This document shows, one piece after another, positions 1 to 64,000 of a stretch of DNA of 64,000 nt. The translations under genes were made by a program, and so were the position numbers. The stretch is from positions 1-64,000 of IMG/VR virus record IMGVR_UViG_3300021962_000028; one strand, 5' to 3'. Every line of letters starts with the position of its first letter. Position 1 is the first letter of the stretch. The DNA comes from a virus. Under the pieces are notes generated by a model that was not told the origin of the DNA, ran no database searches, and was given only the letters and a program-made list of their open reading frames with translations.

Positions 1-2114
1 GTTTGATTATATTCAGAATCAATACTAATTTGATTACCATTTTTTCCTACCTTATAACCAACTTTAGAATCTGAATTTGCGGTAGACCAAGTCAGTCCTC
101 CTGATAATCCACCATTTCCATAGAAAGAATCGCCAGCAAAACCAAATTTAATACCATCTAAACCTGGCTCGTATAAATCCGCTAATACATTAGGTCCGTA
201 AACAGATGTTTGAACTTCTTCTCCAAACATATTTAAAGGTAATTTTCCCGAAGGACCATCAACATAACTAGGGTCAACTTCTTTACTACCCACATAATAA
301 CCCCCTTTAGTTGGGTTATCTAAAACACTATTTAATAAGTTTTTAGCACCATCAATAAGGTTACCAATGATTCCTTTATCATAATCAGGACCATATCTAT
401 TAAAACCTAACGTGTAATAAAGTTGTGATTTTTGACCTCCACCTGTGTTATTAAGAAATAATTGAGATGCTGACTTTTGATGTGTCAATCTACCTATTAA
501 TCCTTTATTACTACTAATACCAAGGGCTTTACCTATTTGACCCGCAAGGTTTAAGTTCTTAGGGTCAGTTTCAAAATAGTCACCAGGAATTTCAGAACCT
601 GGAAAATAAAAACCTCCAAGTCTCGCCGCAAAATCTGCAGCTCTAAATAAAATATTACCAGGTCGAGTAATTACCCAATCCCTTTCTACTAAAGGTATCT
701 TACCCTGTAACATTTGAACGGCCATCAATGGGTCGTTCGCTGCGTTAGGTAAATTAATTCTACCTACAGTATTTTTAATTAATTGTCTATCAATTCTTTC
801 TTTTAACTCTTGTCTAAGAGTTTTTGCACCAAGTTGTACAATATATGAGTCCTGAGATAAACTACCGTCAGAACCTGTAGGGTCGTCTTGTAATAATATT
901 TGGTAAGGCGTATAGTATGAAGGAACAAACGTAAAATATGAAGAAAAACTTGGTGTTAACTGTTTAGTCTCCACAGAATATAATTCAATATTTGCATTGT
1001 CCCAAGAATACTTATTTGCGGTTGGTAATTCCTGTTGTGATAACGCGGGATTATACGAAGGCCAACCAGCACCTGTTAAACTCTGTTCAGGTAGTGTCGC
1101 ATTATTTATGTCATACTCTTCAAATTTAGGCGCTAAAATAACACTACCAATTGAAAATAAATTAACATAAGGGGTACTCCATTTATTAACAGAAGGAATA
1201 TCTTCTTCAGAAATTGCACTAGAGTTATATGACGGCCAAGTATTACCGTTTAAACTTTGTTGTGGTAAACTAGCTAAATTTAAATTATATTGTTCGTATG
1301 TTGGGGATAGTATTACATCATTAATTTGATATAATAATATTGACGGTAACCCGTATTTGTTAACTGAAGAAATAGTATTTTCATTTATTGCTCCCGCATT
1401 GTACGCTGGCCACCCTAAACCATTCAAACTTTGTTGTGGTAATGAAGCGTGAGTAATATCGTATCTAGAATAAATTGGTGTTAGTAACAAATTACCAATC
1501 AACGCTAATTGTACAAAATCAAATGAATATTTGTTTACTGATGGAATATCTTCTTCAGATATTGCATTAGAATTATATGACGGCCAAGTATTACCATTTA
1601 AACTTTGTTCAGGTAAACTAGCATTTAAAACATCATATTCTTCAAATTTAGGGGTTAATAATAAATTACCAATTTGAGCTAATTGAATAGTGGTAAACGC
1701 CCATCTATTAACAGATGTAATATCTTGTTCGGAAATAGCATTAGAATTGTATGAAGGCCAAGTACTACCGTCTAAACTTTGTTGTGGTAATGAAGTGTCA
1801 GTAATATCATACACACCATTATTGTTTGATAAAACAATCGGTTGGGATTGGGTTATAGTGTCACCAAACCCACTAATTGGTCCGTATTCATTTAAATTAT
1901 ATAAACCGTGGAATGTAGGTCCTAAATTTTTAGGCGGATTCTCAATTAAAGAGTCGTCCTGATTAAGAACCCCCTCGTCTCTAAGAACAGTATCTCTAAC
2001 TATTGTACCCGATGGTGGTACATAACTACCTGGCACCGTATATGGTGATAAGTTTCGAGCTAATAACTTATTTCTAAAACCTTCTGTTGATGGAAATGTT
2101 AATGTACTTGGCAT
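1..2114 (-). CDS. Large tail-module protein with five tandem 58-residue repeats (partial, C-terminus outside window)
   Basis: The frame is open from an ATG at 2114 to the left edge of the window (704 codons), so the C-terminus is missing. The N-terminus (MPSTLTFPSTEGF) is followed by a Pro-rich stretch. From about residue 102 there are five tandem units of about 58 residues, each built around LPxQSLxGxxWPSYN and ending in a hydrophobic strand such as IGNLLLTP. The last 300 residues seen are non-repetitive and Gly/Asn-rich. It lies directly downstream of the tape measure gene, where baseplate or hub proteins usually sit, and has its own TATTTATA motif 14 nt upstream of the start. I do not recognise the family; a virion structural (baseplate or tail) role is inferred from position only. 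Confidence 0.75.
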   Translation of the reverse strand, partial: MPSTLTFPSTEGFRNKLLARNLSPYTVPGSYVPPSGTIVRDTVLRDEGVLNQDDSLIENPPKNLGPTFHGLYNLNEYGPISGFGDTITQSQPIVLSNNNGVYDITDTSLPQQSLDGSTWPSYNSNAISEQDITSVNRWAFTTIQLAQIGNLLLTPKFEEYDVLNASLPEQSLNGNTWPSYNSNAISEEDIPSVNKYSFDFVQLALIGNLLLTPIYSRYDITHASLPQQSLNGLGWPAYNAGAINENTISSVNKYGLPSILLYQINDVILSPTYEQYNLNLASLPQQSLNGNTWPSYNSSAISEEDIPSVNKWSTPYVNLFSIGSVILAPKFEEYDINNATLPEQSLTGAGWPSYNPALSQQELPTANKYSWDNANIELYSVETKQLTPSFSSYFTFVPSYYTPYQILLQDDPTGSDGSLSQDSYIVQLGAKTLRQELKERIDRQLIKNTVGRINLPNAANDPLMAVQMLQGKIPLVERDWVITRPGNILFRAADFAARLGGFYFPGSEIPGDYFETDPKNLNLAGQIGKALGISSNKGLIGRLTHQKSASQLFLNNTGGGQKSQLYYTLGFNRYGPDYDKGIIGNLIDGAKNLLNSVLDNPTKGGYYVGSKEVDPSYVDGPSGKLPLNMFGEEVQTSVYGPNVLADLYEPGLDGIKFGFAGDSFYGNGGLSGGLTWSTANSDSKVGYKVGKNGNQISIDSEYNQ
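942..1811 (-). repeat. Five tandem 58-aa (about 174-bp) coding repeats
   Basis: Within the large tail protein, residues about 102-391 form five head-to-tail units. Shared positions are Y-D/N at the unit start, LP[QE]QSL[ND]G, W-P-[SA]-Y-N and a late [SP]-x-N-[KR]-[YW] segment. Units 1, 2 and 4 are most alike; unit 5 is the most diverged. Nucleotide similarity is visible too (for example the tgacggccaagtattacc type strings), which points to duplication. Confidence 0.85.
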
Positions 2115-2128
2115 CCCTTAATTTTATC

Positions 2129-2136
2129 TATAAATA
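2129..2136 (-). promoter_or_regulatory. TATTTATA late-promoter-like motif
   Basis: TATTTATA on the minus strand ends 14 nt before the ATG at 2114. It is one of about seventeen similarly placed octamers in the window and is interpreted as a phage late promoter -10 element (inference). Confidence 0.5.
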
Positions 2137-2172
2137 GATAATAGTTTTATTTTTTTTAAAGTATCTATGATA

Positions 2173-4236
2173 TTATGCAAACGCAGAAGTCGGAGTAAAT
2201 AAATTACCCGCCTTGGCTTTATTCTCACCACTACCTTTAAGGTCGTTCATCATTCTTTCAGTTCGACTATTTCCTTGGTAGATTGCACTTGCAACGTCAG
2301 ACTTAGATAACATATCCATAACAAAACTTTCCATTCCAATAGGGTTAACATTAACACTAATAGAACCATCGACCTTAACAGTACCTGTTTCAGGTATCGC
2401 AGGTGTTGTGTTGTTATTATTATTAATATTAGAGTTAGGTATTTGATTTGGCGTTATTGTTGAGTTTGGAGTTATGGTAGCATTTGGTATTGCAGTTTGT
2501 ACATTAGAACTATTAACTGTTTGACTTCCCGATAACCCATTTAACGCAGTATTGATTTGTTCTTTAACGGTCTCAGGAATTCCTGTTAACATACTACTAT
2601 TAAGTAGTGTTTTAAATGCCGTAAGGTCAACATTACCTCCCCACATCTCCTGAGATTCTGAATAGTTTTGTGGAACATTACCAACGGCACCTTTAATTTG
2701 TTCGTATGCTGCCTTACCACCTGAAACCATTTCTTGCCCCGCTCCCGCAACATCACCTTTACTAAGTTTATCAAATGATTTACTAAGAACGTCGGTTAAC
2801 TTTTGAATATTTTTAGATATTGTTTCTACGTGAATTTGATTTTTATCATTAGCATCTCGTTGTAACCCCATAGTCATATTTATGGTTTCTTGACCTGTGG
2901 CAACAATTTTACCAAGACTTTCAATATCTTTAACAAAACTAGGTTGTGTCGCAACTGCACGTCCTACAACTCCTTGTCTTGCGGCTATTAAGTTTTCAAT
3001 ATTTTTTAAAATACCATTAGCCTCCAACTGCATTTTTGCGGGACTTGCTAATTTTTCATTCATTGACTGAATTTCTTTTAAGTCTTCAGACTTAACTTCA
3101 GAAACTAATTTTTCTTCACCTGAAGCGGTTTTAATAATATATTGACCCTCAAATTTACCACCAGTCGCACCAAGTTGAGCCATACCCGCAATCATTTTTT
3201 TAGAATCTTCGTCGGCAAATTCAGGGTTAAATGTAATTTCCCTCATTTTTCTATCAAGGTCCCCCGCATTCATTGCCCACTTCGCAACTTGGTCGGCACT
3301 CATACCCATTTCTTTAGCGATTTCTCTTAATTGTCCTTGGGCACCAGGTAAAATTCTAATACTTTTAGTTTGTTCATCAAAATAAGTCATTGATTTTAAC
3401 GCCTTACCAACTTCTTCTTGTAGTTTAGCAGGGTCATTTCTTGACATATCCATTAATTTATACGGGTCAAGTAAACTAGACACTTGGACACCTAATCTTT
3501 GAAAGGCTGCTGACATTTGAACCGCGGCATCAGGTTCAAATAATTTATCCGCCAAACCTAAAGTTTGACTCATATCAATTCTTAATAAAGACGCTTGAGC
3601 GGCCATTTTAGCCATACCTTGTACACCTCCATCAAAGTTGTACAAAGCCATTTTACCCATCTGACCTTCTAATTGTTTATATACGGATTGTGACGTTACA
3701 CCTAATTCTTTTGCGGAATTAAGAATACCCGTCATTTCTTTACCAATATTATTAATTCCATAACCCGCATTTGCAAACATAGGTATCATTGCTGAGGCTT
3801 TAGCCCCCGCATTTTCACTCATACCAGCAACTAAGGAACCCGCGGCATATAATTCTTTATATTGGTCAGTATTTAAACTTGATTGAGTCTGTAAACCTTC
3901 AATTACACCTTTTTGAATTTTTGCAACATCAGTAATACTTCCACCTAATGCGGCAACTGACGGTGTTGCGTCTCTAAGAAGGTCTCTAGTATTCTGAGCC
4001 ATCTGTTGACTACCTGCAAATAGTCTTGAAACTGAGTTAACAGTAGATTCAACAGTTTCAATAGATTTTTTAATTTCATCCGCAAACCCACCTAACTGTG
4101 TGTTTGCTTTTGTCATCGCTTTAATAACAGAATCAAGACCTGGTAATACTTCTAACTTAACTCTAGACGCCTCTTCGTTTTGTTGTCTTAACGACTCTAA
4201 ATCTTTTTCATTGTCTCCTTTAGTACCTTGTAACAT
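2173..4236 (-). CDS. Tail tape measure protein (likely)
   Basis: 687-residue protein. Its N-terminal 120 residues are heptad-rich and Gln/Glu/Ser-rich, consistent with coiled coil. A central Ala/Gly/Met-rich region carries short helices such as KASAMIPMFANAGYGIN and AKMAAQASLLRIDM. A low-complexity Asn/Thr/Pro linker around residues 575-615 precedes a C-terminal domain. Length, helical character and position between the gp26-like assembly gene and the large tail protein fit a tape measure, which sets tail length inside the tube; T4 gp29 is 590 residues. A TATTTATA motif lies 13 nt upstream. No diagnostic motif is seen, so another long helical tail protein remains possible. Confidence 0.6.
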   Translation of the reverse strand: MLQGTKGDNEKDLESLRQQNEEASRVKLEVLPGLDSVIKAMTKANTQLGGFADEIKKSIETVESTVNSVSRLFAGSQQMAQNTRDLLRDATPSVAALGGSITDVAKIQKGVIEGLQTQSSLNTDQYKELYAAGSLVAGMSENAGAKASAMIPMFANAGYGINNIGKEMTGILNSAKELGVTSQSVYKQLEGQMGKMALYNFDGGVQGMAKMAAQASLLRIDMSQTLGLADKLFEPDAAVQMSAAFQRLGVQVSSLLDPYKLMDMSRNDPAKLQEEVGKALKSMTYFDEQTKSIRILPGAQGQLREIAKEMGMSADQVAKWAMNAGDLDRKMREITFNPEFADEDSKKMIAGMAQLGATGGKFEGQYIIKTASGEEKLVSEVKSEDLKEIQSMNEKLASPAKMQLEANGILKNIENLIAARQGVVGRAVATQPSFVKDIESLGKIVATGQETINMTMGLQRDANDKNQIHVETISKNIQKLTDVLSKSFDKLSKGDVAGAGQEMVSGGKAAYEQIKGAVGNVPQNYSESQEMWGGNVDLTAFKTLLNSSMLTGIPETVKEQINTALNGLSGSQTVNSSNVQTAIPNATITPNSTITPNQIPNSNINNNNNTTPAIPETGTVKVDGSISVNVNPIGMESFVMDMLSKSDVASAIYQGNSRTERMMNDLKGSGENKAKAGNLFTPTSAFA

Positions 4237-4249
4237 AGATTAATTTTAA

Positions 4250-4257
4250 TATAAATA
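4250..4257 (-). promoter_or_regulatory. TATTTATA late-promoter-like motif
   Basis: TATTTATA on the minus strand, 13 nt before the ATG at 4236 of the tape measure gene. It sits inside the intergenic space after the TAG stop of the frameshift extension (4264-4266). Confidence 0.5.
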
Positions 4258-4263
4258 GATTGA

Positions 4264-4422
4264 CTAATTATTTTTTGGAGTTATTTCCTTAACAAATTGG
4301 TCAATTATATATCTCCGTAGATATACGGGCATAGAAAGAAAGTCTGTATATGACACATTTAAGTGTTTAGTACAGACATAGTATTCCCAAGATTGGGTTT
4401 CTCGATAATTAGAAGAAAGGCC
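4264..4422 (-). CDS. Frameshift-dependent C-terminal extension of the gp26-like tail assembly protein (52 aa)
   Basis: Immediately after the sense sequence GAG TTT TTT CGG, the +1 frame (GGC CTT TCT ...) stays open for 52 codons to a TAG at 4266-4264. It encodes a plausible folded segment including SWEYYVCTKHLNVSYTDFL and MPVYLRRYIIDQFVKE. That frame is closed by a TAG about 10 codons upstream of the junction. It has no ATG until mid-segment, so it is unlikely to be an independent gene. A P-site tRNA-Phe slipping from TTT to TTC with a rare CGG codon waiting in the A site would join it to the upstream protein (about 299 residues in all). A -2 slip on the T run reaches the same frame. Tail assembly chaperones are classic frameshift genes in long-tailed phages. 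Confidence 0.7.
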   Translation of the reverse strand, partial: GLSSNYRETQSWEYYVCTKHLNVSYTDFLSMPVYLRRYIIDQFVKEITPKNN

Positions 4423-5164
4423 GAAAAAACTCCACCCCAAAGGCTATATTCGCATATACCTCTTTTCCTGACGGGGCGTTAACTTTTCTGACTAAGTCAA
4501 GTCTTGGTTCATTTTCCTCAACAAAGTTTCTTATAAACTTAGCATCTGATATAGGTAAAGAGTCAATGGTTTGTGTTATAAAAGCAACATCTGAATTACC
4601 ATCAATTTCCACAACCATTTTATTTAATTTCCAAGTTTGTTTTGGGGCAATTCTACCAACAGGGTATTGGTCGGCCATTTTATCCAACTCACTAAGTTCC
4701 CCAAATGATAACGGTTTTAACTTTACTGTAGAATTAGACTTTGGTAATTTAACAACAAAATAACCTTCGTCATTAGGTTTTTGTGTAGTTTCTTTGATGT
4801 ATAACTCATCTAATAAAATAGTGGTTTCAAATTTTTTACCTGTGTCAGGGTCACTTAATGTAATATTATATTCAGGTCCAAACGCACTATTTCTTAAAAA
4901 GATAAGAATAGCTTCTAAGTCACCTTGTAATAATTCGTCAGGTCTTAAATCTGGTTCGTATAATTTATTACGTAATAACGTAATAACCAAACCATCTTTA
5001 CCTATACTGTCACCAGCCATTAAGATGTTTTCATCTGCCGCGGTAAGATAACCTACTTTAACCGCTTTCTTTTTATTTTTGTAAAATACTCCTCCTGTAG
5101 GTAGTTTTACTACATCGTGAGGTAGAGAGAAGTTTTGTTGTCCATATTGTTGTGTTGTATCCAT
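4409..5164 (-). CDS. gp26-like baseplate hub / tail assembly protein
   Basis: 251-residue product resembling the T4_baseplate (gp26) family. An N-terminal LPTGGVFY-type strand comes first, then YLTAADENIL, a conserved hydrophobic segment LQGDLEAILIFLRNSAFGPEYNI, and a KLKPLSFGELSELDKM segment. In T4-like phages this protein acts in assembly of the baseplate hub and is not a major virion component. Here it lies between tube and tape measure genes, the usual place of tail assembly chaperones. Its frame-0 stop follows a slippery TTTTTTC, and the +1 frame continues for 52 residues (see 4264-4422). A strong hairpin terminator lies just upstream of its start, so expression may depend on read-through. 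Confidence 0.7.
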   Translation of the reverse strand: MDTTQQYGQQNFSLPHDVVKLPTGGVFYKNKKKAVKVGYLTAADENILMAGDSIGKDGLVITLLRNKLYEPDLRPDELLQGDLEAILIFLRNSAFGPEYNITLSDPDTGKKFETTILLDELYIKETTQKPNDEGYFVVKLPKSNSTVKLKPLSFGELSELDKMADQYPVGRIAPKQTWKLNKMVVEIDGNSDVAFITQTIDSLPISDAKFIRNFVEENEPRLDLVRKVNAPSGKEVYANIAFGVEFFRPFF

Positions 5165-5167
5165 ATA

Positions 5168-5208
5168 AAAAAAATAACCATAGAGAGTTTATAGTGTCCC
5201 TATGGTTA
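5168..5208 (-). terminator. Intrinsic terminator between tube and gp26-like genes
   Basis: On the minus strand, TAACCATAG (5208-5200) pairs with CTATGGTTA (5183-5175) across a 16-nt loop and is followed by a run of eight T. It lies after the tube stop (5247) and ends about 4 nt before the ATG of the next gene (5164). It should isolate the highly expressed tube transcript from the downstream assembly gene. Confidence 0.75.
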
Positions 5209-5246
5209 AATATAGTAGTATGTATTTTTTTATCAATAGTATTGTA

Positions 5247-5735
5247 TTAGTAAACTAAGATACATCTGTCCATACGTAAAGATGCACTAATTTGTACTAA
5301 TCCGTCATTTGAGTAACCTAAATCACCAAATGATACGTCAGTTAAGAATGTACCTTCCAAAATCCATTTCTCAACAACAACACCTGTTGGGTCTAACATT
5401 TCAAGGTCGACATTTTTCTTGTAACCTGCAGCATAACCCATACGTCCTGTAACTGACTCAGCGTGTAAACGAACCCACTCCATAAGAGCTTGTGCTGCCG
5501 AAGGACCGATTGGGTCACGGAATTTAACAGAAATAGGGTCCCAGTTGAATCTACCTGCAACGAATGTTGATGTATTTAAAAACTGAATCTCAGTTGGATT
5601 AATTTTAATGTGTGGTCTAGAAGTTGATTCTACAAACCATTCGTTAATACCTAATGTAGAAGGAAAACGTAAGATAAATCGGTTCTGACGTTTCGGTTCG
5701 TACGGTATCGGCATTTTCATCAATAAATCAGCCAT
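5247..5735 (-). CDS. 19: Tail tube protein, T4 gp19-like
   Basis: 162-residue product, close to T4 gp19 (163 residues). It has the family pattern: an N-terminal KRQNRFILRFP strand, a central WDPISVKFRDPIGPSA motif, and a C-terminal GTFLTDVSFGDLGYSNDG segment followed by an ISASLRMDRCIL strand. It forms the inner tube through which DNA passes. It has a TATTTATA motif 39 nt upstream and its own downstream terminator, consistent with a separately transcribed abundant late protein. The sheath gene lies upstream, with a HAD-like gene between. Confidence 0.9.
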   Translation of the reverse strand: MADLLMKMPIPYEPKRQNRFILRFPSTLGINEWFVESTSRPHIKINPTEIQFLNTSTFVAGRFNWDPISVKFRDPIGPSAAQALMEWVRLHAESVTGRMGYAAGYKKNVDLEMLDPTGVVVEKWILEGTFLTDVSFGDLGYSNDGLVQISASLRMDRCILVY

Positions 5736-5774
5736 AGTATTTTATTTTTAATTATTTTGTTTTTTATTTATTAC

Positions 5775-5782
5775 TATAAATA
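5775..5782 (-). promoter_or_regulatory. TATTTATA late-promoter-like motif for the tube gene
   Basis: TATTTATA on the minus strand in the 151-nt space between the HAD-like gene and the tube gene, 39 nt before the ATG. The rest of this space is very AT-rich and contains a weak CTAGATATTTTCTAG hairpin near 5840 without a T run. Confidence 0.45.
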
Positions 5783-5886
5783 CTTCCAACTTGAAAATTT
5801 TTGTATTTACTTTATTTTTTTATTCTGTAATCTTCTACTAGAAAATATCTAGTTATTGATTATTTCTAGTTTTTATTATTAATTTA

Positions 5887-6702
5887 TTAATATTTAACTT
5901 TTTCTCCTCCTGATGTATAATAAGTTTGTAAGATATTATCTGGTTTATCTTCAAAATGTTTCTTAACTGTTTCCACATTCTTAAGGTCATCATCGGAAAA
6001 TCCTATTGTAGGTACAAAATTATTACTCACTTTATTTTTAAGGAACGCTTTTTTATGTAACTGAGAAGATAATTCTCTAACATATCCCACAAATTCTTCC
6101 AAAGCTTTCACTTTTTCTTCCTCAGGATTTGCCTCCGCACCTGTACCAAAAGAAACAGGGTAAAATTTACATAAGTCAAGATAACTTTTAATTAACTGAG
6201 CGTCGGACAATTCACTTTCGTCTGAAAAATTTCTGTATTTTTTTAAGTTTTTTAATAATTCGTCTTTATTGATACCATTAAATCCTGACACAATATAGTT
6301 ATAAACTCCTTCTTTTAAAGTCTTAGGGTTATGTCCTCTCGCGGTTACTATCGAAAAAATTGAACCGTTGTTAATACATTCAACAAAATCATCCCAAGCT
6401 GGTCCTGGTTTTGCCAACATCGCGTCAACTAAAAACGCCTTATCACCTGGTGTTCTAAAATTTCTAAACGGGTCTTCCGCAAAACCTACAATGGTAGTTC
6501 CGTTATAATCAAACTCTTCTTTACCAATTTTAGACCTATAATGTGCAAAATCCTCGGTAGTCATACCGATATCTTCACCTTTATCAGATTTCACCATAAT
6601 TCTTGTTGGCATTGTTACGATATTGTCGTCCCAATCAAAAGCATAATACTTTAAATCTGGTGTCCCTTCTTCAGTAAATCCTTCTTTTATTCTTCTTTTC
6701 AT
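5887..6702 (-). CDS. HAD-superfamily phosphatase-like protein
   Basis: 271 residues. HAD motif I is visible as YYAFDWDDN (D23 and D25). Motif II is SIVTARG (T120). A late acidic motif, IGFSDDD near residue 235, fits motif IV. The family hydrolyses phosphate esters through an aspartyl-phosphate intermediate, and these catalytic residues look intact. The substrate cannot be read from sequence. It sits inside the sheath-tube module, downstream of a hairpin that follows the sheath gene, which suggests late co-expression with tail proteins. Why a phosphatase is encoded there is unclear: it could be a virion protein or simply a passenger gene. Confidence 0.75.
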   Translation of the reverse strand: MKRRIKEGFTEEGTPDLKYYAFDWDDNIVTMPTRIMVKSDKGEDIGMTTEDFAHYRSKIGKEEFDYNGTTIVGFAEDPFRNFRTPGDKAFLVDAMLAKPGPAWDDFVECINNGSIFSIVTARGHNPKTLKEGVYNYIVSGFNGINKDELLKNLKKYRNFSDESELSDAQLIKSYLDLCKFYPVSFGTGAEANPEEEKVKALEEFVGYVRELSSQLHKKAFLKNKVSNNFVPTIGFSDDDLKNVETVKKHFEDKPDNILQTYYTSGGEKVKY

Positions 6703-6716
6703 ATTTTAATTTAAAG

Positions 6717-6742
6717 GCTAAAGGTGGGGATTACTCCCCACC
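6717..6742 (-). terminator. GC-rich hairpin downstream of the sheath gene
   Basis: GGTGGGG (6723-6729) pairs with CCCCACC (6736-6742) around a 6-nt loop, placed between the sheath stop (6752) and the HAD-like start (6702). On the minus strand it is followed by TTTAGCCTTTAAATT, a weak T tract, so partial termination or an RNA-stabilising 3' end are both possible. Confidence 0.55.
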
Positions 6743-6751
6743 ATATAAGTA

Positions 6752-9700
6752 TTAGATATTGTCAAATGACGCACCTGTTGGTGTAATCAAGAACTCAATA
6801 TCGATGAATTCTAACGCTTTAGTTGGTTTGATGTAAATTTTACCTACTAATTGGTTTTTATCTAAGTCTTCAGGAGATGAAGAAACTGTTACACGGAAAT
6901 CGTATAAACCTCTGTCTCTTCTGATAGCATCTAAGATAGGATTAACCGCGTCCAAGAAATCTTGTCTAACTTTCGCATCGTTTTGTTCAAACAGTAATCT
7001 AACCGCCACCGCTGAAATCAATTTACGTGCTTGTAATAACAATCTTCTTACGTTGATTCTATCAAGAGCCGACTCTCTAATTTGTAGAGTTTTGTTACCC
7101 CAAATTACAGTACCAACATCAGAGAAGGTTGCGATTGGGTTAAGTCTACCTACATATAAAGTATCTCTATCTTCTTGTGTTAATTTACGTCTCGCTTTAA
7201 TTGCGTTTACAAGACCTCTTGTGTAACCCGCAGATGCGAACCAAGGGAACGCGATGTTGTCGGTTAACGCTAAGTTTCTTGTTACTTCCGCAGTAGCTGG
7301 AATGTAAATTTGTGTATTGTTAACTGTATCACGAGTTAATACCCAAGGGTAGTAAGTTGCCGTGTAGTTAGAGTCAATACCTGTCTGTTCTAAGTTATCT
7401 ACCGCTTCTTGTGGATAAATCATATCTAAAGTATCGGTTGTAGAAGGTACAAACATATTAAAGTCAGGAGTAGTACAGATATATAATGAATCCGCTCTAT
7501 CGTACTCAATCATTTCAATCGCTTGTTCAACTAAGTTACTATTATTTACATAATCAATACCTGGTGTTACGAACACGTTAATGTTCACCGCCTCAGGGTT
7601 TGAGAATGTTTTTTGTCCTAATAGGTATGCGTAGTAGTCAGTATTCGCCCAATCTTGAGTATTATCCCCAACTGTTATACGTTTAAACATACCTGTACCA
7701 GTAGCATTTGGATATCTATCTGAATAACAAGCTCCCGCCAAATAACCTGAAGAACCTACTTGGAATCTATCTGAGTTTGTACGGTATTCTCTATAAATGT
7801 CCCATCCGTCGAAACCTCCGTGAACCATTAATGAGAATTTTCTTGCGTATAATCTGTAATAAGGGTTATTAGCGTTTGTTGGGTCATTTCTAAACTCAGC
7901 ATCACCAACCGCGAATGCCGTTCTACCTGAAGTAGCATATAAGTCAGCGATTTTAACAACAGTTGCTCCTGAGTCCATATGGAATCCTTTAGTTAAGTAA
8001 GACCAATCTTGTAATACAGGGTCACAAGTAGTACCTAAATTTTGTTTACCAACATATTGGAAAAAGTCTAAATCATAACCTGCTCCCGCCGCGGTAGATA
8101 AACCTAAGTAAGTTCTTCTTACATTGTCACCCGCACTAATCGCTGGATTATCTTGACCATTACTATATCCAAATGGAGGGTTGAAAATAACTTCTCCTGG
8201 GAAATCATACTTTGTTTTATAAACAGGGAATGGAGATTTTACCGATTCGTAGTTTCTAAAAGTATAACCTTCAAAACCACAAGGTAATGAATCTGTAGGT
8301 GCATCTTCATTAATTTCAACCATTACAAATTTAGAGTTCAATGCGTATTCCCCATCTGCCGTACCAATTTTTTTAGCTACGAAATTATTTAGATTAGGGT
8401 CCATAGAACAATTAGTGAATTTTTCTAACACAACAGGTGCATCATCAGTATCGTACCAATCACGGATAACAACATCAAATGTTTGATTTCCGAATGACAT
8501 ATTCATAATTGAAATTTTCAATTGGTCATTTGCCGAATTACCGTCAGCGATTGAGATAAATTTAAATAATCTGTAAACTTTAGTACCTCTTAATTCAGAC
8601 ACTAACCAAGGTGATTCAGGTGTTTGATATCTTTCACCGTAGTATCCAATACTTGAAGAGTTGTTACTTCTTGATTCTGGAGTTGAAATTAATTCCGCTC
8701 TAAGTCCTCTAATATATCCTTTTTTGAACGCCCAATTTAACATACTTGAGAATGTCTCCTCAACAAATAATGGGACCTCAGTTCTTGGTTTAGCAAAATT
8801 ACTTCCACCAAATACTTTTGGTAAGTAAGTTGCGTCTGACTCTTGTAATGAAGTTTTAAATACAAATGTTTTACCTTCATCATTTGTTACATTAATTGCA
8901 AATGGTGCAAATGGGTTTTTCTTAACCGCAGAATAACTACCTGTAAAGTCTAAGGTAACCGCACTTAACGCACTAACTTCATAAGTTGGTCCGTCATTAG
9001 TTGTATCATAGGTAGTTAAACCTCTTGACCTTAAAGTTGATACAATTAAATTATTGTAGTTACTGTAAGAAGTACCTGTATAGTAATAAATTTTACCGTG
9101 AAGAGTACCCGTAAAGCAATCAGGTTGTGTTGTAGTTGTTGTAGTTATAGGTGATGTCGTTGTAGTAGTTGCACAAGGATTCAAAGTTGTTGTTGTAGTT
9201 GTTACAGGAACCGTTGTTGTAGTTGTAGTAGTACCTGTTTTAGGTAACATAACCAACTCTGAAACTACAGTCCAAAATGACATACCTGAATAACTATCAC
9301 CACTGAAATTTTCAAATAATGAATAATACCAAGAATCGTTGTATGATGAAGAGAAGTCTGTGTTCGCCTCATTAACACTTGGTACATTTAATACGTTATT
9401 AGCGTCTGTAAATACAGGTGATAAAATATCGTAGTCGATATTATCAATACTACCCCAATAGTTAATTGATGTACCACTCAAACTTGGTTGAGCAAATATT
9501 GATAATAATTGTTGGTTAATGTCAGTTTTTAAAGTTGACACTCCACCGTTAAATTTAGTATATTGGTTATTAATAATGTTTTGAATTTCATCAGGGAAAT
9601 TAGTTACATATGTAATTGAACCATCTTGGTTACTACATCCTGTGAATTCAACATCAAAACTAAGTGATACACCTGTACAAGTAATGTCACAAGTATTATC

Positions 9701-10102
9701 ATTATAGTTAGGAATACTAGCACAAACCTCATCCATTTTAATCGTTGTAGGGTCTACGTTAGCAATTGTTTGAATTGACCAAGAAGGACCCGCATCGTAT
9801 CCTGACAAACCTAATACTCTTGTCATAAACATTTGATTAGATTGTTGTAGATATGATTTTGCTATATACGCCGATTCGTACTTAGGGATTTGCGTGTTTA
9901 TAAATTTTTCAGGGTTCGTTCCCCCGAAGTAAGTTTGGAACTCATCGTAATTACTAATGAAGATAGGTTCAAAAGCGGGACCTTTTAAAGCCTCACCTAC
10001 AACCCCTAATGTAGTAACACCAACACTTTGAGTAACAAAGCTTAAGTCTCTTTCTGATGTGTACACTCCTGGTGACACGAATACTTTACTGTTTGTTGCC
10101 AT
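6752..10102 (-). CDS. 18: Tail sheath protein, T4 gp18-like, enlarged
   Basis: 1116 residues against 659 in T4 gp18. The N-terminus has the family signature SPGVYTSERDLSFV and GVVGEALKGPAF. The C-terminal part has the subtilisin-like sheath core (ARRKLTQEDRDTLYVGRLN, GNKTLQ, RRLLLQARKLISAVAVRLLFEQN) and ends in a KIYIKPTKALEFIDIEFLI strand. The extra mass is in the N-terminal half. It includes a Thr-rich mucin-like linker at about residues 289-328, with four runs of five or more Thr separated by short Pro/Cys-containing spacers. The sheath contracts to drive the tube through the envelope. The insertion probably forms an exposed domain on the outside of the sheath (inference). Confidence 0.9.
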   Translation of the reverse strand: MATNSKVFVSPGVYTSERDLSFVTQSVGVTTLGVVGEALKGPAFEPIFISNYDEFQTYFGGTNPEKFINTQIPKYESAYIAKSYLQQSNQMFMTRVLGLSGYDAGPSWSIQTIANVDPTTIKMDEVCASIPNYNDNTCDITCTGVSLSFDVEFTGCSNQDGSITYVTNFPDEIQNIINNQYTKFNGGVSTLKTDINQQLLSIFAQPSLSGTSINYWGSIDNIDYDILSPVFTDANNVLNVPSVNEANTDFSSSYNDSWYYSLFENFSGDSYSGMSFWTVVSELVMLPKTGTTTTTTTVPVTTTTTTLNPCATTTTTSPITTTTTTQPDCFTGTLHGKIYYYTGTSYSNYNNLIVSTLRSRGLTTYDTTNDGPTYEVSALSAVTLDFTGSYSAVKKNPFAPFAINVTNDEGKTFVFKTSLQESDATYLPKVFGGSNFAKPRTEVPLFVEETFSSMLNWAFKKGYIRGLRAELISTPESRSNNSSSIGYYGERYQTPESPWLVSELRGTKVYRLFKFISIADGNSANDQLKISIMNMSFGNQTFDVVIRDWYDTDDAPVVLEKFTNCSMDPNLNNFVAKKIGTADGEYALNSKFVMVEINEDAPTDSLPCGFEGYTFRNYESVKSPFPVYKTKYDFPGEVIFNPPFGYSNGQDNPAISAGDNVRRTYLGLSTAAGAGYDLDFFQYVGKQNLGTTCDPVLQDWSYLTKGFHMDSGATVVKIADLYATSGRTAFAVGDAEFRNDPTNANNPYYRLYARKFSLMVHGGFDGWDIYREYRTNSDRFQVGSSGYLAGACYSDRYPNATGTGMFKRITVGDNTQDWANTDYYAYLLGQKTFSNPEAVNINVFVTPGIDYVNNSNLVEQAIEMIEYDRADSLYICTTPDFNMFVPSTTDTLDMIYPQEAVDNLEQTGIDSNYTATYYPWVLTRDTVNNTQIYIPATAEVTRNLALTDNIAFPWFASAGYTRGLVNAIKARRKLTQEDRDTLYVGRLNPIATFSDVGTVIWGNKTLQIRESALDRINVRRLLLQARKLISAVAVRLLFEQNDAKVRQDFLDAVNPILDAIRRDRGLYDFRVTVSSSPEDLDKNQLVGKIYIKPTKALEFIDIEFLITPTGASFDNI

Positions 10103-10134
10103 TATTTTTTAATTTCTATTCAGATTTATTTAAT

Positions 10135-10142
10135 CATAAATA
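10135..10142 (-). promoter_or_regulatory. TATTTATG late-promoter-like motif for the sheath gene
   Basis: TATTTATG on the minus strand, 32 nt before the ATG at 10102. It differs from the main TATTTATA form in the last base. The 119-nt space holds a second motif for the divergent gene on the plus strand. Confidence 0.35.
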
Positions 10143-10179
10143 TTTGTTTTTGCACCAAAAAACTTTACTTTTTAAAACA

Positions 10180-10187
10180 TATTTATA
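10180..10187 (+). promoter_or_regulatory. TATTTATA motif upstream of the RHH-like gene
   Basis: TATTTATA on the plus strand, 34 nt before the ATG at 10222. It is followed at once by a terminator-like hairpin (10192-10216). Confidence 0.4.
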
Positions 10188-10191
10188 TTCT

Positions 10192-10216
10192 GGCAGACTT
10201 TTTTCTGCCTTTTTTC
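10192..10216 (+). terminator. Terminator-like hairpin in the leader of the RHH-like gene
   Basis: GGCAGA (10192-10197) pairs with TCTGCC (10204-10209) and is followed by TTTTTTCT, a complete intrinsic-terminator pattern. It ends only a few bases before the ATG at 10222, so it may act as an attenuator or as a control on translation of this small gene. Confidence 0.6.
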
Positions 10217-10221
10217 TACTT

Positions 10222-10392
10222 ATGGATATGGACAAGGAAACCAAAAAAATTAAAAACCTTAAGATTTCGGTCGAATCACACGAGATATTGAAGAAATATT
10301 GTGATAAAAGGGGTATTAAGATTTATAAGTTTATTGAAAATTTAATTTTAGAAACTTGTAAAGAAAAAAAGGATATATACGGGGAAAATTAA
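10222..10392 (+). CDS. Small ribbon-helix-helix-like DNA-binding protein (56 aa)
   Basis: 56 residues from the ATG at 10222; a longer upstream extension is possible in frame but would run through the hairpin and hydrophobic junk, so I reject it. The core pattern is a basic strand KIKNLKISVESHEILKKY, then a helix, a turn (KRGIKIYKF) and a second helix (IENLILETCK). This is the arrangement of Arc/CopG-type (RHH) repressors, which bind DNA as dimers through the N-terminal strand. The 3' end overlaps the convergent gp15-like gene by 4 nt. A possible local regulator; the target is unknown. Confidence 0.55.
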   Translation: MDMDKETKKIKNLKISVESHEILKKYCDKRGIKIYKFIENLILETCKEKKDIYGEN

Positions 10393-11429
10393 ACTAAGGT
10401 AGCTGTAAATTTCAAATTAGAAGTCTGATTTGAATATGTTTTTGTTATTTGAAACTTAACTTCATCCCCTCCATTTATCTTTATATTAGTTAAATCTGAC
10501 CCATAATATTCACCATCAATATAGACTTCGTATTTCGAAACGTTATCAGAAGATATCCAACTCAAATCTACTTTATCGTAAAATCGTTTAAGTACAAATG
10601 TGTTTTCGTCAGAAAATTCTACATTAACTTCATATGTTGATGGGTTGTCCGATTTTTTTACTCTTCTACCTCCTCCGTTACCGTTAGATGCTTCGTATAT
10701 TTGAAAAACTCTTTCAACACCAGGTTTAACTTCAAACTCGTCTTCATCTAAAAGAAACCCCATCATAGTAAATTCATAACTTTGTATATAATATTTTCTT
10801 TTTTCAATATCCATAACAGATTCGTCAGATACATTGTCCATAATAATTGGAATATAATGACCTTTAATATTTTGATACGCCTGTCTTGATGAAAATTTTT
10901 GTAATATTGTTTTGTTAAGAGCGTTCAACTCTCTCATTCGATTACAAATTATCTTAAGAGAATATTTGATATCAACAGGTACTGGTTGTGGTATCTTATA
11001 AACATCAACATTAATTCTATTACCATCAAAACTTGGTACAGATGCGTAATAAAATTGTCGTCTATTAGGTATTGTATATTGTAATGAAGGTAGGGAACCG
11101 TATTTAATTTCAGGGGCTCTTACTACAGTAATAAATGGAGGTGCCGCGTTTTTATCCAAATCTTGAAATTTCCAAGTTTGGGTAAACTGAGACCAATTTT
11201 GAGTTGTGACAATAATATCGACAGTCGGTATTACTTTACCCTCAACCGATACCTTTAACTCCTCTTTAACAAAATCTAAAAACCCTCTATCTAAATCAGC
11301 GTGTAATATTGATTTAGGTAAATAAGTTCCGTGTTCGTTAATCTTATCAAGTAACTCAACTCTTCTTGGGTATAAAGTTCTGTAAGGGGTTAACTCAATA
11401 TTTTTTTTTATTTGTTTCGGAAATCCCAT
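10389..11429 (-). CDS. Tail sheath stabiliser / tail terminator, gp15-like (likely)
   Basis: 346 residues. The central part follows the gp15 layout: a VPTVDIIVTTQNWSQFTQTW strand pair, then a Pro-rich strand (PAPPFITVV-like), YSLKIICNRMRELNALNKTILQKF (a helix), and a late RRKYYIQSYEFTMMGFLLDEDEFE segment. In T4, gp15 caps the tail and joins it to the neck. The C-terminal ~80 residues, after NGNGGGRRVKK, form an extra beta-rich domain with a fibronectin-like pattern (DLSWISSDNVSKYEVYIDG). It is the last gene of a gp14-like, zinc-ribbon, gp15-like minus-strand group with 1-nt spacing or overlap, which supports the neck/terminator assignment. Confidence 0.55.
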   Translation of the reverse strand: MGFPKQIKKNIELTPYRTLYPRRVELLDKINEHGTYLPKSILHADLDRGFLDFVKEELKVSVEGKVIPTVDIIVTTQNWSQFTQTWKFQDLDKNAAPPFITVVRAPEIKYGSLPSLQYTIPNRRQFYYASVPSFDGNRINVDVYKIPQPVPVDIKYSLKIICNRMRELNALNKTILQKFSSRQAYQNIKGHYIPIIMDNVSDESVMDIEKRKYYIQSYEFTMMGFLLDEDEFEVKPGVERVFQIYEASNGNGGGRRVKKSDNPSTYEVNVEFSDENTFVLKRFYDKVDLSWISSDNVSKYEVYIDGEYYGSDLTNIKINGGDEVKFQITKTYSNQTSNLKFTATLV

Positions 11430-11430
11430 A

Positions 11431-11979
11431 TTAGTATTTTAAAATTTCGTTAATAACGAATAATTTATTCTTTTGATTAATCATATCTACCTCTTTTGCT
11501 CGATATACAGGTTGTTCTGTTGATTTATAAACAAAACTATCGTATTTGTATGGGTTATATGTAACAACATTATCGTTTGATTCCTGAGGCATATTTTCAC
11601 AAGGGTATTTACAATAATCAACTAAGTCACCAATAACAAAGGCGTGTACATTCTTACTTTTTTCACTTCTAACTTTTTCTTTTCCACCCTTTCTAACTCT
11701 AAACTCAACATCACTTAATTTAACATAGTCCGCGTGAAGTATTACTTTAGATTTATATGTAACTGAAAAAGTGTGTTTATGTAAATTATAATAAACCATA
11801 ACTCGTTTACCTTTAAAATCTTCTTCAGAGTTATCGTGACCGCATTTATGACATACATATGGATTGTCACCGCCTTCTGTTGTATCCCAAGACCAACCAC
11901 AATCATCACATATGATTTTGTCATTAGTAATGGTTTCCATTATTAAATTTTTTTGTCTTTCACTAATTAATATTTTCAT
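11431..11979 (-). CDS. Zinc-ribbon protein with a conserved phage domain of unknown function
   Basis: 182 residues. A four-Cys zinc ribbon is evident at residues 24-48 (CDDCGWSWDTTEGG, then CHKCGHD). It is followed by the segment KGKRVMVYYNLHKHTFSV, then VILHADYVKLSDVEFRVR and KNVHAFVIGD. I recall a closely similar unnamed domain from many phages and prophages (recollection, not checked). The N-terminus (MKILISERQKNLIMET) carries two L-x-x-E/LxE sites of the type cut by T4 prohead proteases. It sits between the gp14-like and gp15-like genes, sharing its start region with the gp14-like stop. Function is unknown. Confidence 0.6.
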   Translation of the reverse strand: MKILISERQKNLIMETITNDKIICDDCGWSWDTTEGGDNPYVCHKCGHDNSEEDFKGKRVMVYYNLHKHTFSVTYKSKVILHADYVKLSDVEFRVRKGGKEKVRSEKSKNVHAFVIGDLVDYCKYPCENMPQESNDNVVTYNPYKYDSFVYKSTEQPVYRAKEVDMINQKNKLFVINEILKY

Positions 11980-12494
11980 TATAATCCTCTAAATTCGTCG
12001 GCAGTTACAGGTGTTGCCGTTATAGTTCTGTAGAATGGTTTATACCCACCATAAGTATGTTTATTGTCAGACACAACTCTACCGTCATTTGCGACAACAT
12101 AATATCTAACTCTCGTTTCTGTTTCATAGTAACCAATATAATCACCATAAGATATATCAATACCTAACTCATCTAAATGAGATTGGTATACTGAAATTCT
12201 TGCGTTACCAGGTTCAAATTGTTCTACTTTACTATTACCCATAAATTTATTTTCAGGGGCAACTATCTGTAAAAACGCGTTAAATTGAACAGGTGGGAAG
12301 AATTTAATTCCGTCAGAAACAGTTTCACCGTAAACATCATCTGTTTTAGTTTTATATCTATCAACTCGATATAATACTAAAGTGAAGTTCATATCACCTT
12401 CTAACCATTCTCTACCCATATCAATATCTAAATGATAATCCTCCGCTCCGAAGAACTTACCTAATCTTGTAATTGGTACTTTATTTTGACTCAT
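11979..12494 (-). CDS. Neck protein, gp14-like (tentative)
   Basis: 171 residues from the ATG at 12494 (MSQNKVPITRLGKFF); an in-frame ATG at 12524 would add MIINFWIFIN, which looks like untranslated leader. Features resembling gp14 are VLYRVDRYKTKTDDVYGE (compare the FGED segment of gp14), GDYIGYYETETRVRYYV (compare EGDLIYFPMDNSLFEI) and the following Y-K-P-F-Y-R strand. Position directly before the gp15-like gene supports the call. Similarity is weak, so it is tentative. Confidence 0.5.
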   Translation of the reverse strand: MSQNKVPITRLGKFFGAEDYHLDIDMGREWLEGDMNFTLVLYRVDRYKTKTDDVYGETVSDGIKFFPPVQFNAFLQIVAPENKFMGNSKVEQFEPGNARISVYQSHLDELGIDISYGDYIGYYETETRVRYYVVANDGRVVSDNKHTYGGYKPFYRTITATPVTADEFRGL

Positions 12495-12497
12495 ATT

Positions 12498-12534
12498 GAT
12501 AAATATCCAAAAATTTATTATCATTACATAAATA
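12498..12534 (-). promoter_or_regulatory. Two TATTTAT-type motifs upstream of the gp14-like gene
   Basis: On the minus strand TATTTATG (12534-12527) lies 32 nt before the chosen ATG, the same spacing as at the sheath gene. TATTTATC (12505-12498) lies 3 nt before it. The divergent helicase gene starts at 12536, so both are also just upstream of its start on the opposite strand. Confidence 0.35.
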
Positions 12535-12535
12535 G

Positions 12536-14314
12536 ATGACTGAGTTGGAAATTAATAATTCAAACAATCCCCAATTAATAGAAAGAAAAGCACTTGAAAT
12601 ACTAGAGTCGTATTCAGGTGCAAATAACTATTTGTTAAGGTTAAAGAGACAACAGGACTTAAATAAGAAGTTTTACCCAACAAGAGCTCAAGCTGAATAT
12701 ATCATTAGTTTTCATAATATAGTTCCTAAAGTGGCCAAAAAATGGGTTGACTTAGACCCGTACTTTGCTCAAAAAATTGCCGACGAAAAATTATATACAA
12801 AAGTTCCTGAACAAATATGGATTGAAAAACTTTTAGTTGAGAAAGATAAATCATATCATATTTGGGGAAAAATTTTTGAAAATGAAGAATTACACGAAAT
12901 ATGGTTACCTAAAGGTGCTATTATAAAAACTCACAATGTTGAAAAGGTTGTAATTGACTATTCAAAATATTCCCATAGACCACCTCTTAATCATCAAAAG
13001 GAAGCGATTGAAAAGTTAGTCGGTTGTAAAAGATTTATACTTGCGGACGATATGGGGTTAGGTAAAACGACCTCAACTATTATCGCTGCTTTAGAAACAG
13101 GTGCTAAAAAAATATTAATAATATCACCAGCATCCCTTAAGATTAACTGGATGAGGGAAATTCAAAACTACACCGACAGAAGTGTTTATATTTGTGAAGG
13201 TAAAAATTTCTCAACTGAACACGACTTTGTAATCATTAACTATGACATTGTTAAAAATTTTTACGATATTAAAGACAAAGAAAACAGTCCAATATATCAA
13301 ATGAATTTTGATTTAATTGTTATTGATGAAGCTCATTATTTACAAAACGCTCAAGCTCAAAGAACTAAATTAGTTAATAGTTTTGCAAAAAGAGTCGATA
13401 GACTATGGTTACTAACGGGTACCCCATTAACCTCAAGACCAATTAATTATTTTAACTTACTAAATCTTATTGAATCTCCTGTGGCACAAAATTGGATGGC
13501 TTACGCAATTCGTTATTGTGAAGGATATCAATTTAAAGCTGGACCACGAAAGGTTTGGAACGTGAAGGGAGCATCTAATTTAGAAGAACTACGAGATAGA
13601 ACTTCAAGACAAGTCTTAAGAAGATTAAAAGAAGACGTATTAGATTTACCTGATAAAATTATTACCCCCGTTTATTTAAGACTAAAATCAAAATTATACG
13701 AGGGATTAATGGGAGAATACTTTGATTGGTACCGAGCCAATTCAGAAGAATCCTCATCATTAACATTACAATTTTCAAAACTAACAAAAGTTAGACAGAT
13801 TATTGCCGAAGAAAAAATATCTAGCACAATAGAGTTGTGTGAAAATATAATAGAACAAGGAAAAAAAGTTATTATTTTTACTAACTTTACTAACTCACTT
13901 CAAAAAATAGTAGAACATTTTGGAAAACAGTGTGTTTTCTTAGATGGAAGTTGTACTCAACCACAAAGACAATTTGCGGTTGACCAATTTCAAACCAATG
14001 ATAAAATAAACGTTTTTGTAGGTAACATAAAAGCGGCAGGTGTCGGTATTACATTAACATCCGCAGAGGCGGTTATAATGAATGATTTATCTTTCTTACC
14101 GTCAGACCATAGTCAGGCTGAAGATAGAGCCTATAGATATGGTCAGAAATCAAATGTTTCAGTATATTACCCAATATTTGAAAACACTATTGAAGGAGTT
14201 ATTTACGACATTTTATCAAAGAAAAAATCTATTATAGAAACAGTTATGGGTGACAACCTTGATAAGGCAGATTTTGTAGAAGAAGTTTTGAATTCTATAA
14301 ACAATAGTAGATAA
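12536..14314 (+). CDS. SNF2-family (superfamily 2) DNA helicase/translocase
   Basis: 592 residues. Helicase motifs are complete: Q-like LNHQKEAIEKL (151-161), Walker A DDMGLGKT (171-178), motif Ia LIISPASLKINW, Walker B DEAH (264-267), motif III LLTGTPLTS (292-300), motif V GVGITLTSAEAVI and motif VI QAEDRAYRYGQ. The order and the RAYRYGQ ending are typical of SNF2/SMARCAL1-like annealing helicases and translocases. In phages such enzymes act in replication-fork remodelling or recombination. The N-terminal 150 residues have no domain I recognise. It is divergent from the gp14-like gene and precedes the SOD-nuclease fusion. Confidence 0.9.
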   Translation: MTELEINNSNNPQLIERKALEILESYSGANNYLLRLKRQQDLNKKFYPTRAQAEYIISFHNIVPKVAKKWVDLDPYFAQKIADEKLYTKVPEQIWIEKLLVEKDKSYHIWGKIFENEELHEIWLPKGAIIKTHNVEKVVIDYSKYSHRPPLNHQKEAIEKLVGCKRFILADDMGLGKTTSTIIAALETGAKKILIISPASLKINWMREIQNYTDRSVYICEGKNFSTEHDFVIINYDIVKNFYDIKDKENSPIYQMNFDLIVIDEAHYLQNAQAQRTKLVNSFAKRVDRLWLLTGTPLTSRPINYFNLLNLIESPVAQNWMAYAIRYCEGYQFKAGPRKVWNVKGASNLEELRDRTSRQVLRRLKEDVLDLPDKIITPVYLRLKSKLYEGLMGEYFDWYRANSEESSSLTLQFSKLTKVRQIIAEEKISSTIELCENIIEQGKKVIIFTNFTNSLQKIVEHFGKQCVFLDGSCTQPQRQFAVDQFQTNDKINVFVGNIKAAGVGITLTSAEAVIMNDLSFLPSDHSQAEDRAYRYGQKSNVSVYYPIFENTIEGVIYDILSKKKSIIETVMGDNLDKADFVEEVLNSINNSR

Positions 14315-14329
14315 ATCGGAATTACCGAT

Positions 14330-14337
14330 TATTTATT
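14330..14337 (+). promoter_or_regulatory. TATTTATT motif after a small hairpin
   Basis: AATCGG (14314-14319 region) and CCGATT (14325-14330) form a short hairpin just after the helicase stop, and TATTTATT follows, 22 nt before the ATG at 14360. It could combine a weak terminator with a late promoter for the SOD fusion gene. Confidence 0.35.
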
Positions 14338-14359
14338 AGAATAATAAAAGCCTTAACAT

Positions 14360-16027
14360 ATGAAAAATCTAGTAAATAAGATTGAAGCCTTAAAAGAGGA
14401 GGTCACACTAGTTGAAACTAAAAAAACTCAAAAATTCTTTTTATCTGAAATGAAAAGAATTGGTATTGAAAAATTACCTTACTCTTACACATCTCTTAAA
14501 CGTTTTATTGACCCCGAAACAATGGACATCCATTATAATAAACATTATAAAGGTTATGTCGAAAAATTAAATTTGGCGTTAGATAAGAAAAAGTTTGGTG
14601 ATTTAGACTTAGAACAAATTGTAAAAACAATTAGTCGTTTTAATAAAAATGTTAGAAATAATGCAGGTGGAGCATATAACCACGCACTTTTTTGGAAAAT
14701 GTTAACACCAACACCTCAAAAACCTAAAGGTTTAATTCTTAAGAAAATTGAAACTGAGTTTGGTACTGTAGGTTCATTTAAAAAGAAATTTGATGAAATT
14801 GCAAAAGAAAGATTTGGTTCGGGTTGGGTTTGGTTAGTTGTAACTAAAAACAACTCCTTAAAAATTATGTCAACTCCAAATCAAGACAACCCATTAATGA
14901 ATGATATTAAAGATGGTGGGTACCCTATTTTGGGATTAGATTTGTGGGAACACGCTTATTATTTAAAATATCGAAACAAACGAGACGAATATATTAAAAA
15001 CTTTTGGACTGCGGTTAATTGGGAGTTTGTAGAAAAGTTATATAAAATGAAAATTGAGACGAGAATCGATGAAGAGATTGTAATGACTCAACTAATGAAT
15101 TCGTCTAATAAAGATATTCTAACTGAAGATGAAATAAAATCTCAAAGTTGTTCAACAAGCGACGAACAGATGTTTAAAAAATTATTATTCCCTCCAACAG
15201 ATTTATTAGAGAAATCTGACTCATATGGTAAATTTAAAAAAGAATATATTACAGGATGGATGGATATACTTAAAAAATCTTATCCTGAAAATTGGAGAGA
15301 AAAAAATTCTTTATTTACAGGTCACGAAGCTGGATTATATAGTAAAGAAAATGTTAGGTCATTACTTATGAACTTAACCTCATCATACACCGCTTTTTGT
15401 ATTATTCATAAAGATGTTAACGAATATCTTAAGAAAAATAATCAAAACACTATCGAATATGGGGATAACCCAAATACAAACCTAATTGAACTACGAAAAT
15501 TTTTCTCAGTCCTTGATGGGTTGAGGTCTAATATCTTTAAACGAGGGGAACAATCTAACACCCTTAGACAAATTGGTGGTGTATTAAAAAAGACTGACTG
15601 TTTAGGTAAAAGAAATGAGGAAGCAACTATGAAAATTATCAACCAAAATTATGGTGAGGGGGCTTGTACTATCGTTTCAGGTGGGGGTATGACAAAAGAT
15701 ATGTTGTCAGGAATTGATGCTAATGTAGTTATTGACGGTAAAGAATATACTTCACAGATTAAACCTTTTAAAAATATCTTTGAAAAAGACGGGTATTTTG
15801 TAGTCCAAGGTTCATCAAGTACTCAATCTTATAACAAAGTTAATTTACTTATTTTTGTTAACGTTAAATCAAAACAAGTTAGAATTTATAAAACCCCAAA
15901 AACCAGAATCTACCAAGGGAGTTATTATATTCCAAAAGAAAACGAGGTTGCAACCATATTTGCTAAGGGAGAATTGGAATTAATCGACTGTAACAAATAT
16001 TTATCTGAAAACATTATATGGGAATAA
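14360..16027 (+). CDS. Mn-type superoxide dismutase fused to a PD-(D/E)XK-like nuclease domain
   Basis: 555 residues. Residues about 38-228 are a full-length Fe/Mn superoxide dismutase. Metal ligands are H58 (DIHYNKHYKGYV), H108 (YNHALFW), D194 and H198 (DLWEHAYY). Gateway Y66 and the RNKRDEYIKNFWTAVNWEF signature are present. Active-site type is manganese-like: Gly-Gly at 103-104 and Gln175 (NQDNPLM) rather than the FeSOD glutamine near the second His. Residues 229-410 are helical and unrecognised. Residues about 418-515 look like a restriction-endonuclease fold: E420/E421 on a helix, D453 (GIDANVV), and Q466-x-K468 (TSQIK). The fusion is followed with a 10-nt overlap by the gp13-like gene. 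An LSE site at residues 28-30 could be a prohead-protease cut (inference). Confidence 0.85.
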   Translation: MKNLVNKIEALKEEVTLVETKKTQKFFLSEMKRIGIEKLPYSYTSLKRFIDPETMDIHYNKHYKGYVEKLNLALDKKKFGDLDLEQIVKTISRFNKNVRNNAGGAYNHALFWKMLTPTPQKPKGLILKKIETEFGTVGSFKKKFDEIAKERFGSGWVWLVVTKNNSLKIMSTPNQDNPLMNDIKDGGYPILGLDLWEHAYYLKYRNKRDEYIKNFWTAVNWEFVEKLYKMKIETRIDEEIVMTQLMNSSNKDILTEDEIKSQSCSTSDEQMFKKLLFPPTDLLEKSDSYGKFKKEYITGWMDILKKSYPENWREKNSLFTGHEAGLYSKENVRSLLMNLTSSYTAFCIIHKDVNEYLKKNNQNTIEYGDNPNTNLIELRKFFSVLDGLRSNIFKRGEQSNTLRQIGGVLKKTDCLGKRNEEATMKIINQNYGEGACTIVSGGGMTKDMLSGIDANVVIDGKEYTSQIKPFKNIFEKDGYFVVQGSSSTQSYNKVNLLIFVNVKSKQVRIYKTPKTRIYQGSYYIPKENEVATIFAKGELELIDCNKYLSENIIWE

Positions 16028-17130
16028 TTGCAGAACCAAATAGAACAAAATTATATACGAGAGTAAAACACCTATTAGGTGCTCCTCTTAGAAGTGTTGA
16101 ATTGGAGGATGAAATGATGGACTCATTATTAGAGTTATCAATTGGAGATTACTCTCAATACATCCAAGATTGGTTAATCGAATCACAATGGTCGGCACTA
16201 CAAAATCTTAATCTTGACGAACAATCGTTAACAAGAGCTTTCATAACGAGAAGTTTGGACTATGAGACAAGATATACTTACGCATATTCTAAAATCGTAG
16301 GTTTACAAGCTGGTGGAGATTGGGTATTGAAGAAAGACTATATTGTAACTCAAAAAAATCAACAACTTTACGAAATTCCTAAAGGTAGAGAGGTGAACGA
16401 ACTATTATGGTTTACTCCTGCAACAATGAATAACGTTATGTTTGACCCATTTGCCTTTGGGGCTATGGGAGGTCCAGGTCTTGGTGGGGTTGGAGGATTT
16501 TCTCAGTTGGGTTATTCAGGTTCGTATACTATGATGCCAGCTTTTGATATGTTATTAAGAATGCAAGAAACAAATATTCAAAGACGTATCATTGGTAGTG
16601 ATTTAACTTACAGAATAACCGCATTACCTGACGGTAAAAAAATGATTCACCTAATGAATACTCCTGGCGGTAAATGGGATTTTGGTAGTGCTAATTACCA
16701 TAACGGTAAAGTTTGGTATTGGTATTATGATGTTGATGGTGCGGATAGAGATAAATGTTTAAGTGACAATCCTGATATCGTAAAATTACCTTCAGACGTT
16801 CCTTTGGATGAAATTTCTTGGGAGGATTTGAATAATCCCGCACAACAATGGATTAGAAGATGGTTCATTGGTTTGTGTAAAGAAGCTTTAGGACGAGTTA
16901 GAGGAAAATATAGTGGTAACCTTAAAACACCTGACAGTGAACTTACTATGGATTATACAAGTTTACTAACTGAAGGTAAGGACGAAAGAGCAAAACTACA
17001 AGAAGAATTAATGGCTCGTTTAGAAAGATTAAGACCTGAAAAACAAATAGAAAAAGACGCGTTAATCGCCGAAAATCTAAATAAGGCTTTGAAATTTAGA
17101 GCGATGCCAAGACAAATATACGTAATTTAA
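16018..17130 (+). CDS. Neck protein, gp13-like head completion protein
   Basis: 370 residues (T4 gp13 has 309). The N-terminus KLYTRVKHLLGAPLRSVEL followed by EDEMMDSLLELSIGDYSQYI matches the start of gp13-like connector proteins. The C-terminal helix-rich part (QQWIRRWFIGLCKEALGRVRGKYSG, then ELMARLERL) is the most conserved region of the family. A Gly/Met-rich insertion lies at residues about 140-175 (GAMGGPGLGGVGGFSQLG). gp13 closes the filled head and joins it to the tail. The start overlaps the stop of the SOD fusion (ATATGGGAATAA), so the two are translationally linked. Confidence 0.65.
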   Translation: MGIIAEPNRTKLYTRVKHLLGAPLRSVELEDEMMDSLLELSIGDYSQYIQDWLIESQWSALQNLNLDEQSLTRAFITRSLDYETRYTYAYSKIVGLQAGGDWVLKKDYIVTQKNQQLYEIPKGREVNELLWFTPATMNNVMFDPFAFGAMGGPGLGGVGGFSQLGYSGSYTMMPAFDMLLRMQETNIQRRIIGSDLTYRITALPDGKKMIHLMNTPGGKWDFGSANYHNGKVWYWYYDVDGADRDKCLSDNPDIVKLPSDVPLDEISWEDLNNPAQQWIRRWFIGLCKEALGRVRGKYSGNLKTPDSELTMDYTSLLTEGKDERAKLQEELMARLERLRPEKQIEKDALIAENLNKALKFRAMPRQIYVI

Positions 17131-17134
17131 TTTT

Positions 17135-17470
17135 ATGGCAATAATAAGAAGTACTCCTTCGGAAAGAATAATAAACGGACAGGTTATCATATCGTCTGAA
17201 AACGCTTTAGTATCTGAAACCCAATTCAGAACAAAAGGTGAAAGTACTGTTGTAGTTAAAGATGTGGAATTTTCTAAAGTGACTTTAGACCACTCATCAA
17301 CAGACCACATAGTCATTAAGGCGTTGACTAAAGTACTAATTCTACCAAGTTCAGGAAGAATTGATGAAGAGTTTGACGAAATTCTAATAGATAAAGGAGC
17401 TTGTGTCGAATTTAAATTTATATCAGGTAATTGGTATATTTTAAGTTCAGACGGATTAAAACAATCCTAA
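17135..17470 (+). CDS. Small beta-rich protein, possible collar or neck fibre component
   Basis: 111 residues, four bases after the gp13-like gene. It is strand-rich, with repeated T-V-x-V patterns (STVVVKDVEFSKVTLDHS) and a C-terminal EFKFISGNWYILSSDG. That closing motif is common in small phage fibre and neck proteins. There is no signal peptide, Cys or catalytic motif. A neck/collar role is suggested only by position at the end of the gp13-like transcript, before a strong terminator. Confidence 0.45.
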   Translation: MAIIRSTPSERIINGQVIISSENALVSETQFRTKGESTVVVKDVEFSKVTLDHSSTDHIVIKALTKVLILPSSGRIDEEFDEILIDKGACVEFKFISGNWYILSSDGLKQS

Positions 17471-17473
17471 AAC

Positions 17474-17514
17474 AAAAAAGGAATATGTAATTTTAACATA
17501 TTCCTTTTTTTTTT
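17474..17514. terminator. Bidirectional intrinsic terminator
   Basis: GGAATATGT (17480-17488) pairs with ACATATTCC (17496-17504) around a 7-nt loop, flanked by A6 on the left and T10 on the right. It serves both the plus-strand neck genes ending at 17470 and the minus-strand polymerase gene ending at 17513. Confidence 0.9.
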
Positions 17515-20224
17515 AATTAATATATTCCTCCCAACCTTCATCCGCCAATTCATACATATAGTCAGGACTTAATCCTCGTTTATTCCAATAAATCATCTCA
17601 GGTTCTGAAATTGCTAACACATCCTCAAGTTTATCTTGACCTGACTCGTCAAATGGTTTTCCGTTAATCAACTCACATTGGTCTTTAGTAAACAATCCAC
17701 GTTTTTCGGGGTCTAAAACTAATAACCCATCTCTAACTTCATCTTTAAATACAACCAATAATGGTTCAATACGTTTGTTAAATGTGGTAATTGCTCTCGG
17801 TACATTATAATCACCAGTTAAGTCAGGATTGTCTTCCAACTCTTTAGGGTCTAACATATAACAATTTAAAACTGTGTCGTTACCTTTTTTCTGAACATCA
17901 CCGTGAGAAGCTCTAAGACCATTATTAACATAGAATATAACATCACCAAGATTAATATTTAATCCGTGTTTAATTGCCAATTCCATATGGGCCATCTTAC
18001 TCATAGAACCACCAGATTTAGTTTTTTGGGTACTTCTAATTCTGTAATCTTCTAACGATAATTTAACCTTAGCTCTTTGGGCGATTTGTTTTAAAGGAAT
18101 TCTTCGGTCAAATATTTTCTGTAAGTATTCATAGTACCATTCAACAAACTCTTGTCCCTTACCTTCCAATAATAATTTAACCCCTTTATCTAAGAACGCC
18201 TCAATATAAAGTGGTAATTTCTTAGATTTAATGGTATTACCTGTTAATTTTACTTTACCCTTAGCATCCATAACCGCATAATTCTTACGAGCTAAGTTAA
18301 TACAAGAAGGCCAAGTACCGTCAGTATCTAAGGCCATCTCACCTCTCATAAATAAGTCATTGAATTCTGCAACGTCGGCATCATCACCTGTATACTCCTT
18401 ACCCTCTTTAACTTTCCAATTTAAACCTTTACCAACATAACGTCTGTTTTCCCATCCCTCAGGTTTCGAGAAGTTGACACCGTCCGTATCCATTACAAGT
18501 GGAGTATATCCACGTTTCATAAAGAACTTAATCATCATACGAAGATATTGTCTACCCGTACAGGTAATCTGTTCTCCCATATACATATCACCCCACGCAA
18601 ACACTTGTGGAGCGGATAACGCACCGAACATCGAGTTAATAAAAATCTTAATCGGCAACTGTTTACGGTCATATGATAGAGATTTTTTAGGGTCTGTTTT
18701 CTCATACTGACCCGCCAAATTCTTATATAAGATACGAGTATCACGGAAATATTTTAACATTGCCTTCATACCTCCTGTAACGTCACATTCAGGAAACACA
18801 TCGTGTACTAACTGAATAGAAGGGTACAGGGAACTAAAGTCGAGTTTCAATACGTTTCTTGAATACCCTACTTTAAGTAATCTTGATAGTCCTCCTACGA
18901 AATCAGTTTTCTCTTGTTTTTTAGGGATTGCTAATTTGAACTTATATGACCAAGCCAACATCAACATTTTCCATAATGTTGCGGTACCCATAGTTGAAAC
19001 TCTTTCGTACGTTGTTGGAATCATAGACGCCAATAAGAACGAACCCTGATTGAATTCATCATCCACAATAAGAGTTTCTTCTAAGTCATCGTCAAGATAT
19101 CTCTCAACTATATTATCACCTGTGGTTTTAATATAAGTACCAGGGAATCTTTTGTCCAAATCGTTAAACGCAGGGTTATCCGCTCTTTTATATTTACCGT
19201 TTGTAACATTTAACCAATACTCTTCTTTCTTGGCATACATAGGTCCAATATCTAAGTGGTCAATATAGATACGGTCATCGGCTTCCGCATCAATATATTG
19301 AGTAATATATTTCAAACCCGCAGATTTAATACTCGAATTGATTGCTTGCGCTCTACGAACTGAGTGAATAATATCAATAATATTGTAACCCCATATAGAT
19401 ACCTGATTAAATCGTTCAACCTCATTTGCAAGTTTTAACATACTCTCTTTTTGAGATATTGTTCTTGCGGGATTTAAAGAACGACAGGTTTTTTTAATAT
19501 CTAAGTTAAGAGCCTGACATCTTTCAAAAATCCAAAACCAGTCGAAGTTTGCCGAATTGTAACCACCAATAATACTTGGTTTTAATTCATCAATAATATT
19601 AAAGAACTCAATAAGACCTTGTCTTTCTTGTTCTTCTGTGGCACATTCGATTACCTTTTGGTAACCTTTATTGGTTTTTATTCCAATCATAAAGATACGA
19701 CCATCCTTAGGTTCAAGTGCGGTCGTCTCTAAGTCGAATACAAGTCGAGTAACATCATTGTACTCCTCATATCCTTTAAATAAACGTTTTTCTCTTTGAA
19801 TTAAGTATTGTTCTACAGGAGGTAGAATCATTATCAAATCTTTTGCTCTCTCACTCCAAGGGTCTAATCCACCATCTCGGAAGAACTGTATTAAGGTACG
19901 GTAACCTTTTAAAGATTTTACCATATACTTAAGACCTTGTTCCATCCTATCATTACCTTTAGTCTCTAACTTTTCGATAACAATACCATACTTGGTCATA
20001 TACTCTTTCTGAGCGGCTTTTGAGTTTTGATAAAAATTCAAACCTCTTAAGTCTCCAACCCAAGCAAATGCAATAAAACTGTCTTTTTGAATTACTTTAC
20101 CCTGACCAGGGATTTCTTTGATTTTATATACTGAATCTGACACATAATCAAATTCGACCGCGACAATGAACTCTTCGGGGTCATTACCTTCTAAAAAGGT
20201 TTTAATTTCTTCTTGACTAATCAT
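17513..20224 (-). CDS. 43: Family B DNA polymerase with 3'-5' exonuclease, T4 gp43-like
   Basis: 903 residues, close to T4 gp43 (898). Exonuclease motif I is LVFDLETTAL (D164, E166) and motif II GGYNSANFDWF (N223, D228). Polymerase motif A is LKLDFSSLYPSI (D462), motif B KQLPIKIFINSMFGALSAP, and motif C VMDTDGV (D579, D581). A KSKKLP lysine-rich segment follows in the palm/thumb. All catalytic residues appear intact, so it should be the replicative, proofreading polymerase. Unlike the structural genes, it has a Bacteroidetes-like TATGTTTG element upstream and no TATTTATA motif, consistent with early or middle expression from host polymerase. The sliding clamp and other replisome genes are not in this window. 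Confidence 0.95.
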   Translation of the reverse strand: MISQEEIKTFLEGNDPEEFIVAVEFDYVSDSVYKIKEIPGQGKVIQKDSFIAFAWVGDLRGLNFYQNSKAAQKEYMTKYGIVIEKLETKGNDRMEQGLKYMVKSLKGYRTLIQFFRDGGLDPWSERAKDLIMILPPVEQYLIQREKRLFKGYEEYNDVTRLVFDLETTALEPKDGRIFMIGIKTNKGYQKVIECATEEQERQGLIEFFNIIDELKPSIIGGYNSANFDWFWIFERCQALNLDIKKTCRSLNPARTISQKESMLKLANEVERFNQVSIWGYNIIDIIHSVRRAQAINSSIKSAGLKYITQYIDAEADDRIYIDHLDIGPMYAKKEEYWLNVTNGKYKRADNPAFNDLDKRFPGTYIKTTGDNIVERYLDDDLEETLIVDDEFNQGSFLLASMIPTTYERVSTMGTATLWKMLMLAWSYKFKLAIPKKQEKTDFVGGLSRLLKVGYSRNVLKLDFSSLYPSIQLVHDVFPECDVTGGMKAMLKYFRDTRILYKNLAGQYEKTDPKKSLSYDRKQLPIKIFINSMFGALSAPQVFAWGDMYMGEQITCTGRQYLRMMIKFFMKRGYTPLVMDTDGVNFSKPEGWENRRYVGKGLNWKVKEGKEYTGDDADVAEFNDLFMRGEMALDTDGTWPSCINLARKNYAVMDAKGKVKLTGNTIKSKKLPLYIEAFLDKGVKLLLEGKGQEFVEWYYEYLQKIFDRRIPLKQIAQRAKVKLSLEDYRIRSTQKTKSGGSMSKMAHMELAIKHGLNINLGDVIFYVNNGLRASHGDVQKKGNDTVLNCYMLDPKELEDNPDLTGDYNVPRAITTFNKRIEPLLVVFKDEVRDGLLVLDPEKRGLFTKDQCELINGKPFDESGQDKLEDVLAISEPEMIYWNKRGLSPDYMYELADEGWEEYIN

Positions 20225-20281
20225 TTTTTCTATCTTTTACGTGTGGTTCATTAGCTGCCGAAAAATTCGACATTTACCTTA

Positions 20282-20289
20282 CAAACATA
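20282..20289 (-). promoter_or_regulatory. Bacteroidetes-type -7 element (TATGTTTG) upstream of the polymerase
   Basis: TATGTTTG on the minus strand matches the TAnnTTTG consensus of the Bacteroidetes housekeeping promoter. It is about 57 nt before the polymerase ATG. A convincing -33 TTTG partner at 19-21 nt is not seen, so this is a half-match. Confidence 0.4.
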
Positions 20290-20318
20290 AATATAGAAAT
20301 TTAAAAATCCGAAGTCAA

Positions 20319-20699
20319 TTAACAACAAGCAGTATCAGAAATAAAACTATCTTGGACCGTGATGAATAATTGTTCTCTAATAGGGACTATTAGGTCGCCT
20401 TGTTCGTTCTTCAACATAAACTGACCTTCGTAACGTCCAACTTTATTAGTATCTTTTTTAGTAAAAGTGTAATAAATATAATATTCTGTTGGGGTATTAG
20501 GGTCAATAAAAGTTTTTGAAACAAACCCCGCTCGTTTAGAAACTATTTTAGGGATACCCGTTTCAACATCAACCATACTAAATAGGATTGTTGAAGATTC
20601 TATCAAATCCATAAAGTTTTGATAATCACTTCTACCGTCTTTTACGACTTGCATTTTAAGTACAGGTAATGTTGCGTTTTTTTTGATATAAAATTCCAT
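20319..20699 (-). CDS. BppU-like baseplate/fibre attachment protein (tentative)
   Basis: 126 residues from the ATG at 20699. The pattern of a short N-terminal strand (KKNATLPVLKMQVV), a central ILFSMVDVETG strand, YYIYYTFTKKDTNKVGRYEGQF and a final REQLFITVQDSFI strand resembles the N-terminal beta-sandwich of BppU-type baseplate proteins. It ends in an unusual Cys-Cys. It is alone between the polymerase and the glycosyltransferase operon with its own TATTTATA motif 13 nt upstream. Virion role inferred. Confidence 0.4.
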   Translation of the reverse strand: MEFYIKKNATLPVLKMQVVKDGRSDYQNFMDLIESSTILFSMVDVETGIPKIVSKRAGFVSKTFIDPNTPTEYYIYYTFTKKDTNKVGRYEGQFMLKNEQGDLIVPIREQLFITVQDSFISDTACC

Positions 20700-20712
20700 C
20701 AAGGTTTTTTAT

Positions 20713-20720
20713 TATAAATA
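20713..20720 (-). promoter_or_regulatory. TATTTATA late-promoter-like motif
   Basis: TATTTATA on the minus strand, 13 nt before the ATG at 20699. Confidence 0.5.
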
Positions 20721-20746
20721 CCAAATTGTTCTAAATAATTACAGGG

Positions 20747-21544
20747 TTATAACATTATATCAAAATATTCTCTCCAATCCGACTTTATTAAATAAAATAA
20801 ATCTTTTTGTCTGGTATAACAAATATCAAATATTTTTTCATCGCTACCAATGTAACCGTTATTAATAGATTCGTCAATTGTCTCAACAACTAATTCCAAT
20901 AAAGGACTAATTAAGTGGGATGGAAGTAAAAAACAAGTTCCTTGTATATTCCTAATTTGAGATAAACTATGATACTCTTTATTGGAAACATTAAAGTCTT
21001 GATTGTGACTGAAGAATGTAATCTTATTATGGTCTAAATTTTTAATTTTTGACATATTAGGCCATTGTTTGTTTTGATATAAACTAATATCGTTTCTCAA
21101 ACCGCCAGCGTCGGCCCATATAACCATATCATTATTAAAATATCTTTTTTCCACGGTATCTTTAAGGAAAAATACTTTGTTGAACATAATGATATTATAC
21201 AAAGGTTGACACATTTCTGGTACATCAGGAAACCCAACTTTAGATTTAAATGAATCTGAACTCATTAAAGAAGATAATGATTCATAATACTTTTCATACA
21301 TAGGTAATTCATTTAACGGTTGTTCAACAAATACAGTCTTTTCAAGGTTAGGGTCAAATTCTTTACGGTATTTAGTCAAATCATCAATAAATTTAGATTC
21401 GGTATATACTACAATATTACAATCTAAAGATAACGTATTTCTCATCCACCACCCGTAGGTGTGATAAGACATTCTAAAATTATTCCAATTTTCTCTACCT
21501 ATGTCGTATAGAGCCATTACGATAACAGGGTTATTTATATCCAT
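20747..21544 (-). CDS. HtrL/YibB-like glycosyltransferase
   Basis: 265 residues from the ATG at 21544 (MDINNPVIVMALYDIGR). The start is embedded in the stop region of the upstream gene (ATGGATATAA). The layout fits the HtrL_YibB family of putative glycosyltransferases: LYDIGRENW near the start, a P-L-Y-N-I-I-M-F-N-K-V-F-F-L helix, and an acidic WADAGG motif (around residues 145-150) that would bind metal and nucleotide sugar. It is the last gene of a five-gene minus-strand operon of sugar transferases. Donor and acceptor are unknown. Confidence 0.65.
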   Translation of the reverse strand: MDINNPVIVMALYDIGRENWNNFRMSYHTYGWWMRNTLSLDCNIVVYTESKFIDDLTKYRKEFDPNLEKTVFVEQPLNELPMYEKYYESLSSLMSSDSFKSKVGFPDVPEMCQPLYNIIMFNKVFFLKDTVEKRYFNNDMVIWADAGGLRNDISLYQNKQWPNMSKIKNLDHNKITFFSHNQDFNVSNKEYHSLSQIRNIQGTCFLLPSHLISPLLELVVETIDESINNGYIGSDEKIFDICYTRQKDLFYLIKSDWREYFDIML

Positions 21545-22290
21545 TCCCAATTTATTTTAATATTTTTATGTTGGATGTCTACATTATTGACATCAAAATA
21601 GTTTGAAGTATTATCTGGTTTAATTAATGAACTTAATTTATAACCGTATTTGTTTAACACTGTTGGGACAAATCCTTCGTGATAAGCATAATACCCATTA
21701 TTGTGTATTTCTAATAATTTCGAAAGAGCTTTATTAGAAAATCTTGTAGTGGGAAAAAATGACCCAAACATCTCGTTAGTATTTTCAGGTAATAAATCAC
21801 CGTCACCAGGAAATCTATCAAACCAATTATTTTTTGAAAAAGTTCTATTGTCAATTGTTGGGACGTTTTCTTGAGAAATTACTCCATTTTTTTTAAAACA
21901 AAAGTATGATAAGAAATCAGAATCATCACTATCAGTTTTAATAAAAAATTCATCCCAATTTTTCATTTTAATATCATCATCAAAAAACCAATAAAAGTCG
22001 TAATTTGGATTTTTAACATAAAAATATAACATTCTTAAATGAGCAAAAAACCAAACAATATTTCGATTACCATACGAATTCCAATAATGATGTTTACTAA
22101 CGTTAATATTAAAATTAAACTCATCTCGAATGTCTTGTTCTGTAAACTTAAACCCCACATCAAATGACGGGTCTTTTGTAATATCAGATAACCAAACCAT
22201 TTCTTTTTTATCTTTTGGGAAGTTTTCCCAGTTATTAACATAACTTTGAAAAACATCAGGTGTTGTACAAATACAATGTATATTATTCAT
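21535..22290 (-). CDS. Putative glycosyltransferase (GT-A-like, FDDD motif)
   Basis: 251 residues. A short N-terminal strand (NNIHCICTTPDVF) is followed by KNPNYDFYWFFDDDIKMKNW, a hydrophobic strand ending in FDDD. That is the expected place of the metal-binding DxD motif in GT-A transferases. A later YHEGFVPTVLNKYG segment fits the catalytic-loop region. It overlaps the genes on both sides by 8-10 nt. I do not recognise the exact family; the operon context supports a sugar transferase. Confidence 0.55.
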   Translation of the reverse strand: MNNIHCICTTPDVFQSYVNNWENFPKDKKEMVWLSDITKDPSFDVGFKFTEQDIRDEFNFNINVSKHHYWNSYGNRNIVWFFAHLRMLYFYVKNPNYDFYWFFDDDIKMKNWDEFFIKTDSDDSDFLSYFCFKKNGVISQENVPTIDNRTFSKNNWFDRFPGDGDLLPENTNEMFGSFFPTTRFSNKALSKLLEIHNNGYYAYHEGFVPTVLNKYGYKLSSLIKPDNTSNYFDVNNVDIQHKNIKINWEWI

Positions 22291-23098
22291 ATTTTTTAGT
22301 TAAAAGTTCATTCCATTTAGGTATTCTATTAAATTGGTGTACTATATCATATGGGTTACCACTTTTTGTACATATTTTATCAGTAATTAATTGAGGTATT
22401 CCGTACCTGTTTTCAATGTTACCCTTAAACCCAAAACTTTCAAAAAATTGCGTTGGTCCCGCAATTGCACAGTGAACTACCCATCCATCCGTTAGATTAA
22501 AAATCTTTAATTTTTCAATCTCTTTATTTTTAACCATAACGATTAACGCTGCTTGGTCTTGAATGTTTGTAAGATTTGTACTATTTTCGCATAATTCAAA
22601 CATTCTTTTATATAATTTTATTAACGGTAATCTTTTACCTCCAATAACTCCAGAACATATTACTTCTTGGTTTCTACAATCATTATAGTCATTAGGAAAT
22701 AGTTTGTTAATCCAATCCGAATTCCAAGGTTCTTCACTTACTAATACACCTTCACCACCAACAAACACATCATAGTTTAAATCCATTTTATCAAATGGAT
22801 TTGATTGAAAAACAACATCAAAAACATCGGTTATTAAAAATAATTCGATATCAGAATTCTCTAAAAATTCAAAAGTTCTTTCAAGACGTTTATGATTTAT
22901 TCTCCAAGTATCCTGAATATTAACAGGTATTGGTATAATACCCATATCCTCACACTTTTTTAACTCATCTTCGGTTGAGTTAGTACATAATAAAATAACG
23001 TCCCCATCGACAAATTTTTTAAAACTATCTGACCATACTTTAATTTTTGAGATATGTTGACTTATGTTGTTTGAAACACCTAATAATGCTTTTTTCAT
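22283..23098 (-). CDS. Putative glycosyltransferase (PLOD-like GT-A)
   Basis: 271 residues. The N-terminal half has a Rossmann-like pattern ending in ELFLITDVFDVVFQSNPF, where DVFD takes the place of a DxD metal site. Next come VFVGGEGVLVSEEPWNSDW, a CSGVIGG loop (C-SG-xxGG is a typical acceptor loop) and QDQAAL, a usual GT-A late motif. This layout resembles the glycosyltransferase domain of viral and animal lysyl hydroxylases (PLOD/procollagen type). It overlaps the downstream gene by 8 nt and is 1 nt from the upstream one. Confidence 0.65.
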   Translation of the reverse strand: MKKALLGVSNNISQHISKIKVWSDSFKKFVDGDVILLCTNSTEDELKKCEDMGIIPIPVNIQDTWRINHKRLERTFEFLENSDIELFLITDVFDVVFQSNPFDKMDLNYDVFVGGEGVLVSEEPWNSDWINKLFPNDYNDCRNQEVICSGVIGGKRLPLIKLYKRMFELCENSTNLTNIQDQAALIVMVKNKEIEKLKIFNLTDGWVVHCAIAGPTQFFESFGFKGNIENRYGIPQLITDKICTKSGNPYDIVHQFNRIPKWNELLTKKYE

Positions 23099-23099
23099 A

Positions 23100-23672
23100 T
23101 TAACAATTATTGTTACTAATAATCAATTTATCGTTAAAATTAAGGATTGTTGGCCATAAATATTCCACGAGGTAATTGATATAATTTATTTTTTCGGTCT
23201 TAGGTAGAGTATCTCTAACTCTCTCATAAAACTCTATTGGATTTTTTAATATTAAATCTTTTGAAACTATTGATTGGGCTGAATTAATAAATTTAATTGG
23301 TTCACTATATGGTATTCCAGTATTTTTTGCATATTCAATTGTTTGTTTTAGAATGTCTTTATTATCTCTAATATAAGTCTTACCTAACGGTAAAAATTCC
23401 TTTTTAAAATCAAATCCATTAACCTTTTCAATAAATGAGTTACAATGATAAAATGGATTGTCTTGGGAAAAACAAACAAAATCAGGTAGATTATTATAAT
23501 TATCAATAATGTAGGTTAAATACACTATAGTATCAAATCCCACATTTGGTAAGTTATTCTCAAACTTATGATTGTTTTCGGGGTTTTTATTGTAAATCAC
23601 GTAATTGTGTTTTAACTCACTAACCCATTCTAAACTTTCTTTAAAATGACATATTACAACGATTAAATTCAT
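23100..23672 (-). CDS. DUF3431-like protein, probable glycan enzyme
   Basis: 190 residues. The N-terminus VVICHFKESLEWV, the segment IYNKNPENNHKFENNLPNVG, and YIIDNYNNLPDFVCFSQDNPFYH match the pattern of DUF3431, a family usually found next to glycosyltransferases. There is no DxD motif. It lies between two likely transferases in the same operon with a 4-nt overlap upstream. A role in glycan synthesis is inferred. Confidence 0.6.
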   Translation of the reverse strand: MNLIVVICHFKESLEWVSELKHNYVIYNKNPENNHKFENNLPNVGFDTIVYLTYIIDNYNNLPDFVCFSQDNPFYHCNSFIEKVNGFDFKKEFLPLGKTYIRDNKDILKQTIEYAKNTGIPYSEPIKFINSAQSIVSKDLILKNPIEFYERVRDTLPKTEKINYINYLVEYLWPTILNFNDKLIISNNNC

Positions 23673-24919
23673 AATTTACCTTCTAGTTTATCACACCATC
23701 CTTTAGATGTTGAATACGGCCAAACAACCCATTTTGATGGTTTTTCTGCGGTTTGAAACTCTCTCCAAATCTTACAATAACCGTCTCTATCAGATTTAAG
23801 TCTTGCAATCTCGTTTTTATCGGCATCTTTTCTGAATAATTCTTGACCACCCTCTCTTTCAAAAATTACCGCCCAAAATTCATAATCGTTTTCAGGTACT
23901 TGGTTAAATGACACATCTATACAGTGTTTAAAAATTGACGAGAAACTACTCATCCATTCTTCGTCATTTTTGTAAGGGTTAGGGTTTGGTGGGTATTTTT
24001 TATCTAAGGTATATTGTTGTACCGACCTTTTACTAAAAAGAAGACCAGAATACTTTTCATAATCTCTAAGTGTTCTTTCAGTTCCGAAACCAAAAATACC
24101 AAATTCCTCAGGGTCAAATACCTCACCATCCATACTAAATAATCGTCTATTTTTTGCGTGGGCTCTTGAATTTTTTTCACCCCAAGTTTTGTCATCATCC
24201 CATTGTTTGGTTCTTCCCTTACGAGTATATTCGTGCCATACAACAACTTTGTGTGGATGAAATAAATCATATCCGTGAGTATACGCTCTAGCAGCAATTG
24301 AAATTTCTTCACCGTGAAAATAAAATTCAGGGTCGTGTTGGACTTCTTTAGAAAACTGTCCTAATGTAAAGGCGAAGTGTGCAGAATAAAACCTTGAAGT
24401 TATCGGTTCTGTTAAGTTTTGCCATCCTGGTATTGTTTCAGGTAAAAAGAATACCGCACCTTCAGGAATGAACCTATCGAACGCCATTCTCCACGGAACT
24501 GTGACTCGACCCTTAGGGTCATTCTCAGGGTCAAATGAAGAAACGTAACCTGTTAATAATGGTTTCTTATAACCTTTTTTTTGTAAACCTTTAATCATAT
24601 CTATCAAAGTCTTATCCCAATTCTTCTCGAATCTCATATGGGAATCGATTTGCATTGTATAGTCTTCTTCCTGATATAATTGTTGTGTTAAGTGTCTTGC
24701 CCAACAAACTCCTTTAGATTCTTCATATGGTATGTTTAAAATTCTAAATCTATCATCGTTCTCATATTCAGATAAATCGTCAAATTTATCTTCAGGATGA
24801 AATTGTCTTGCAATTGAAAAAACTAAATTTTTTGGGTTCTTAGCTTTATCGATAGCGTCTTTGATTGTTGGTATTAACTGAGGGTCTCGATAAGAGGCGA
24901 TTTGAATAAAAATTTTCAT
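23669..24919 (-). CDS. GlcNAc-type glycosyltransferase (Gnt1/PF11397-like)
   Basis: 416 residues, first gene of the minus-strand sugar operon. The N-terminal IFIQIASYRDPQLIPTIKDAI, then GVCWARHLTQQLY and YTMQIDSHMRFEKNWD (the IDSH region standing for the DxD site), and FYFHGEEISIAARAYTHGYDL are the characteristic blocks of the Skp1/HgeE-type GlcNAc transferase family. In eukaryotes this family adds GlcNAc to hydroxyproline; phage and bacterial members are probably polysaccharide or protein transferases. An unrecognised C-terminal region of about 130 residues follows. Confidence 0.75.
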   Translation of the reverse strand: MKIFIQIASYRDPQLIPTIKDAIDKAKNPKNLVFSIARQFHPEDKFDDLSEYENDDRFRILNIPYEESKGVCWARHLTQQLYQEEDYTMQIDSHMRFEKNWDKTLIDMIKGLQKKGYKKPLLTGYVSSFDPENDPKGRVTVPWRMAFDRFIPEGAVFFLPETIPGWQNLTEPITSRFYSAHFAFTLGQFSKEVQHDPEFYFHGEEISIAARAYTHGYDLFHPHKVVVWHEYTRKGRTKQWDDDKTWGEKNSRAHAKNRRLFSMDGEVFDPEEFGIFGFGTERTLRDYEKYSGLLFSKRSVQQYTLDKKYPPNPNPYKNDEEWMSSFSSIFKHCIDVSFNQVPENDYEFWAVIFEREGGQELFRKDADKNEIARLKSDRDGYCKIWREFQTAEKPSKWVVWPYSTSKGWCDKLEGKL

Positions 24920-24961
24920 ATTAGTATTTTAGATACTAAAATATAGGAAATAAAGGAGTAA

Positions 24962-24969
24962 TATAAATA
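24962..24969 (-). promoter_or_regulatory. TATTTATA motif upstream of the minus-strand glycosyltransferase operon
   Basis: TATTTATA on the minus strand in the T tract after the fibre terminator, 42 nt before the ATG at 24919. The longer spacing makes it less certain than the 13-14 nt cases. Confidence 0.35.
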
Positions 24970-24998
24970 AAAAATCCCTCAAGATATACTGAGGGATT
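24967..24998 (-). terminator. Intrinsic terminator after the collagen-like fibre gene
   Basis: On the minus strand AATCCCTCA (24998-24990) pairs with TGAGGGATT (24981-24973) around an 8-nt loop and is followed by TTTTTATTTA. It ends the fibre transcript (stop at 25020) before the glycosyltransferase operon. Confidence 0.85.
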
Positions 24999-25019
24999 GA
25001 TTTGAATTTGTTTAAAAAA

Positions 25020-26534
25020 TTAATAAATCTTATTTAATACAAATATATCCGAGTATATTGCGTTTGACGCACTGTTACTACTAAATTCAACGGTCGCATT
25101 TAAAGTGTTTGATACTGTAGTATCAAAAGTTGTATTATTAACAGTATTGAAGGCGAATCCTTCTGGTGCCCCATTAGATTGTTTTGTAGTATGAAATACC
25201 CCAAGAGAAACGATAGATGCAATCCCTGCAGAACCTGTTGCTCTTATAGTGAAATTAACTGAGAATTGCCACACGTCATTTGTTGCTGCATTCATAGTTT
25301 GAGGTCCACTATCAGCCAAAACAACCGAGCCAGATTTGACCCTTATTCGTATGGTGTCCGCATTTTTTGAAGATAATAAACCGCCAAAATCAGCTCTAAA
25401 ACTATCACCAATTTGAAATTGATTTGGACCTACAGTTAATGTCCCAACACCCCCATCAATCAATGTTGATTCTACGGTAGTCGCACTTACTACAATACTA
25501 TTACCTGTTTGTGAGAATAATCCATAAACTGTTGGGAAGGGAGCCGCGGGAGCTGATGTTCCTGATGTTCCATTAACCCCTGAACTACCACTAGTACCTG
25601 ATGTTCCTGATTCACCTGAACTACCACTAGTACCTGATGTTCCTGATTCTCCTGAACTACCACTAGTACCTGAAGACCCATTACTTGTTCCTGAAGAACC
25701 TGATGTTCCTGAAGAACCTGATGTTCCACCTAAATAATATAAGGTTGTTGTTACGAATGAATAATGACTAATCCCTTCAGTAACAAATGTTAAAGAATGA
25801 GTCTGATTAAATTGATTATTATTCTTACCTATTACTTTTACAACTATCCTATCTGTAATATCTAAAGTACTACCTGACTGATATATATCACTAACATACA
25901 TCGCAACATTAGGTGAATTTGTAGTAACAGGTACGGGGTCAGAACTAAATAAAAACGTTTCGGTCCCGCCACTATCTCTTTTATAAACTTTACAATATAT
26001 TTCAAAAACCGAATTTTGATTTTGTTTATACGCGTGTAAATTAAATGTCCAAACACCTGGTGGTAATACACTAATACCAGGATAGTCTACAGGTGTTTGA
26101 TATTCAGCAATAACACCTTCTGTTTGTGCGGAAACACTTACGGTTATTCCTGTTTCTGAAAAATTATCAGCAACTGGTGAAATTTCAAAATAAGGTGATT
26201 GGGTGTTTTGAGTATTAAAAAATAAAACCTGTCCGCTAGACACCCCATTAACTCCCGATGAACCATCAGTTCCTGAAGAACCACTAGTTCCATCAACACC
26301 TGAAGTACCACTTGAACCGTCAATACCAGACGTACCCGATTCTCCCGAACTACCTGATGTCCCACTTAAACCACTTGTTCCTGATGTCCCATTATCACCA
26401 TTTCTTGTTACCGCAGAAAAAGGTATTGATTCAGTCTGTCCTGAACTTACTGTATTGTAGTTTACGATAACCATTAAGGAGTCTGAGTATCCTGTGGTTG
26501 CTCTTGGTAATAACGATATTGGAGAATCTGACAT
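25020..26534 (-). CDS. Collagen-like tail fibre protein
   Basis: 504 residues. Two blocks of Gly-x-x triplets, mostly GTS/GSS/GES/GID, lie at about residues 45-98 and 268-329. They flank a beta-rich domain at about 110-265 and are followed by a C-terminal beta domain (330-504). Gly-Thr-Ser triplets without Pro are typical of phage collagen-like fibres and probably form triple-helical or polyglycine-II-like stalks. The short N-terminus (MSDSPISLLPRATTGYSD) is likely the attachment segment. The C-terminal domain is a candidate receptor-binding head. It heads the group of fibre genes transcribed leftward and has its own terminator. Confidence 0.8.
   Translation of the reverse strand: MSDSPISLLPRATTGYSDSLMVIVNYNTVSSGQTESIPFSAVTRNGDNGTSGTSGLSGTSGSSGESGTSGIDGSSGTSGVDGTSGSSGTDGSSGVNGVSSGQVLFFNTQNTQSPYFEISPVADNFSETGITVSVSAQTEGVIAEYQTPVDYPGISVLPPGVWTFNLHAYKQNQNSVFEIYCKVYKRDSGGTETFLFSSDPVPVTTNSPNVAMYVSDIYQSGSTLDITDRIVVKVIGKNNNQFNQTHSLTFVTEGISHYSFVTTTLYYLGGTSGSSGTSGSSGTSNGSSGTSGSSGESGTSGTSGSSGESGTSGTSGSSGVNGTSGTSAPAAPFPTVYGLFSQTGNSIVVSATTVESTLIDGGVGTLTVGPNQFQIGDSFRADFGGLLSSKNADTIRIRVKSGSVVLADSGPQTMNAATNDVWQFSVNFTIRATGSAGIASIVSLGVFHTTKQSNGAPEGFAFNTVNNTTFDTTVSNTLNATVEFSSNSASNAIYSDIFVLNKIY
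25548..25733 (-). repeat. Collagen-like triplet repeat block (C-terminal)
   Basis: About twenty GTS/GSS/GES-type triplets, residues about 268-329 of the fibre protein. Nucleotide units such as cctgaactaccactagta recur with little change, so copy number may vary by slippage. Confidence 0.8.
26243..26402 (-). repeat. Collagen-like triplet repeat block (N-terminal)
   Basis: About seventeen G-x-[SG]-type triplets, residues about 45-98 of the same fibre protein, less regular than the C-terminal block (GID, GVD and GTD triplets included). Confidence 0.75.
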
Positions 26535-26542
26535 ATTTTAAA

Positions 26543-26788
26543 TTATTTAACTGTTATTATGTATTCTAAACCTGATTTATTTGGTGTTAAATCAGTGTCT
26601 TCAATTTTATTGTTTCCAAAGTAAAATTCTTCTGAGATTATTTCAAATGGTAAATTTAATTCTGTTTTAATTAAATTCTTAACATCTAATATTGTTAATC
26701 CTTCAGAAATGGTTATTCTATTTTCTTGTCTGAATAAAATCTTTTTTTCAGATTTCATTACTTTTACATCTATGTTTACACTTCTCAT
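26543..26788 (-). CDS. Small ubiquitin-like (beta-grasp) protein
   Basis: 81 residues between two fibre genes. The order of elements follows ubiquitin. Two N-terminal strands (NIDVKVMKSEKKILF, ENRITI) come first. Then TILDVKNLIKTELNLPFE corresponds to the ubiquitin helix region TIENVKAKIQDKEGIPPD. FYFGNNKIEDTDLTP corresponds to LIFAGKQLEDGRTLSD, and a final IITVK strand closes the fold. There is no C-terminal Gly-Gly, so conjugation is unlikely. No conjugation enzymes are seen nearby. A structural or chaperone role with the fibre proteins is possible; the similarity was judged by eye. Confidence 0.5.
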   Translation of the reverse strand: MRSVNIDVKVMKSEKKILFRQENRITISEGLTILDVKNLIKTELNLPFEIISEEFYFGNNKIEDTDLTPNKSGLEYIITVK

Positions 26789-26810
26789 ATTTTTGTTTTT
26801 TTAATTTTTA

Positions 26811-28859
26811 TTAATCCCACCAAACGATGTCATTTATAGAATCATAATTATCTAAATCGGTTATTTGTTCTATTAATACTGAATCCTCATTTATCATAAT
26901 CACAGTTCTAATTGGTGAATTTTGGAAAGTCACTATGTATCTATCTTTAAGAGCTTCAACATAAATCCAACTAGTAAATTCAGTATCATAACTATTTAGT
27001 AGATTTCCATTAAAATCATAAAGATTAATAATAATTAATGAAGTCTCAACTTGTTGATAAACGAATAATAATTTATCTTTACCAATCTCAATTCTATAAT
27101 CTTGATTTTCAGGTAGTAAAAATTCAGTACCTATAGAATCTGCCATTAAGAATCTACCATATCTCGTGTTAGGGTCGTATAAAAATAATTGGTTTGGGTC
27201 TAAAAAGGTATTTGAGAAATACCAATTAGGGTAATAAATGTTAGGGTATGAATTAATTGTTGTAAACTCAGTTGTCGTATTATTAATATAAAATGAATCT
27301 TGGTTTACTTTTAAATACAAGGTACCTCTTGTTGTATAATAATCTACACTAGGACTACCTGAATAAAATAAGTTATCAAGTAAAACACCTGACGAGTTAT
27401 AATACCCAAAATAAACATCTCCCGTAGTAGTGAAAATTGAACTATAAAAATTATTCTCAACCGAATCGTAATTCCAATAATTAACGTCAGTTATTAATAA
27501 ATTTGTATTTGTTAATGTAATTCCATTTGTGGAATTAAGTGATATCAAATTTAGATAACCTGATTCGTCAGTTCCAACAGTATACCAACCATCATCAGTT
27601 ATATACCCCCAAGGACTAATGGATTTACTGGTGTTTGCATAATTATATGTAGTAAATCCACTATCTCCGCTCAACATATAAACAATATCACAGTTTGAAG
27701 TTACTGTACCAATATTATTCCAACCATTGTATTGATAAAAAATCATAACAATATTATCAGAAATATTATCGTCAGGCCAAAATATACTGTTACTATTTAC
27801 TGAAAAATTATCAAAAAATTCTCTGTTATGATAATCAATAGTCATTGTATTAGTGTTACCATCAAAATGATAAATTTTATAATCAACGGTAGTATTATTA
27901 CCATCCCAAAAAATTAAAACTATTTTATTATTACCATAAAAATAATAATTCATATTGTTATAAGACGCTCCGTCTAAAACATAAGAATCTCCAATTATAC
28001 CACCATTTTCATCTCTGATATCAAATTCTTGGTAATATTGATTAACTTCATCGTATATAACCCCCACCATAAATGTTGTTTCCGCTTGTAATTTAAAATT
28101 AACGGTATATCCACTTTCGGCAAGAGCGTAAAACTCAGTTAAAGTACCATCTTGTTTACCTAAATAATAAGTTGTTTCATTATTATCTAGTGTATGTTTT
28201 CCAATTACTATAGATTTTTCTTTATTTGTTGCATCCCAATCCCATTCAATATCAACATAGTATAGACTAGGGTCCCACTCAAGTGTTAATACTACAGTTC
28301 CGTTAGAAACTTTTAAAACACCATTACTAATATCTTCATAAGACAACCATCTACCCTCAAGAGTGTCCATATCACGATTACTTGTAGTTGCACTATAGGT
28401 ACCAATTACCTGATTAGATGAGTCTGTAAAGATTACATACTTTTCTTGATAATCACCTCTACCCTCAAATTCATACATAAATCCTAACTCTGTTGATGGG
28501 TATATGTTATTTATAGCCCAATATGTTGCATCAATACCGAAATCAATTATTTCTGCAGTGAAATCAGTTGCGTTCATTGTAACAACACCATAATTATTAG
28601 AATCAATTATTTGAGATACTAATACAAATAATTCTTTTTCTGTTATTGGTTCTTCAATAAATAAAGTATATGTGTAATCATATTCAATCACATTTAAGTT
28701 ATAATAACCATATGGATGTGATGTAATGTTATTAAAAGGAATTGTTTTTTCCCCAAGATTTTGAGTGTCACCTGAAGTTGTACCAGTGACTGGCGTAAAT
28801 GTGACAGTTGCGGTTTTACCACTTAAATTATCACTTAATATTCTTGCTCCTATTGCCAT
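26811..28859 (-). CDS. Large beta-rich fibre-associated protein, family unknown
   Basis: 682 residues, rich in Tyr, Asn, Trp and Asp and almost free of Cys. Alternating short strands and turns recur along the whole length, with repeated aromatic-Asp patterns (YYVDIEWDWDATN, YNGWNNIGTVTSNCD, WGYITDDGWYTVG). This suggests a beta-propeller or beta-helix. It has no signal peptide or enzymatic motif that I recognise. It lies in the fibre cluster with a TATTTATA motif 13 nt upstream. Role as a distal tail or fibre component is inferred. Confidence 0.6.
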   Translation of the reverse strand: MAIGARILSDNLSGKTATVTFTPVTGTTSGDTQNLGEKTIPFNNITSHPYGYYNLNVIEYDYTYTLFIEEPITEKELFVLVSQIIDSNNYGVVTMNATDFTAEIIDFGIDATYWAINNIYPSTELGFMYEFEGRGDYQEKYVIFTDSSNQVIGTYSATTSNRDMDTLEGRWLSYEDISNGVLKVSNGTVVLTLEWDPSLYYVDIEWDWDATNKEKSIVIGKHTLDNNETTYYLGKQDGTLTEFYALAESGYTVNFKLQAETTFMVGVIYDEVNQYYQEFDIRDENGGIIGDSYVLDGASYNNMNYYFYGNNKIVLIFWDGNNTTVDYKIYHFDGNTNTMTIDYHNREFFDNFSVNSNSIFWPDDNISDNIVMIFYQYNGWNNIGTVTSNCDIVYMLSGDSGFTTYNYANTSKSISPWGYITDDGWYTVGTDESGYLNLISLNSTNGITLTNTNLLITDVNYWNYDSVENNFYSSIFTTTGDVYFGYYNSSGVLLDNLFYSGSPSVDYYTTRGTLYLKVNQDSFYINNTTTEFTTINSYPNIYYPNWYFSNTFLDPNQLFLYDPNTRYGRFLMADSIGTEFLLPENQDYRIEIGKDKLLFVYQQVETSLIIINLYDFNGNLLNSYDTEFTSWIYVEALKDRYIVTFQNSPIRTVIMINEDSVLIEQITDLDNYDSINDIVWWD

Positions 28860-28872
28860 AATTTTTTTATTT

Positions 28873-28880
28873 TATAAATA
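28873..28880 (-). promoter_or_regulatory. TATTTATA late-promoter-like motif
   Basis: TATTTATA on the minus strand, 13 nt before the ATG at 28859. Confidence 0.5.
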
Positions 28881-28900
28881 TCTTTTATTTTTTGTTTATT

Positions 28901-31900
28901 TTATACGAAAGTCAATTTCCAAGACACAATATTGTGATAATCTTGAGCCCCACCTGTGGCGGCACCAAAACCTATGTAATAAGGTGTCGAGTCAAACGCA
29001 AATCCATTGTATTGTTTATTTGGCGTACCAGGTTTAGTGTTCGTGGTATTAAAGTATAAATTAAGTGTTTGGGTTGAATGAGTATAATCCGCCCAAAAAT
29101 ATAATACTTGTCTAAAGTACCCTGAACTAACAGAATCTGTTGATTGTAAAACATTATTCTTAAACCATCTGAAATTATTAACTGTATACGTATAAAACCC
29201 TATCGCATTTATTGTACTAGACTCCGTAATTAAACCAATTCCTCCACCTCCAGAACCGTTAGTATTGTTGGTTGTTGTCCATTGGATACAATATCCGTCA
29301 GCACCTGTTCCTCCTCCTATATATGATTTCCACTCAAGTGAAAAATCTCTATCATATCTAACCGAGGTTGACCTATAAAGGTTACCTGTCGACGCAACTG
29401 TTGGTGATGTTAAATAAATTTCGTTTGATGTTTGTTCAACATAAGGACCAACTAATTCAAGTCCTGAAATTGATGAAAAATCAGTGTAATCAAAACCGTC
29501 TAAATTAGGTGTCGGTGTCGGTGTCGGTGTAGGTGTTGATGTTGGGGTTGATGTTGGGGTTGGTGTTGAAGTTGGTAATGGTACGTCAATATTATAATAA
29601 CTAATACAAACAGGTTCACTTAGATTAAAATTACCAATTGAAGGTATGATTAATGTTAATTGAGGTTGAGGTTCGGGTCCACTATTACCATTATTAAAAA
29701 ACATACCAAATTCATAACTAATAGAACCACTATAACCACTGTAAACCACGTATCTATTTCCTTGAGCGAATGTTAAAACGAAAGGGTTTTGTAAATTTTC
29801 AAAATATGGATAAGAATTATTACCATTTCTATCTATTTCATTCCAATAAACCCCACCTAAAGTAAATGTGTTAGGGTCTAATGTTGCAACTCCACCATCA
29901 ATAAAATTAGGGAAAATAATGTTTCCATTACTTGGCGGCTGATAAGGAAGTACCACTAAGTTAAATGTTTTACCAGTACAAGATAATATTTCATAACTTA
30001 AATCGTTATTAGGTATTATTTTACTAATAATATCATTTATAGGTATTAAGTTATATGTGATATCATTACTTGGGATAACTTTAAAATTAAAGTCTCCGTT
30101 TGGAATTAACGCGTAATTGATATCGTTATTAGGTATTATTGTATAATTGAAGTCACCATCTGGTATTGTAATGTAATTTAAATCATTATCAGGGATAATC
30201 AAATAATTAAAATCGTTAACAGGTATTGGTGTGTTACATTCAATTATTAATCTACCACCATTTTCTTGTAATATATAGAAACCATTTTCTTGTAATAGAA
30301 AACAATTTTGGACTTGAGTCGGTGTAGGCGTTACGGTTGGCGTTTGTGTTATCGTAGGGGTTGGTGTAGGCGTTACGGTTGGTGTTTGTGTAGGCGTTAC
30401 GGTTGGTGTTTGTGTTATTGTAGGGGTTGGTGTAGGCGTTACGGTTGGTGTTGGTGTGTGATAGAAAGTTGTTGTTGTAGTCGTAATGGGTATTATAGTT
30501 GTTGTAGTTGTAGTAATAGGGTTTATTGTTGTAGTTGTCGTAGTAATAGGGTTTATTGTTGTAGTTGTCGTAGTAATAGGGATTATTACCGCACAATTAG
30601 GACAATCAAAATCAAATAACTCAAATTTATCTTTTAATAATAAAAAGTTATGTTTAACCTCATCGGCGGATAACGGCTCTGTGTACATTCTAAATTGAGA
30701 TATACCTCCGTCAAATGACCCCGCAAAATTTTGTTCTAATAATATGTTAGTCGTTAGACCTGATAAAGAGGTTCCACTCAATATATTGTTTGGTAAACAT
30801 TCAGGGTCTTGCTGGTAAACTAATCCACTTAATGATTCAGGACATCCTGTGAAAGTTAAGTTGTTATGTAACCCTTGAGTTCCTCCACCCCAGGATACGT
30901 TATACGGTACCCCAACCTGTCTTTCTTTTTCAGTGTCTAACGCCCTTGGTATTATTTCTTCAATATCCTCAAATGTGTGAAAGATTCTTCCGTTAACGTA
31001 AACTTTAATTCTACCTTTTCTGTACTCCTTTTCAATTAACCATCTTTCATTTAGTCTAACAACTTCAATTCTCTTGTCAATGTCAGGACCAACATCGGAT
31101 TTTGGTTCAATTAACCTTACAGATTCATTTACCAATGAGAATAGATAAGGGTCTTCACTAATTAACCCTAAACCTCCTTTATACCATAAATCACAAGTGT
31201 CAAACCAAGTATATCTTTCCCACACTAAATCTAATTGCACCCAATGTTCCTGTTGTAAAAACGCAGGGTTTACCTCTTGACAAAAGTCATATATACCTTT
31301 AGGAGTACATAAATTATCCACAGTATACCCTGTTTGATATGTTACTCCTGTTGTTGAACAAGTTCCTGTGGTGACACAGTCGCCTGTAAACCTTAAAATC
31401 CTAACACCTATCTGAGGGTTATGTGGGTCTCCACAAAGTTTAAAGGCGATTGCGTTTGATAAATCATCTAACTTTGGGTCTTTATCAGGATTAATTATCT
31501 CAGGGGTTTCAAGACAACCACATTCACAATCTATATTATGTGATACCGACTCTTGAGTTGGTTGATAAACTTGAATACAGTTTGAGTTGGTTATTGCCGT
31601 ACTTGAACAAGCACAGGTCTTTAGACAAGTTAAACTTTCAGTGACCCTTGTGTACCCACTATCGGAAATAGGATTTCCGTCCGCTCTATGATAAAATTTA
31701 TTTTCCGCTCTGGTTCCCAAATAAAAGAAAATATCTTTGTTATTAGGGTAGAAATTATTTAGTGTTGTTTGGTATGCTGGTGGATTAAACTCATCTATAA
31801 ATCTTGGTTTTAATAAAACCTCAACCGACCAACCTTTATTAACTCTTTCAGGGTATAATGTATAATCATATCCGAATAACTTGTAGAACCCCTGATAGAA

Positions 31901-32467
31901 CCCACCATATAATTCGTGATATACACCAATCTTTGGTGAAATTTTAGACACAACATTATATGATATATCTTTTTGTAACCCTGAAAAACGAATGTTTGGA
32001 CTTGCGGTATAACCAGTAACTTGATGTAATTTTAACCTTCGGTCGAAAGATAATCTATCAAATTTTTGACTGTCAGACAATAAACCCTCAGTTGCGGTGA
32101 TTGTCACCCCTGTCATTTGTTCAACTAAACCATTATCAATACCCGTTAACCCTATATCACAAATTGTTTGTGAACTATAACAAGTTAAGTCATTATTGTT
32201 TGGATTATAATAATTTGACGATATTAGATTATTGAATGGGTTATAGGCATTATAGTTTAACACAAATAATTCACTATTACTTGGGTTATCTAAATCAAAA
32301 CTAAATGGTAACCTATTACCGTCATCTTCAGCAATAAGTTTTGGGGAGAAAACTACCTCCTCCTTATAGTCTCTTTCATCCGAAGATAAGGAAAAATCTT
32401 GTATCTCGGACTTATTAAGAAGATACCACTTCTTAAAATTATACTGGTTTATATTTTGATAGGCCAT
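28901..32467 (-). CDS. Giant multi-domain fibre protein with Thr-rich, Pro-Thr and decapeptide repeats and a C-terminal lectin-like domain
   Basis: 1188 residues. Residues 1-625 are a beta-rich structural part with a Cys-rich patch (SLTCLKTCACSS, DCECGCLE) and a LamG-like segment (GRIKVYVNGRIFHTF). Residues about 627-667 have four runs of Thr-6 separated by I-x-P-I. Residues about 668-721 are P-T-[PV]-T repeats. Eight decapeptide units [NG]D[FIL]NYxxIPx span about 748-826. A second Pro-Thr stalk lies around residues 970-990. The C-terminal ~200 residues (FDYTDFSS, ADGYCIQWTT, GGGGIG, YYIGFGAATGG) have an L-type lectin/concanavalin-like pattern. It is a strong candidate for the receptor-binding fibre: stalks made from low-complexity linkers with a sugar-binding tip. 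Confidence 0.75.
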   Translation of the reverse strand: MAYQNINQYNFKKWYLLNKSEIQDFSLSSDERDYKEEVVFSPKLIAEDDGNRLPFSFDLDNPSNSELFVLNYNAYNPFNNLISSNYYNPNNNDLTCYSSQTICDIGLTGIDNGLVEQMTGVTITATEGLLSDSQKFDRLSFDRRLKLHQVTGYTASPNIRFSGLQKDISYNVVSKISPKIGVYHELYGGFYQGFYKLFGYDYTLYPERVNKGWSVEVLLKPRFIDEFNPPAYQTTLNNFYPNNKDIFFYLGTRAENKFYHRADGNPISDSGYTRVTESLTCLKTCACSSTAITNSNCIQVYQPTQESVSHNIDCECGCLETPEIINPDKDPKLDDLSNAIAFKLCGDPHNPQIGVRILRFTGDCVTTGTCSTTGVTYQTGYTVDNLCTPKGIYDFCQEVNPAFLQQEHWVQLDLVWERYTWFDTCDLWYKGGLGLISEDPYLFSLVNESVRLIEPKSDVGPDIDKRIEVVRLNERWLIEKEYRKGRIKVYVNGRIFHTFEDIEEIIPRALDTEKERQVGVPYNVSWGGGTQGLHNNLTFTGCPESLSGLVYQQDPECLPNNILSGTSLSGLTTNILLEQNFAGSFDGGISQFRMYTEPLSADEVKHNFLLLKDKFELFDFDCPNCAVIIPITTTTTTINPITTTTTTINPITTTTTTIIPITTTTTTFYHTPTPTVTPTPTPTITQTPTVTPTQTPTVTPTPTPTITQTPTVTPTPTQVQNCFLLQENGFYILQENGGRLIIECNTPIPVNDFNYLIIPDNDLNYITIPDGDFNYTIIPNNDINYALIPNGDFNFKVIPSNDITYNLIPINDIISKIIPNNDLSYEILSCTGKTFNLVVLPYQPPSNGNIIFPNFIDGGVATLDPNTFTLGGVYWNEIDRNGNNSYPYFENLQNPFVLTFAQGNRYVVYSGYSGSISYEFGMFFNNGNSGPEPQPQLTLIIPSIGNFNLSEPVCISYYNIDVPLPTSTPTPTSTPTSTPTPTPTPTPNLDGFDYTDFSSISGLELVGPYVEQTSNEIYLTSPTVASTGNLYRSTSVRYDRDFSLEWKSYIGGGTGADGYCIQWTTTNNTNGSGGGGIGLITESSTINAIGFYTYTVNNFRWFKNNVLQSTDSVSSGYFRQVLYFWADYTHSTQTLNLYFNTTNTKPGTPNKQYNGFAFDSTPYYIGFGAATGGAQDYHNIVSWKLTFV
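29990..30225 (-). repeat. Eight decapeptide repeats
   Basis: Units of ten residues with consensus [NG]D[FIL]NYxxIPx, residues about 748-826 of the giant fibre protein. The regular spacing of the aromatic and Ile-Pro positions suggests a solenoid or beta-helix with one strand per unit. Confidence 0.8.
30306..30595 (-). repeat. Poly-Thr and Pro-Thr linker repeats
   Basis: Four Thr-6 runs (30470-30595) encoded by near-identical 30-36-bp units, then P-T-[PV]-T repeats (30306-30465). The plus-strand reading of this block gives Cys/Arg-rich frames that are artefacts of the repeats. Confidence 0.8.
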
Positions 32468-32475
32468 AATTCTAT

Positions 32476-32483
32476 GATAAATA
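32476..32483 (-). promoter_or_regulatory. TATTTATC motif upstream of the giant fibre gene
   Basis: TATTTATC on the minus strand, 8 nt before the ATG at 32467. It is paired with a plus-strand motif at 32497 in the 50-nt divergent intergenic space. Confidence 0.4.
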
Positions 32484-32496
32484 CCTTGTATCGCAG

Positions 32497-32504
32497 TATT
32501 TATA
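32497..32504 (+). promoter_or_regulatory. TATTTATA motif upstream of the plus-strand gene block
   Basis: TATTTATA on the plus strand, 13 nt before the ATG at 32518. It probably starts the long plus-strand transcript of small genes and glycan enzymes. Confidence 0.5.
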
Positions 32505-32517
32505 TGTAAAAAGTAAA

Positions 32518-33375
32518 ATGATTCAAACGAATACAGAGTATTTTATTACTCCATATTATTTCTACATTACGGAAAAAAGCGATAAAATATCGTTATACTA
32601 TTCTATTGCGGATACTTTGGTAGAGTCCAGAAAGAAAGACGAAAAAATTGACTTCGATAAAAAAGATTTAGAAAAAGTTAAAAAAGGAATTTCATCAATA
32701 CTTAAAAACAAAAAAATAAAAACCAAAGGACAAATCAAAAAATATTTTGAACCAATTTCAAAAGAAAAATCTGAGATTGATGAGTTAGTCGATTATGACG
32801 GTACTATGAATAATTCAAAATACCCACCGATTAATTGGGGTCTAGCTCAGAAAAATATCACCGATAAAATTGTACCTGCAACAAGAATGCCAGGTAACCC
32901 TGTTACTCGAGGTTATAGAAGATACTATGGTGAATCAACAACTGAAGATAGTAATGTCGTTAATGAAGTTGATTATTCTGAAGCGTTTGGATATGAAGAA
33001 ACTAAAGATATGGACGGTAAAGAAACTTTCAATTATTTAGTTAAAAAAATGGGTATGGAACCTGATGATGCGAAAGAAAGAACTAAACAGTTCGGTAAAG
33101 ACCCTTCAGGTAATAGAACAAAAAACGCACCTACAAAGATTAGAAACAAAAAAGGATTTATTGATAGAATGACTTTGGCTGAAATACAAAGACAAAAGAT
33201 GATTAACGCGATTGATGAAATCTTATTGAATAAGAAAAATTCTGATGGAGAATTGGGGGAAAAAGAAGATAAAGCGTCTAAAATTATTAAAAAGAACGTT
33301 GACTCACTTAAGAAAATGGCAGAAAAAGAAGGTTTCACCATAAACCAATTAATTAAAATGTTAAAGAGTGAATAA
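32518..33375 (+). CDS. Charged protein of unknown function (285 aa)
   Basis: 285 residues, rich in Lys, Glu and Asp. A basic helical part (residues 35-85, KKDLEKVKKGISSILKNK) is followed by a Pro/Gly-containing segment (PPINWGLAQKNITDKIVPATRMPGNP). A second Lys-rich helical half ends in KKMAEKEGFTINQLIKMLKSE, which resembles a short helix-turn-helix-like or SAP-like ending but is not diagnostic. There is no signal peptide or membrane segment. It is the first gene of the plus-strand block; the next gene overlaps its end. I do not recognise the family. Confidence 0.55.
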   Translation: MIQTNTEYFITPYYFYITEKSDKISLYYSIADTLVESRKKDEKIDFDKKDLEKVKKGISSILKNKKIKTKGQIKKYFEPISKEKSEIDELVDYDGTMNNSKYPPINWGLAQKNITDKIVPATRMPGNPVTRGYRRYYGESTTEDSNVVNEVDYSEAFGYEETKDMDGKETFNYLVKKMGMEPDDAKERTKQFGKDPSGNRTKNAPTKIRNKKGFIDRMTLAEIQRQKMINAIDEILLNKKNSDGELGEKEDKASKIIKKNVDSLKKMAEKEGFTINQLIKMLKSE

Positions 33376-33790
33376 AGATTTATATGGGAAAGATTATAAA
33401 ATCCCAACACATATTATAGACCACTTACAAAATCATTCTGGAAATGAAACTATTGATAATTTATTATCCAAAGGTAATATATCATATTCTTTGTTGAAGA
33501 AAATTAAACATAGAATAGAGAATGGTGAGAAAGATTCTTTGGGTGGTGATAAGATGTTAGGATGGGTTAATCAAACTCTAAACTCTGATAGGGGTTCTTT
33601 AGAAAATTCTAAGAAAGCTAGAAAAGAAAGTGGGTTATCAAACTCATATAATCAAAGCCCTAAAGATAACGACCCTAAGGGTTTGTCTAATTTAAATAGA
33701 CCAAGTAAAAGTCATCACACACATAATGATGATATAAAAATAACCGAAAGTTTAAAACGAATAAACGAAATAATTTCAAAAATAATATAA
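33368..33790 (+). CDS. Small protein of unknown function (140 aa)
   Basis: 140 residues from a GTG at 33368 that overlaps the stop of the preceding gene by 8 nt. The N-terminus DLYGKDYKIPTHIIDHL, then LLKKIKHRIENGEKDSLGGD and a Ser/Lys/Asn-rich middle, suggest a small helical domain followed by a flexible tail. I have an impression of similar small proteins in related uncultured phages but cannot name the family. Translational coupling with the upstream gene is likely. No ATG gives the conserved N-terminal part, which supports the GTG. Confidence 0.5.
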   Translation: MNKDLYGKDYKIPTHIIDHLQNHSGNETIDNLLSKGNISYSLLKKIKHRIENGEKDSLGGDKMLGWVNQTLNSDRGSLENSKKARKESGLSNSYNQSPKDNDPKGLSNLNRPSKSHHTHNDDIKITESLKRINEIISKII

Positions 33791-33792
33791 TT

Positions 33793-34083
33793 ATGTCACA
33801 ACAAGAACCTATTGATTTGGCACAAACTGAAAAAAACTCATTAACTGAGATTGCCGAACAGGAAAGAAAAAAACTTTTTCCTAAGAATAACTACAATTCA
33901 ACGAATTCATATTCATCAACTAACCCTGACGCTTTAGCAACAGGTGATGAACAAGGTAAAGGTACGGGTGGAGATTTAGATGTTTACAGTACTTTCGCAG
34001 GTAGTAGTGTTGATAACGTTGAGAGAAAAAGTGAAATTAAAATTAACAAATTTAATTCATCAAAGACTTATCCTGATTTTTAA
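33793..34083 (+). CDS. Small Ser/Asn-rich protein of unknown function (96 aa)
   Basis: 96 residues with an acidic helical N-terminus (AQTEKNSLTEIAEQERKKLF) and a Ser/Thr/Asn/Gly-rich, probably disordered remainder. It starts 2 nt after the previous gene, and its stop overlaps the next start (TAATG), so it is part of a tight operon. No motif recognised. Confidence 0.45.
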   Translation: MSQQEPIDLAQTEKNSLTEIAEQERKKLFPKNNYNSTNSYSSTNPDALATGDEQGKGTGGDLDVYSTFAGSSVDNVERKSEIKINKFNSSKTYPDF

Positions 34084-34490
34084 TGAAACTATTAACTACA
34101 TTTACTAACCTAATTACGGAAACCGCGTCTTACGAGGATTTAATTGATGCGATTAAACAACGAAAGGTTATGATTATATACTATGATGGTGATGAACCAG
34201 GTGGTAGGGGTCTTCGTGAAATTGAACCTGTATGTATTGGTGTTAGTAAAGCAAATAATAAAGTAGTTAGAGCGTGGGATAAAGAAGGGTCTTCTCACAC
34301 GGGTTATAAGGGAGAACAACCTTTACCAGGGTGGAGACTTTTTAGACTCGATAAAATATTATCGTCAAAACCAACGGGAGAAGTTTACAATGAACCAAGA
34401 CCTGGTTATAATTTTAATGGAGATAAAACTATGGCACAAGTTATTCTTAACGCCAAGTTCGATAATCCACCACAAGAAAACGTAGCATAA
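34083..34490 (+). CDS. Stand-alone WYL-like domain protein
   Basis: 135 residues. The core matches the Sm/SH3-like WYL layout: helix DLIDAIKQRK, strand VMIIYYDGD, GLREIEPVCIGVSKANNKVVRAW, then a loop and GWRLFRLDKIL, the usual arginine-containing end. WYL domains bind nucleic acid or nucleotide ligands and regulate bacterial transcription and defence systems. Here no DNA-binding domain is attached. The N-terminus MKLLTTFTNLITE is similar in form to the capsid-targeting peptide of T4 internal head proteins (MKTYQEFIAE), so it could be a packaged protein (inference). Confidence 0.5.
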   Translation: MKLLTTFTNLITETASYEDLIDAIKQRKVMIIYYDGDEPGGRGLREIEPVCIGVSKANNKVVRAWDKEGSSHTGYKGEQPLPGWRLFRLDKILSSKPTGEVYNEPRPGYNFNGDKTMAQVILNAKFDNPPQENVA

Positions 34491-34491
34491 T

Positions 34492-35064
34492 ATGAGTGAT
34501 TTAATGCAAAAATTGGCAATTTCAAAGGCCATTATGGACAAACATAATAATATTGGTAGAGGTGGAGTACCTCAAACAAATAATTATCAAACCCCTGTGG
34601 TTGAAAATTATGATGCTCCTGCAGCTAATTTTAACATACCTAGTGAATATATTTCAGAATCAAATATACCTACAACTCAATCTGCCGAAACCCCACCAAA
34701 AGACAGAATTTTAAATTCAAAATTACCTGACGAAATTAAACGACTTATGATTGAAAATCCTATTCAATCTGTAAATCCGTTATCTGCGAGTAATACTTCA
34801 GTGTTAAGTGATGAATTAGTTGAAAAAGCGTCTAAACTAATGGGTACTAACAAACCTAAACAACAAACTCAAATACAAGAAACTTCTTCTAAAACACCTA
34901 CTAATACTGATTTAAGAAGGATGATGAAGGAAGTGGTTCAAGAGGTATTAAAGGAGAACGGTTTAATAATTGAGAGTGCTGAGAAGTCAGATGAGATTAT
35001 GATGATTAAGGTGGGTAAACACCTTTTTGAAGGTAAAATATCTAAGGTTAAAAAATTAAAATAA
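34492..35064 (+). CDS. Protein of unknown function with disordered centre (190 aa)
   Basis: 190 residues. A short N-terminal helix (LMQKLAISKAIMDKH) is followed by a long Pro/Thr/Asn/Gln-rich region, then a Lys/Glu-rich helix (DLRRMMKEVVQEVLKENG) and a short C-terminal domain (EIMMIKVGKHLFEGKISKVKK). The two-ended layout with a flexible centre is like adaptor or scaffold-linked proteins, but no family is recognised. It is the last gene of the tight small-gene operon before the first plus-strand glycosyltransferase. Confidence 0.5.
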   Translation: MSDLMQKLAISKAIMDKHNNIGRGGVPQTNNYQTPVVENYDAPAANFNIPSEYISESNIPTTQSAETPPKDRILNSKLPDEIKRLMIENPIQSVNPLSASNTSVLSDELVEKASKLMGTNKPKQQTQIQETSSKTPTNTDLRRMMKEVVQEVLKENGLIIESAEKSDEIMMIKVGKHLFEGKISKVKKLK

Positions 35065-35112
35065 CTTTCTTTATTACCTTTTTTTTGTTATTCTTATGGA
35101 AAACATAATAGA

Positions 35113-36327
35113 ATGACAAAAATTAATGTATTAGTACTACCATCAGATAAAACAGGTGTAGGTAAGTTCAGGTCTGTCGACCCACACATCTTTTTACAAA
35201 AATTATATCCCGAAGATTTTCACGTAGATATTGACTATCAACCTAAAGTTGATGATTTGAATTATTGGAAAAAATATCAAATAGTTCACATCCATAGAAC
35301 CATAGCTCAAAACTATGATAATACCCCTACGATACTTAAAACGTTAAACGATTTAGGAATTGTAACTATTATTGACATTGACGACTATTGGATGCCAGGT
35401 CCTGAACACCCAATCTACGATTTAATTAAAAATCATAAAATTCACGAAAAAATTGTTGCCAACCTAAAAGCTGCAAGATACGTTACAACAACAACAACTT
35501 TATTTGCTAATGAGATTAGAAAAATAAATAAGAATGTTATTGTATTACCAAACGCAATAGACCCGAAAGAACCTCAATTTAATGAACCAACTTTAGAGTC
35601 AGACAAATTAAGATTTGGATGGTTAGGTGGTTCTTCTCACCTACACGATTTAAAATTAATCGAAGGGTCTCTATCCAAATTTAATTCTGAAGACCGAAAA
35701 GATTTACAAATTTATTTATGTGGTTTTGATACTAGAGGTACTATTACTGAAATTAATAGAGATACAGGTGAACAAAAACAAAGACCTATCAAACCTGAGG
35801 AAACTGTTTGGAATAAATATGAACAAATTATGACTTCAAACCGTACAGGTTTAAGTGAAGACTACATTAACTACCTTTTAAGATTTAAAGAAGATGTTTA
35901 TCCTAATGAACTTGAACAACCTTATGTTAGAGTTTGGACAAGACCTGTACAATCTTATGCTAAGAATTATTCAAAATTTGATGTATCTTTGGCACCTATT
36001 AAAAATACAATGTTTAATAGAATGAAATCTCAACTAAAGGTTATTGAAGCGGGATTTTATAAGAAAGCATTAATTGCGTCTGAAATAGGTCCTTATACCT
36101 TAGATTTGAAACACGCGTTAAAAAATGGTGAGTTCTCAGATGGTAATGCTTTGTTAGTTAATGAAAATAGAAACCATAGTGATTGGTATAAGTTCATTAA
36201 AAAACTTAAACAAAATAGAAATTTAGTTACAGACTTAGGAGAAAGATTATATGAGACTGTTAAAGACACTTATGATTTAAATAACGTAACTAAAACAAGA
36301 GCTGAATTTTATAAAAGTATAGTATAA
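35113..36327 (+). CDS. GT-B glycosyltransferase (GT4-like)
   Basis: 404 residues. The N-terminal Rossmann half contains VLVLPSDKTGVGKFRSVDPH, the VHIHRT strand and TIIDIDDYWMPGPEHP. The C-terminal half contains VIVLPNAIDPKE, LRFGWLGGSSHLHDL (the usual GxxG strand of GT4 donors), FDVSLAPIKNTMFNRMKSQLKVIEAG and an EIGPY segment, which together form the donor-binding part. It is the first of six plus-strand transferases. The first gene downstream encodes a cytidylyltransferase that could supply an activated donor. Confidence 0.75.
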   Translation: MTKINVLVLPSDKTGVGKFRSVDPHIFLQKLYPEDFHVDIDYQPKVDDLNYWKKYQIVHIHRTIAQNYDNTPTILKTLNDLGIVTIIDIDDYWMPGPEHPIYDLIKNHKIHEKIVANLKAARYVTTTTTLFANEIRKINKNVIVLPNAIDPKEPQFNEPTLESDKLRFGWLGGSSHLHDLKLIEGSLSKFNSEDRKDLQIYLCGFDTRGTITEINRDTGEQKQRPIKPEETVWNKYEQIMTSNRTGLSEDYINYLLRFKEDVYPNELEQPYVRVWTRPVQSYAKNYSKFDVSLAPIKNTMFNRMKSQLKVIEAGFYKKALIASEIGPYTLDLKHALKNGEFSDGNALLVNENRNHSDWYKFIKKLKQNRNLVTDLGERLYETVKDTYDLNNVTKTRAEFYKSIV

Positions 36328-36328
36328 T

Positions 36329-36781
36329 ATGGACACTACAAAAGGAATTATTGGATTTACTGCGGGTAATTTTGATTTATTACATCCAGGTTACATTTAT
36401 ACGTTTGAGGAAGCAAAGAGACACTGTGATTATTTTATGGTATTTCTTCAAATTGACCCATCTGAAACACGATTTACCAAATATAAGCCAGTTGTACCCG
36501 TATATGAAAGATACAAGACATTAATGGCTATTAAATATATTGATGAGGTTGTAACCTACCAAACTGAAGATGAATTACTTAAATTAATGGAGTTTTTTAA
36601 ACCTGACGTTAGAATTTTAGGTGACGACTATATTGGTAAAAGATTCACGGGAGACCATTTACCAATTAAAGTTGTTTACACGACTAGGTCACATAATTGG
36701 TCTACAACTAAGATTAAAGATTTAATTACAATTCAAACAATCAAACAAAATCCTGATATTATTAACGAAATAAATAAATAA
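36329..36781 (+). CDS. Cytidylyltransferase-like nucleotidyltransferase (TagD-like)
   Basis: 150 residues. GFTAGNFDLLHPGYI (residues 9-23), Y-E-R-Y-K-T-L, RILGDDYIGKRF and the closing RSHNWSTTKIKDLI match glycerol-3-phosphate cytidylyltransferases (TagD) and relatives, which make CDP-glycerol or other CDP-activated donors. The HxGH signature is HPGY here (19-22), so the second His is replaced by Tyr; the STTK motif is intact. Activity is therefore uncertain. Located 1 nt after a GT-B transferase and among sugar genes, it probably activates a glycan building block. Confidence 0.75.
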   Translation: MDTTKGIIGFTAGNFDLLHPGYIYTFEEAKRHCDYFMVFLQIDPSETRFTKYKPVVPVYERYKTLMAIKYIDEVVTYQTEDELLKLMEFFKPDVRILGDDYIGKRFTGDHLPIKVVYTTRSHNWSTTKIKDLITIQTIKQNPDIINEINK

Positions 36782-36784
36782 ACT

Positions 36785-37492
36785 ATGATTAAAATTCCAA
36801 TTACCAAAATATTGTTTCTTGACATTGAAACTGTTGGTGGATGTAAAGACTATGAGACCTGTAAGGTTAGTAATCCTAAAGTTGCCGAACAATTCATTAA
36901 ATATATTGATTGGTTCCATAAAAGATTTCCTGAAGATTCTCAGTTGTCCTTGGATGAGGTTTTTGCAAAACGAACCGCACTTGTTCCTGAATTTGCAAAG
37001 ATTATTTGTGTTAGTGTAGCCTTTGTATTGGATAATGGTGAAATTAAAAGACAAACATTTTCAGGTGATGATGAAAAAGAATTGTTGGAAGGGGTTCAAA
37101 AATTACTTAATAGATGTGGAAAGTTAGACTTCTTCCTATGTGGACATAACCTTAAAAACTTTGATATTCCTATGTTGGCAAAACGTATGATTATCAATGG
37201 GTTAATGCCATCATCGATTCTACCGTCCTATGACACTAAACCTTGGGAAATTAAGGCGATTGATACTAAAGAAATTTGGCAATATGGGGCATATACCGCA
37301 ATTGGTTCATTAGATTTAATGTGTGCTTGTATGGATATTCCATCCCCTAAAAATGGCGAAGTAACGGGAGATAAAGTCCACGATGCGTATTGGAATAAAA
37401 ATATGTTAAAAGAAATTTCAGAATACTGTGAACGAGATGTGGATGTATTAATTGACGCAATAAAAAAATTAAAAGAACTTAAAATAAATTAA
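36785..37492 (+). CDS. DEDDy 3'-5' exonuclease (PolB exo2-like)
   Basis: 235 residues. The three exonuclease motifs are clear: ILFLDIET (D13, E15), CGHNLKNFDIPMLAK (motif II with a conserved Asp) and YCERDVDVL (Y-x3-D, the DEDDy type). The layout, including KIICVSVAFV and the KHxGS-like IGSLDLMCACMDIPSPK, fits the predicted PolB-associated 3'-5' exonuclease family. It would trim single-stranded DNA or RNA ends; partner and polarity are inferred from the family. It sits between the cytidylyltransferase and dUTPase genes. Confidence 0.8.
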   Translation: MIKIPITKILFLDIETVGGCKDYETCKVSNPKVAEQFIKYIDWFHKRFPEDSQLSLDEVFAKRTALVPEFAKIICVSVAFVLDNGEIKRQTFSGDDEKELLEGVQKLLNRCGKLDFFLCGHNLKNFDIPMLAKRMIINGLMPSSILPSYDTKPWEIKAIDTKEIWQYGAYTAIGSLDLMCACMDIPSPKNGEVTGDKVHDAYWNKNMLKEISEYCERDVDVLIDAIKKLKELKIN

Positions 37493-37494
37493 AT

Positions 37495-38067
37495 ATGAAC
37501 ATAGACGAACTTGAAGACCTATTCACTGACGATGAATCGGAATTAAAAAAAATGTTATTAGATATGGGTGTGGATTTGGACGACCTTGAGAAGGAGTTTG
37601 CCAATTACCATCCAAGAAAACCTTTAAAATATGAGGTAATATCTGATGATGCGGTAGAACCGTCATATAATTACCCCTCAGATTCAGGGTTTGATTTATA
37701 CTCAACGGAAGAGGTTACGTTAGAACCTTTTGGAAGAGCCCTTATCCCAACGGGATTAAAATTTGATATTCCTGATGGGAGTGAAATTCAGGTTAGACCT
37801 AAAAGTGGTTTGGCTCTAAAACAAGGGTTAACTGTGTTAAATACACCAGGGACTGTAGATTCAGGTTATAATGGTGAGATACAGGTAATTGTATTCAATA
37901 CCAATCCAAAACCATTTACAGTTGATAAAGGTATGAAAATCGCTCAAGCGGTTCTTTGTCCTGTAGTTAACGGTAACTGGGTAGAATTAATTAAAGTAGA
38001 TTCTGTGGAAGAAAAGGATAGAGGTGATAATGGGTTTGGTTCAACAGGAATTAATTTTAAAAAATAA
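37495..38067 (+). CDS. dut: dUTP diphosphatase (trimeric dUTPase) with acidic N-terminal extension
   Basis: 190 residues. All five dUTPase motifs are present: I DSGFDLYS (63-70), II RPKSGLALK (101-109), III GTVDSGYNGE (119-128), IV GMKIAQAVL (146-154) and V RGDNGFGSTG (176-185). The family converts dUTP to dUMP, keeping uracil out of DNA and feeding dTMP synthesis. The first ~45 residues are an acidic extension (IDELEDLFTDDESELKK) not found in typical 145-155-residue dUTPases. The extension may mediate an interaction. Confidence 0.95.
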   Translation: MNIDELEDLFTDDESELKKMLLDMGVDLDDLEKEFANYHPRKPLKYEVISDDAVEPSYNYPSDSGFDLYSTEEVTLEPFGRALIPTGLKFDIPDGSEIQVRPKSGLALKQGLTVLNTPGTVDSGYNGEIQVIVFNTNPKPFTVDKGMKIAQAVLCPVVNGNWVELIKVDSVEEKDRGDNGFGSTGINFKK

Positions 38068-38074
38068 AAAATAT

Positions 38075-38635
38075 ATGGAAAATTTAAAATATGTTATGAG
38101 ACCTTCAGGGTCTAATTTAGAAATAGAACTAAGAAATTTTTGTAAGGAATTAAGGACAATAGTGGGTGAGTCCCCAACTATAGTTGAATTAGGCTCGTAT
38201 ATGGGAGAAAGTAGTTTAATATTCTCCGAAGAGTTTCCAAACGGGACAATATATTGTATTGATAGCTGGGAGGGGGGATTTGACCATTCAGACACTTGTA
38301 GTAGAGACGATTATAATATGGTTGAAGAACAATTTAATAAAAGATTAGCGTTAACTAAAAATATTACAAAAATTAAAGGTCTCTCAACTAGTGAAAAGAT
38401 TGAATGTGATGTGGTGTACATCGACGCTTGTCATCAATATGAATGTGTTAAGTCCGACATTTTACATTGGCAACCATTGGTTAGGAAAGTAATCTCAGGT
38501 CACGACTATTATACGAATGACGCTTTTATTCGAATTCATCCTCATATTGCAGGAGTTAAATTAGCCGTTGATGAACTATTAGGCACTCCCGACCGATTAT
38601 TTAACGATGGGTCTTGGATTAAAATAAAAAAATAA
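38075..38635 (+). CDS. Class I SAM-dependent methyltransferase
   Basis: 186 residues from the ATG at 38075 (MENLKYVMRPSG); an earlier in-frame start would overlap the dUTPase end. The SAM-binding motif is TIVELGSYMGESSLIFS, followed by TIYCIDSWEGG with the acidic ribose-binding residue, and CDVVYIDACHQYECVKSDI as motif IV/V. This pattern fits the Methyltransf_24 group often found with sugar and polysaccharide genes. Likely target is a sugar or glycan (inference from neighbours). Confidence 0.75.
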   Translation: MENLKYVMRPSGSNLEIELRNFCKELRTIVGESPTIVELGSYMGESSLIFSEEFPNGTIYCIDSWEGGFDHSDTCSRDDYNMVEEQFNKRLALTKNITKIKGLSTSEKIECDVVYIDACHQYECVKSDILHWQPLVRKVISGHDYYTNDAFIRIHPHIAGVKLAVDELLGTPDRLFNDGSWIKIKK

Positions 38636-38637
38636 AT

Positions 38638-39342
38638 ATGGTTACAGTACATTTGATTACATATAATGAAGAGCTAATGATTGAGTTTTTCGTTAAACAC
38701 TACCGTAAACTTTTTCCTAATTGTGTTATTAAGGTCTACGACAATTACTCAACTGATGAGACTGTAAAAATTGCAGAAAATTTAGGTTGTCAAATCAATT
38801 ACTACGATTCAAACAACAAATTATCCGACTCTAAATTCTTAGAAATTAAAAATAACTGTTGGAAAGATTCTGAAACTGATTGGGTTGTGGTTTGTGATTG
38901 TGATGAATTAATCTCAATAACTGAAGAAGAATTGATTAACGAATCAAATAATGGTGTTACGTTATTTAAATTCGACGGATACAATATGGTTAACACTGAA
39001 GGTCCACTTAATTTGCACGAATTAAGTTTTGGATTTAGAGACACGATTTACGATAAAACATTACTTTTCAATAAATCCAAAATTAACGATATTAATTATC
39101 AACCAGGATGTCACGTATGTGGTCCAAGTGGTGAGGTAAAATATAGTACCAATATTTACAAAATGTTACACTATAAATATTTGGGGGTTGAATACACCGT
39201 AAGTCGTTACAAAATGTTTGCGGATAGATTATCGGATGAAAATAAAAGAATGGGTTGGTCTTATCACTACGCCGAAAACGAAGCGAAACTTCGAAGATAC
39301 TATAGTGAAATGAACTCAAGAGGGTTAATAAAACTTATTTAA
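38638..39342 (+). CDS. Glycosyltransferase, GT2/GT92-like
   Basis: 234 residues. VHLITYNEELMIEFFVKHY, VIKVYDNYSTDETVKIA and DWVVVCDCDELI (the DxD-type site, DCDE) are the GT-A signature blocks. PGCHVCGPSGE and a YHYA-containing C-terminus follow. The short length and these blocks fit GT2/GT92-like proteins of unknown donor. It is 2 nt from the gene on each side. Confidence 0.75.
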   Translation: MVTVHLITYNEELMIEFFVKHYRKLFPNCVIKVYDNYSTDETVKIAENLGCQINYYDSNNKLSDSKFLEIKNNCWKDSETDWVVVCDCDELISITEEELINESNNGVTLFKFDGYNMVNTEGPLNLHELSFGFRDTIYDKTLLFNKSKINDINYQPGCHVCGPSGEVKYSTNIYKMLHYKYLGVEYTVSRYKMFADRLSDENKRMGWSYHYAENEAKLRRYYSEMNSRGLIKLI

Positions 39343-39344
39343 TT

Positions 39345-40118
39345 ATGTATTGGTTTTCAGGAGTAAACAATCACGATAAAAACAAATATCAGAGTTACAT
39401 CAAAATGTATACTGTTGCGGTATTATCCGCAAAAAAAACTAACCCAAGTATTAAACCTTATTTAATACTTGATGGAGAGGTTGATGAATATTTGGAAAAT
39501 TTAGAAGATTTAGGGGTGACGATAGTGAACCATAAATCATTATTTTATGATTCTCTATTATCACATTACAAAACAAACACTACCGCATTTGGTGCATTCT
39601 TAAGAATTGACATACCAAAAATTTGTGAAAAATTAAACATAGAAGACGAATATATCTTATACACGGATAATGATGTTTTGTTTATGGATGATGTTTCAAA
39701 ATTAAACGAACTAACACCAAATTATTTTATGGCTTCGGGTGAATTTGATAAAAATTTTGTACCGTCATTAATTAATACGGGGGTAATGTGGATTAATTGG
39801 AAAAATATGAATGAAATTTATAACGAATTTGTTTTCTTCATTAAATTAAACTTAAGTAAATTTCAAACGTATGACCAAGACGCTATTAGAATGTTTTTTA
39901 AAGATAAGATTGAATCTTTAGATTTTAATTACAATTATAAACCATATTGGGGTTATAGTGATGAAGTTAAAATTTTACATTTTCACGGGCCTAAACCTAC
40001 GTTTACTGATAATGAATATAAGAACTTCCCTTACAAACAAATGGTTACACCATACTACCAAACAATGGTAGAAAAATTTAAAGAAATATATGATAACAGT
40101 AATTTATTCGACGCATAA
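39345..40118 (+). CDS. Glycosyltransferase, GT8-like
   Basis: 257 residues. The strand-acid motif DEYILYTDNDVLFMDDV holds a DxD (DND) site typical of GT8 (LgtC-like) retaining transferases. NTGVMWINWKNM and YDQDAIRMFF fit the acceptor and late motifs. VKILHFHGPKPTF carries the HFHGPKP that GT8 enzymes use near the C-terminus for metal coordination. The next gene overlaps its end by 29 nt. Confidence 0.75.
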   Translation: MYWFSGVNNHDKNKYQSYIKMYTVAVLSAKKTNPSIKPYLILDGEVDEYLENLEDLGVTIVNHKSLFYDSLLSHYKTNTTAFGAFLRIDIPKICEKLNIEDEYILYTDNDVLFMDDVSKLNELTPNYFMASGEFDKNFVPSLINTGVMWINWKNMNEIYNEFVFFIKLNLSKFQTYDQDAIRMFFKDKIESLDFNYNYKPYWGYSDEVKILHFHGPKPTFTDNEYKNFPYKQMVTPYYQTMVEKFKEIYDNSNLFDA

Positions 40119-41607
40119 AGACCAAGAATTTAATAACAAATTTAAACAACATTTGTTACAAACTTCGGGTGTTAAAAATATTCAAATTATAGAATATATT
40201 AATAATAATGAGTTTAGTCTATCAAGTCTTTATAATAAAGGTATTCAGGAATCTGAATATAATATTGTAGTTTGTTGTCATAACGATATCAAATTAGAAA
40301 AAAATTGGGGTAAGAAATTATTACAAGACTTTGATAGTAATCCTGATTATGGAATTATTGGTAAAGCTGGTTCTTGTTACTTTCCTGAATCAGGAATTTA
40401 TTGGGAGAGAATGACTCAGACTATGGTTGGTCAAGTTTACCATCACCCTAAAGATAGTAAAAAATGGATTAATCGTTATTCACCTAAACTACCTTTCTTA
40501 ATTCCCGTGGTAACTATTGATGGTCTTTTTATCTCATTTGATAAGACTAAAATTAAACACGGGTTTGACGAGTCTATTGGTAAATTTCACTATTATGACC
40601 ACCCATTCTGTCTTGCAAATTATTTAGACGGAGTTAAGATTGGGGTTACATCTTCTTTTGAAATAACTCACGAATCGATAGGGAAACCAAACGAAGAATT
40701 CTTTACATCTAAAGATATCTTTTTAAAAAAATATGGTGATAAACTACCGTTAGATTTAAAACCTTCAACACCATTCTTTACTGAGATAAAAGAAAAACCA
40801 ATTAAGAATGTAGGTAAAGTTGCGGTAATAATTCCAACAAAAGGAAAAACTAATCTTTTATTACAATGTTTACAATCATTTATCGAATATTCCAACTCTC
40901 AATCTTATCGTATTTTCGTGGCAGACACTGGGTCAAACAACGAAGAAATTTTAGAAATTAAAAAGTTTATTGAAGATAATTCATCATTAATCAACATAAC
41001 ATTACTTCAATATGATTATTATAATTTTGCAAAAATTAATAATGACGTTGTTTTAAATCATATAACTGATGAATATGAATATCTTTTATTTTGTAATAAT
41101 GATATTAAAATATTGAATAATGTGATAAACGATATGTTAAGTGTGTTCAAACAAAATTCAAATGTAGGTACTGTAGGAGCTAGATTACATTACGAAGATG
41201 GTACAGTACAACACGACGGTATTTTAATGTATCTTAAACAAGATAAGTCTTTACACGTATCTCATTTAGGTCTTAGAAATTACTACAATTACACAACAAC
41301 AACTAAAGAGGTTATCGGTAATACTGGTGCGTTATTAATGATTAGAAAAAATGTCTTCATTAAAATGGGAATGTTTAATGAAAAATACACCGCTTGTTTT
41401 GAAGACGTTGAACTTAATCTAAAGTGTCTAGTATCTGGTTTAAAAAACTATTTTACGGGTAACTCGGTGGCTTATCATTATGAATCCCAAACTAGAAATG
41501 AAGACCCTAAGGATATGGAAAAATTAATAAACGATTATAAGGATAACTTATACCCATATATTGTTCAAAACTTTGACAAGATAAAAAGACTCGTGATGGT
41601 CTTATAA
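40090..41607 (+). CDS. Tandem-domain GT2 glycosyltransferase
   Basis: 505 residues with two GT-A domains. The first (about 1-235) has IVVCCHNDIKLEKNWG as acid site and a DGLFISFDK loop. The second (about 245-505) is a canonical GT2: VAVIIPTKGKTNLLLQCLQSF, YLLFCNNDIKIL, GTVGARLHYEDGTVQHDG, NTGALLMIRKNVF and FEDVELNLKCLVSGL. This last set is that of rhamnosyl- or O-antigen-type transferases. Both domains appear to have intact acid sites. It overlaps the preceding transferase by 29 nt and ends the first plus-strand sugar block. Confidence 0.8.
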   Translation: MITVIYSTHKDQEFNNKFKQHLLQTSGVKNIQIIEYINNNEFSLSSLYNKGIQESEYNIVVCCHNDIKLEKNWGKKLLQDFDSNPDYGIIGKAGSCYFPESGIYWERMTQTMVGQVYHHPKDSKKWINRYSPKLPFLIPVVTIDGLFISFDKTKIKHGFDESIGKFHYYDHPFCLANYLDGVKIGVTSSFEITHESIGKPNEEFFTSKDIFLKKYGDKLPLDLKPSTPFFTEIKEKPIKNVGKVAVIIPTKGKTNLLLQCLQSFIEYSNSQSYRIFVADTGSNNEEILEIKKFIEDNSSLINITLLQYDYYNFAKINNDVVLNHITDEYEYLLFCNNDIKILNNVINDMLSVFKQNSNVGTVGARLHYEDGTVQHDGILMYLKQDKSLHVSHLGLRNYYNYTTTTKEVIGNTGALLMIRKNVFIKMGMFNEKYTACFEDVELNLKCLVSGLKNYFTGNSVAYHYESQTRNEDPKDMEKLINDYKDNLYPYIVQNFDKIKRLVMVL

Positions 41608-41647
41608 TAATTACTACACAAATAAAATAATTTGAATATCATTAGTG

Positions 41648-41655
41648 TATAAATA
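41648..41655 (+). promoter_or_regulatory. TATAAATA (T4-type late box) upstream of phoH
   Basis: TATAAATA on the plus strand, 13 nt before the ATG at 41669. It is the one case in this window where the octamer has the T4 late-promoter sequence, with the same spacing as the TATTTATA cases. Confidence 0.45.
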
Positions 41656-41668
41656 TTAATAAATCAAT

Positions 41669-42412
41669 ATGACTGAAAGAAGAAAAAAAGGTACAACTCA
41701 AACCCCAAAAGAAAGTGAGTATAAACCAACAATGTCTAAAAAAGAACTAATATCACAAATTATTAAGAAAAAGACCAAAGAAAAATTCTTAACAACTAAT
41801 CAGAAAAAATATTACGATACGTTAACGTCAAGTGAAATCACAGTTTGTTCAGGACCCGCTGGAGTTGGTAAAAGTTATATTACGATGAAAGCCGCGATTG
41901 ATTTAATTGCGGACCCTACAACCCCTTACGAAAAAATTATTATTGTTAGACCCGCGGTTGAGGCGGAGGAGAAATTAGGGTCGTTACCAGGGAATGTTGA
42001 AGAGAAACTAGACCCATATATTTTTCCATCTTATTATTTGTTAAATAAAATTATCGGTAAAGAAGCAAGAGAAAAACTTAAAGAGATTGAAGTTATCGAA
42101 GTTTTTGCTTTGGCGTATATGAGAGGTATGAACATCGACAACTCTATATTAATATTTGAAGAAGGACAAAACGCGTCACCAAGTCAAATGAAACTTCTTT
42201 TAACAAGAATTGGATTTAATAGTAAATTTTTTATATCAGGGGATGTTGAACAATCTGACAAATACCGAAATAAAACCCAAAGTGGATTATGGGACGCAAT
42301 TGAGAAATTTAGAGACTCAGGAGGAATTTCAATATTTGAATTTAAAGATAAGAATGATATAGTAAGAAACCCTTTAATTACTAAAATTTTAGAAAAATAC
42401 GAAGAACAATGA
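41669..42412 (+). CDS. phoH: PhoH-family ATPase
   Basis: 247 residues. Walker A SGPAGVGKSY (GPAGVGKS at 62-69), the RPAVEAEEKLGSLPG segment, and Walker B LIFEEGQN (161-168) followed by LLTRIGFNSKFFISGD are the PhoH signature. The family is a P-loop helicase/ATPase related to the motor of SF1 enzymes and is a common phage gene; the phage role is not settled, with RNA handling suggested. The N-terminal 40 residues are basic. The next gene overlaps by 4 nt (ATGA). Confidence 0.9.
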   Translation: MTERRKKGTTQTPKESEYKPTMSKKELISQIIKKKTKEKFLTTNQKKYYDTLTSSEITVCSGPAGVGKSYITMKAAIDLIADPTTPYEKIIIVRPAVEAEEKLGSLPGNVEEKLDPYIFPSYYLLNKIIGKEAREKLKEIEVIEVFALAYMRGMNIDNSILIFEEGQNASPSQMKLLLTRIGFNSKFFISGDVEQSDKYRNKTQSGLWDAIEKFRDSGGISIFEFKDKNDIVRNPLITKILEKYEEQ

Positions 42413-43020
42413 GAATAGGTATCGAGATTAATGGTGTTTTAAGAGATACGATTGGTAAACTAGAAATGGTTTATAAAAAATATTTAATGGATAAAACTGA
42501 TGGGATGGAAGAAGATGAAAACCCATTTGAGTATGGTATGAATCTTCCTGTTACAAGTTTAAACTTAAGAGACCATTTTACGTTTAGAGATGATGAAGAA
42601 TTCTTCTCATTTCTTTACGATGAATTTCCTATGGAAATCTTTGGTCACGCAGGTTCTACCGAAACAATGACATTCAATGACTTTAACGAATTTTATGTTG
42701 AGTTTAGGAGTAATCACGATATTGTAGTGGTTTCTGATGAAATTGGTAAATCAAAACCTGCATCATTATTTTTTCTATCTAAATTTGGTTGTTTAACTGA
42801 AAAAGTAAAATTTTATAGTAATACCACAATAAATTCAATGTGGGATGAAATAGACCTTTTACTTACATCAAATCCTGACTTATTATTAGACTATCCAAAA
42901 AATAAAATTATTGTTAAATTTAACACAGACTACAATAAAGATATTAAAATGGAACACGAAATATCGTCAATAAAAGAACTAAAAGAAAAAATAAATCAAA
43001 TATATGGGACCAATGCTTAA
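42409..43020 (+). CDS. HAD-fold 5'-nucleotidase-like protein with degenerate motif I
   Basis: 203 residues. The start RIGIEINGVLRDTIGKLE matches the phage/bacterial 5'(3')-deoxyribonucleotidase-like start (family form IDIDGVL), but the nucleophile Asp and the general acid Asp are Glu6 and Asn8 here. Later segments IVVVSDEIGKSKPASLFFL and TSNPDLLLDYP fit motifs II-IV. Loss of both motif I acids predicts no phosphatase activity. It overlaps phoH at its start (ATGA) and the next gene at its end, so it is translated in this operon. Confidence 0.6.
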   Translation: MRIGIEINGVLRDTIGKLEMVYKKYLMDKTDGMEEDENPFEYGMNLPVTSLNLRDHFTFRDDEEFFSFLYDEFPMEIFGHAGSTETMTFNDFNEFYVEFRSNHDIVVVSDEIGKSKPASLFFLSKFGCLTEKVKFYSNTTINSMWDEIDLLLTSNPDLLLDYPKNKIIVKFNTDYNKDIKMEHEISSIKELKEKINQIYGTNA

Positions 43021-43288
43021 GATAATGAACGAACACTATTTCTTAGATATCGACGAAATAGACAAATATATTCAAATTGAACCTAAAGAACCATTATCAG
43101 GTTATACAGGTGAAAATCACATTAGTATCGTAAAATACGAAACAGTTAAATTAATGTTAGAGATATTGATGGATGAGCAGGAGGAAATTGATGAAACTTT
43201 AGGTCACAAAGCTTCTTCCAATTTATCAATACCGTTTAAACTCGCGTTTAACACATTAATCAGTAAAAAAATCTTAAAATCATTTTAA
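43004..43288 (+). CDS. Small acidic protein of unknown function (94 aa)
   Basis: 94 residues. Three in-frame ATGs are possible (43004, 43013, 43025). The last gives MNEHYFLDIDEIDKYIQ, which looks like a natural N-terminus; the first overlaps the upstream gene by 17 nt. The middle is acidic helical (LMLEILMDEQEEIDETLG). No motif is recognised. Confidence 0.45.
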   Translation: MGPMLKIMNEHYFLDIDEIDKYIQIEPKEPLSGYTGENHISIVKYETVKLMLEILMDEQEEIDETLGHKASSNLSIPFKLAFNTLISKKILKSF

Positions 43289-43291
43289 ATT

Positions 43292-44350
43292 ATGGAACAA
43301 AATAGAATATTAAAACTACAAAAATCAATCGAGAATTTACAAAGTAAATCATCGAGAATTTACCTATTTGTACAGGATACTAAAGGTAATCCTAGAGCTT
43401 CGGTAAGATACATATATCAAATGGGTATGGCGTTAAAAAATAACGGGTTTAACCCAATCATTTTACACGAAAAGCCTGAATATGTCGGAGTTGCTGAGTG
43501 GTTAGGACCTGAATATATGGAACTACCTCATAAACCAATTGAAGGTCAGAATTTAGAGATTTCTCCTGAAGATTTTTTAATTATTCCTGAAATCTTTGGA
43601 TTTATTATGGAACAAGTTAAAGATTTACCTTGTGCTAAAATCGTACTTTGTCAAGCGTATGACCATATGATGGAAACCCTCCAACCTGGATTTGGGTGGA
43701 CAAACTACGGGTTCTACAAATGTATTACAACATCTGAATTCCAAAAAGATTATATCTCTTCAATTATGAGAGGTGTTAGTACTGACGTTCTTCCATTATA
43801 TATTGATGAGAAGTTTAAACCTACAAGCACCACTCAAAAACCAATCGTTGCGGTACATTCAAGAGACCAAAGAAAAACATTAAACTTTATTAAATCATTC
43901 TATTTAAAATTCCCTCAATATAGATGGATTACATTTAGAGATATGAGAGGATTAACTGAGGATGAATTCGCGAATAGTCTACAAGAGTGTTTTTTGAGTG
44001 TTTGGATTGACGAAACTAGCGGATTCGGGACGTTCCCAATGGAATCTATGAAATGTGGTGTACCAGTAATTGGTAAAATACCAAGTTTATTCCCTCATTG
44101 GATTAACGAAGATAACGGTTTGTGGTTATCGGAAGAAACTAAATTAACCGACTTTACCGCTGACTTTATTCAAAATTGGTTAGAGGATAATATCAAACCT
44201 GAACTATATACTGAAATGGAGAAAACTGTTTCATCTCTATCAAGTAAGGAGACTTTCGAAACTAGTGTTACTAAATTTTTCACAGATTATTTAGAGACAA
44301 GATACGAATCATTTAACGAACAATTAACAAAATTAAAAACTGAAGAATAA
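43292..44350 (+). CDS. GT-B glycosyltransferase-like protein
   Basis: 352 residues. RIYLFVQDTKGNPRASVRYIYQM and NNGFNPIILHEKPEY form an N-terminal Rossmann half. IVAVHSRDQRKTLNFIKSF and FLSVWIDETSGFGTFPMESMKCGVPVIG form the donor half, where E-T-S-G-F-G-x-x-P-x-E is the usual GT4-type donor motif. The C-terminal helix (YTEMEKTVSSLSSKETF) fits the cross-over helix. It is 3 nt after the small acidic gene and 1 nt before the next transferase. Confidence 0.7.
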   Translation: MEQNRILKLQKSIENLQSKSSRIYLFVQDTKGNPRASVRYIYQMGMALKNNGFNPIILHEKPEYVGVAEWLGPEYMELPHKPIEGQNLEISPEDFLIIPEIFGFIMEQVKDLPCAKIVLCQAYDHMMETLQPGFGWTNYGFYKCITTSEFQKDYISSIMRGVSTDVLPLYIDEKFKPTSTTQKPIVAVHSRDQRKTLNFIKSFYLKFPQYRWITFRDMRGLTEDEFANSLQECFLSVWIDETSGFGTFPMESMKCGVPVIGKIPSLFPHWINEDNGLWLSEETKLTDFTADFIQNWLEDNIKPELYTEMEKTVSSLSSKETFETSVTKFFTDYLETRYESFNEQLTKLKTEE

Positions 44351-44351
44351 T

Positions 44352-45155
44352 ATGGAAAATACTTTTAACTTATCTGTAATACTACCAATCAAAACGGCAA
44401 CTGCAAAAGATTTTGACGAGTTTTTTGAAAAAGCAATCAAATCTGTATCAGAACAACAAACAAGTGTAAATGAGTTAGTTATTGTTCATACTGATGAAGA
44501 ACTATTAACCAAAAAAATAACTGAATATGATTTTGGAAACTTAAACGTAAAAAAATTAGTTTGGTCTGACGAAGCTAATTTTGCAAACCAAGTTAATTTT
44601 GGTATTTCACAATCAGAATCTGAATGGGTTTCAATTTTAGAATTTGACGATGAATACTCAAGCATTTGGTTTAAAAATGTGAAAAAATATTCTGAAATTT
44701 ATAAAGACGTTTCAGCATTTTTACCCATCGTTATTGATGTAGACGAAAAAGGAACATTCGCTGGTTTCACTAATGAAGCAACTTTCGCTCAAAACTTTTC
44801 ACAAGAGATTGGATTTTTGACTAACGAAACACTACAAGAATATCAAAACTTCCAAACTTCAGGAATGGCGTTTAAGAAAAGTTTAGTTAATGATTTTGGT
44901 GGTATTAAATCTAATTTTAAATTAACCTTTGTTTACGAATTTTTATTAAGACTGACATTTAATTCTGTACGAGTAATGACTATCCCGAAAATCGGGTATA
45001 AACACATTAACCTTAGAGAAGGGTCAATCTTTTGGAATCATAAATATGGTGCTGATAAATTATCCGAAAATGAGGTTAAGTTTTGGATAGACTCGGCTAA
45101 AAAAGAATACTTTTTCGCTGATGAAAGGCCATTAAATTATGAACCACAAGTTTAA
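44352..45155 (+). CDS. GT2-like glycosyltransferase
   Basis: 267 residues. NLSVILPIKTATAKDFDEFF, then a strand-helix SVNELVIVHTDEELL, and WVSILEFDDEYSSIWF (FDDE as acid site) fit GT-A/GT2. FQTSGMAFKKSLVNDFGG is the usual acceptor loop. The C-terminal KIGYKHINLREGSIFWNHKYG carries an H-x-x-R pair. It is the last transferase of the plus-strand set; its stop overlaps the sigma-like gene start (TAATG). Confidence 0.65.
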   Translation: MENTFNLSVILPIKTATAKDFDEFFEKAIKSVSEQQTSVNELVIVHTDEELLTKKITEYDFGNLNVKKLVWSDEANFANQVNFGISQSESEWVSILEFDDEYSSIWFKNVKKYSEIYKDVSAFLPIVIDVDEKGTFAGFTNEATFAQNFSQEIGFLTNETLQEYQNFQTSGMAFKKSLVNDFGGIKSNFKLTFVYEFLLRLTFNSVRVMTIPKIGYKHINLREGSIFWNHKYGADKLSENEVKFWIDSAKKEYFFADERPLNYEPQV

Positions 45156-45910
45156 TGCAACTCACAACAAATGAATTAAGTGGGAACACAGAAAGTATTG
45201 AATCTAAAAAACGAGGAAGGAAGACAACACAAACGAACTATTTTGACGTACGAGAAGAAAATGCGGTTAGATTGTTTTTGGTTGAGCCTTCTTGGGAAGT
45301 AAGAAATAAGATTTATAATGAATACTTAAGAGACCCTTTAGACAAAATGATATCGTCGATTATTAGACGGTATAAACTCTATCGAAAAGATATGGACTTC
45401 ACAGAAATCCATACAGATACACATTCTTTTTTGATGACTAAAATTGAGAAATTTAAACCGTCAAAAGAAAAGAAAGCGTATTCCTATTTCGGTACTATCT
45501 GTAAAAACTATTTAATGGGTCAAATCATAAAAGACCAAAAAGAATTAAATAGAAAGATTTCATATGAGGACATTTCTTCGTCGTTAGAAGAAAATGTAAA
45601 ATTTTCATACTCTATAGATAATGAAGATGTTGACGCTACAATGGTAATTGAGAAGTTTAAACAGGAATTAAAAACATTTATAGATACCGAAAGTTTAAAT
45701 GATAACGAAACAAAATTAGGATATGCGTTAATTGATTTGTTCGACAACTATGAAGAGATTTTTATGGGGGCCGATAACAATAAGTTCAATAAAAACGTAA
45801 TCCTACTTTCATTACGAGAGATGACTAATTTATCAACGAAAGAAATTAGGAACTCGATGAAAAAATATAAGAAATTATACGGTAGTATTATAGGTATCAT
45901 TCTAAAATAA
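45155..45910 (+). CDS. gp55-like late sigma factor
   Basis: 251 residues. A basic KKRGRK segment near the N-terminus is AT-hook-like. Residues about 60-130 resemble sigma region 2: DKMISSIIRRYKLYRKDMDF, then LMTKIEKFKPSKEKKAYSYFGTICKNYLMGQIIKD, the characteristic YSYFGTI-type core helix. A C-terminal helix pair (LREMTNLSTKEIRNSMKKYKK) fits region 4. In T4, gp55 redirects host RNA polymerase to late promoters (TATAAATA). A matching octamer family upstream of the structural genes here supports this role. Confidence 0.7.
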   Translation: MQLTTNELSGNTESIESKKRGRKTTQTNYFDVREENAVRLFLVEPSWEVRNKIYNEYLRDPLDKMISSIIRRYKLYRKDMDFTEIHTDTHSFLMTKIEKFKPSKEKKAYSYFGTICKNYLMGQIIKDQKELNRKISYEDISSSLEENVKFSYSIDNEDVDATMVIEKFKQELKTFIDTESLNDNETKLGYALIDLFDNYEEIFMGADNNKFNKNVILLSLREMTNLSTKEIRNSMKKYKKLYGSIIGIILK

Positions 45911-45921
45911 ACGTTATAAGG

Positions 45922-45929
45922 TATTTATA
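45922..45929 (+). promoter_or_regulatory. TATTTATA motif close to a start codon
   Basis: TATTTATA on the plus strand, only 3 nt before the ATG at 45933. If it is a -10 box, transcripts would start at or after the ATG, so either the start codon lies downstream or this copy has another role. Confidence 0.3.
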
Positions 45930-45932
45930 GAT

Positions 45933-46304
45933 ATGAGTAGACCTAAGAAAAAAGAAATAAAATTTACAAAAGACTCTGTTCTAACAATTTTACAAGAAGT
46001 GTATAATGAAATTGTGGAACAGAGAAATACTGCATTAAGAATTCAAAATAAAATGTTGGCATTAATGAAAGATGCTGAGGATATGCAGACAATTGGACCA
46101 ATCATTAAAGAACAACAAAAAATTATTAATGACTGCGTTGAGAAAAAATTATCATTATCTAAATTACAATCTTCAATTTGGGAAAAATCATCAAAAGAGA
46201 CAAGTGATTTCACTATCGATGATTTGGATGATGATTTAATGGAATCTCTAATTAGTAGAGATGTTGAAAAAGTAGACGACTCTTATAAATTAAATAAAAA
46301 ATAA
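45933..46304 (+). CDS. Coiled-coil protein of unknown function (123 aa)
   Basis: 123 residues, helical throughout. A Lys-rich N-terminus (SRPKKKEIKFTKDSV) is followed by heptad-like EVYNEIVEQRNTALRIQNKMLALMKD and an acidic tail (DDLDDDLMESLISRDVEKVDD). It follows the sigma factor gene by 22 nt. Position next to a gp55-like gene makes a gp33-like transcription co-factor thinkable, but I see no sequence support for that. Confidence 0.45.
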   Translation: MSRPKKKEIKFTKDSVLTILQEVYNEIVEQRNTALRIQNKMLALMKDAEDMQTIGPIIKEQQKIINDCVEKKLSLSKLQSSIWEKSSKETSDFTIDDLDDDLMESLISRDVEKVDDSYKLNKK

Positions 46305-46309
46305 TAGTT

Positions 46310-48205
46310 ATGGGATTTGATTTAGAAAGTGGTTACGCCAGTATTGAAAATAAAATGAAGGCATCGAGAACTTATCTTGATACTAAAATGGCGTCTATTG
46401 ATTTAGAAAAAAACTCTGGTGATAATTTAGAACAGGCAAAACAAAAAGTACTTTCAAGTATTGATAAAGTCAAAGACCAAAAGAAGAGATTTCAAAGACA
46501 GATGAAAACTCAAATGGACCAAATGTTAAGTATGGTTCAATTTAATGGAGGGTCTGGTTCATCAACAATGAATTATATTAAAACTAAGTTTATTCAAGCC
46601 GCTTTAAGAGTAGAACCTAAAATATTTGACATACTTAATAAAGAGACTATAAATGCTTTAGGGTGTTCCCAACAACAGGCATATTCCGCACAAACAATTT
46701 ATATCAAAGTTAAAAGTGTTGATTTACAAAGATTATTAACTCGTGACCCTGATGAAGAAGTTGCGGCAGTTGCTTATGAGAAAGTAGCCCCAACACCCAA
46801 TCAAATTCCATATTCAATGAACAGACAAATGTGGGAAAGGTTACAAGATTTAAATGTACCTCAACCATTTTATGGGCGTTCAGGACAGAAACTATTTGAT
46901 ATTAGTTATGTTCAACAAGATGGTAATGGTATTAGTGGTGATTTCTACAAAATAGATTTAGTTAATAAAACTGTGGGAATGAATAAAGTAGCCAATTTTA
47001 TTGTCGATTATTATCGAGCAGTAAAAATAATTGATACGGGTAATTTATTTCAACAACTGATGGACCAAATCTCAGGGGCGGTTTCTTTTGACGCTAAAGT
47101 AGGTTTTGGTCAGTTAGAGGAAGAAAATAAATTTATGTTAATTCTACAAAGAATCTTAGGTTTATGTTTTGACAGTGCTAGAGAGATTGATATTAGTGGT
47201 AATTCTAAAGTTGCCGAGTTAGATGGTATTGATGAATCTTTCTTTGAATTTACTGATATGGATTTGAGGTACATTAACGACACAATTTCTAATATACAAA
47301 ATGGGGTTGTTGAGTTTGAGGATTGTGAGAATGTAAAACTACCTGTAGACAGTCAGTCAATAATGAATTCGTTATTAAAGTTTAATAAATTAACCAAAAT
47401 TGAAGACGAACAAACTTTGGCAGAACAATTAACAGAAACTTTGACAGGTAATGAAAAATGGAAATTTTTAGTCCCTAATTCTGTAGACATTAATTTAAGT
47501 GTTGATTTAAGTTTCTTAACTAATTTACCTAAGGCTATTATGATGGCATTATTATCTCCTAAGGTATTATTACCATTATACATAATGGCAAAAGCTATTG
47601 GTCAGTTAAGTGGATATGCTATCGAAAGTCTAATGGACTTTATGAAGGCATTTAAAAAATATTGTATAAATATTATGTCTAAAATAGGTTCTTTATTTGT
47701 TCAAGAACTTTTTGAAATCATTAAAAAAGATATTATGAATCTTATTTCCCAAATTATTAAAGATTTGGCAAAAGAAAAGGTTCTTAAAAAATACGTTATG
47801 ATTTTAAAACTAATACAACTCATAATGATTATTGCGAAATTTGTCGACGACTGGAGAAAATGTAAGAGTGTTGTCGACGAAATACTTGCGTTACTTACAT
47901 TAGTCACACCTGATTTTGGTGGAGGTATTCCAGCCCCTTTATTAGCCGCCGCTCAATTGTTACAAGGGTCATCACCAACAAGAGCATTTATTAACGGTGT
48001 ATCCGAATGGCAAAAAGTAGGTTTACCTACGGGAGCAATGCCTGACGGAAGTCCTAATTTGGCGTTACAGGCGATGATGGGACAAATTAAAGGTCAAGCT
48101 CAAGAACAAGATGAGAACGGTAAAGTACAAATCTTTATGAAACCATTAACAGTTACTCCAGCTGGTACATTACCATCTGCAGATATATACGGAAAAGCAT
48201 TCTAA
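46310..48205 (+). CDS. Large structural protein, probably baseplate
   Basis: 631 residues. The N-terminal helical part (SIENKMKASRTYLDTKMAS, DQKKRFQRQMKTQMDQML) resembles a coiled coil. A central mixed domain follows. From about residue 400 hydrophobic helices appear (LPKAIMMALLSPKVLLPLY, KLIQLIMIIAKFV), and the C-terminus is flexible and Gly/Pro-rich. The family is not recognised. It precedes a gp5-like spike gene, so a baseplate hub or wedge role is probable. Confidence 0.5.
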   Translation: MGFDLESGYASIENKMKASRTYLDTKMASIDLEKNSGDNLEQAKQKVLSSIDKVKDQKKRFQRQMKTQMDQMLSMVQFNGGSGSSTMNYIKTKFIQAALRVEPKIFDILNKETINALGCSQQQAYSAQTIYIKVKSVDLQRLLTRDPDEEVAAVAYEKVAPTPNQIPYSMNRQMWERLQDLNVPQPFYGRSGQKLFDISYVQQDGNGISGDFYKIDLVNKTVGMNKVANFIVDYYRAVKIIDTGNLFQQLMDQISGAVSFDAKVGFGQLEEENKFMLILQRILGLCFDSAREIDISGNSKVAELDGIDESFFEFTDMDLRYINDTISNIQNGVVEFEDCENVKLPVDSQSIMNSLLKFNKLTKIEDEQTLAEQLTETLTGNEKWKFLVPNSVDINLSVDLSFLTNLPKAIMMALLSPKVLLPLYIMAKAIGQLSGYAIESLMDFMKAFKKYCINIMSKIGSLFVQELFEIIKKDIMNLISQIIKDLAKEKVLKKYVMILKLIQLIMIIAKFVDDWRKCKSVVDEILALLTLVTPDFGGGIPAPLLAAAQLLQGSSPTRAFINGVSEWQKVGLPTGAMPDGSPNLALQAMMGQIKGQAQEQDENGKVQIFMKPLTVTPAGTLPSADIYGKAF

Positions 48206-48206
48206 T

Positions 48207-48416
48207 ATGGACGGTAGAGATAGAGTTAACAATATTGTTAAAGAGATTAAGGATAGTACAAATAATGAATTGTTATTTGCATTAAATTTCCTTAACGAAG
48301 ATTACGAAAAAACAAAAGAAATGATTATAAACTTAACCAAACATTTAGATAGTATTGAAATTGTTTATAATAAAGTATTAAAAGAACACGAAAAGAGACA
48401 CAATGGATTTAAATAA
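48207..48416 (+). CDS. Small coiled-coil protein (69 aa)
   Basis: 69 residues, almost entirely helical (RVNNIVKEIKDSTNNELLFA, LNEDYEKTKEMIINLTKHL). Starts 1 nt after the previous gene and overlaps the spike gene start by 14 nt. It could be a chaperone or small baseplate helper; no motif recognised. Confidence 0.45.
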   Translation: MDGRDRVNNIVKEIKDSTNNELLFALNFLNEDYEKTKEMIINLTKHLDSIEIVYNKVLKEHEKRHNGFK

Positions 48417-49950
48417 AAATAGAATTTTATGGTTTGCGAAAGTTAAAGACGTAAATGACCCGTTAATGCTTAATAGAGTTAGGGTTGATTTTGGTACTAA
48501 AAATAACGAATCAATTTTAAATGCAATACCAAATACTAAAAATGGTAAAGAGACTAAAGAAGGTGGTGATTTAAAACCTGAATTCAAATGGACTGAGATT
48601 GATTCATTCTGTTGTCTACCATTATTACCGTTATATCTAAACGTAACCCCTAAAAAAAATGAATCGGTTAACGTTATCTTCCCTGATAATGAATACCAAT
48701 ATGATGAACAATATTATATTCAAGGGTCTGTTACATCACCATTAACAGTTTATAACGAAAATTTCAACGCTCAAAGAATGTTCGCATCTAAGAACAGACT
48801 TGAGTCTCCAAAATTATTAAAAAATCCATTAAATAACGAATATTATATTACAAAAACTAAGGGTGTATTCATCGAACCTGAAGATATTGGTTTAATGGGT
48901 AGAGGAACTACAGATATTGTAATTAAAGACCGACACGTATTACTTAGAGCGGGTAAAAGTACAACAATGCCCGATAACCCAAATAAAGAAATTAACGCAA
49001 AGACAACTAGAAGTTTTATACAATTATCAGATTTTAATCAAAGAGAAGTTGCGTTACCTAATTCAGAATCAACTAGATTCCAAGAAAGTGTTTCATTTAC
49101 TAAGACACTTATTGAATGGAATGTTACAAACCCTGAAAATGCCGAGAATAAATTTAATTATATTGTTAGTCTTTATCGACTACCTGAAAAAGGTAAGAAA
49201 GAATATAATACTCAAAATATGACAATAGACACTGATGTGTTGAATGATGATAAATCTTTAATTTTTAGAATGCAGTTTTCCGCCGAAGGAGTTTTTGATT
49301 TAACTCAAAAAATTATTAAGTTTATTGGACAATGTAATGACGGTGAAATTAATATAACTCCTTATCCAATAACTAAATTGGAAAATCAATTTCCATTATT
49401 TGTAAGACCTTCTCCTGAAACTTTAAAATATATGGAATCCCCGTCATCAGGTGTTGAATTCTCAAATGTAACTGCAATTGCGTTAGCCATTGACTATAAG
49501 GCGTTAAAAAACGGTACTGGTCTTATCTATTCTAAAGATAAAATAGGACAACAATTTGAACTCGTAAAAGATGTTCAAAAACAAAAAGAGATTAAGAATG
49601 ACGCACCTATCACTTATAATATTACGGGAGCGGATAAATTATTATTTCTATCTCACGAAAGTAGGATTACAGGTAAAGAACAAATTGTTTTAGATGAAAC
49701 AACTATATACGGTATTGAACAAAATTATCTTATCTCTAACGTACTACCAAATACAGATGCTATGGTTAGGGGGGACGAATTAATGAAGTTTATGAACTTA
49801 GTAGTTAGGTTTTTATCCTCTCACGTACACGCATTTCACGGTATGCCACCAGTACCTGTTTCACAGGATGGTACTAACATTTCTGATATCTTTCAAAAAT
49901 TGGCAACCGCCCCTGAGATAATTCTTAATCAAAATATCAGAATTAATTAA
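48403..49950 (+). CDS. Baseplate spike/hub protein with gp5-like OB fold
   Basis: 515 residues. The N-terminal WFAKVKDVNDPLMLNRVRVDF, then LPLLPLYLNVTPKKNESVNV, then QYYIQGSV, have the OB-fold order of the gp5/VgrG/gpV family. The middle is beta-rich. Near the C-terminus (about residues 471-478) there is SSHVHAFHGMPPVPVS, with an HxHxxH cluster that could bind metal at a spike tip, as HxH does in other phage spikes (family knowledge). The product would puncture the outer membrane. Intact lysozyme motifs are not seen, so peptidoglycan digestion would need another protein. Confidence 0.6.
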   Translation: MDLNKNRILWFAKVKDVNDPLMLNRVRVDFGTKNNESILNAIPNTKNGKETKEGGDLKPEFKWTEIDSFCCLPLLPLYLNVTPKKNESVNVIFPDNEYQYDEQYYIQGSVTSPLTVYNENFNAQRMFASKNRLESPKLLKNPLNNEYYITKTKGVFIEPEDIGLMGRGTTDIVIKDRHVLLRAGKSTTMPDNPNKEINAKTTRSFIQLSDFNQREVALPNSESTRFQESVSFTKTLIEWNVTNPENAENKFNYIVSLYRLPEKGKKEYNTQNMTIDTDVLNDDKSLIFRMQFSAEGVFDLTQKIIKFIGQCNDGEINITPYPITKLENQFPLFVRPSPETLKYMESPSSGVEFSNVTAIALAIDYKALKNGTGLIYSKDKIGQQFELVKDVQKQKEIKNDAPITYNITGADKLLFLSHESRITGKEQIVLDETTIYGIEQNYLISNVLPNTDAMVRGDELMKFMNLVVRFLSSHVHAFHGMPPVPVSQDGTNISDIFQKLATAPEIILNQNIRIN

Positions 49951-49958
49951 TTCTTTGA

Positions 49959-49966
49959 TATTTATA
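49959..49966 (+). promoter_or_regulatory. TATTTATA late-promoter-like motif
   Basis: TATTTATA on the plus strand, 13 nt before the ATG at 49980. Confidence 0.5.
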
Positions 49967-49979
49967 GGTAAAAGAATTA

Positions 49980-51539
49980 ATGTCAACACATAGGTCATAT
50001 TTTAATAAAAACAATACTATCATTAGTGATTCGTACGCTAATACAGGTAGAAACCCCGTAACTGATTTATATTTTGGGTCTGCTAAGGATACATCCGCGC
50101 CTTTTGGGTATACACGATTTATCTTTAACTTAAATTTAGAACCACTTTTAAATAAAATCTTAGATGGGACAATAACGTTGGATTGTGTGGATAATATGTC
50201 ACATAATTTAACTATGACAAATACGATAAGGTTTGATGAGGATTTATTAAACACTTATAACTCTGATGAAAGAAGACGAGCAAGTTCGTTTGATTTAATT
50301 TTATTTAGAATTCCTCAAACTTGTTATAATCACACCCCTACAGGGAATAGTACGTCAACAACTACAACAACTACCACACAACAATGTACACCATATCCCC
50401 AATATTGGGATGAGGGGGTTGGGTATGACTTCAACAATTCAAAATCACCTATTAATACACCAACTGGTGTTGCAATCTATAGTCAACCATTAATCGATAA
50501 CGCCTTTTCAAAAAGACCTTCAAATTGGTTTGAAACAAGTAATTTAGATTATTGGTCAGAACCTGGTATGTATTCCAATACTAATACTTCAACGTATGTT
50601 AATTATAATGATTTAGTAATTGTAGACATACAACATTTTGAAAAAGGTAATGAAGACATTAATTTTGATATGACTAACGAGATTAACGGTATTATTAATG
50701 GTACCATTACTAACGTCACGGGATGGGGAATTGCCTACAGACCTGAATTTGAATTAATCACGGGTTTAACTTCGAATTATTCGGTGTCTTTTTTCACAAG
50801 ACATACTCAAACTTTTTATGAACCATACTTATTAACAACATATAATGATTTAATTCAGGACGATAGAAATTTGTTTGTAGAAAAAATTACAAATAAACTT
50901 TATATGTTCGCTTATGTTGATGGTGACTTAGTAACATTAGATTCAAATCCTACCGTAACAATTTTAGACCCTAATGGGGATGTAATACCTTCATTAATTA
51001 ACTTACCAACTTGTTCAAGAACTAAAGGGGTATATGAAGTAACAATACCACCAATCAGTGGTTATCCAACACCTTGTCAATTTAGTGACGTATGGGGGAA
51101 TATTATATATAATGGTGATTCATTACCTGATATTGAAAATGATTTTGTTTTACAACCTTATAAAAATAGAGTATCAATCGGTGTTCAATCTAAAGAACCT
51201 GATTTATATGGGTTTGATTTTTATGGTATAAAACAGGATGAAAAAATATTGAATACCGATATTAGAAAAGTTGGTGTTGTAATTAAAAAGGCCTACACAA
51301 CCAAACAATTATTACAAAATGTAGACGCAAGTTATCGAGTTTACGTAAGAGAAGGTATGACTGAAGTCCAAGTACAAGATTGGACAAAAATAAATAGAAC
51401 CTCAAATGAATATTATTTCATTTTTGATACAAGAGACAAAATACCTAATGAGTATTATATCGACATTAAAGTTAAAAGTAGTGGAGAGGTAGATACTTAT
51501 AAAAGAACAATAAAATTTTTAATAGTTAATAAAAAATAA
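49980..51539 (+). CDS. Virion structural protein with DNRLRE-like N-terminus and Thr-rich linker
   Basis: 519 residues. The N-terminal segment FGSAKDTSAPFGYTRFIFNLNLEPLLNKI resembles the start of DNRLRE-like beta-sandwich domains. A poly-Thr linker (STSTTTTTTTQQC) at about residues 122-137 separates it from a second beta-rich domain (to about 310). A C-terminal part includes Ig-like strands (VTILDPNGDVI, YYIDIKVKSSGEV). Poly-Thr linkers of the same type occur in the sheath and giant fibre proteins. Its position between spike and small C-terminal gene suggests a baseplate or fibre-attachment component. Confidence 0.55.
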   Translation: MSTHRSYFNKNNTIISDSYANTGRNPVTDLYFGSAKDTSAPFGYTRFIFNLNLEPLLNKILDGTITLDCVDNMSHNLTMTNTIRFDEDLLNTYNSDERRRASSFDLILFRIPQTCYNHTPTGNSTSTTTTTTTQQCTPYPQYWDEGVGYDFNNSKSPINTPTGVAIYSQPLIDNAFSKRPSNWFETSNLDYWSEPGMYSNTNTSTYVNYNDLVIVDIQHFEKGNEDINFDMTNEINGIINGTITNVTGWGIAYRPEFELITGLTSNYSVSFFTRHTQTFYEPYLLTTYNDLIQDDRNLFVEKITNKLYMFAYVDGDLVTLDSNPTVTILDPNGDVIPSLINLPTCSRTKGVYEVTIPPISGYPTPCQFSDVWGNIIYNGDSLPDIENDFVLQPYKNRVSIGVQSKEPDLYGFDFYGIKQDEKILNTDIRKVGVVIKKAYTTKQLLQNVDASYRVYVREGMTEVQVQDWTKINRTSNEYYFIFDTRDKIPNEYYIDIKVKSSGEVDTYKRTIKFLIVNKK

Positions 51540-51540
51540 T

Positions 51541-52041
51541 ATGAGTAAAGTAGTAAAACTAACCGAAAAAGATTTACATAGACTAATCCAAAAAGTTATT
51601 AAAGAGGATGAAGAACAACATTCTCAAAGATATATGTTTTTCAGTAATATTGAACAAATCCAAAGACAAATGGGTTTATTATTAGACCTTAATCACGACC
51701 AAGTTGAGGAAATCCTTGAAAATGGTCACGATTGGGCTCAAGACCATATAGCAACCGCCAAGGAATCAATTGACCAAGTTTTTGATTTCTTAATGAACGA
51801 AACTAAGAGTTTTCATAAGATGGGGGATGAATTAGGTACCGCACCAAAAAACGATATATTAGTTATGGGTGAAGGTAAAAAGAAATCAGGTACTAAATTA
51901 TGTGCACGTGGTAAAGCCGCCGCTAAAGCTAAGTTTGATGTTTATCCATCAGCATATGCTAACGGATATGCGGTTCAAGTTTGTAAAGGTAAACAACCTG
52001 ATGCTTCAGGGAATAAAAGATGTTCCTCACCATATTGTTAA
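51541..52041 (+). CDS. Small protein with DUF5872-like C-terminus
   Basis: 166 residues. The helical N-terminus (VVKLTEKDLHRLIQKVIKE) contains an LTE and an IKE site. The middle is helical and acidic. The C-terminal part KKSGTKLCARGKAAAKAKFDVYPSAYANG (as two adjoining segments) fits the DVYPSAYAN motif of a small phage/bacterial domain I associate with DUF5872, with four Cys at the end. Role unknown. It is the last gene before a strong bidirectional terminator. Confidence 0.5.
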   Translation: MSKVVKLTEKDLHRLIQKVIKEDEEQHSQRYMFFSNIEQIQRQMGLLLDLNHDQVEEILENGHDWAQDHIATAKESIDQVFDFLMNETKSFHKMGDELGTAPKNDILVMGEGKKKSGTKLCARGKAAAKAKFDVYPSAYANGYAVQVCKGKQPDASGNKRCSSPYC

Positions 52042-52042
52042 A

Positions 52043-52075
52043 AATAAAAAAACCCTCAGTGATGAGGGTTTTTTG
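52043..52075. terminator. Bidirectional intrinsic terminator
   Basis: AACCCTCA (52051-52058) pairs with TGAGGGTT (52063-52070) around a 4-nt loop, flanked by A-rich and T-rich tracts. It ends the plus-strand baseplate transcript and the convergent minus-strand FKBP gene. Confidence 0.9.
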
Positions 52076-52076
52076 T

Positions 52077-52526
52077 TTAGTTAGATTCGGTTTCTGTTGA
52101 AGGTTCAATACCTACAACTTCTAAATCAAAGATTAATTTTTTTCCTGCCAATGGATGATTTCCATCAATTACAACAGTATCTTCTTTAATCTCAACGACT
52201 TTTACATTGACAGGACCCATAGGACCGCTACCTTGTAACATATGACCAACCTCAATGTTTTCAGGAACTTGGTTTTTGGCAACTTCGATAATCATTTCTT
52301 TAATAACTTCTCCGTATGCTTCAGTATGTTCAATTTCAACAGTCTTAGTTTCACCTACCGACATATCAATTAATCCTTTTTCAAAACCAGGGATTAACTG
52401 ACCTTGACCTAATTTGGCATTTAATGGTTGTCTCCCTTCAGCTAATGAAGTATCGAATACGGTACCATCTTCTAATTTCCCTGTATAGTTTACACTAACA
52501 GTGTCTCCGTTTTTAATTTTTTGCAT
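52077..52526 (-). CDS. FKBP-type peptidyl-prolyl cis-trans isomerase, SlyD-like
   Basis: 149 residues. The FKBP part VSVNYTGKLEDGTVFDTS and GQGQLIPGFEKGLIDMSVGE is followed by an IF-type insert (NQVPENIEVGHMLQG, VNVKVVEIKEDTVVIDGNHPLAGKKL). The second FKBP half closes with FDLEVVGIE. This is the SlyD-like order. The His-rich metal-binding tail of SlyD is absent. Such proteins are folding helpers (chaperone plus prolyl isomerase). In a phage, a role in folding virion proteins such as the Pro-Thr rich fibres is possible (inference). Confidence 0.85.
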   Translation of the reverse strand: MQKIKNGDTVSVNYTGKLEDGTVFDTSLAEGRQPLNAKLGQGQLIPGFEKGLIDMSVGETKTVEIEHTEAYGEVIKEMIIEVAKNQVPENIEVGHMLQGSGPMGPVNVKVVEIKEDTVVIDGNHPLAGKKLIFDLEVVGIEPSTETESN

Positions 52527-52663
52527 AGTATGTTTTTTATTTAGTTAAGTATACGAACATATTTTAGGTTAATCAACGTTTTCAAAATATATTTTTTAAA
52601 ATATTGTTTTATCGGAAAAAAAGTCATATACTTCAATTATCAAATACAAATACACATAATGAA

Positions 52664-53101
52664 ATGTTACTGCTGACAAAAAGAGAAAGAAGAAGATTTA
52701 GAGTATTTCTTAGAAAAATTTTTAAAAAAATTTCAGGAAATTTAGAGGACGCTAACTATAAAGGTCTTGACGAGATTCAAATACGAACAATATTTAATGT
52801 TCGTCAAATGATAACAAAAAAAGACGCGACATTATTAATTGCACCCATTTCAAGTATATGTTATATTGAATGGAGGCATTATTTTATTAGGTTTGGGGAC
52901 TCGGCGGTTACAATCACAAACGGTAAATACTCCTATTATGTATGGTTACCTAGTAGTCATATTGACAAACTTAAGGATATCTTTTACCGTAATGTTGAGG
53001 TTCGTAGAAAACAAATGGAAGAAAAATACGATAAAAGGACATTAGATAATTTAAATTTGATTAGTGAAGATTTAAAAAATGACAAAAGCGGAGATATATA
53101 A
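52664..53101 (+). CDS. Protein of unknown function (145 aa)
   Basis: 145 residues from the ATG at 52664; a TTG further upstream would add 20 residues without support. The N-terminus is very basic (KRERRRFRVFLRKIFKKI). The middle has strands with aromatic residues (SSICYIEWRHYFIRFGD, YYVWLPSSH) and the C-terminus is charged helical. No motif is recognised. Overlaps the next gene by 23 nt. Confidence 0.45.
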   Translation: MLLLTKRERRRFRVFLRKIFKKISGNLEDANYKGLDEIQIRTIFNVRQMITKKDATLLIAPISSICYIEWRHYFIRFGDSAVTITNGKYSYYVWLPSSHIDKLKDIFYRNVEVRRKQMEEKYDKRTLDNLNLISEDLKNDKSGDI

Positions 53102-53528
53102 AGAAGTTTTAAATAGGTTACCAGATGATAAAGATTGGTATTCTCCATCTGAAGGTATATTATGTAATGATTTTTGGTGTTATAAATGTACTGACGAAGT
53201 CATATCAATATCAAACATAGAACCTAAGAAACGTAAATTATTTTGGACCGATAAACAAAATCGTATGAGAGAGGAAATTAAGTCCTCAGGGTATGATTAT
53301 AATAAAGGTCATATTGTATTAACCAATGACGGTGATATCGTCGATGGTTATCATAGATTCATATCATTATCTGAAAATTACCATCCAGAAAGTAAAATAA
53401 TGGTTAAAAGATTAACTAACTTATACAGTGATGAGATGTTAGTTAGTCTATATTTTTATTTACTATATATAGTACCTCTTAAATTTATAAACTTATTGTT
53501 TAAATCATTAATTAATGTCTTTAAGTAA
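53079..53528 (+). CDS. ParB-like fold protein with C-terminal membrane helix (copy 1)
   Basis: 149 residues. GHIVLTNDGDIVDGYHRFISL (residues about 87-107) has the strand-DG-x-HR signature of ParB/sulfiredoxin-like domains, which bind nucleotides. A Trp/Cys-rich segment (DFWCYKCTDEVISISNIEP) precedes it. The last ~35 residues are hydrophobic (VSLYFYLLYIVPLKFINLLF), predicting membrane association. The following gene is a diverged copy of the same layout and overlaps by 14 nt, so this is a tandem duplication. Function unknown. Confidence 0.6.
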   Translation: MTKAEIYKEVLNRLPDDKDWYSPSEGILCNDFWCYKCTDEVISISNIEPKKRKLFWTDKQNRMREEIKSSGYDYNKGHIVLTNDGDIVDGYHRFISLSENYHPESKIMVKRLTNLYSDEMLVSLYFYLLYIVPLKFINLLFKSLINVFK

Positions 53529-53988
53529 TATTGACATACTTAAAATTGTTTTAAAAAATAAAAGAGACTTATCAACCCCTATGGTTATTGATGAGGATTA
53601 TTATAACTATTATGAAACAATCTCTGGAATGTCTTGTTTTAATTTATGGTGTTATAAAGTTAGTGAGGAAACTATTAAATTATCCGATTTAAAACTACAA
53701 CGAAATACTACTACAATGACTAAAAGACATAAAAGAATAGAGGTGGATATTTTAGAAAATGGTTTTGATTATACTAAAGGAATGATAACAGTAACATCAG
53801 ATAACCTTATCGGTGATGGTCATCATAGATACTTAATATTAAAAAAACACTTTGGTGGTGATTATGAAATTAAAGTTAGAAAAATATTAAACGTTAAACA
53901 CCCATTCACTCATCTTTTATTTATAACGTTAATGGTAAGACCATTAAAATTAATATCTAGGTTAAATCCCTTTCAATTTTTTAGATAA
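53515..53988 (+). CDS. ParB-like fold protein with C-terminal membrane helix (copy 2)
   Basis: 157 residues. It repeats the features of the upstream gene in the same order: FNLWCYKVSEETIKLSDLKL, a KRHKRIEVDILENGFDYTKG segment, VTSDNLIGDGHHRYLIL (the DGHHRY motif) and a hydrophobic C-terminus (FTHLLFITLMVRPLKLISRL). The motif histidine pair is closer to the canonical ParB form than in copy 1. Overlaps copy 1 by 14 nt and the convergent gene by 27 nt. Confidence 0.6.
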   Translation: MSLSNIDILKIVLKNKRDLSTPMVIDEDYYNYYETISGMSCFNLWCYKVSEETIKLSDLKLQRNTTTMTKRHKRIEVDILENGFDYTKGMITVTSDNLIGDGHHRYLILKKHFGGDYEIKVRKILNVKHPFTHLLFITLMVRPLKLISRLNPFQFFR

Positions 53989-54681
53989 TCTAATATATAA
54001 ATCTTCATATAATTGTTGGTTCTTATTGGAATACCCTAAATCCTTCATAGTTGTCGATTCGGTAATTTCAACCCATTCATTAACAGTATGAACATCATAT
54101 CCATCCATCTCATAACCGTCCTTAGGATTTTTCTCCCAAACGCCAACAGTACGTTTAATGTTATTTTTTAAAGTTTTTTGTTTTTTCTTGTGATTAAATT
54201 CGGTGTCAACAAATTCTTCAAACGGTCCTAAGTGTTCCTTTTTCCATTTTTTTAAACCAAGTTCTATAGGTCCATTATATATACCCGCAGTAACTGAAGT
54301 ATCCCCTTCTTTAATCGGAACAGTTTTTAATTTTAGACCAGGTGTTGGATTAATGTTATTACCGTCTTCATCACTTGTAGTTAGATTGGGGTGTTTTTTC
54401 AGATAATTTGAAATTCTGTTTGAAAGAGATTCAATTTTCTTAATTTTGTTTTTTGGTTCGTCCATAGACCCATCATAACTATCGTACTCTAACATTGCAT
54501 TGTTATATTTTGAAACAGGTGTTGTAAAAGGTTCTAAGGAAGTCTTATCGAATTTTCTAACACCAGGTACTAAAGGACCAATATACGACCCTCTACTCCC
54601 ACTAGAATCACCCGTGGCTTCACTAATTGGTTTCTTATAATACCAATCTCTAACATTTTCCTCTAATCTGTCTCTATACAT
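53962..54681 (-). CDS. Protein of unknown function with duplicated GPxxxGxxK motif
   Basis: 239 residues. The segment SGSRGSYIGPLVPGVRKF (from residue 27) is echoed by TSVTAGIYNGPIELGLKKW (from residue 128): G-x-Y-x-GP-x3-G-x2-K, both followed by LxPF. This suggests an internal duplication. The N-terminus has PISE|A at residues 18-22, a possible prohead-protease cut. A TATTTATT motif lies 26 nt upstream. Possibly an internal or structural head protein; family unknown. Confidence 0.5.
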   Translation of the reverse strand: MYRDRLEENVRDWYYKKPISEATGDSSGSRGSYIGPLVPGVRKFDKTSLEPFTTPVSKYNNAMLEYDSYDGSMDEPKNKIKKIESLSNRISNYLKKHPNLTTSDEDGNNINPTPGLKLKTVPIKEGDTSVTAGIYNGPIELGLKKWKKEHLGPFEEFVDTEFNHKKKQKTLKNNIKRTVGVWEKNPKDGYEMDGYDVHTVNEWVEITESTTMKDLGYSNKNQQLYEDLYIRLSKKLKGI

Positions 54682-54707
54682 TTACAATTTTTTTTATTAC
54701 TATTATC

Positions 54708-54715
54708 AATAAATA
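54708..54715 (-). promoter_or_regulatory. TATTTATT motif
   Basis: TATTTATT on the minus strand, 26 nt before the ATG at 54681, in the 42-nt divergent intergenic space. Confidence 0.35.
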
Positions 54716-54723
54716 TCAATCAA

Positions 54724-54984
54724 ATGGAAAACGTTGAGTTAAATCAAAATCAACCTATAGGTTCTTTATTCAATACTATTAATTATTACAGTATTGAGGA
54801 TTTAGAGAAGTTCATATCGGGTATTAATCACGAACAAGCTTTATATTGTATTGTTCAGGGGGTGCAAGCCGCGTACCAAAGAAACGCCTTTACAATCGCA
54901 GAAGCCGAGGTTATTTCAAGGTCTATTAGAAAAATTTCAAAATTAAATAAAACTGAAAATGCAACTACTGAAGAAAACAATTAA
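54724..54984 (+). CDS. Small conserved-looking protein (86 aa)
   Basis: 86 residues. QALYCIVQGVQAAYQRNAFTIAEAEVISRSIRKISK forms two helices with a pattern that I recall from small proteins in related phages (the Y-x-R-x-x-F/Y-T-x-x-E-x-x-x-x-S-x-S-I run), but I cannot name a family. Overlaps the methylglyoxal synthase gene by 26 nt, so the two are translated together. Function unknown. Confidence 0.5.
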   Translation: MENVELNQNQPIGSLFNTINYYSIEDLEKFISGINHEQALYCIVQGVQAAYQRNAFTIAEAEVISRSIRKISKLNKTENATTEENN

Positions 54985-55369
54985 AATCGCGATGATTGCC
55001 CACGATGGTAAGAAGGCGGATATGGTTTCTTTTGCAATGAAACGTCTTGAGTTCTTCAAGTCAAATAATGTCGATGTCATTGCTACGGGAACTACAGGTA
55101 AACATTTAATCCACGCAGGATTAACTAATGTACATACAATGTTAAGTGGACCTATGGGTGGTGACGCTCAAATAGCCTCAATGATTACTAAAAATCAAAT
55201 AGATGCCGTCATATTCTTTATTGACCCATTAGAAGCACACCCACATCAAGTAGATGTTAATATGTTACTAAGAATCTGTAACGTTCACGACGTACCATTA
55301 GCAACAAATTACAAAACAGGTAAAATGGTTATTGACTCATTGGATAACCAAATTAAGGGACTAGTTTAA
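54959..55369 (+). CDS. mgsA: Methylglyoxal synthase
   Basis: 136 residues. IAMIAHDGKKADMVSF (H15, D16), DVIATGTTGKHLI, MLSGPMGGDAQIA (D69) and FFIDPLEAHPHQVDVN (H96, D99) correspond to the active-site blocks of E. coli MgsA (His19/Asp20, Asp71, His98, Asp101). The enzyme turns dihydroxyacetone phosphate into methylglyoxal, a glycolytic bypass that releases phosphate. All catalytic residues seem intact. It is an auxiliary metabolic gene, overlapping a small gene of unknown function and convergent with the next gene. Confidence 0.9.
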   Translation: MQLLKKTIKIAMIAHDGKKADMVSFAMKRLEFFKSNNVDVIATGTTGKHLIHAGLTNVHTMLSGPMGGDAQIASMITKNQIDAVIFFIDPLEAHPHQVDVNMLLRICNVHDVPLATNYKTGKMVIDSLDNQIKGLV

Positions 55370-56957
55370 TAAACTGACCAACATTATACGATTTAGTATT
55401 AGTAATTAACTGTTTTATTATTTTATACACGTCAGGGGTTGTAGTTAATACCGCATTTTTATTATCGACGATTCTTTTACCATACGCAGCTACAGTATCA
55501 CCTTTATCAACTTTAACTGTGATTGGTGTTGTACCTGTTGGTACCACAACTTTAGTTGTAGTAGTTGTAGATTTCGCAACTTTTTGGTTAAATGTAATGT
55601 TACTACCTTTTTTAATTTGTTGAGTACCGTCCTTACCTGATTTAAAATCTAATAATACCGCGTATGACTTTTTATCTGCGTTTAATTGTATTGTTTTACT
55701 CTTAATCAAAGCATTTGCATAATCCTGTGATGAACCTGTATATACTGTTGGTACGTCAACTGCCGTAATAGTTGTTTTATCTCCTGTTCCTGACGAGGAA
55801 CCTCCTCCACCTCTAAGTAATTTACCACACTTATCTAAAACACATATTTCACCTTCAGAAACGTTTGGGAAAAAAGGTTCTACAACCACTTGTCCATCAC
55901 TATTTAAAACACTAACGTGAGGTACTGAGGTATGACATTTACCTGGACCCCAATCTCTATCTTCACCAGGAGGTGTTAAACATCTTAACCTTATTGAAAT
56001 CTCTTTTTTTGGACTTGCGGCAATTATCTTATCGATAGTTGGTTTGTCTTTTAAAATTAATGTATTGTATCTAAAACCACCAATTTTTTTGTCATCTGCA
56101 TACCCTATAGGGTCTAACGTTTTATTTCCCCCTTTATTATTCATATTACAATCCCCACCAGCTTGTGTTGTTATTCGAGTACCATTCGCGGTAACTTCAA
56201 ATAACGCAGCATTACAAGTGTGTTTGGCATCCATATCATAATTAATTTTAATTTTTAAATTAAATAAACATTGATTTTCACCTAAATCAGGTTCAATAAT
56301 AAAACGTACCTTAGTGAATTGGTCTGCATCGTAACCCGCTTTTAGTTTCGCATATTCAGGATTTACCGCTGGGTCTGCACCCGCTTTAACCCATTTTTGA
56401 TAATCCGCCCATCCACCTGAAGGTTCTGTTTTTTGAGTTTTACCAATAATTGTTGTAACCTTAACTTCATCAGGTTTTCTTGATATAAATTTACCATCAA
56501 TTAAGTCCTGTATTTGTTTTGTGAAATAAGCTTGTATATTTTTTGCTCTTGCGTTAGATAACTCTTCCTCTTTTAATGAACTTCCTGTTAACTTACCTTC
56601 ATTATCAAAGTTAGGTATTATGGATTCACCTGCATCTATATAAATTCTAGGTATCAAACCTTTATTAGTTTTTAAATATTCTTTTGCGGCTATTATATAA
56701 GGGTCTAATTTAGGTTTATTTGAATATGTTTTACCTCTCCATTCGTGGTCATTAAGGGTATACCACCCTGGTGCATATAAGTTAGTGATAAATGGACTAA
56801 CAAATCTACCATTAGAGTCCTCAGTAAATCCTTTTGGGACTGTTACTTGTTCAAATAAATTATTTTTTTCCTGTTCCTGAATTAAACTATATTGACGTAA
56901 TATGTTTAATCTTTCTTCTTCAGTTATTATTGTATTTTTTTTACACGAGTTACACAT
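55353..56957 (-). CDS. Large protein with OmpA-like segment, probable virion protein
   Basis: 534 residues. IPRIYIDAGESIIPN and ELSNARAKNIQAYFTKQI (residues about 101-145) have the order of OmpA/MotB peptidoglycan-binding domains. A middle region has Cys pairs (ENQCLFNLKIKINYD, CNAALFEV). A Gly/Ser and Thr-rich linker (STTTTTK) precedes a C-terminal VKVDKGDTVAAYGKRIVDN segment that looks LysM-like. The N-terminus has ITEEER and SLIQE sites. Peptidoglycan contact (tail tip or internal) is inferred; family uncertain. A TATTTATT motif lies 14 nt upstream. Confidence 0.5.
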   Translation of the reverse strand: MCNSCKKNTIITEEERLNILRQYSLIQEQEKNNLFEQVTVPKGFTEDSNGRFVSPFITNLYAPGWYTLNDHEWRGKTYSNKPKLDPYIIAAKEYLKTNKGLIPRIYIDAGESIIPNFDNEGKLTGSSLKEEELSNARAKNIQAYFTKQIQDLIDGKFISRKPDEVKVTTIIGKTQKTEPSGGWADYQKWVKAGADPAVNPEYAKLKAGYDADQFTKVRFIIEPDLGENQCLFNLKIKINYDMDAKHTCNAALFEVTANGTRITTQAGGDCNMNNKGGNKTLDPIGYADDKKIGGFRYNTLILKDKPTIDKIIAASPKKEISIRLRCLTPPGEDRDWGPGKCHTSVPHVSVLNSDGQVVVEPFFPNVSEGEICVLDKCGKLLRGGGGSSSGTGDKTTITAVDVPTVYTGSSQDYANALIKSKTIQLNADKKSYAVLLDFKSGKDGTQQIKKGSNITFNQKVAKSTTTTTKVVVPTGTTPITVKVDKGDTVAAYGKRIVDNKNAVLTTTPDVYKIIKQLITNTKSYNVGQFIKLVP

Positions 56958-56971
56958 ATGTTTTTTTTATT

Positions 56972-56979
56972 AATAAATA
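56972..56979 (-). promoter_or_regulatory. TATTTATT late-promoter-like motif
   Basis: TATTTATT on the minus strand, 14 nt before the ATG at 56957 and directly after the capsid-gene terminator. Confidence 0.45.
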
Positions 56980-56989
56980 GTTTAAAAAT

Positions 56990-57015
56990 AAAAAAAGGGA
57001 ACCATTATGGTTCCC
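56990..57015 (-). terminator. Intrinsic terminator after the major capsid gene
   Basis: GGGAACCA (56997-57004) pairs with TGGTTCCC (57008-57015) around a 3-nt loop. On the minus strand it is followed by a run of T, so it terminates the capsid transcript (stop at 57041). Confidence 0.9.
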
Positions 57016-57040
57016 TTTTCAGTATTAATCAAGATAATGA

Positions 57041-58852
57041 TTATCTTAACTCTTGTAAGTCAAATGTTCTAACTCCATCGACAGTGATTTTACCATAGAA
57101 ACGGTTGTTAACCATTTTCTTAGCGTATCTTGTCATAATACCTTTGATAGGTGTGAAGTTAAATGGATTGTACATTGTAGGAGTTAATTGTAGAGGTACG
57201 TACGGTGCGTAGATGTAACCTGTGTCTAACAATGATGTTCCTTTGTGTCCCATTAACACTGTGTTAGCTGGGAAGTAAGGGTCACGGTAAACTTGGTAAC
57301 GACCTGCTAAAGTACCAACTCTTTCAATACCCATATTGTATTGGTCTTGGTCTGGAGCCGCGTTAGATACGTGGAAGTATTCTAAGTCGTCGAAGATAGC
57401 TGAAATCTCAGAAGAAACAACAATCCAGTTAGCCCCACCTCTTAATGTTGATTTGTGGATTTGAGCCGAAACTTGGTTGATTGCAGTAATCAAAGTTTGG
57501 TTCCAATCTTTTTGTGTGTAAGATGTAGTTTGAGATAATCTCTTCCATCCGTTGTAGTCCCAACGTAAAGACCAAGCAGCACCTTTACGTAAGTCACGTA
57601 AAATTTCACGGTCAATCTCAGCCGCAACTTGTTCAGATAATAAAGCCGTTAATTCAGCTTCAGCATCGATGTTGTGGAAAGCCGCAACGTCTTGAGCTAA
57701 CTCAGGAGACCATTGTGCTCTTAATTTTCTTTCAGTGACAGAAACTGTAACAGATTCTAAGTCGAAAGAAACCTCACCGATTTTATCTTCAAATTCTAAT
57801 TCTTCATAACGTCTGAAAACAGCGATGAATGAAGTACCAGCAACTGCTTCAGTAATTGTAGTACCTGTATAACCATCTAAAGAGTCAGCTCCACAAGTAG
57901 CACATACTGGACATTGTAAGTCAACTTCTAAATAGATACATCCGTCTTGAGAACAGATACTATCGTAAGTTCCACCGTTTCCGTTAGGGAATACTGTTGG
58001 AGTTGCAGTTGATGTTGGTGCAACGATACCTTTACCATATTGTTGAGTAACAACTCTGAAAGGTAAAGCCGATGCCGTTGTATCAGTACATCCTGATACC
58101 GCAGTTAAACCTGTACCTGCAATGATATGTAAGTCAGATAAGAAAGTTTCAGTATCAACTTCAGACCCGTCAGGACCCATTAATTTACCTACACCATTAT
58201 CGTAGAAACCACACATTTTAACAATCATTTTTCTAACGTTTTTACCGTCAAATTGAGTTGTAGCGTCAACTAATGCTCCGTCAGACCATACTTGTACAGT
58301 TGTTGTAGCAGTGATTGCTGACCATTGACCTTTTGAATAATCAAAAAGACCTGCAGGATTTAAAGTTGGTTCTGCACCTTCGTAGAATAAATCGTAAAGG
58401 TTTTTAGCATAAGCCCCTGAACCTGTGTAACCAGCGTTTTGATTACCTGGGTAGTTTCCTGGAGAACCAATTGGAGCGTAGTGCTCACCTGATTGATTCG
58501 CAGTTCCACCTGTGTAACCTTGAATTTTAGGTACGAAGTAGAATAATTTACCGATTGGTAAGTTCATCGCTTGTACAGAAACGATATCATTCGCTAATAA
58601 TTTAGAGAATACACGTCTAACGATTGGGAATACAACAGTTTCGAAAGAACCTGATGAATCCGTTGAAGACGCTTCGTTGATTAAGAAAGAAGCTTGGTTT
58701 TCATATAACTGAGCTACGTTCTCTTTTAGGTGACCTTTAAGGCCTTCTAGGAATCCTAATTTATCCCATTTGTTGATTGTATCTTCTTTGATAACTTTTA
58801 GGTGTTTTAACCCAATGTTACCAACAAGACCTGATTCTAATAATGCTCCCAT
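57041..58852 (-). CDS. 23: Major capsid protein, T4 gp23-like
   Basis: 603 residues (T4 gp23 has 521). The N-terminal ~60 residues are a helical propeptide ending in SFLINE|A (60/61), a site of the (L/I)-x-E type cut by T4 gp21. The body has the gp23 signature: ETVVFPIVRRVFSKLLANDI, IGKLFYFVPK, and the conserved RKLRAQWSPELAQDVAAFHNI with AEAELTALLSEQVAAEIDREI. A central insertion contains a Cys cluster (CPVCATCGAD) around residues 313-325. The protein forms the head lattice. It is downstream of the scaffold gene and followed by a strong terminator. No TATTTATA motif is seen in the 31 nt before it, so it may rely on the scaffold promoter. Confidence 0.92.
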   Translation of the reverse strand: MGALLESGLVGNIGLKHLKVIKEDTINKWDKLGFLEGLKGHLKENVAQLYENQASFLINEASSTDSSGSFETVVFPIVRRVFSKLLANDIVSVQAMNLPIGKLFYFVPKIQGYTGGTANQSGEHYAPIGSPGNYPGNQNAGYTGSGAYAKNLYDLFYEGAEPTLNPAGLFDYSKGQWSAITATTTVQVWSDGALVDATTQFDGKNVRKMIVKMCGFYDNGVGKLMGPDGSEVDTETFLSDLHIIAGTGLTAVSGCTDTTASALPFRVVTQQYGKGIVAPTSTATPTVFPNGNGGTYDSICSQDGCIYLEVDLQCPVCATCGADSLDGYTGTTITEAVAGTSFIAVFRRYEELEFEDKIGEVSFDLESVTVSVTERKLRAQWSPELAQDVAAFHNIDAEAELTALLSEQVAAEIDREILRDLRKGAAWSLRWDYNGWKRLSQTTSYTQKDWNQTLITAINQVSAQIHKSTLRGGANWIVVSSEISAIFDDLEYFHVSNAAPDQDQYNMGIERVGTLAGRYQVYRDPYFPANTVLMGHKGTSLLDTGYIYAPYVPLQLTPTMYNPFNFTPIKGIMTRYAKKMVNNRFYGKITVDGVRTFDLQELR

Positions 58853-58883
58853 TTTAGTATTTGTTTTTTAATTTTTATTTTAT

Positions 58884-60404
58884 TTATTTAACGACGTTCA
58901 TTTTCGTCATCAAATCCTTCATTCTTAAGAATTGAGGATTTTCGTATGTTTTAGATTCCATTAAGTTAACTGCTGAACCTGAAGCTGGACTTCTTTCGAT
59001 TTTCTCTTGTAAAGACTCTTTTACTACAGTTGCAGAACCTTGGTTACCTAATTCATCTTTTATTGTTTTATAAAGAGATTTTGACTCTTTTAAAGATTCA
59101 ACAGAATCAAATCTTCTTAAGATGTTGATTTTTTCCTGTTTAGTCGTTGAATGTTCTGTGAACAATCTAGTAGCGTATGCTAAGTTTGAGTTGAATACCG
59201 CAACCTCATTTAATTTAGTTCTGAAAACATTTAAAGCTTTTCTGTACTCTTCGTTTCTTTCTCTAAGTACTTGTAATTCTTTATTGTTTACAGATTCTAC
59301 TCTTAAGTGTTGTGGTGCTGCTTTTGGTTTTGGTAGACCTTTCTTACCGAAATATTTACCTGTACCTAAAGTTCTTGAAGCCTCTCCTGTTTCACCACCC
59401 ATTTTGGTTGGTTCCATTCCGTCTTCTTCTTTAAATTCAAACTTAGGTTTACCTGTTCCTTTTGTAGGATTACCGTGTTTCATATTATCTTTGAAACCAC
59501 CAGTAGTCTTTTTGTATCCGAACTTAGGTTTACCCATTCCTACTCCTTTAGCTTTGAATCCTTCTTTTGTTTCCATTTTTTCAATGTCAGCTTCTTCTGA
59601 CCATTCTTCATCAACCGAAACGATTTCTTCTTTATCGTCCATTTCGATTTCATAAACAATTTCTTCTTCTTCACCATCACCTTCTTCTTCGAAGTCGTTA
59701 AATGATGATAAGAAATCGTCATCAGAATCATCGTCAAGATTAAAATCGAATTCATCCGAATTCATATCGTCTTCGTCTTCGTCTTCATCTGAAAAATTCA
59801 TATCAATTTCTGACCAATCATCCATATCATCTTCTTCATCTAATGATATCTCATACATCATACCTTCTTCATCAACAGGAACTCCTGACTTATCGTCAAA
59901 TGGGTTCATTTCTTCTCCTAATGAAATTTTATAATGTACGTCGTCGTTTGAATCTTCTAAATCGATTGTGTCACCGTCTTTCTTTACAATGATACCGTCT
60001 TCATCACCCATAGCTTTAAAAACTTTAAGGATTTCCTCGTCGCTAGCATTTGTTAAGTCAACTAATGAATCATCATCAGAACCAAACTCGAACTCATCAT
60101 CTGAATCAAATTCATCTGTGTCGTCCATTGACATATTATCATCCATATCCTCGTCATCTTCAATGTCATCCATATCGTCAAACTCTAAGTCGTCATCATC
60201 TGCTTCCTCAAGGTCTTGACCATAAGACATATCTAAATCTAGGTTGGAATCTTCTTCAGTCTCAGTTAAAGACTCTTTTACTAATTCGCTGATTTCTTCC
60301 TTCATTGTTGAAGCAAGTATTCCTTTTGCATTTTCAGCAACTACATTCTCCAAACTTTTCATTTGGATAAGTGCCTCTTCTACAAGATTTTGTTTTTCTG
60401 CCAT
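58884..60404 (-). CDS. 22: Prohead core scaffold protein, gp22-like
   Basis: 506 residues, about twice T4 gp22 (269). The N-terminal helical part (NLVEEALIQMKSLENVVA) is followed by a very acidic region (about residues 50-270, with runs like DDDDLEFDDMDDIEDDED). A Lys/Gly linker rich in GKPKF follows, then a C-terminal coiled coil (LQVLRERNEEYRKALNVF). Large acid content and position between protease and capsid genes fit the internal core around which the prohead forms and which the protease later degrades. The acidic extension is unusual in size. Confidence 0.75.
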   Translation of the reverse strand: MAEKQNLVEEALIQMKSLENVVAENAKGILASTMKEEISELVKESLTETEEDSNLDLDMSYGQDLEEADDDDLEFDDMDDIEDDEDMDDNMSMDDTDEFDSDDEFEFGSDDDSLVDLTNASDEEILKVFKAMGDEDGIIVKKDGDTIDLEDSNDDVHYKISLGEEMNPFDDKSGVPVDEEGMMYEISLDEEDDMDDWSEIDMNFSDEDEDEDDMNSDEFDFNLDDDSDDDFLSSFNDFEEEGDGEEEEIVYEIEMDDKEEIVSVDEEWSEEADIEKMETKEGFKAKGVGMGKPKFGYKKTTGGFKDNMKHGNPTKGTGKPKFEFKEEDGMEPTKMGGETGEASRTLGTGKYFGKKGLPKPKAAPQHLRVESVNNKELQVLRERNEEYRKALNVFRTKLNEVAVFNSNLAYATRLFTEHSTTKQEKINILRRFDSVESLKESKSLYKTIKDELGNQGSATVVKESLQEKIERSPASGSAVNLMESKTYENPQFLRMKDLMTKMNVVK

Positions 60405-60422
60405 TATTCTTTTTTATTTGTA

Positions 60423-60430
60423 TATAAATA
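60423..60430 (-). promoter_or_regulatory. TATTTATA motif upstream of the scaffold/capsid operon
   Basis: TATTTATA on the minus strand, 18 nt before the ATG at 60404. The remaining 160 nt up to the next gene are AT-rich and hold a terminator. Confidence 0.45.
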
Positions 60431-60547
60431 TTTCCAAATCATTAAAAAACTTAACTTTAATGATTGTTAAATTAAATTTTTTTTGATTCGGGGTTTATTT
60501 GTTGAAAAAAGTATATTTTAATACAACTAATAAATATTACCAAAAAC

Positions 60548-60572
60548 AAAAAAAGGAGGACTATTGTCCTCC
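60548..60572 (-). terminator. Intrinsic terminator after the protease operon
   Basis: GGAGGAC (60555-60561) pairs with GTCCTCC (60566-60572) around a 4-nt loop; on the minus strand a run of T follows. It separates the protease/DUF4494 genes from scaffold and capsid. Confidence 0.88.
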
Positions 60573-60595
60573 TTTTAAATAATTTTTTCTAATGA

Positions 60596-60814
60596 TTAAT
60601 CTTCAATTACCTCGTCGATTTTACTTTCAGAAACCGATGTGATTCTCCATTCTTGAGAGAATGACTCATATCGTTTAGTAACTTTGGCTTCTACGTCTGT
60701 CACGGAAAAACCTTTTACTAATTTTTCTTCTCTGATTTTTTTAATCTTACCAGTGTTCTCATCAGGTAAATCATACTGAATTTTTGCTACAAAATACTTT
60801 TCGTCCATTTCCAT
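60596..60814 (-). CDS. DUF4494-like small protein
   Basis: 72 residues. KYFVAKIQYDLPDENTGKIK, then REEKLVKGFSVTDVEAKV fits DUF4494, a short family I associate with Bacteroidetes and their phages (start W/Y-F-V-A-K-I-x-Y; later V-x-x-x-S-x-T-E/D-A-E-A). The role is unknown. It lies 6 nt after the prohead protease gene, in the same transcript. A second ATG (MDEKYF) is possible. Confidence 0.65.
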   Translation of the reverse strand: MEMDEKYFVAKIQYDLPDENTGKIKKIREEKLVKGFSVTDVEAKVTKRYESFSQEWRITSVSESKIDEVIED

Positions 60815-60820
60815 AAATTT

Positions 60821-61549
60821 TTATTTACCCAAATAATCGGATAATTTTTTCATTAAGTCAAGCGATTTGTTTCCTGAATCTGTACTCATACCTGTCGCTC
60901 TTGACATTTGCATTTGTTTTTCTTCGTCAAGATTCTCATCATACTTACTTCTATCATCTGCATTTAAGAAAAGATACGCCCCTGGTGTTGAGGGTGAAGA
61001 CACTAAGTCAAAACAGATTAATTCAAAATCGTCTTGTACTTCGTTTTGTTCCCCCTTCTTAGCCAATGACCCTACACCTCTCGATGAGATACCTAAAGTA
61101 ACTCCTTGTCTTAAGTAGTTAGCCGCCATATCACCTTTAGTTGATACAATACCTCTTTCGTGAAAACCAGGTGAAGTTAATAGTTTTAATTTACCCATTA
61201 GTACATTTCCCTCCCACCACACTTCTGTGATAATGTGTGAAACTCTATCTAAGTCAATTAAAGAAGATTCAGGGTGATTTAATTCTGATAACGAAGTTCC
61301 TTTAGCAATTGCTTTTTTATAGTTCTCCGCCTCTCTTTTTAATATTCGTTCAGGATATACTCTACCATTTCTATTAGGGGTATTATATTTTTGTAATACT
61401 GCGTAGAACTCAAATGGTTTTGAGTGGTCTAATGTATTCTTAGATTCCTTAATAATCTCAGCGTTATGAGTATCCGATGGTGACACATACCCTGCGTCGT
61501 ATTCAATCAGAATTCCCTTACCTGATTCATTTGGTGCTAATACTTTCAT
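60821..61549 (-). CDS. 21: Prohead maturation protease, gp21-like
   Basis: 242 residues. Catalytic blocks match the T4 gp21/herpesvirus-type serine protease: LSELNHPESS (His92), TLGISSRGVGS (Ser155/156 region) and a late FDLVSSPSTPGAY segment. FEFYAVLQKYNTPNRNGRVY and DRVSHIITEVWWEG are usual family segments. The enzyme cuts prohead proteins after (L/I)-x-E during head maturation. A TATTTATT motif lies 14 nt upstream. The last ~40 residues are acidic and may be an autocleaved tail. Confidence 0.85.
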   Translation of the reverse strand: MKVLAPNESGKGILIEYDAGYVSPSDTHNAEIIKESKNTLDHSKPFEFYAVLQKYNTPNRNGRVYPERILKREAENYKKAIAKGTSLSELNHPESSLIDLDRVSHIITEVWWEGNVLMGKLKLLTSPGFHERGIVSTKGDMAANYLRQGVTLGISSRGVGSLAKKGEQNEVQDDFELICFDLVSSPSTPGAYLFLNADDRSKYDENLDEEKQMQMSRATGMSTDSGNKSLDLMKKLSDYLGK

Positions 61550-61563
61550 CTTTTTTGTTTACA

Positions 61564-61571
61564 AATAAATA
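61564..61571 (-). promoter_or_regulatory. TATTTATT late-promoter-like motif
   Basis: TATTTATT on the minus strand, 14 nt before the ATG at 61549 of the protease gene. Confidence 0.45.
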
Positions 61572-61599
61572 TACCGATAATATAGTATTGGTTCGTATT

Positions 61600-62043
61600 T
61601 TATAAAACCGATTGTTTTTTTGTTAATGAGAACTTGAATGTATCATTATCTCTGAAGTTATTTTTGATGATTGAATCTGTTACTTTTTTAATTGAATTTT
61701 TAATTTCCTTACTTTTAAAGTCTATTCCTACCTCATTTAGGTAAAAGTAACATTCTAAATTTAAAAATGATTTTTTGTTTTTTTGAATCCCACTACACCT
61801 TAAGTCTAAGTCAACAATAAATTTATCGTCATAAATTTCTTTGTCAATATATTCTAATACTGTGTGTTTAATTGACCTTGATAGATTATTCACTTCTCTA
61901 TTTGGGGATTCGATTTCGTCTTTTGGTTCTGCCCAAGTTTGGATGTTTAGATAAATTGATTTTAGGTTTTTCGCATCGACAGTACCGTAATTAACTTTGT
62001 AGGAACGATAACCTGATAGCTTCGCACTTTTCCCTTTTTTCAT
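61600..62043 (-). CDS. Head-module protein of unknown function (147 aa)
   Basis: 147 residues. SGYRSYKVNYGTVDAKNLKSI, IDLDLRCSGIQKNKKSFLNLE and a Lys-rich end form a mixed strand/helix pattern without a recognised motif. It lies between bS21 and the prohead protease, in the region that in T4 holds the small core genes 67 and 68. It has no obvious TATTTATA motif; the upstream region contains TTTTTATAAAAAATAAA. Head role inferred from place. Confidence 0.5.
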   Translation of the reverse strand: MKKGKSAKLSGYRSYKVNYGTVDAKNLKSIYLNIQTWAEPKDEIESPNREVNNLSRSIKHTVLEYIDKEIYDDKFIVDLDLRCSGIQKNKKSFLNLECYFYLNEVGIDFKSKEIKNSIKKVTDSIIKNNFRDNDTFKFSLTKKQSVL

Positions 62044-62092
62044 TCTGTTTCATATTGTTCAAGTTTATTTTTTATAAAAATAAGTAATAAAT

Positions 62093-62123
62093 CTTGTCTT
62101 GTCAAAAACTTTCTGTAACTTTG
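62093..62123 (+). promoter_or_regulatory. Bacteroidetes-type promoter for the bS21 gene
   Basis: CTTG (62093-62096), 19-nt spacer, then TAACTTTG (62116-62123), a full match to the TAnnTTTG -7 box with a partial TTTG at -33. The bS21 start codon lies 15 nt after it, so the leader would be very short. This is the best host-like promoter in the window. Confidence 0.65.
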
Positions 62124-62138
62124 GAATATTTGTATTAT

Positions 62139-62327
62139 ATGTTAATTGTAGAGATAAATAACCGACAACCATTAGAGAAAGCCCTTAAAATTCTAAAGGG
62201 AAAAGTAATTCGTACTAAACAAACTGAAAACCTAAAAAATAGGAAGGAGTTTACTAAAAAATCAGTTGAGCTTAGAGAACAAAGAATAAAAGCGATTTAT
62301 AAAGAAAAATTTAGAGAATCTCGTTAA
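62139..62327 (+). CDS. rpsU: Ribosomal protein bS21 homologue
   Basis: 62 residues from the ATG at 62139. MLIVEINNRQPLEKALKILKG (as adjoining segments), then KVIRTKQTENLKNRKEFTKKS and VELREQRIKAIYKEKF have the pattern of bacterial S21, closest to the Bacteroidetes form: short basic protein, R/K-R-x-x-F-x-K-P/K-S centre. In bacteria bS21 sits at the mRNA exit of the 30S subunit near the anti-Shine-Dalgarno. Phage copies are known and proposed to steer translation to phage mRNA (family knowledge). It is alone on the plus strand in the minus-strand head module, with its own host-type promoter. Its 3' end overlaps the convergent gene by 17 nt. Confidence 0.85.
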   Translation: MLIVEINNRQPLEKALKILKGKVIRTKQTENLKNRKEFTKKSVELREQRIKAIYKEKFRESR

Positions 62328-63015
62328 GAGACTTTAATTTAAATAATGAAACAGAATCAACTTTTTCATTTTTAATTTTCTCAATAGTTTCTGTTATTTT
62401 AGTCTTAGTTACTGAATCAGATTTTGTAGACAAATTTTCTAATTTTTCAATAACCATTTCACTAACAACATCATATCTTTTATCTAATTCAGACTGAGAT
62501 AGTGTAGAATATTTTTTAATTTCTTTTAACTCAGATTCGCTAATATTATTTAAATAATTTTTTAAAGTACTATTAGCAACCTCAACCATAGTATCGTAAG
62601 ATACATTGATTACGTTAGTTTGGTTCTTTTTAGTGATAAGATGATTAATAATAGTATTTTTACTATTAATAATATTTTCAACAACTACAGTATTTTTATT
62701 AACTACAGTGTCAATGTCTTTATAGTGGTTTTCAGTTTTAACGTCTTTAACCCAAGACTCTAATAATGACATAGTTTTCTTATTAATTGAAATCTTTTCA
62801 ATTAAACCAATACACTCATTTAGATAGTCGTCCGCAAAACTTTTTTCAAATCCTTTCTCTTTACTTAATTCATCGTAAAGATAAAACATTTTACTAACCT
62901 CTTTATTCTCTAATACTAATTTCTTGAATACTTTAATATCAGTATTAAACGAATCTTTTTTGTAAGACTCGACAAGTTTTGTTTCTATTTTTGATTTTAA
63001 TAATCCGAATTCCAT
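62311..63015 (-). CDS. Head-module helical protein of unknown function (234 aa)
   Basis: 234 residues, Lys/Glu/Asn/Ser-rich and helical (LVESYKKDSFNTDIKVFKKL, ECIGLIEKISINKKTMSLL, ENLSTKSDSVTKTKITETI). No motif is recognised. It follows the portal gene by 13 nt and sits where T4 has the small core genes 67/68, so a prohead core role is possible (inference). A TATTTATA motif lies 14 nt upstream. Confidence 0.5.
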   Translation of the reverse strand: MEFGLLKSKIETKLVESYKKDSFNTDIKVFKKLVLENKEVSKMFYLYDELSKEKGFEKSFADDYLNECIGLIEKISINKKTMSLLESWVKDVKTENHYKDIDTVVNKNTVVVENIINSKNTIINHLITKKNQTNVINVSYDTMVEVANSTLKNYLNNISESELKEIKKYSTLSQSELDKRYDVVSEMVIEKLENLSTKSDSVTKTKITETIEKIKNEKVDSVSLFKLKSLNEIL

Positions 63016-63028
63016 ATCTTATTTTATC

Positions 63029-64000
63029 TTATAAATATCTCTTATTTAAGAGTTTGTCTAATTCTTCAGAAATATCTCCTAAAGAATCTTGTCCTTTAGA
63101 TAAATCAATATAACTATCTTCAGTTAACATATCCTGAGATTCTAATAAAATATTAAGATTTTCTCTTTTAACTGATTCAGGAGTTATCTCAGATTCCCCT
63201 CCTGCTGGTGGGGCTTCTCCTCCTGTATCACCGCCAATTGGAGACTCTCCTCCACCTCCTAAACCTGCTGGTGGGGTAAATCCACTTTCTTCACCACCCG
63301 CAGTTTCACCTCCCGCACTTGCGGTGGTACCTGATGGACTTCCATATAATTTATCTATATTGTCGAAAATACCTGTTTTAGTTATAACTGTAGGAGTATT
63401 TTCAAGTTCTTTAGCAACCGCCTTTTCAAGTCTTTGTTGTTGTAAATCTAATCTAATATCTTCATCTGAAAAACCTAATACGTGTTTCTTAGCCCAAGAT
63501 ACTGACACAGGGGCGATACCTTCAATAGCAGTAACCGCATCTTTGTAAAGTAATATTTTTTCTTTCCACACGTCAATTTTTAACAAATCAGCTTGTGTCG
63601 ATGGATTTGATAATGTTAGAGTAAAGTTAGATAACTCGTCCTCAAATCCCAATAAGAATAAATGTATAATAGCAACTTTATTAAGTTCCGCTAACATACT
63701 TTTTTGTATTCTATTAATAGTTCGTGCAAAACGGATATCTTGTAATGATAAGTTTTTACCATCACCAACAACTTCCTCAAAACCTAAAAATGCTTTAGGT
63801 ACACGAAGTGCCGTTAATAATTTCTTTTGGATATATTCGATATCTGCAATCTCAGAAAGGTTTTGCGCTCCTGGTAATGTATCAATAGGGTTTGGTGCCG
63901 CAGGGTCACGAACAGGTACGAAGTAATCTTGGTCTACCGCCATTTGATTAAACCTCATATCAACATTACCCGTTTTATGGTCAACAACTTGGTCTCTTTT
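63029..64000 (-). CDS. 20: Portal protein, gp20-like (partial, N-terminus outside window)
   Basis: The frame is open from the right edge of the window (323 codons seen). RDQVVDHKTGNV, then DYFVPVRDPAAPNPIDTLPG, NLSEIADIEYIQKKLL and TALRVPKAFLG are the gp20 signature around the portal clip/stem. The C-terminal part has a Gly/Glu/Pro-rich linker (about 60 residues) before a last helical piece with SKGQDSLGDISEELDKLL. The portal forms the DNA channel at one vertex of the head and nucleates head assembly. ATG at 63958 is internal, not the start. Confidence 0.92.
   Translation of the reverse strand, partial: KRDQVVDHKTGNVDMRFNQMAVDQDYFVPVRDPAAPNPIDTLPGAQNLSEIADIEYIQKKLLTALRVPKAFLGFEEVVGDGKNLSLQDIRFARTINRIQKSMLAELNKVAIIHLFLLGFEDELSNFTLTLSNPSTQADLLKIDVWKEKILLYKDAVTAIEGIAPVSVSWAKKHVLGFSDEDIRLDLQQQRLEKAVAKELENTPTVITKTGIFDNIDKLYGSPSGTTASAGGETAGGEESGFTPPAGLGGGGESPIGGDTGGEAPPAGGESEITPESVKRENLNILLESQDMLTEDSYIDLSKGQDSLGDISEELDKLLNKRYL
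63030..63037 (-). promoter_or_regulatory. TATTTATA late-promoter-like motif
   Basis: TATTTATA on the minus strand, 14 nt before the ATG at 63015, overlapping the end of the portal gene. Confidence 0.45.

Follow-up and report, generated by a model that had tools for sequence, protein, structure and literature searches.

A superoxide dismutase-nuclease fusion as candidate head cargo of uncultured Far-T4-type phages

Superoxide dismutase (SOD) alone is a widespread domain. Stand-alone Fe/Mn SODs are encoded in the genomes of the phages PA5oct, MIJ3 and Vibrio phage 2.275.O, as a SOD is in the phage analysed here, from which they differ in showing 26-27% identity over the matched stretch and in leaving the nuclease part of its protein unmatched. 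For enzymes that travel with the phage particle, a described system is that of T4. There the head protease gp21 cleaves after L/I-X-E (PMC9026906), and foreign proteins, among them EcoRI and staphylococcal nuclease, were packaged and delivered to the cell when fused to T4 capsid-targeting leaders (PMC9026906, PMC3012670). The T4 internal proteins IPIII and IPII start with MKTYQEFIAE/A, and IPI has STITE/A near its start (slashes mark cut positions as read from the motif).

The window analysed here is a stretch of 64,000 nucleotides from a 158.6-kb phage genome (G000). Best named-phage matches of its gp23-like major capsid protein (MCP) are Microcystis phage Mel-JY01, Flavobacterium immuto phages and Rhodothermus phage RM378, and from these we read the phage as a member of the group named 'Far-T4' (PMC4360716).

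The fusion gene and its two enzyme domains

A preliminary description of the window had proposed that an Mn-type SOD and a nuclease-like C-terminal part share one ORF of 555 residues. Its coordinates and strand proved exact (Table 1), and the residues that it named (H58, Y66, G103-G104, H108, Q175, D194, H198, D453 and Q466-x-K468) are all placed correctly; a glutamate left unnumbered is E420. In a Pfam search of the whole protein both SOD families scored far above cut-off (Sod_Fe_N, E 1.9e-22; Sod_Fe_C, E 4.6e-39). H58, H62, Y66, G103, G104, H108, Q175, D194 and H198 are invariant in 210 of 210 distinct SOD domains, which thus hold the three His and one Asp ligands, the gateway Tyr/His and the Gly-Gly and Gln of Mn-type enzymes within the Fe/Mn family. 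By both sequence and fold comparison with the PDB, the closest solved SODs are Mn enzymes, the best being that of Sphingobacterium sp. T2. The Mn type is supported by Pfam, nearest structures and active site, and a Mn-type superoxide dismutase with a complete active site is well supported by fold and conserved residues.

Table 1. Positions in the window of the fusion gene, its parts and the other features considered
Feature	Position	Strand	Basis or remark
SOD-nuclease fusion ORF, 555 aa	14360..16027	+	
N-terminal leader, residues 1-35, predicted helix ending F-[LI]-x-E30 (E30 codon 14447-14449)	14360..14464	+	[LI]xE in 171/177 leaders
Mn-type superoxide dismutase domain, residues 36-230	14465..15049	+	Pfam, PDB sequence and fold, invariant active site
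Low-confidence linker, residues 231-263, with L254-T-E256 (E256 codon 15125-15127)	15050..15148	+	
Helical middle region, residues 264-404	15149..15571	+	AF2 model, HMM census
PD-(D/E)XK nuclease-like domain, residues 405-520	15572..15919	+	
Nuclease residue codons	E420 15617-15619; D453 15716-15718; Q466 15755-15757; K468 15761-15763	+	
SNF2/UvsW-type helicase, constant upstream neighbour	12536..14314	+	
gp13-like neck protein, constant downstream neighbour	16018..17130	+	phrog_211 E 3.8e-9; start overlaps fusion end by 10 nt
ISE-leader, zinc-ribbon-like, phrog_586 protein	11431..11979	-	
gp23-like major capsid protein, predicted maturation site I58-N-E60/A61	57041..58852	-	phrog_138 E 2.6e-67
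gp21-like head maturation protease, proposed processing enzyme	60821..61549	-	phrog_207 E 2.6e-43

The C-terminal half has no credible family in Pfam, PHROGs or PDB sequence profiles, and matches to Endonuclease VII are sub-threshold only. An AF2 model built from an alignment of 38 relatives (pLDDT 84, pTM 0.79) predicts the alpha-beta core of PD-(D/E)XK enzymes, with the conserved E420, D453 and Q466-x-K468. Foldseek comparison with the PDB places I-Ssp6803I first (2ost; E 5e-3, probability 0.99), followed more weakly by archaeal Hjc resolvases, and the weaker matches in the viral library (BFVD) include viral proteins annotated PD(D/E)XK. The E-value is modest, and on the predicted structure the assignment to a PD-(D/E)XK endonuclease fold with the corresponding active-site pattern holds, in agreement with the nuclease-like part of the earlier proposal. 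The top BFVD match is UniProt A0A6J5L953, a 501-aa 'superoxide dismutase' from an uncultured phage that is itself a relative of the fusion. In the literature on SOD in such phages no paper describing the fusion protein was found.

Scanning IMG/VR with the fusion yielded at least hundreds of candidate stretches. Among the matches listed, 64 distinct full-length sequences of roughly 43-97% identity share the fusion, with the SOD ligands, E420, D453, Q466 and K468 invariant in 64/64. For the SOD half and the nuclease half alike, dN/dS to the nearest relatives lies at 0.02-0.04, indicating that purifying selection acts on both. Because the same fusion recurs in 64 distinct sequences with invariant key residues and low dN/dS, it is not an assembly join. 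In L040 and L041, from two samples, a run of nine A around 6780-6880 divides the fusion between two frames that overlap; this could be a natural split, a frameshift or a sequencing indel. By tblastn no INPHARED record covers 80% of the fusion, and its C-terminal part is matched there only in a 735-kb metagenomic phage, represented by two records. Records of 'phage' SODs that look bacterial (e.g., H1-H9) match the SOD part only and were set aside as probable bacterial contigs.

A fixed locus with exchangeable partners

The gene for the neck protein gp13 directly follows the fusion, as had been noted before, and the arrangement is general: amongst 243 distinct SOD ORFs from uncultured Far-T4-type phages, each one with readable flanks follows the helicase gene and precedes gp13. 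The gp13 locus was also inspected in phages chosen by capsid protein and not by SOD (G001-G005), and 5/5 of those where gp13 was found have a SOD there. It stands alone in G001, between a metallopeptidase-like module and a small module in G002, between the metallopeptidase-like module and the nuclease in G003 and G004, and ahead of two nuclease modules in G005.

The 243 ORFs comprise 117 leader-SOD-nuclease, 56 zincin-SOD, 30 zincin-SOD-other, 22 leader-SOD, 17 zincin-SOD-nuclease and one leader-SOD-other, counts that are skewed by the choice of queries and by IMG/VR redundancy. In total 134/243 have the nuclease, 103/243 an N-terminal zincin-like module and 22/243 no partner. The zincin-like module is unrecognised by Pfam; it has HExxH in 103/103 cases, with no variation at H78, E79, H82 and E102 among 90 distinct sequences, and on this pattern it is called metallopeptidase-like. 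Another C-terminal module of about 340 aa, found behind zincin-SOD in 15 ORFs (L494, L502, L508 and 12 more), shows an E..D..CK-like pattern and could be another nuclease.

Since the nuclease is absent from 109/243 SOD proteins at the same locus, the SOD-nuclease pairing, as judged from these sequences, is common but optional. The suggestion that the pair as such is the functional unit is not supported by this comparison, as the same place is occupied in relatives by a SOD without partner, by a SOD joined to a metallopeptidase-like module, or by the nuclease without SOD. Nuclease without SOD was found at 25 loci, 24 of them in the same place as far as the flanks are readable. In the nuclease tree two groups of these proteins nest within SOD-bearing ones, with strong support in the case of L111 and moderate support in the other; this nesting argues for loss of SOD and against a state before its gain, probably with at least two losses.

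In most copies the helical middle region accompanies the nuclease domain, according to the HMM census. A second copy of the nuclease module lies at 140488-141645 of G000, behind a different N-terminal part. The phrog_586 protein carries a C-terminal copy in L029, L034, L035, L037, L038, L054, L059, L079 and L081, and lacks it in the window. Also in the window, the 1116-aa tail sheath protein (6752-10102) has inner threonine runs (TTTTTT..), which suggest a large insertion.

A tree of the SOD domains, computed without L186 and L229 (both long-branched) and L002, places the phage SODs in a single clade apart from 78 bacterial SODs (SH-aLRT 100). Bacteroidota account for 70 of the 80 best bacterial matches. 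Together, the single clade and these matches suggest that SOD was taken up once, from Bacteroidota, and that the host of the fusion phage is probably a member of that phylum. When kept, L186, a SOD on a Fluviicola MAG contig, groups within the phage clade on a long branch; this is possibly a phage contig in the MAG or a branch artefact. A profile search of genome contigs with the nuclease alignment gave no match, and so pointed to no bacterial source for this domain.

Motifs at the joints and the head protease

The residue six positions before the SOD start is E in 175/177 distinct leaders, and [LI]xE is present in 171/177, while other leader positions drift. The motif itself is short and common. 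Distinct linkers between SOD and a C-terminal partner hold [LI]xE in 120/120 cases and [LI][STN]E in 110/120, compared with means of 73 (maximum 87) and 24.5 (maximum 37) in shuffles that ignore shared descent. Within-domain 40-mers have the two motifs in 34% and 12% of cases, and in the short tails of partnerless SODs [LI][STN]E appears in 3/47 only. The linker is modelled with pLDDT <50 at residues 236-246 and 248-261.

The window encodes both a gp21-like protease and a gp23-like MCP (Table 1), and in the MCPs of this phage group L57-I-N-E60-A61 is found in 81/81 aligned sequences. In G002 one module occurs both in standalone leader proteins (KLIKE/NVSLKEKLLG) and behind SOD (PLNE/SISLKEKLLG), and strong homology between the two starts directly after the glutamate. 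Five small leader proteins of the ISESQ type (148-149 aa, four of them close copies) flank the zincin-SOD gene of the same phage (L361, 1255-5172).

Leader-type motifs are also frequent elsewhere in the genome, with 27 in the first 45 residues of its proteins against 6.3 in shuffled sequences (maximum 15 in 200 shuffles). About 25 proteins have [ILVMF][IL][STN]E in this stretch (e.g., MKYIITESK.., MKILISERQ..); many are encoded at G000 131287-157947, outside the window, and others at 11431-11979, 34083-34490 and 55353-56957 within it. In ten of the motif-bearing proteins the Pfam scan yielded no more than a sub-threshold match to WYL and a marginal one to GYF_2.

Directly behind the leader glutamate most sequences have M or I, where the MCP and the T4 internal proteins have A, and this weakens the case for cleavage at the leader joint. 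The linker glutamate is often followed by G or S, and the linker joint fits protease cleavage better than the leader joint. Modelled as part of the full-length protein, the leader forms a helix, in places of low confidence, that could simply support the SOD dimer. One Flavobacterium phage paper, consulted for virion proteomics of a cultured relative, contained none.

A proposed head cargo, its alternatives and related systems

A head cargo matured by the capsid protease is the simplest account of the fixed locus, the constant SOD, the swappable partners and the conditional joints. We think it fairly probable that the ORF encodes a modular protein of this kind, targeted to the prohead by its leader, cleaved by a gp21-type protease and injected with the DNA, with SOD as its constant and the nuclease as its optional part. 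In the scheme that we infer for targeting, packaging, cleavage, injection, enzyme activity and substrates, the leader would direct the precursor into the prohead core, where the gp21-like protease would cleave after E30 and E256 during head maturation. Cleavage would release SOD and nuclease within the capsid, and the freed enzymes would pass into the cell with the phage DNA. The SOD might then clear superoxide around entry, or, in sunlit and oxygenated water, might shield the DNA and proteins packed in the head; the nuclease might target DNA of the host or of competitors, or branched DNA of the phage itself. SOD would be the constant function of the locus, and the nuclease and metallopeptidase-like modules its exchangeable payloads.

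Carriage in the virion, which the preliminary description had derived from the gp13 neighbour, is a reasonable guess, albeit one whose basis lies less in that neighbour than in the L/I-x-E motifs at the joints. The same description took two separate products as a refutation of the fusion. The cargo reading predicts such products, which would arise by proteolysis after translation.

The conditional joints and the constancy of the locus also bear on other explanations. An intracellular auxiliary metabolic SOD might sustain the host under oxidative stress, with nothing packaged and no processing role for leader or joints. A complete active site, a probable acquisition from Bacteroidota and the annotated SOD genes of other phages would all suit this. 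We nevertheless regard it as unlikely, given that the gene always lies between helicase and gp13, that the leader glutamate is near-invariant while other leader residues drift, and that the joint motif depends on a C-terminal partner. Quite unlikely, too, is an uncut bifunctional enzyme, in which SOD and nuclease stay one covalent unit and the SOD guards DNA or nuclease from oxidation during cutting. That 117 leader-type and 17 zincin-type ORFs carry the fusion, and that both halves are under purifying selection, would be expected of such an enzyme, but 109/243 SOD ORFs do without the nuclease, 25 nuclease loci are without SOD through apparently at least two losses, and the low-confidence linker has an [LI]xE site in every case.

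The remaining alternatives concern the nuclease. T4 gp4 is a predicted PD-(D/E)XK head-completion protein (PMC1189080), and a head-completion or packaging nuclease analogous to gp4 or gp49, sited among the neck genes with SOD as passenger, would be in keeping with that prediction, with the gp13 neighbour and with the Hjc-like fold matches. The lack of a gp4 family match in G000 might have been added to these points, but was dropped as support because G001 and G002, whose SOD stands at the locus without the nuclease, have no gp4 match either. Given also the 109/243 SOD ORFs that lack it, such a role appears highly improbable. Homology of the module to gp4 itself was rejected for want of profile similarity (hhalign probability about 0.1%). 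Scarcely credible is a homing-type or mobile endonuclease domain spreading among phage genes. Its nearest solved fold is indeed the homing enzyme I-Ssp6803I, and copies occur on the phrog_586 protein, at G000:140488-141645 and in the 735-kb phage; however, place and orientation are constant in the compared loci, the module has long been conserved with SOD at low dN/dS, and instead of sporadic occurrence inside an intact gene or intron it shows a constant position between helicase and gp13.

For Far-T4 phages in general, we see roughly even chances that they pack an enzyme polyprotein, made of a SOD core with nuclease and metallopeptidase-like modules shuffled between L/I-x-E joints, from which the head protease frees the enzymes for injection. 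If true, superoxide control would be a standing function at one locus of widespread uncultured aquatic phages, brought by the virion and not made after infection, and the T4 principle of a leader with any payload would extend to serial, protease-split enzyme cargo. The importance of superoxide at phage entry would become a testable question. As about 25 proteins of this genome, most of them without annotation, have leaders of this kind, L/I-x-E joints might also serve as a sequence rule for tracing other head-packaged effectors within phage dark matter.

Amongst known proteins, the MnSOD of Sphingobacterium sp. T2 (PDB 6gsc, 5a9g) aligns structurally with the phage SOD at a TM-score of 0.89 (normalised by the SOD) and 46% identity, and shares with it every ligand and the Mn-type Gly-Gly and Gln. 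Unlike bacterial MnSOD, the phage version has an additional leader, whose glutamate is nearly invariant, and is usually flanked by partner modules on one side or on both. I-Ssp6803I and the Hjc resolvases share with the C-terminal module the predicted fold and the E...D...Q-x-K constellation; the phage module differs from them in having no sequence-level match, a helical region in front and no sign of an intron or homing. The 'polyvalent proteins' of phages and plasmids (PMC5512222) are likewise multidomain phage proteins with varying enzyme domains. The main text of that paper makes no mention of superoxide dismutase, and here, by contrast, one locus has SOD as its unchanging domain, with head-protease motifs at the joints. 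T4 IPI, IPII, IPIII and Alt have, like the SOD proteins, diverse payloads behind a short N-terminal leader ending in [L/I]-x-E, and the phage of the window likewise encodes a gp21-like protease, while its MCP has this motif too. The leaders are alike in pattern only, and the putative payloads of the phage differ in being enzymes that follow one another in a single chain, with further L/I-x-E joints.
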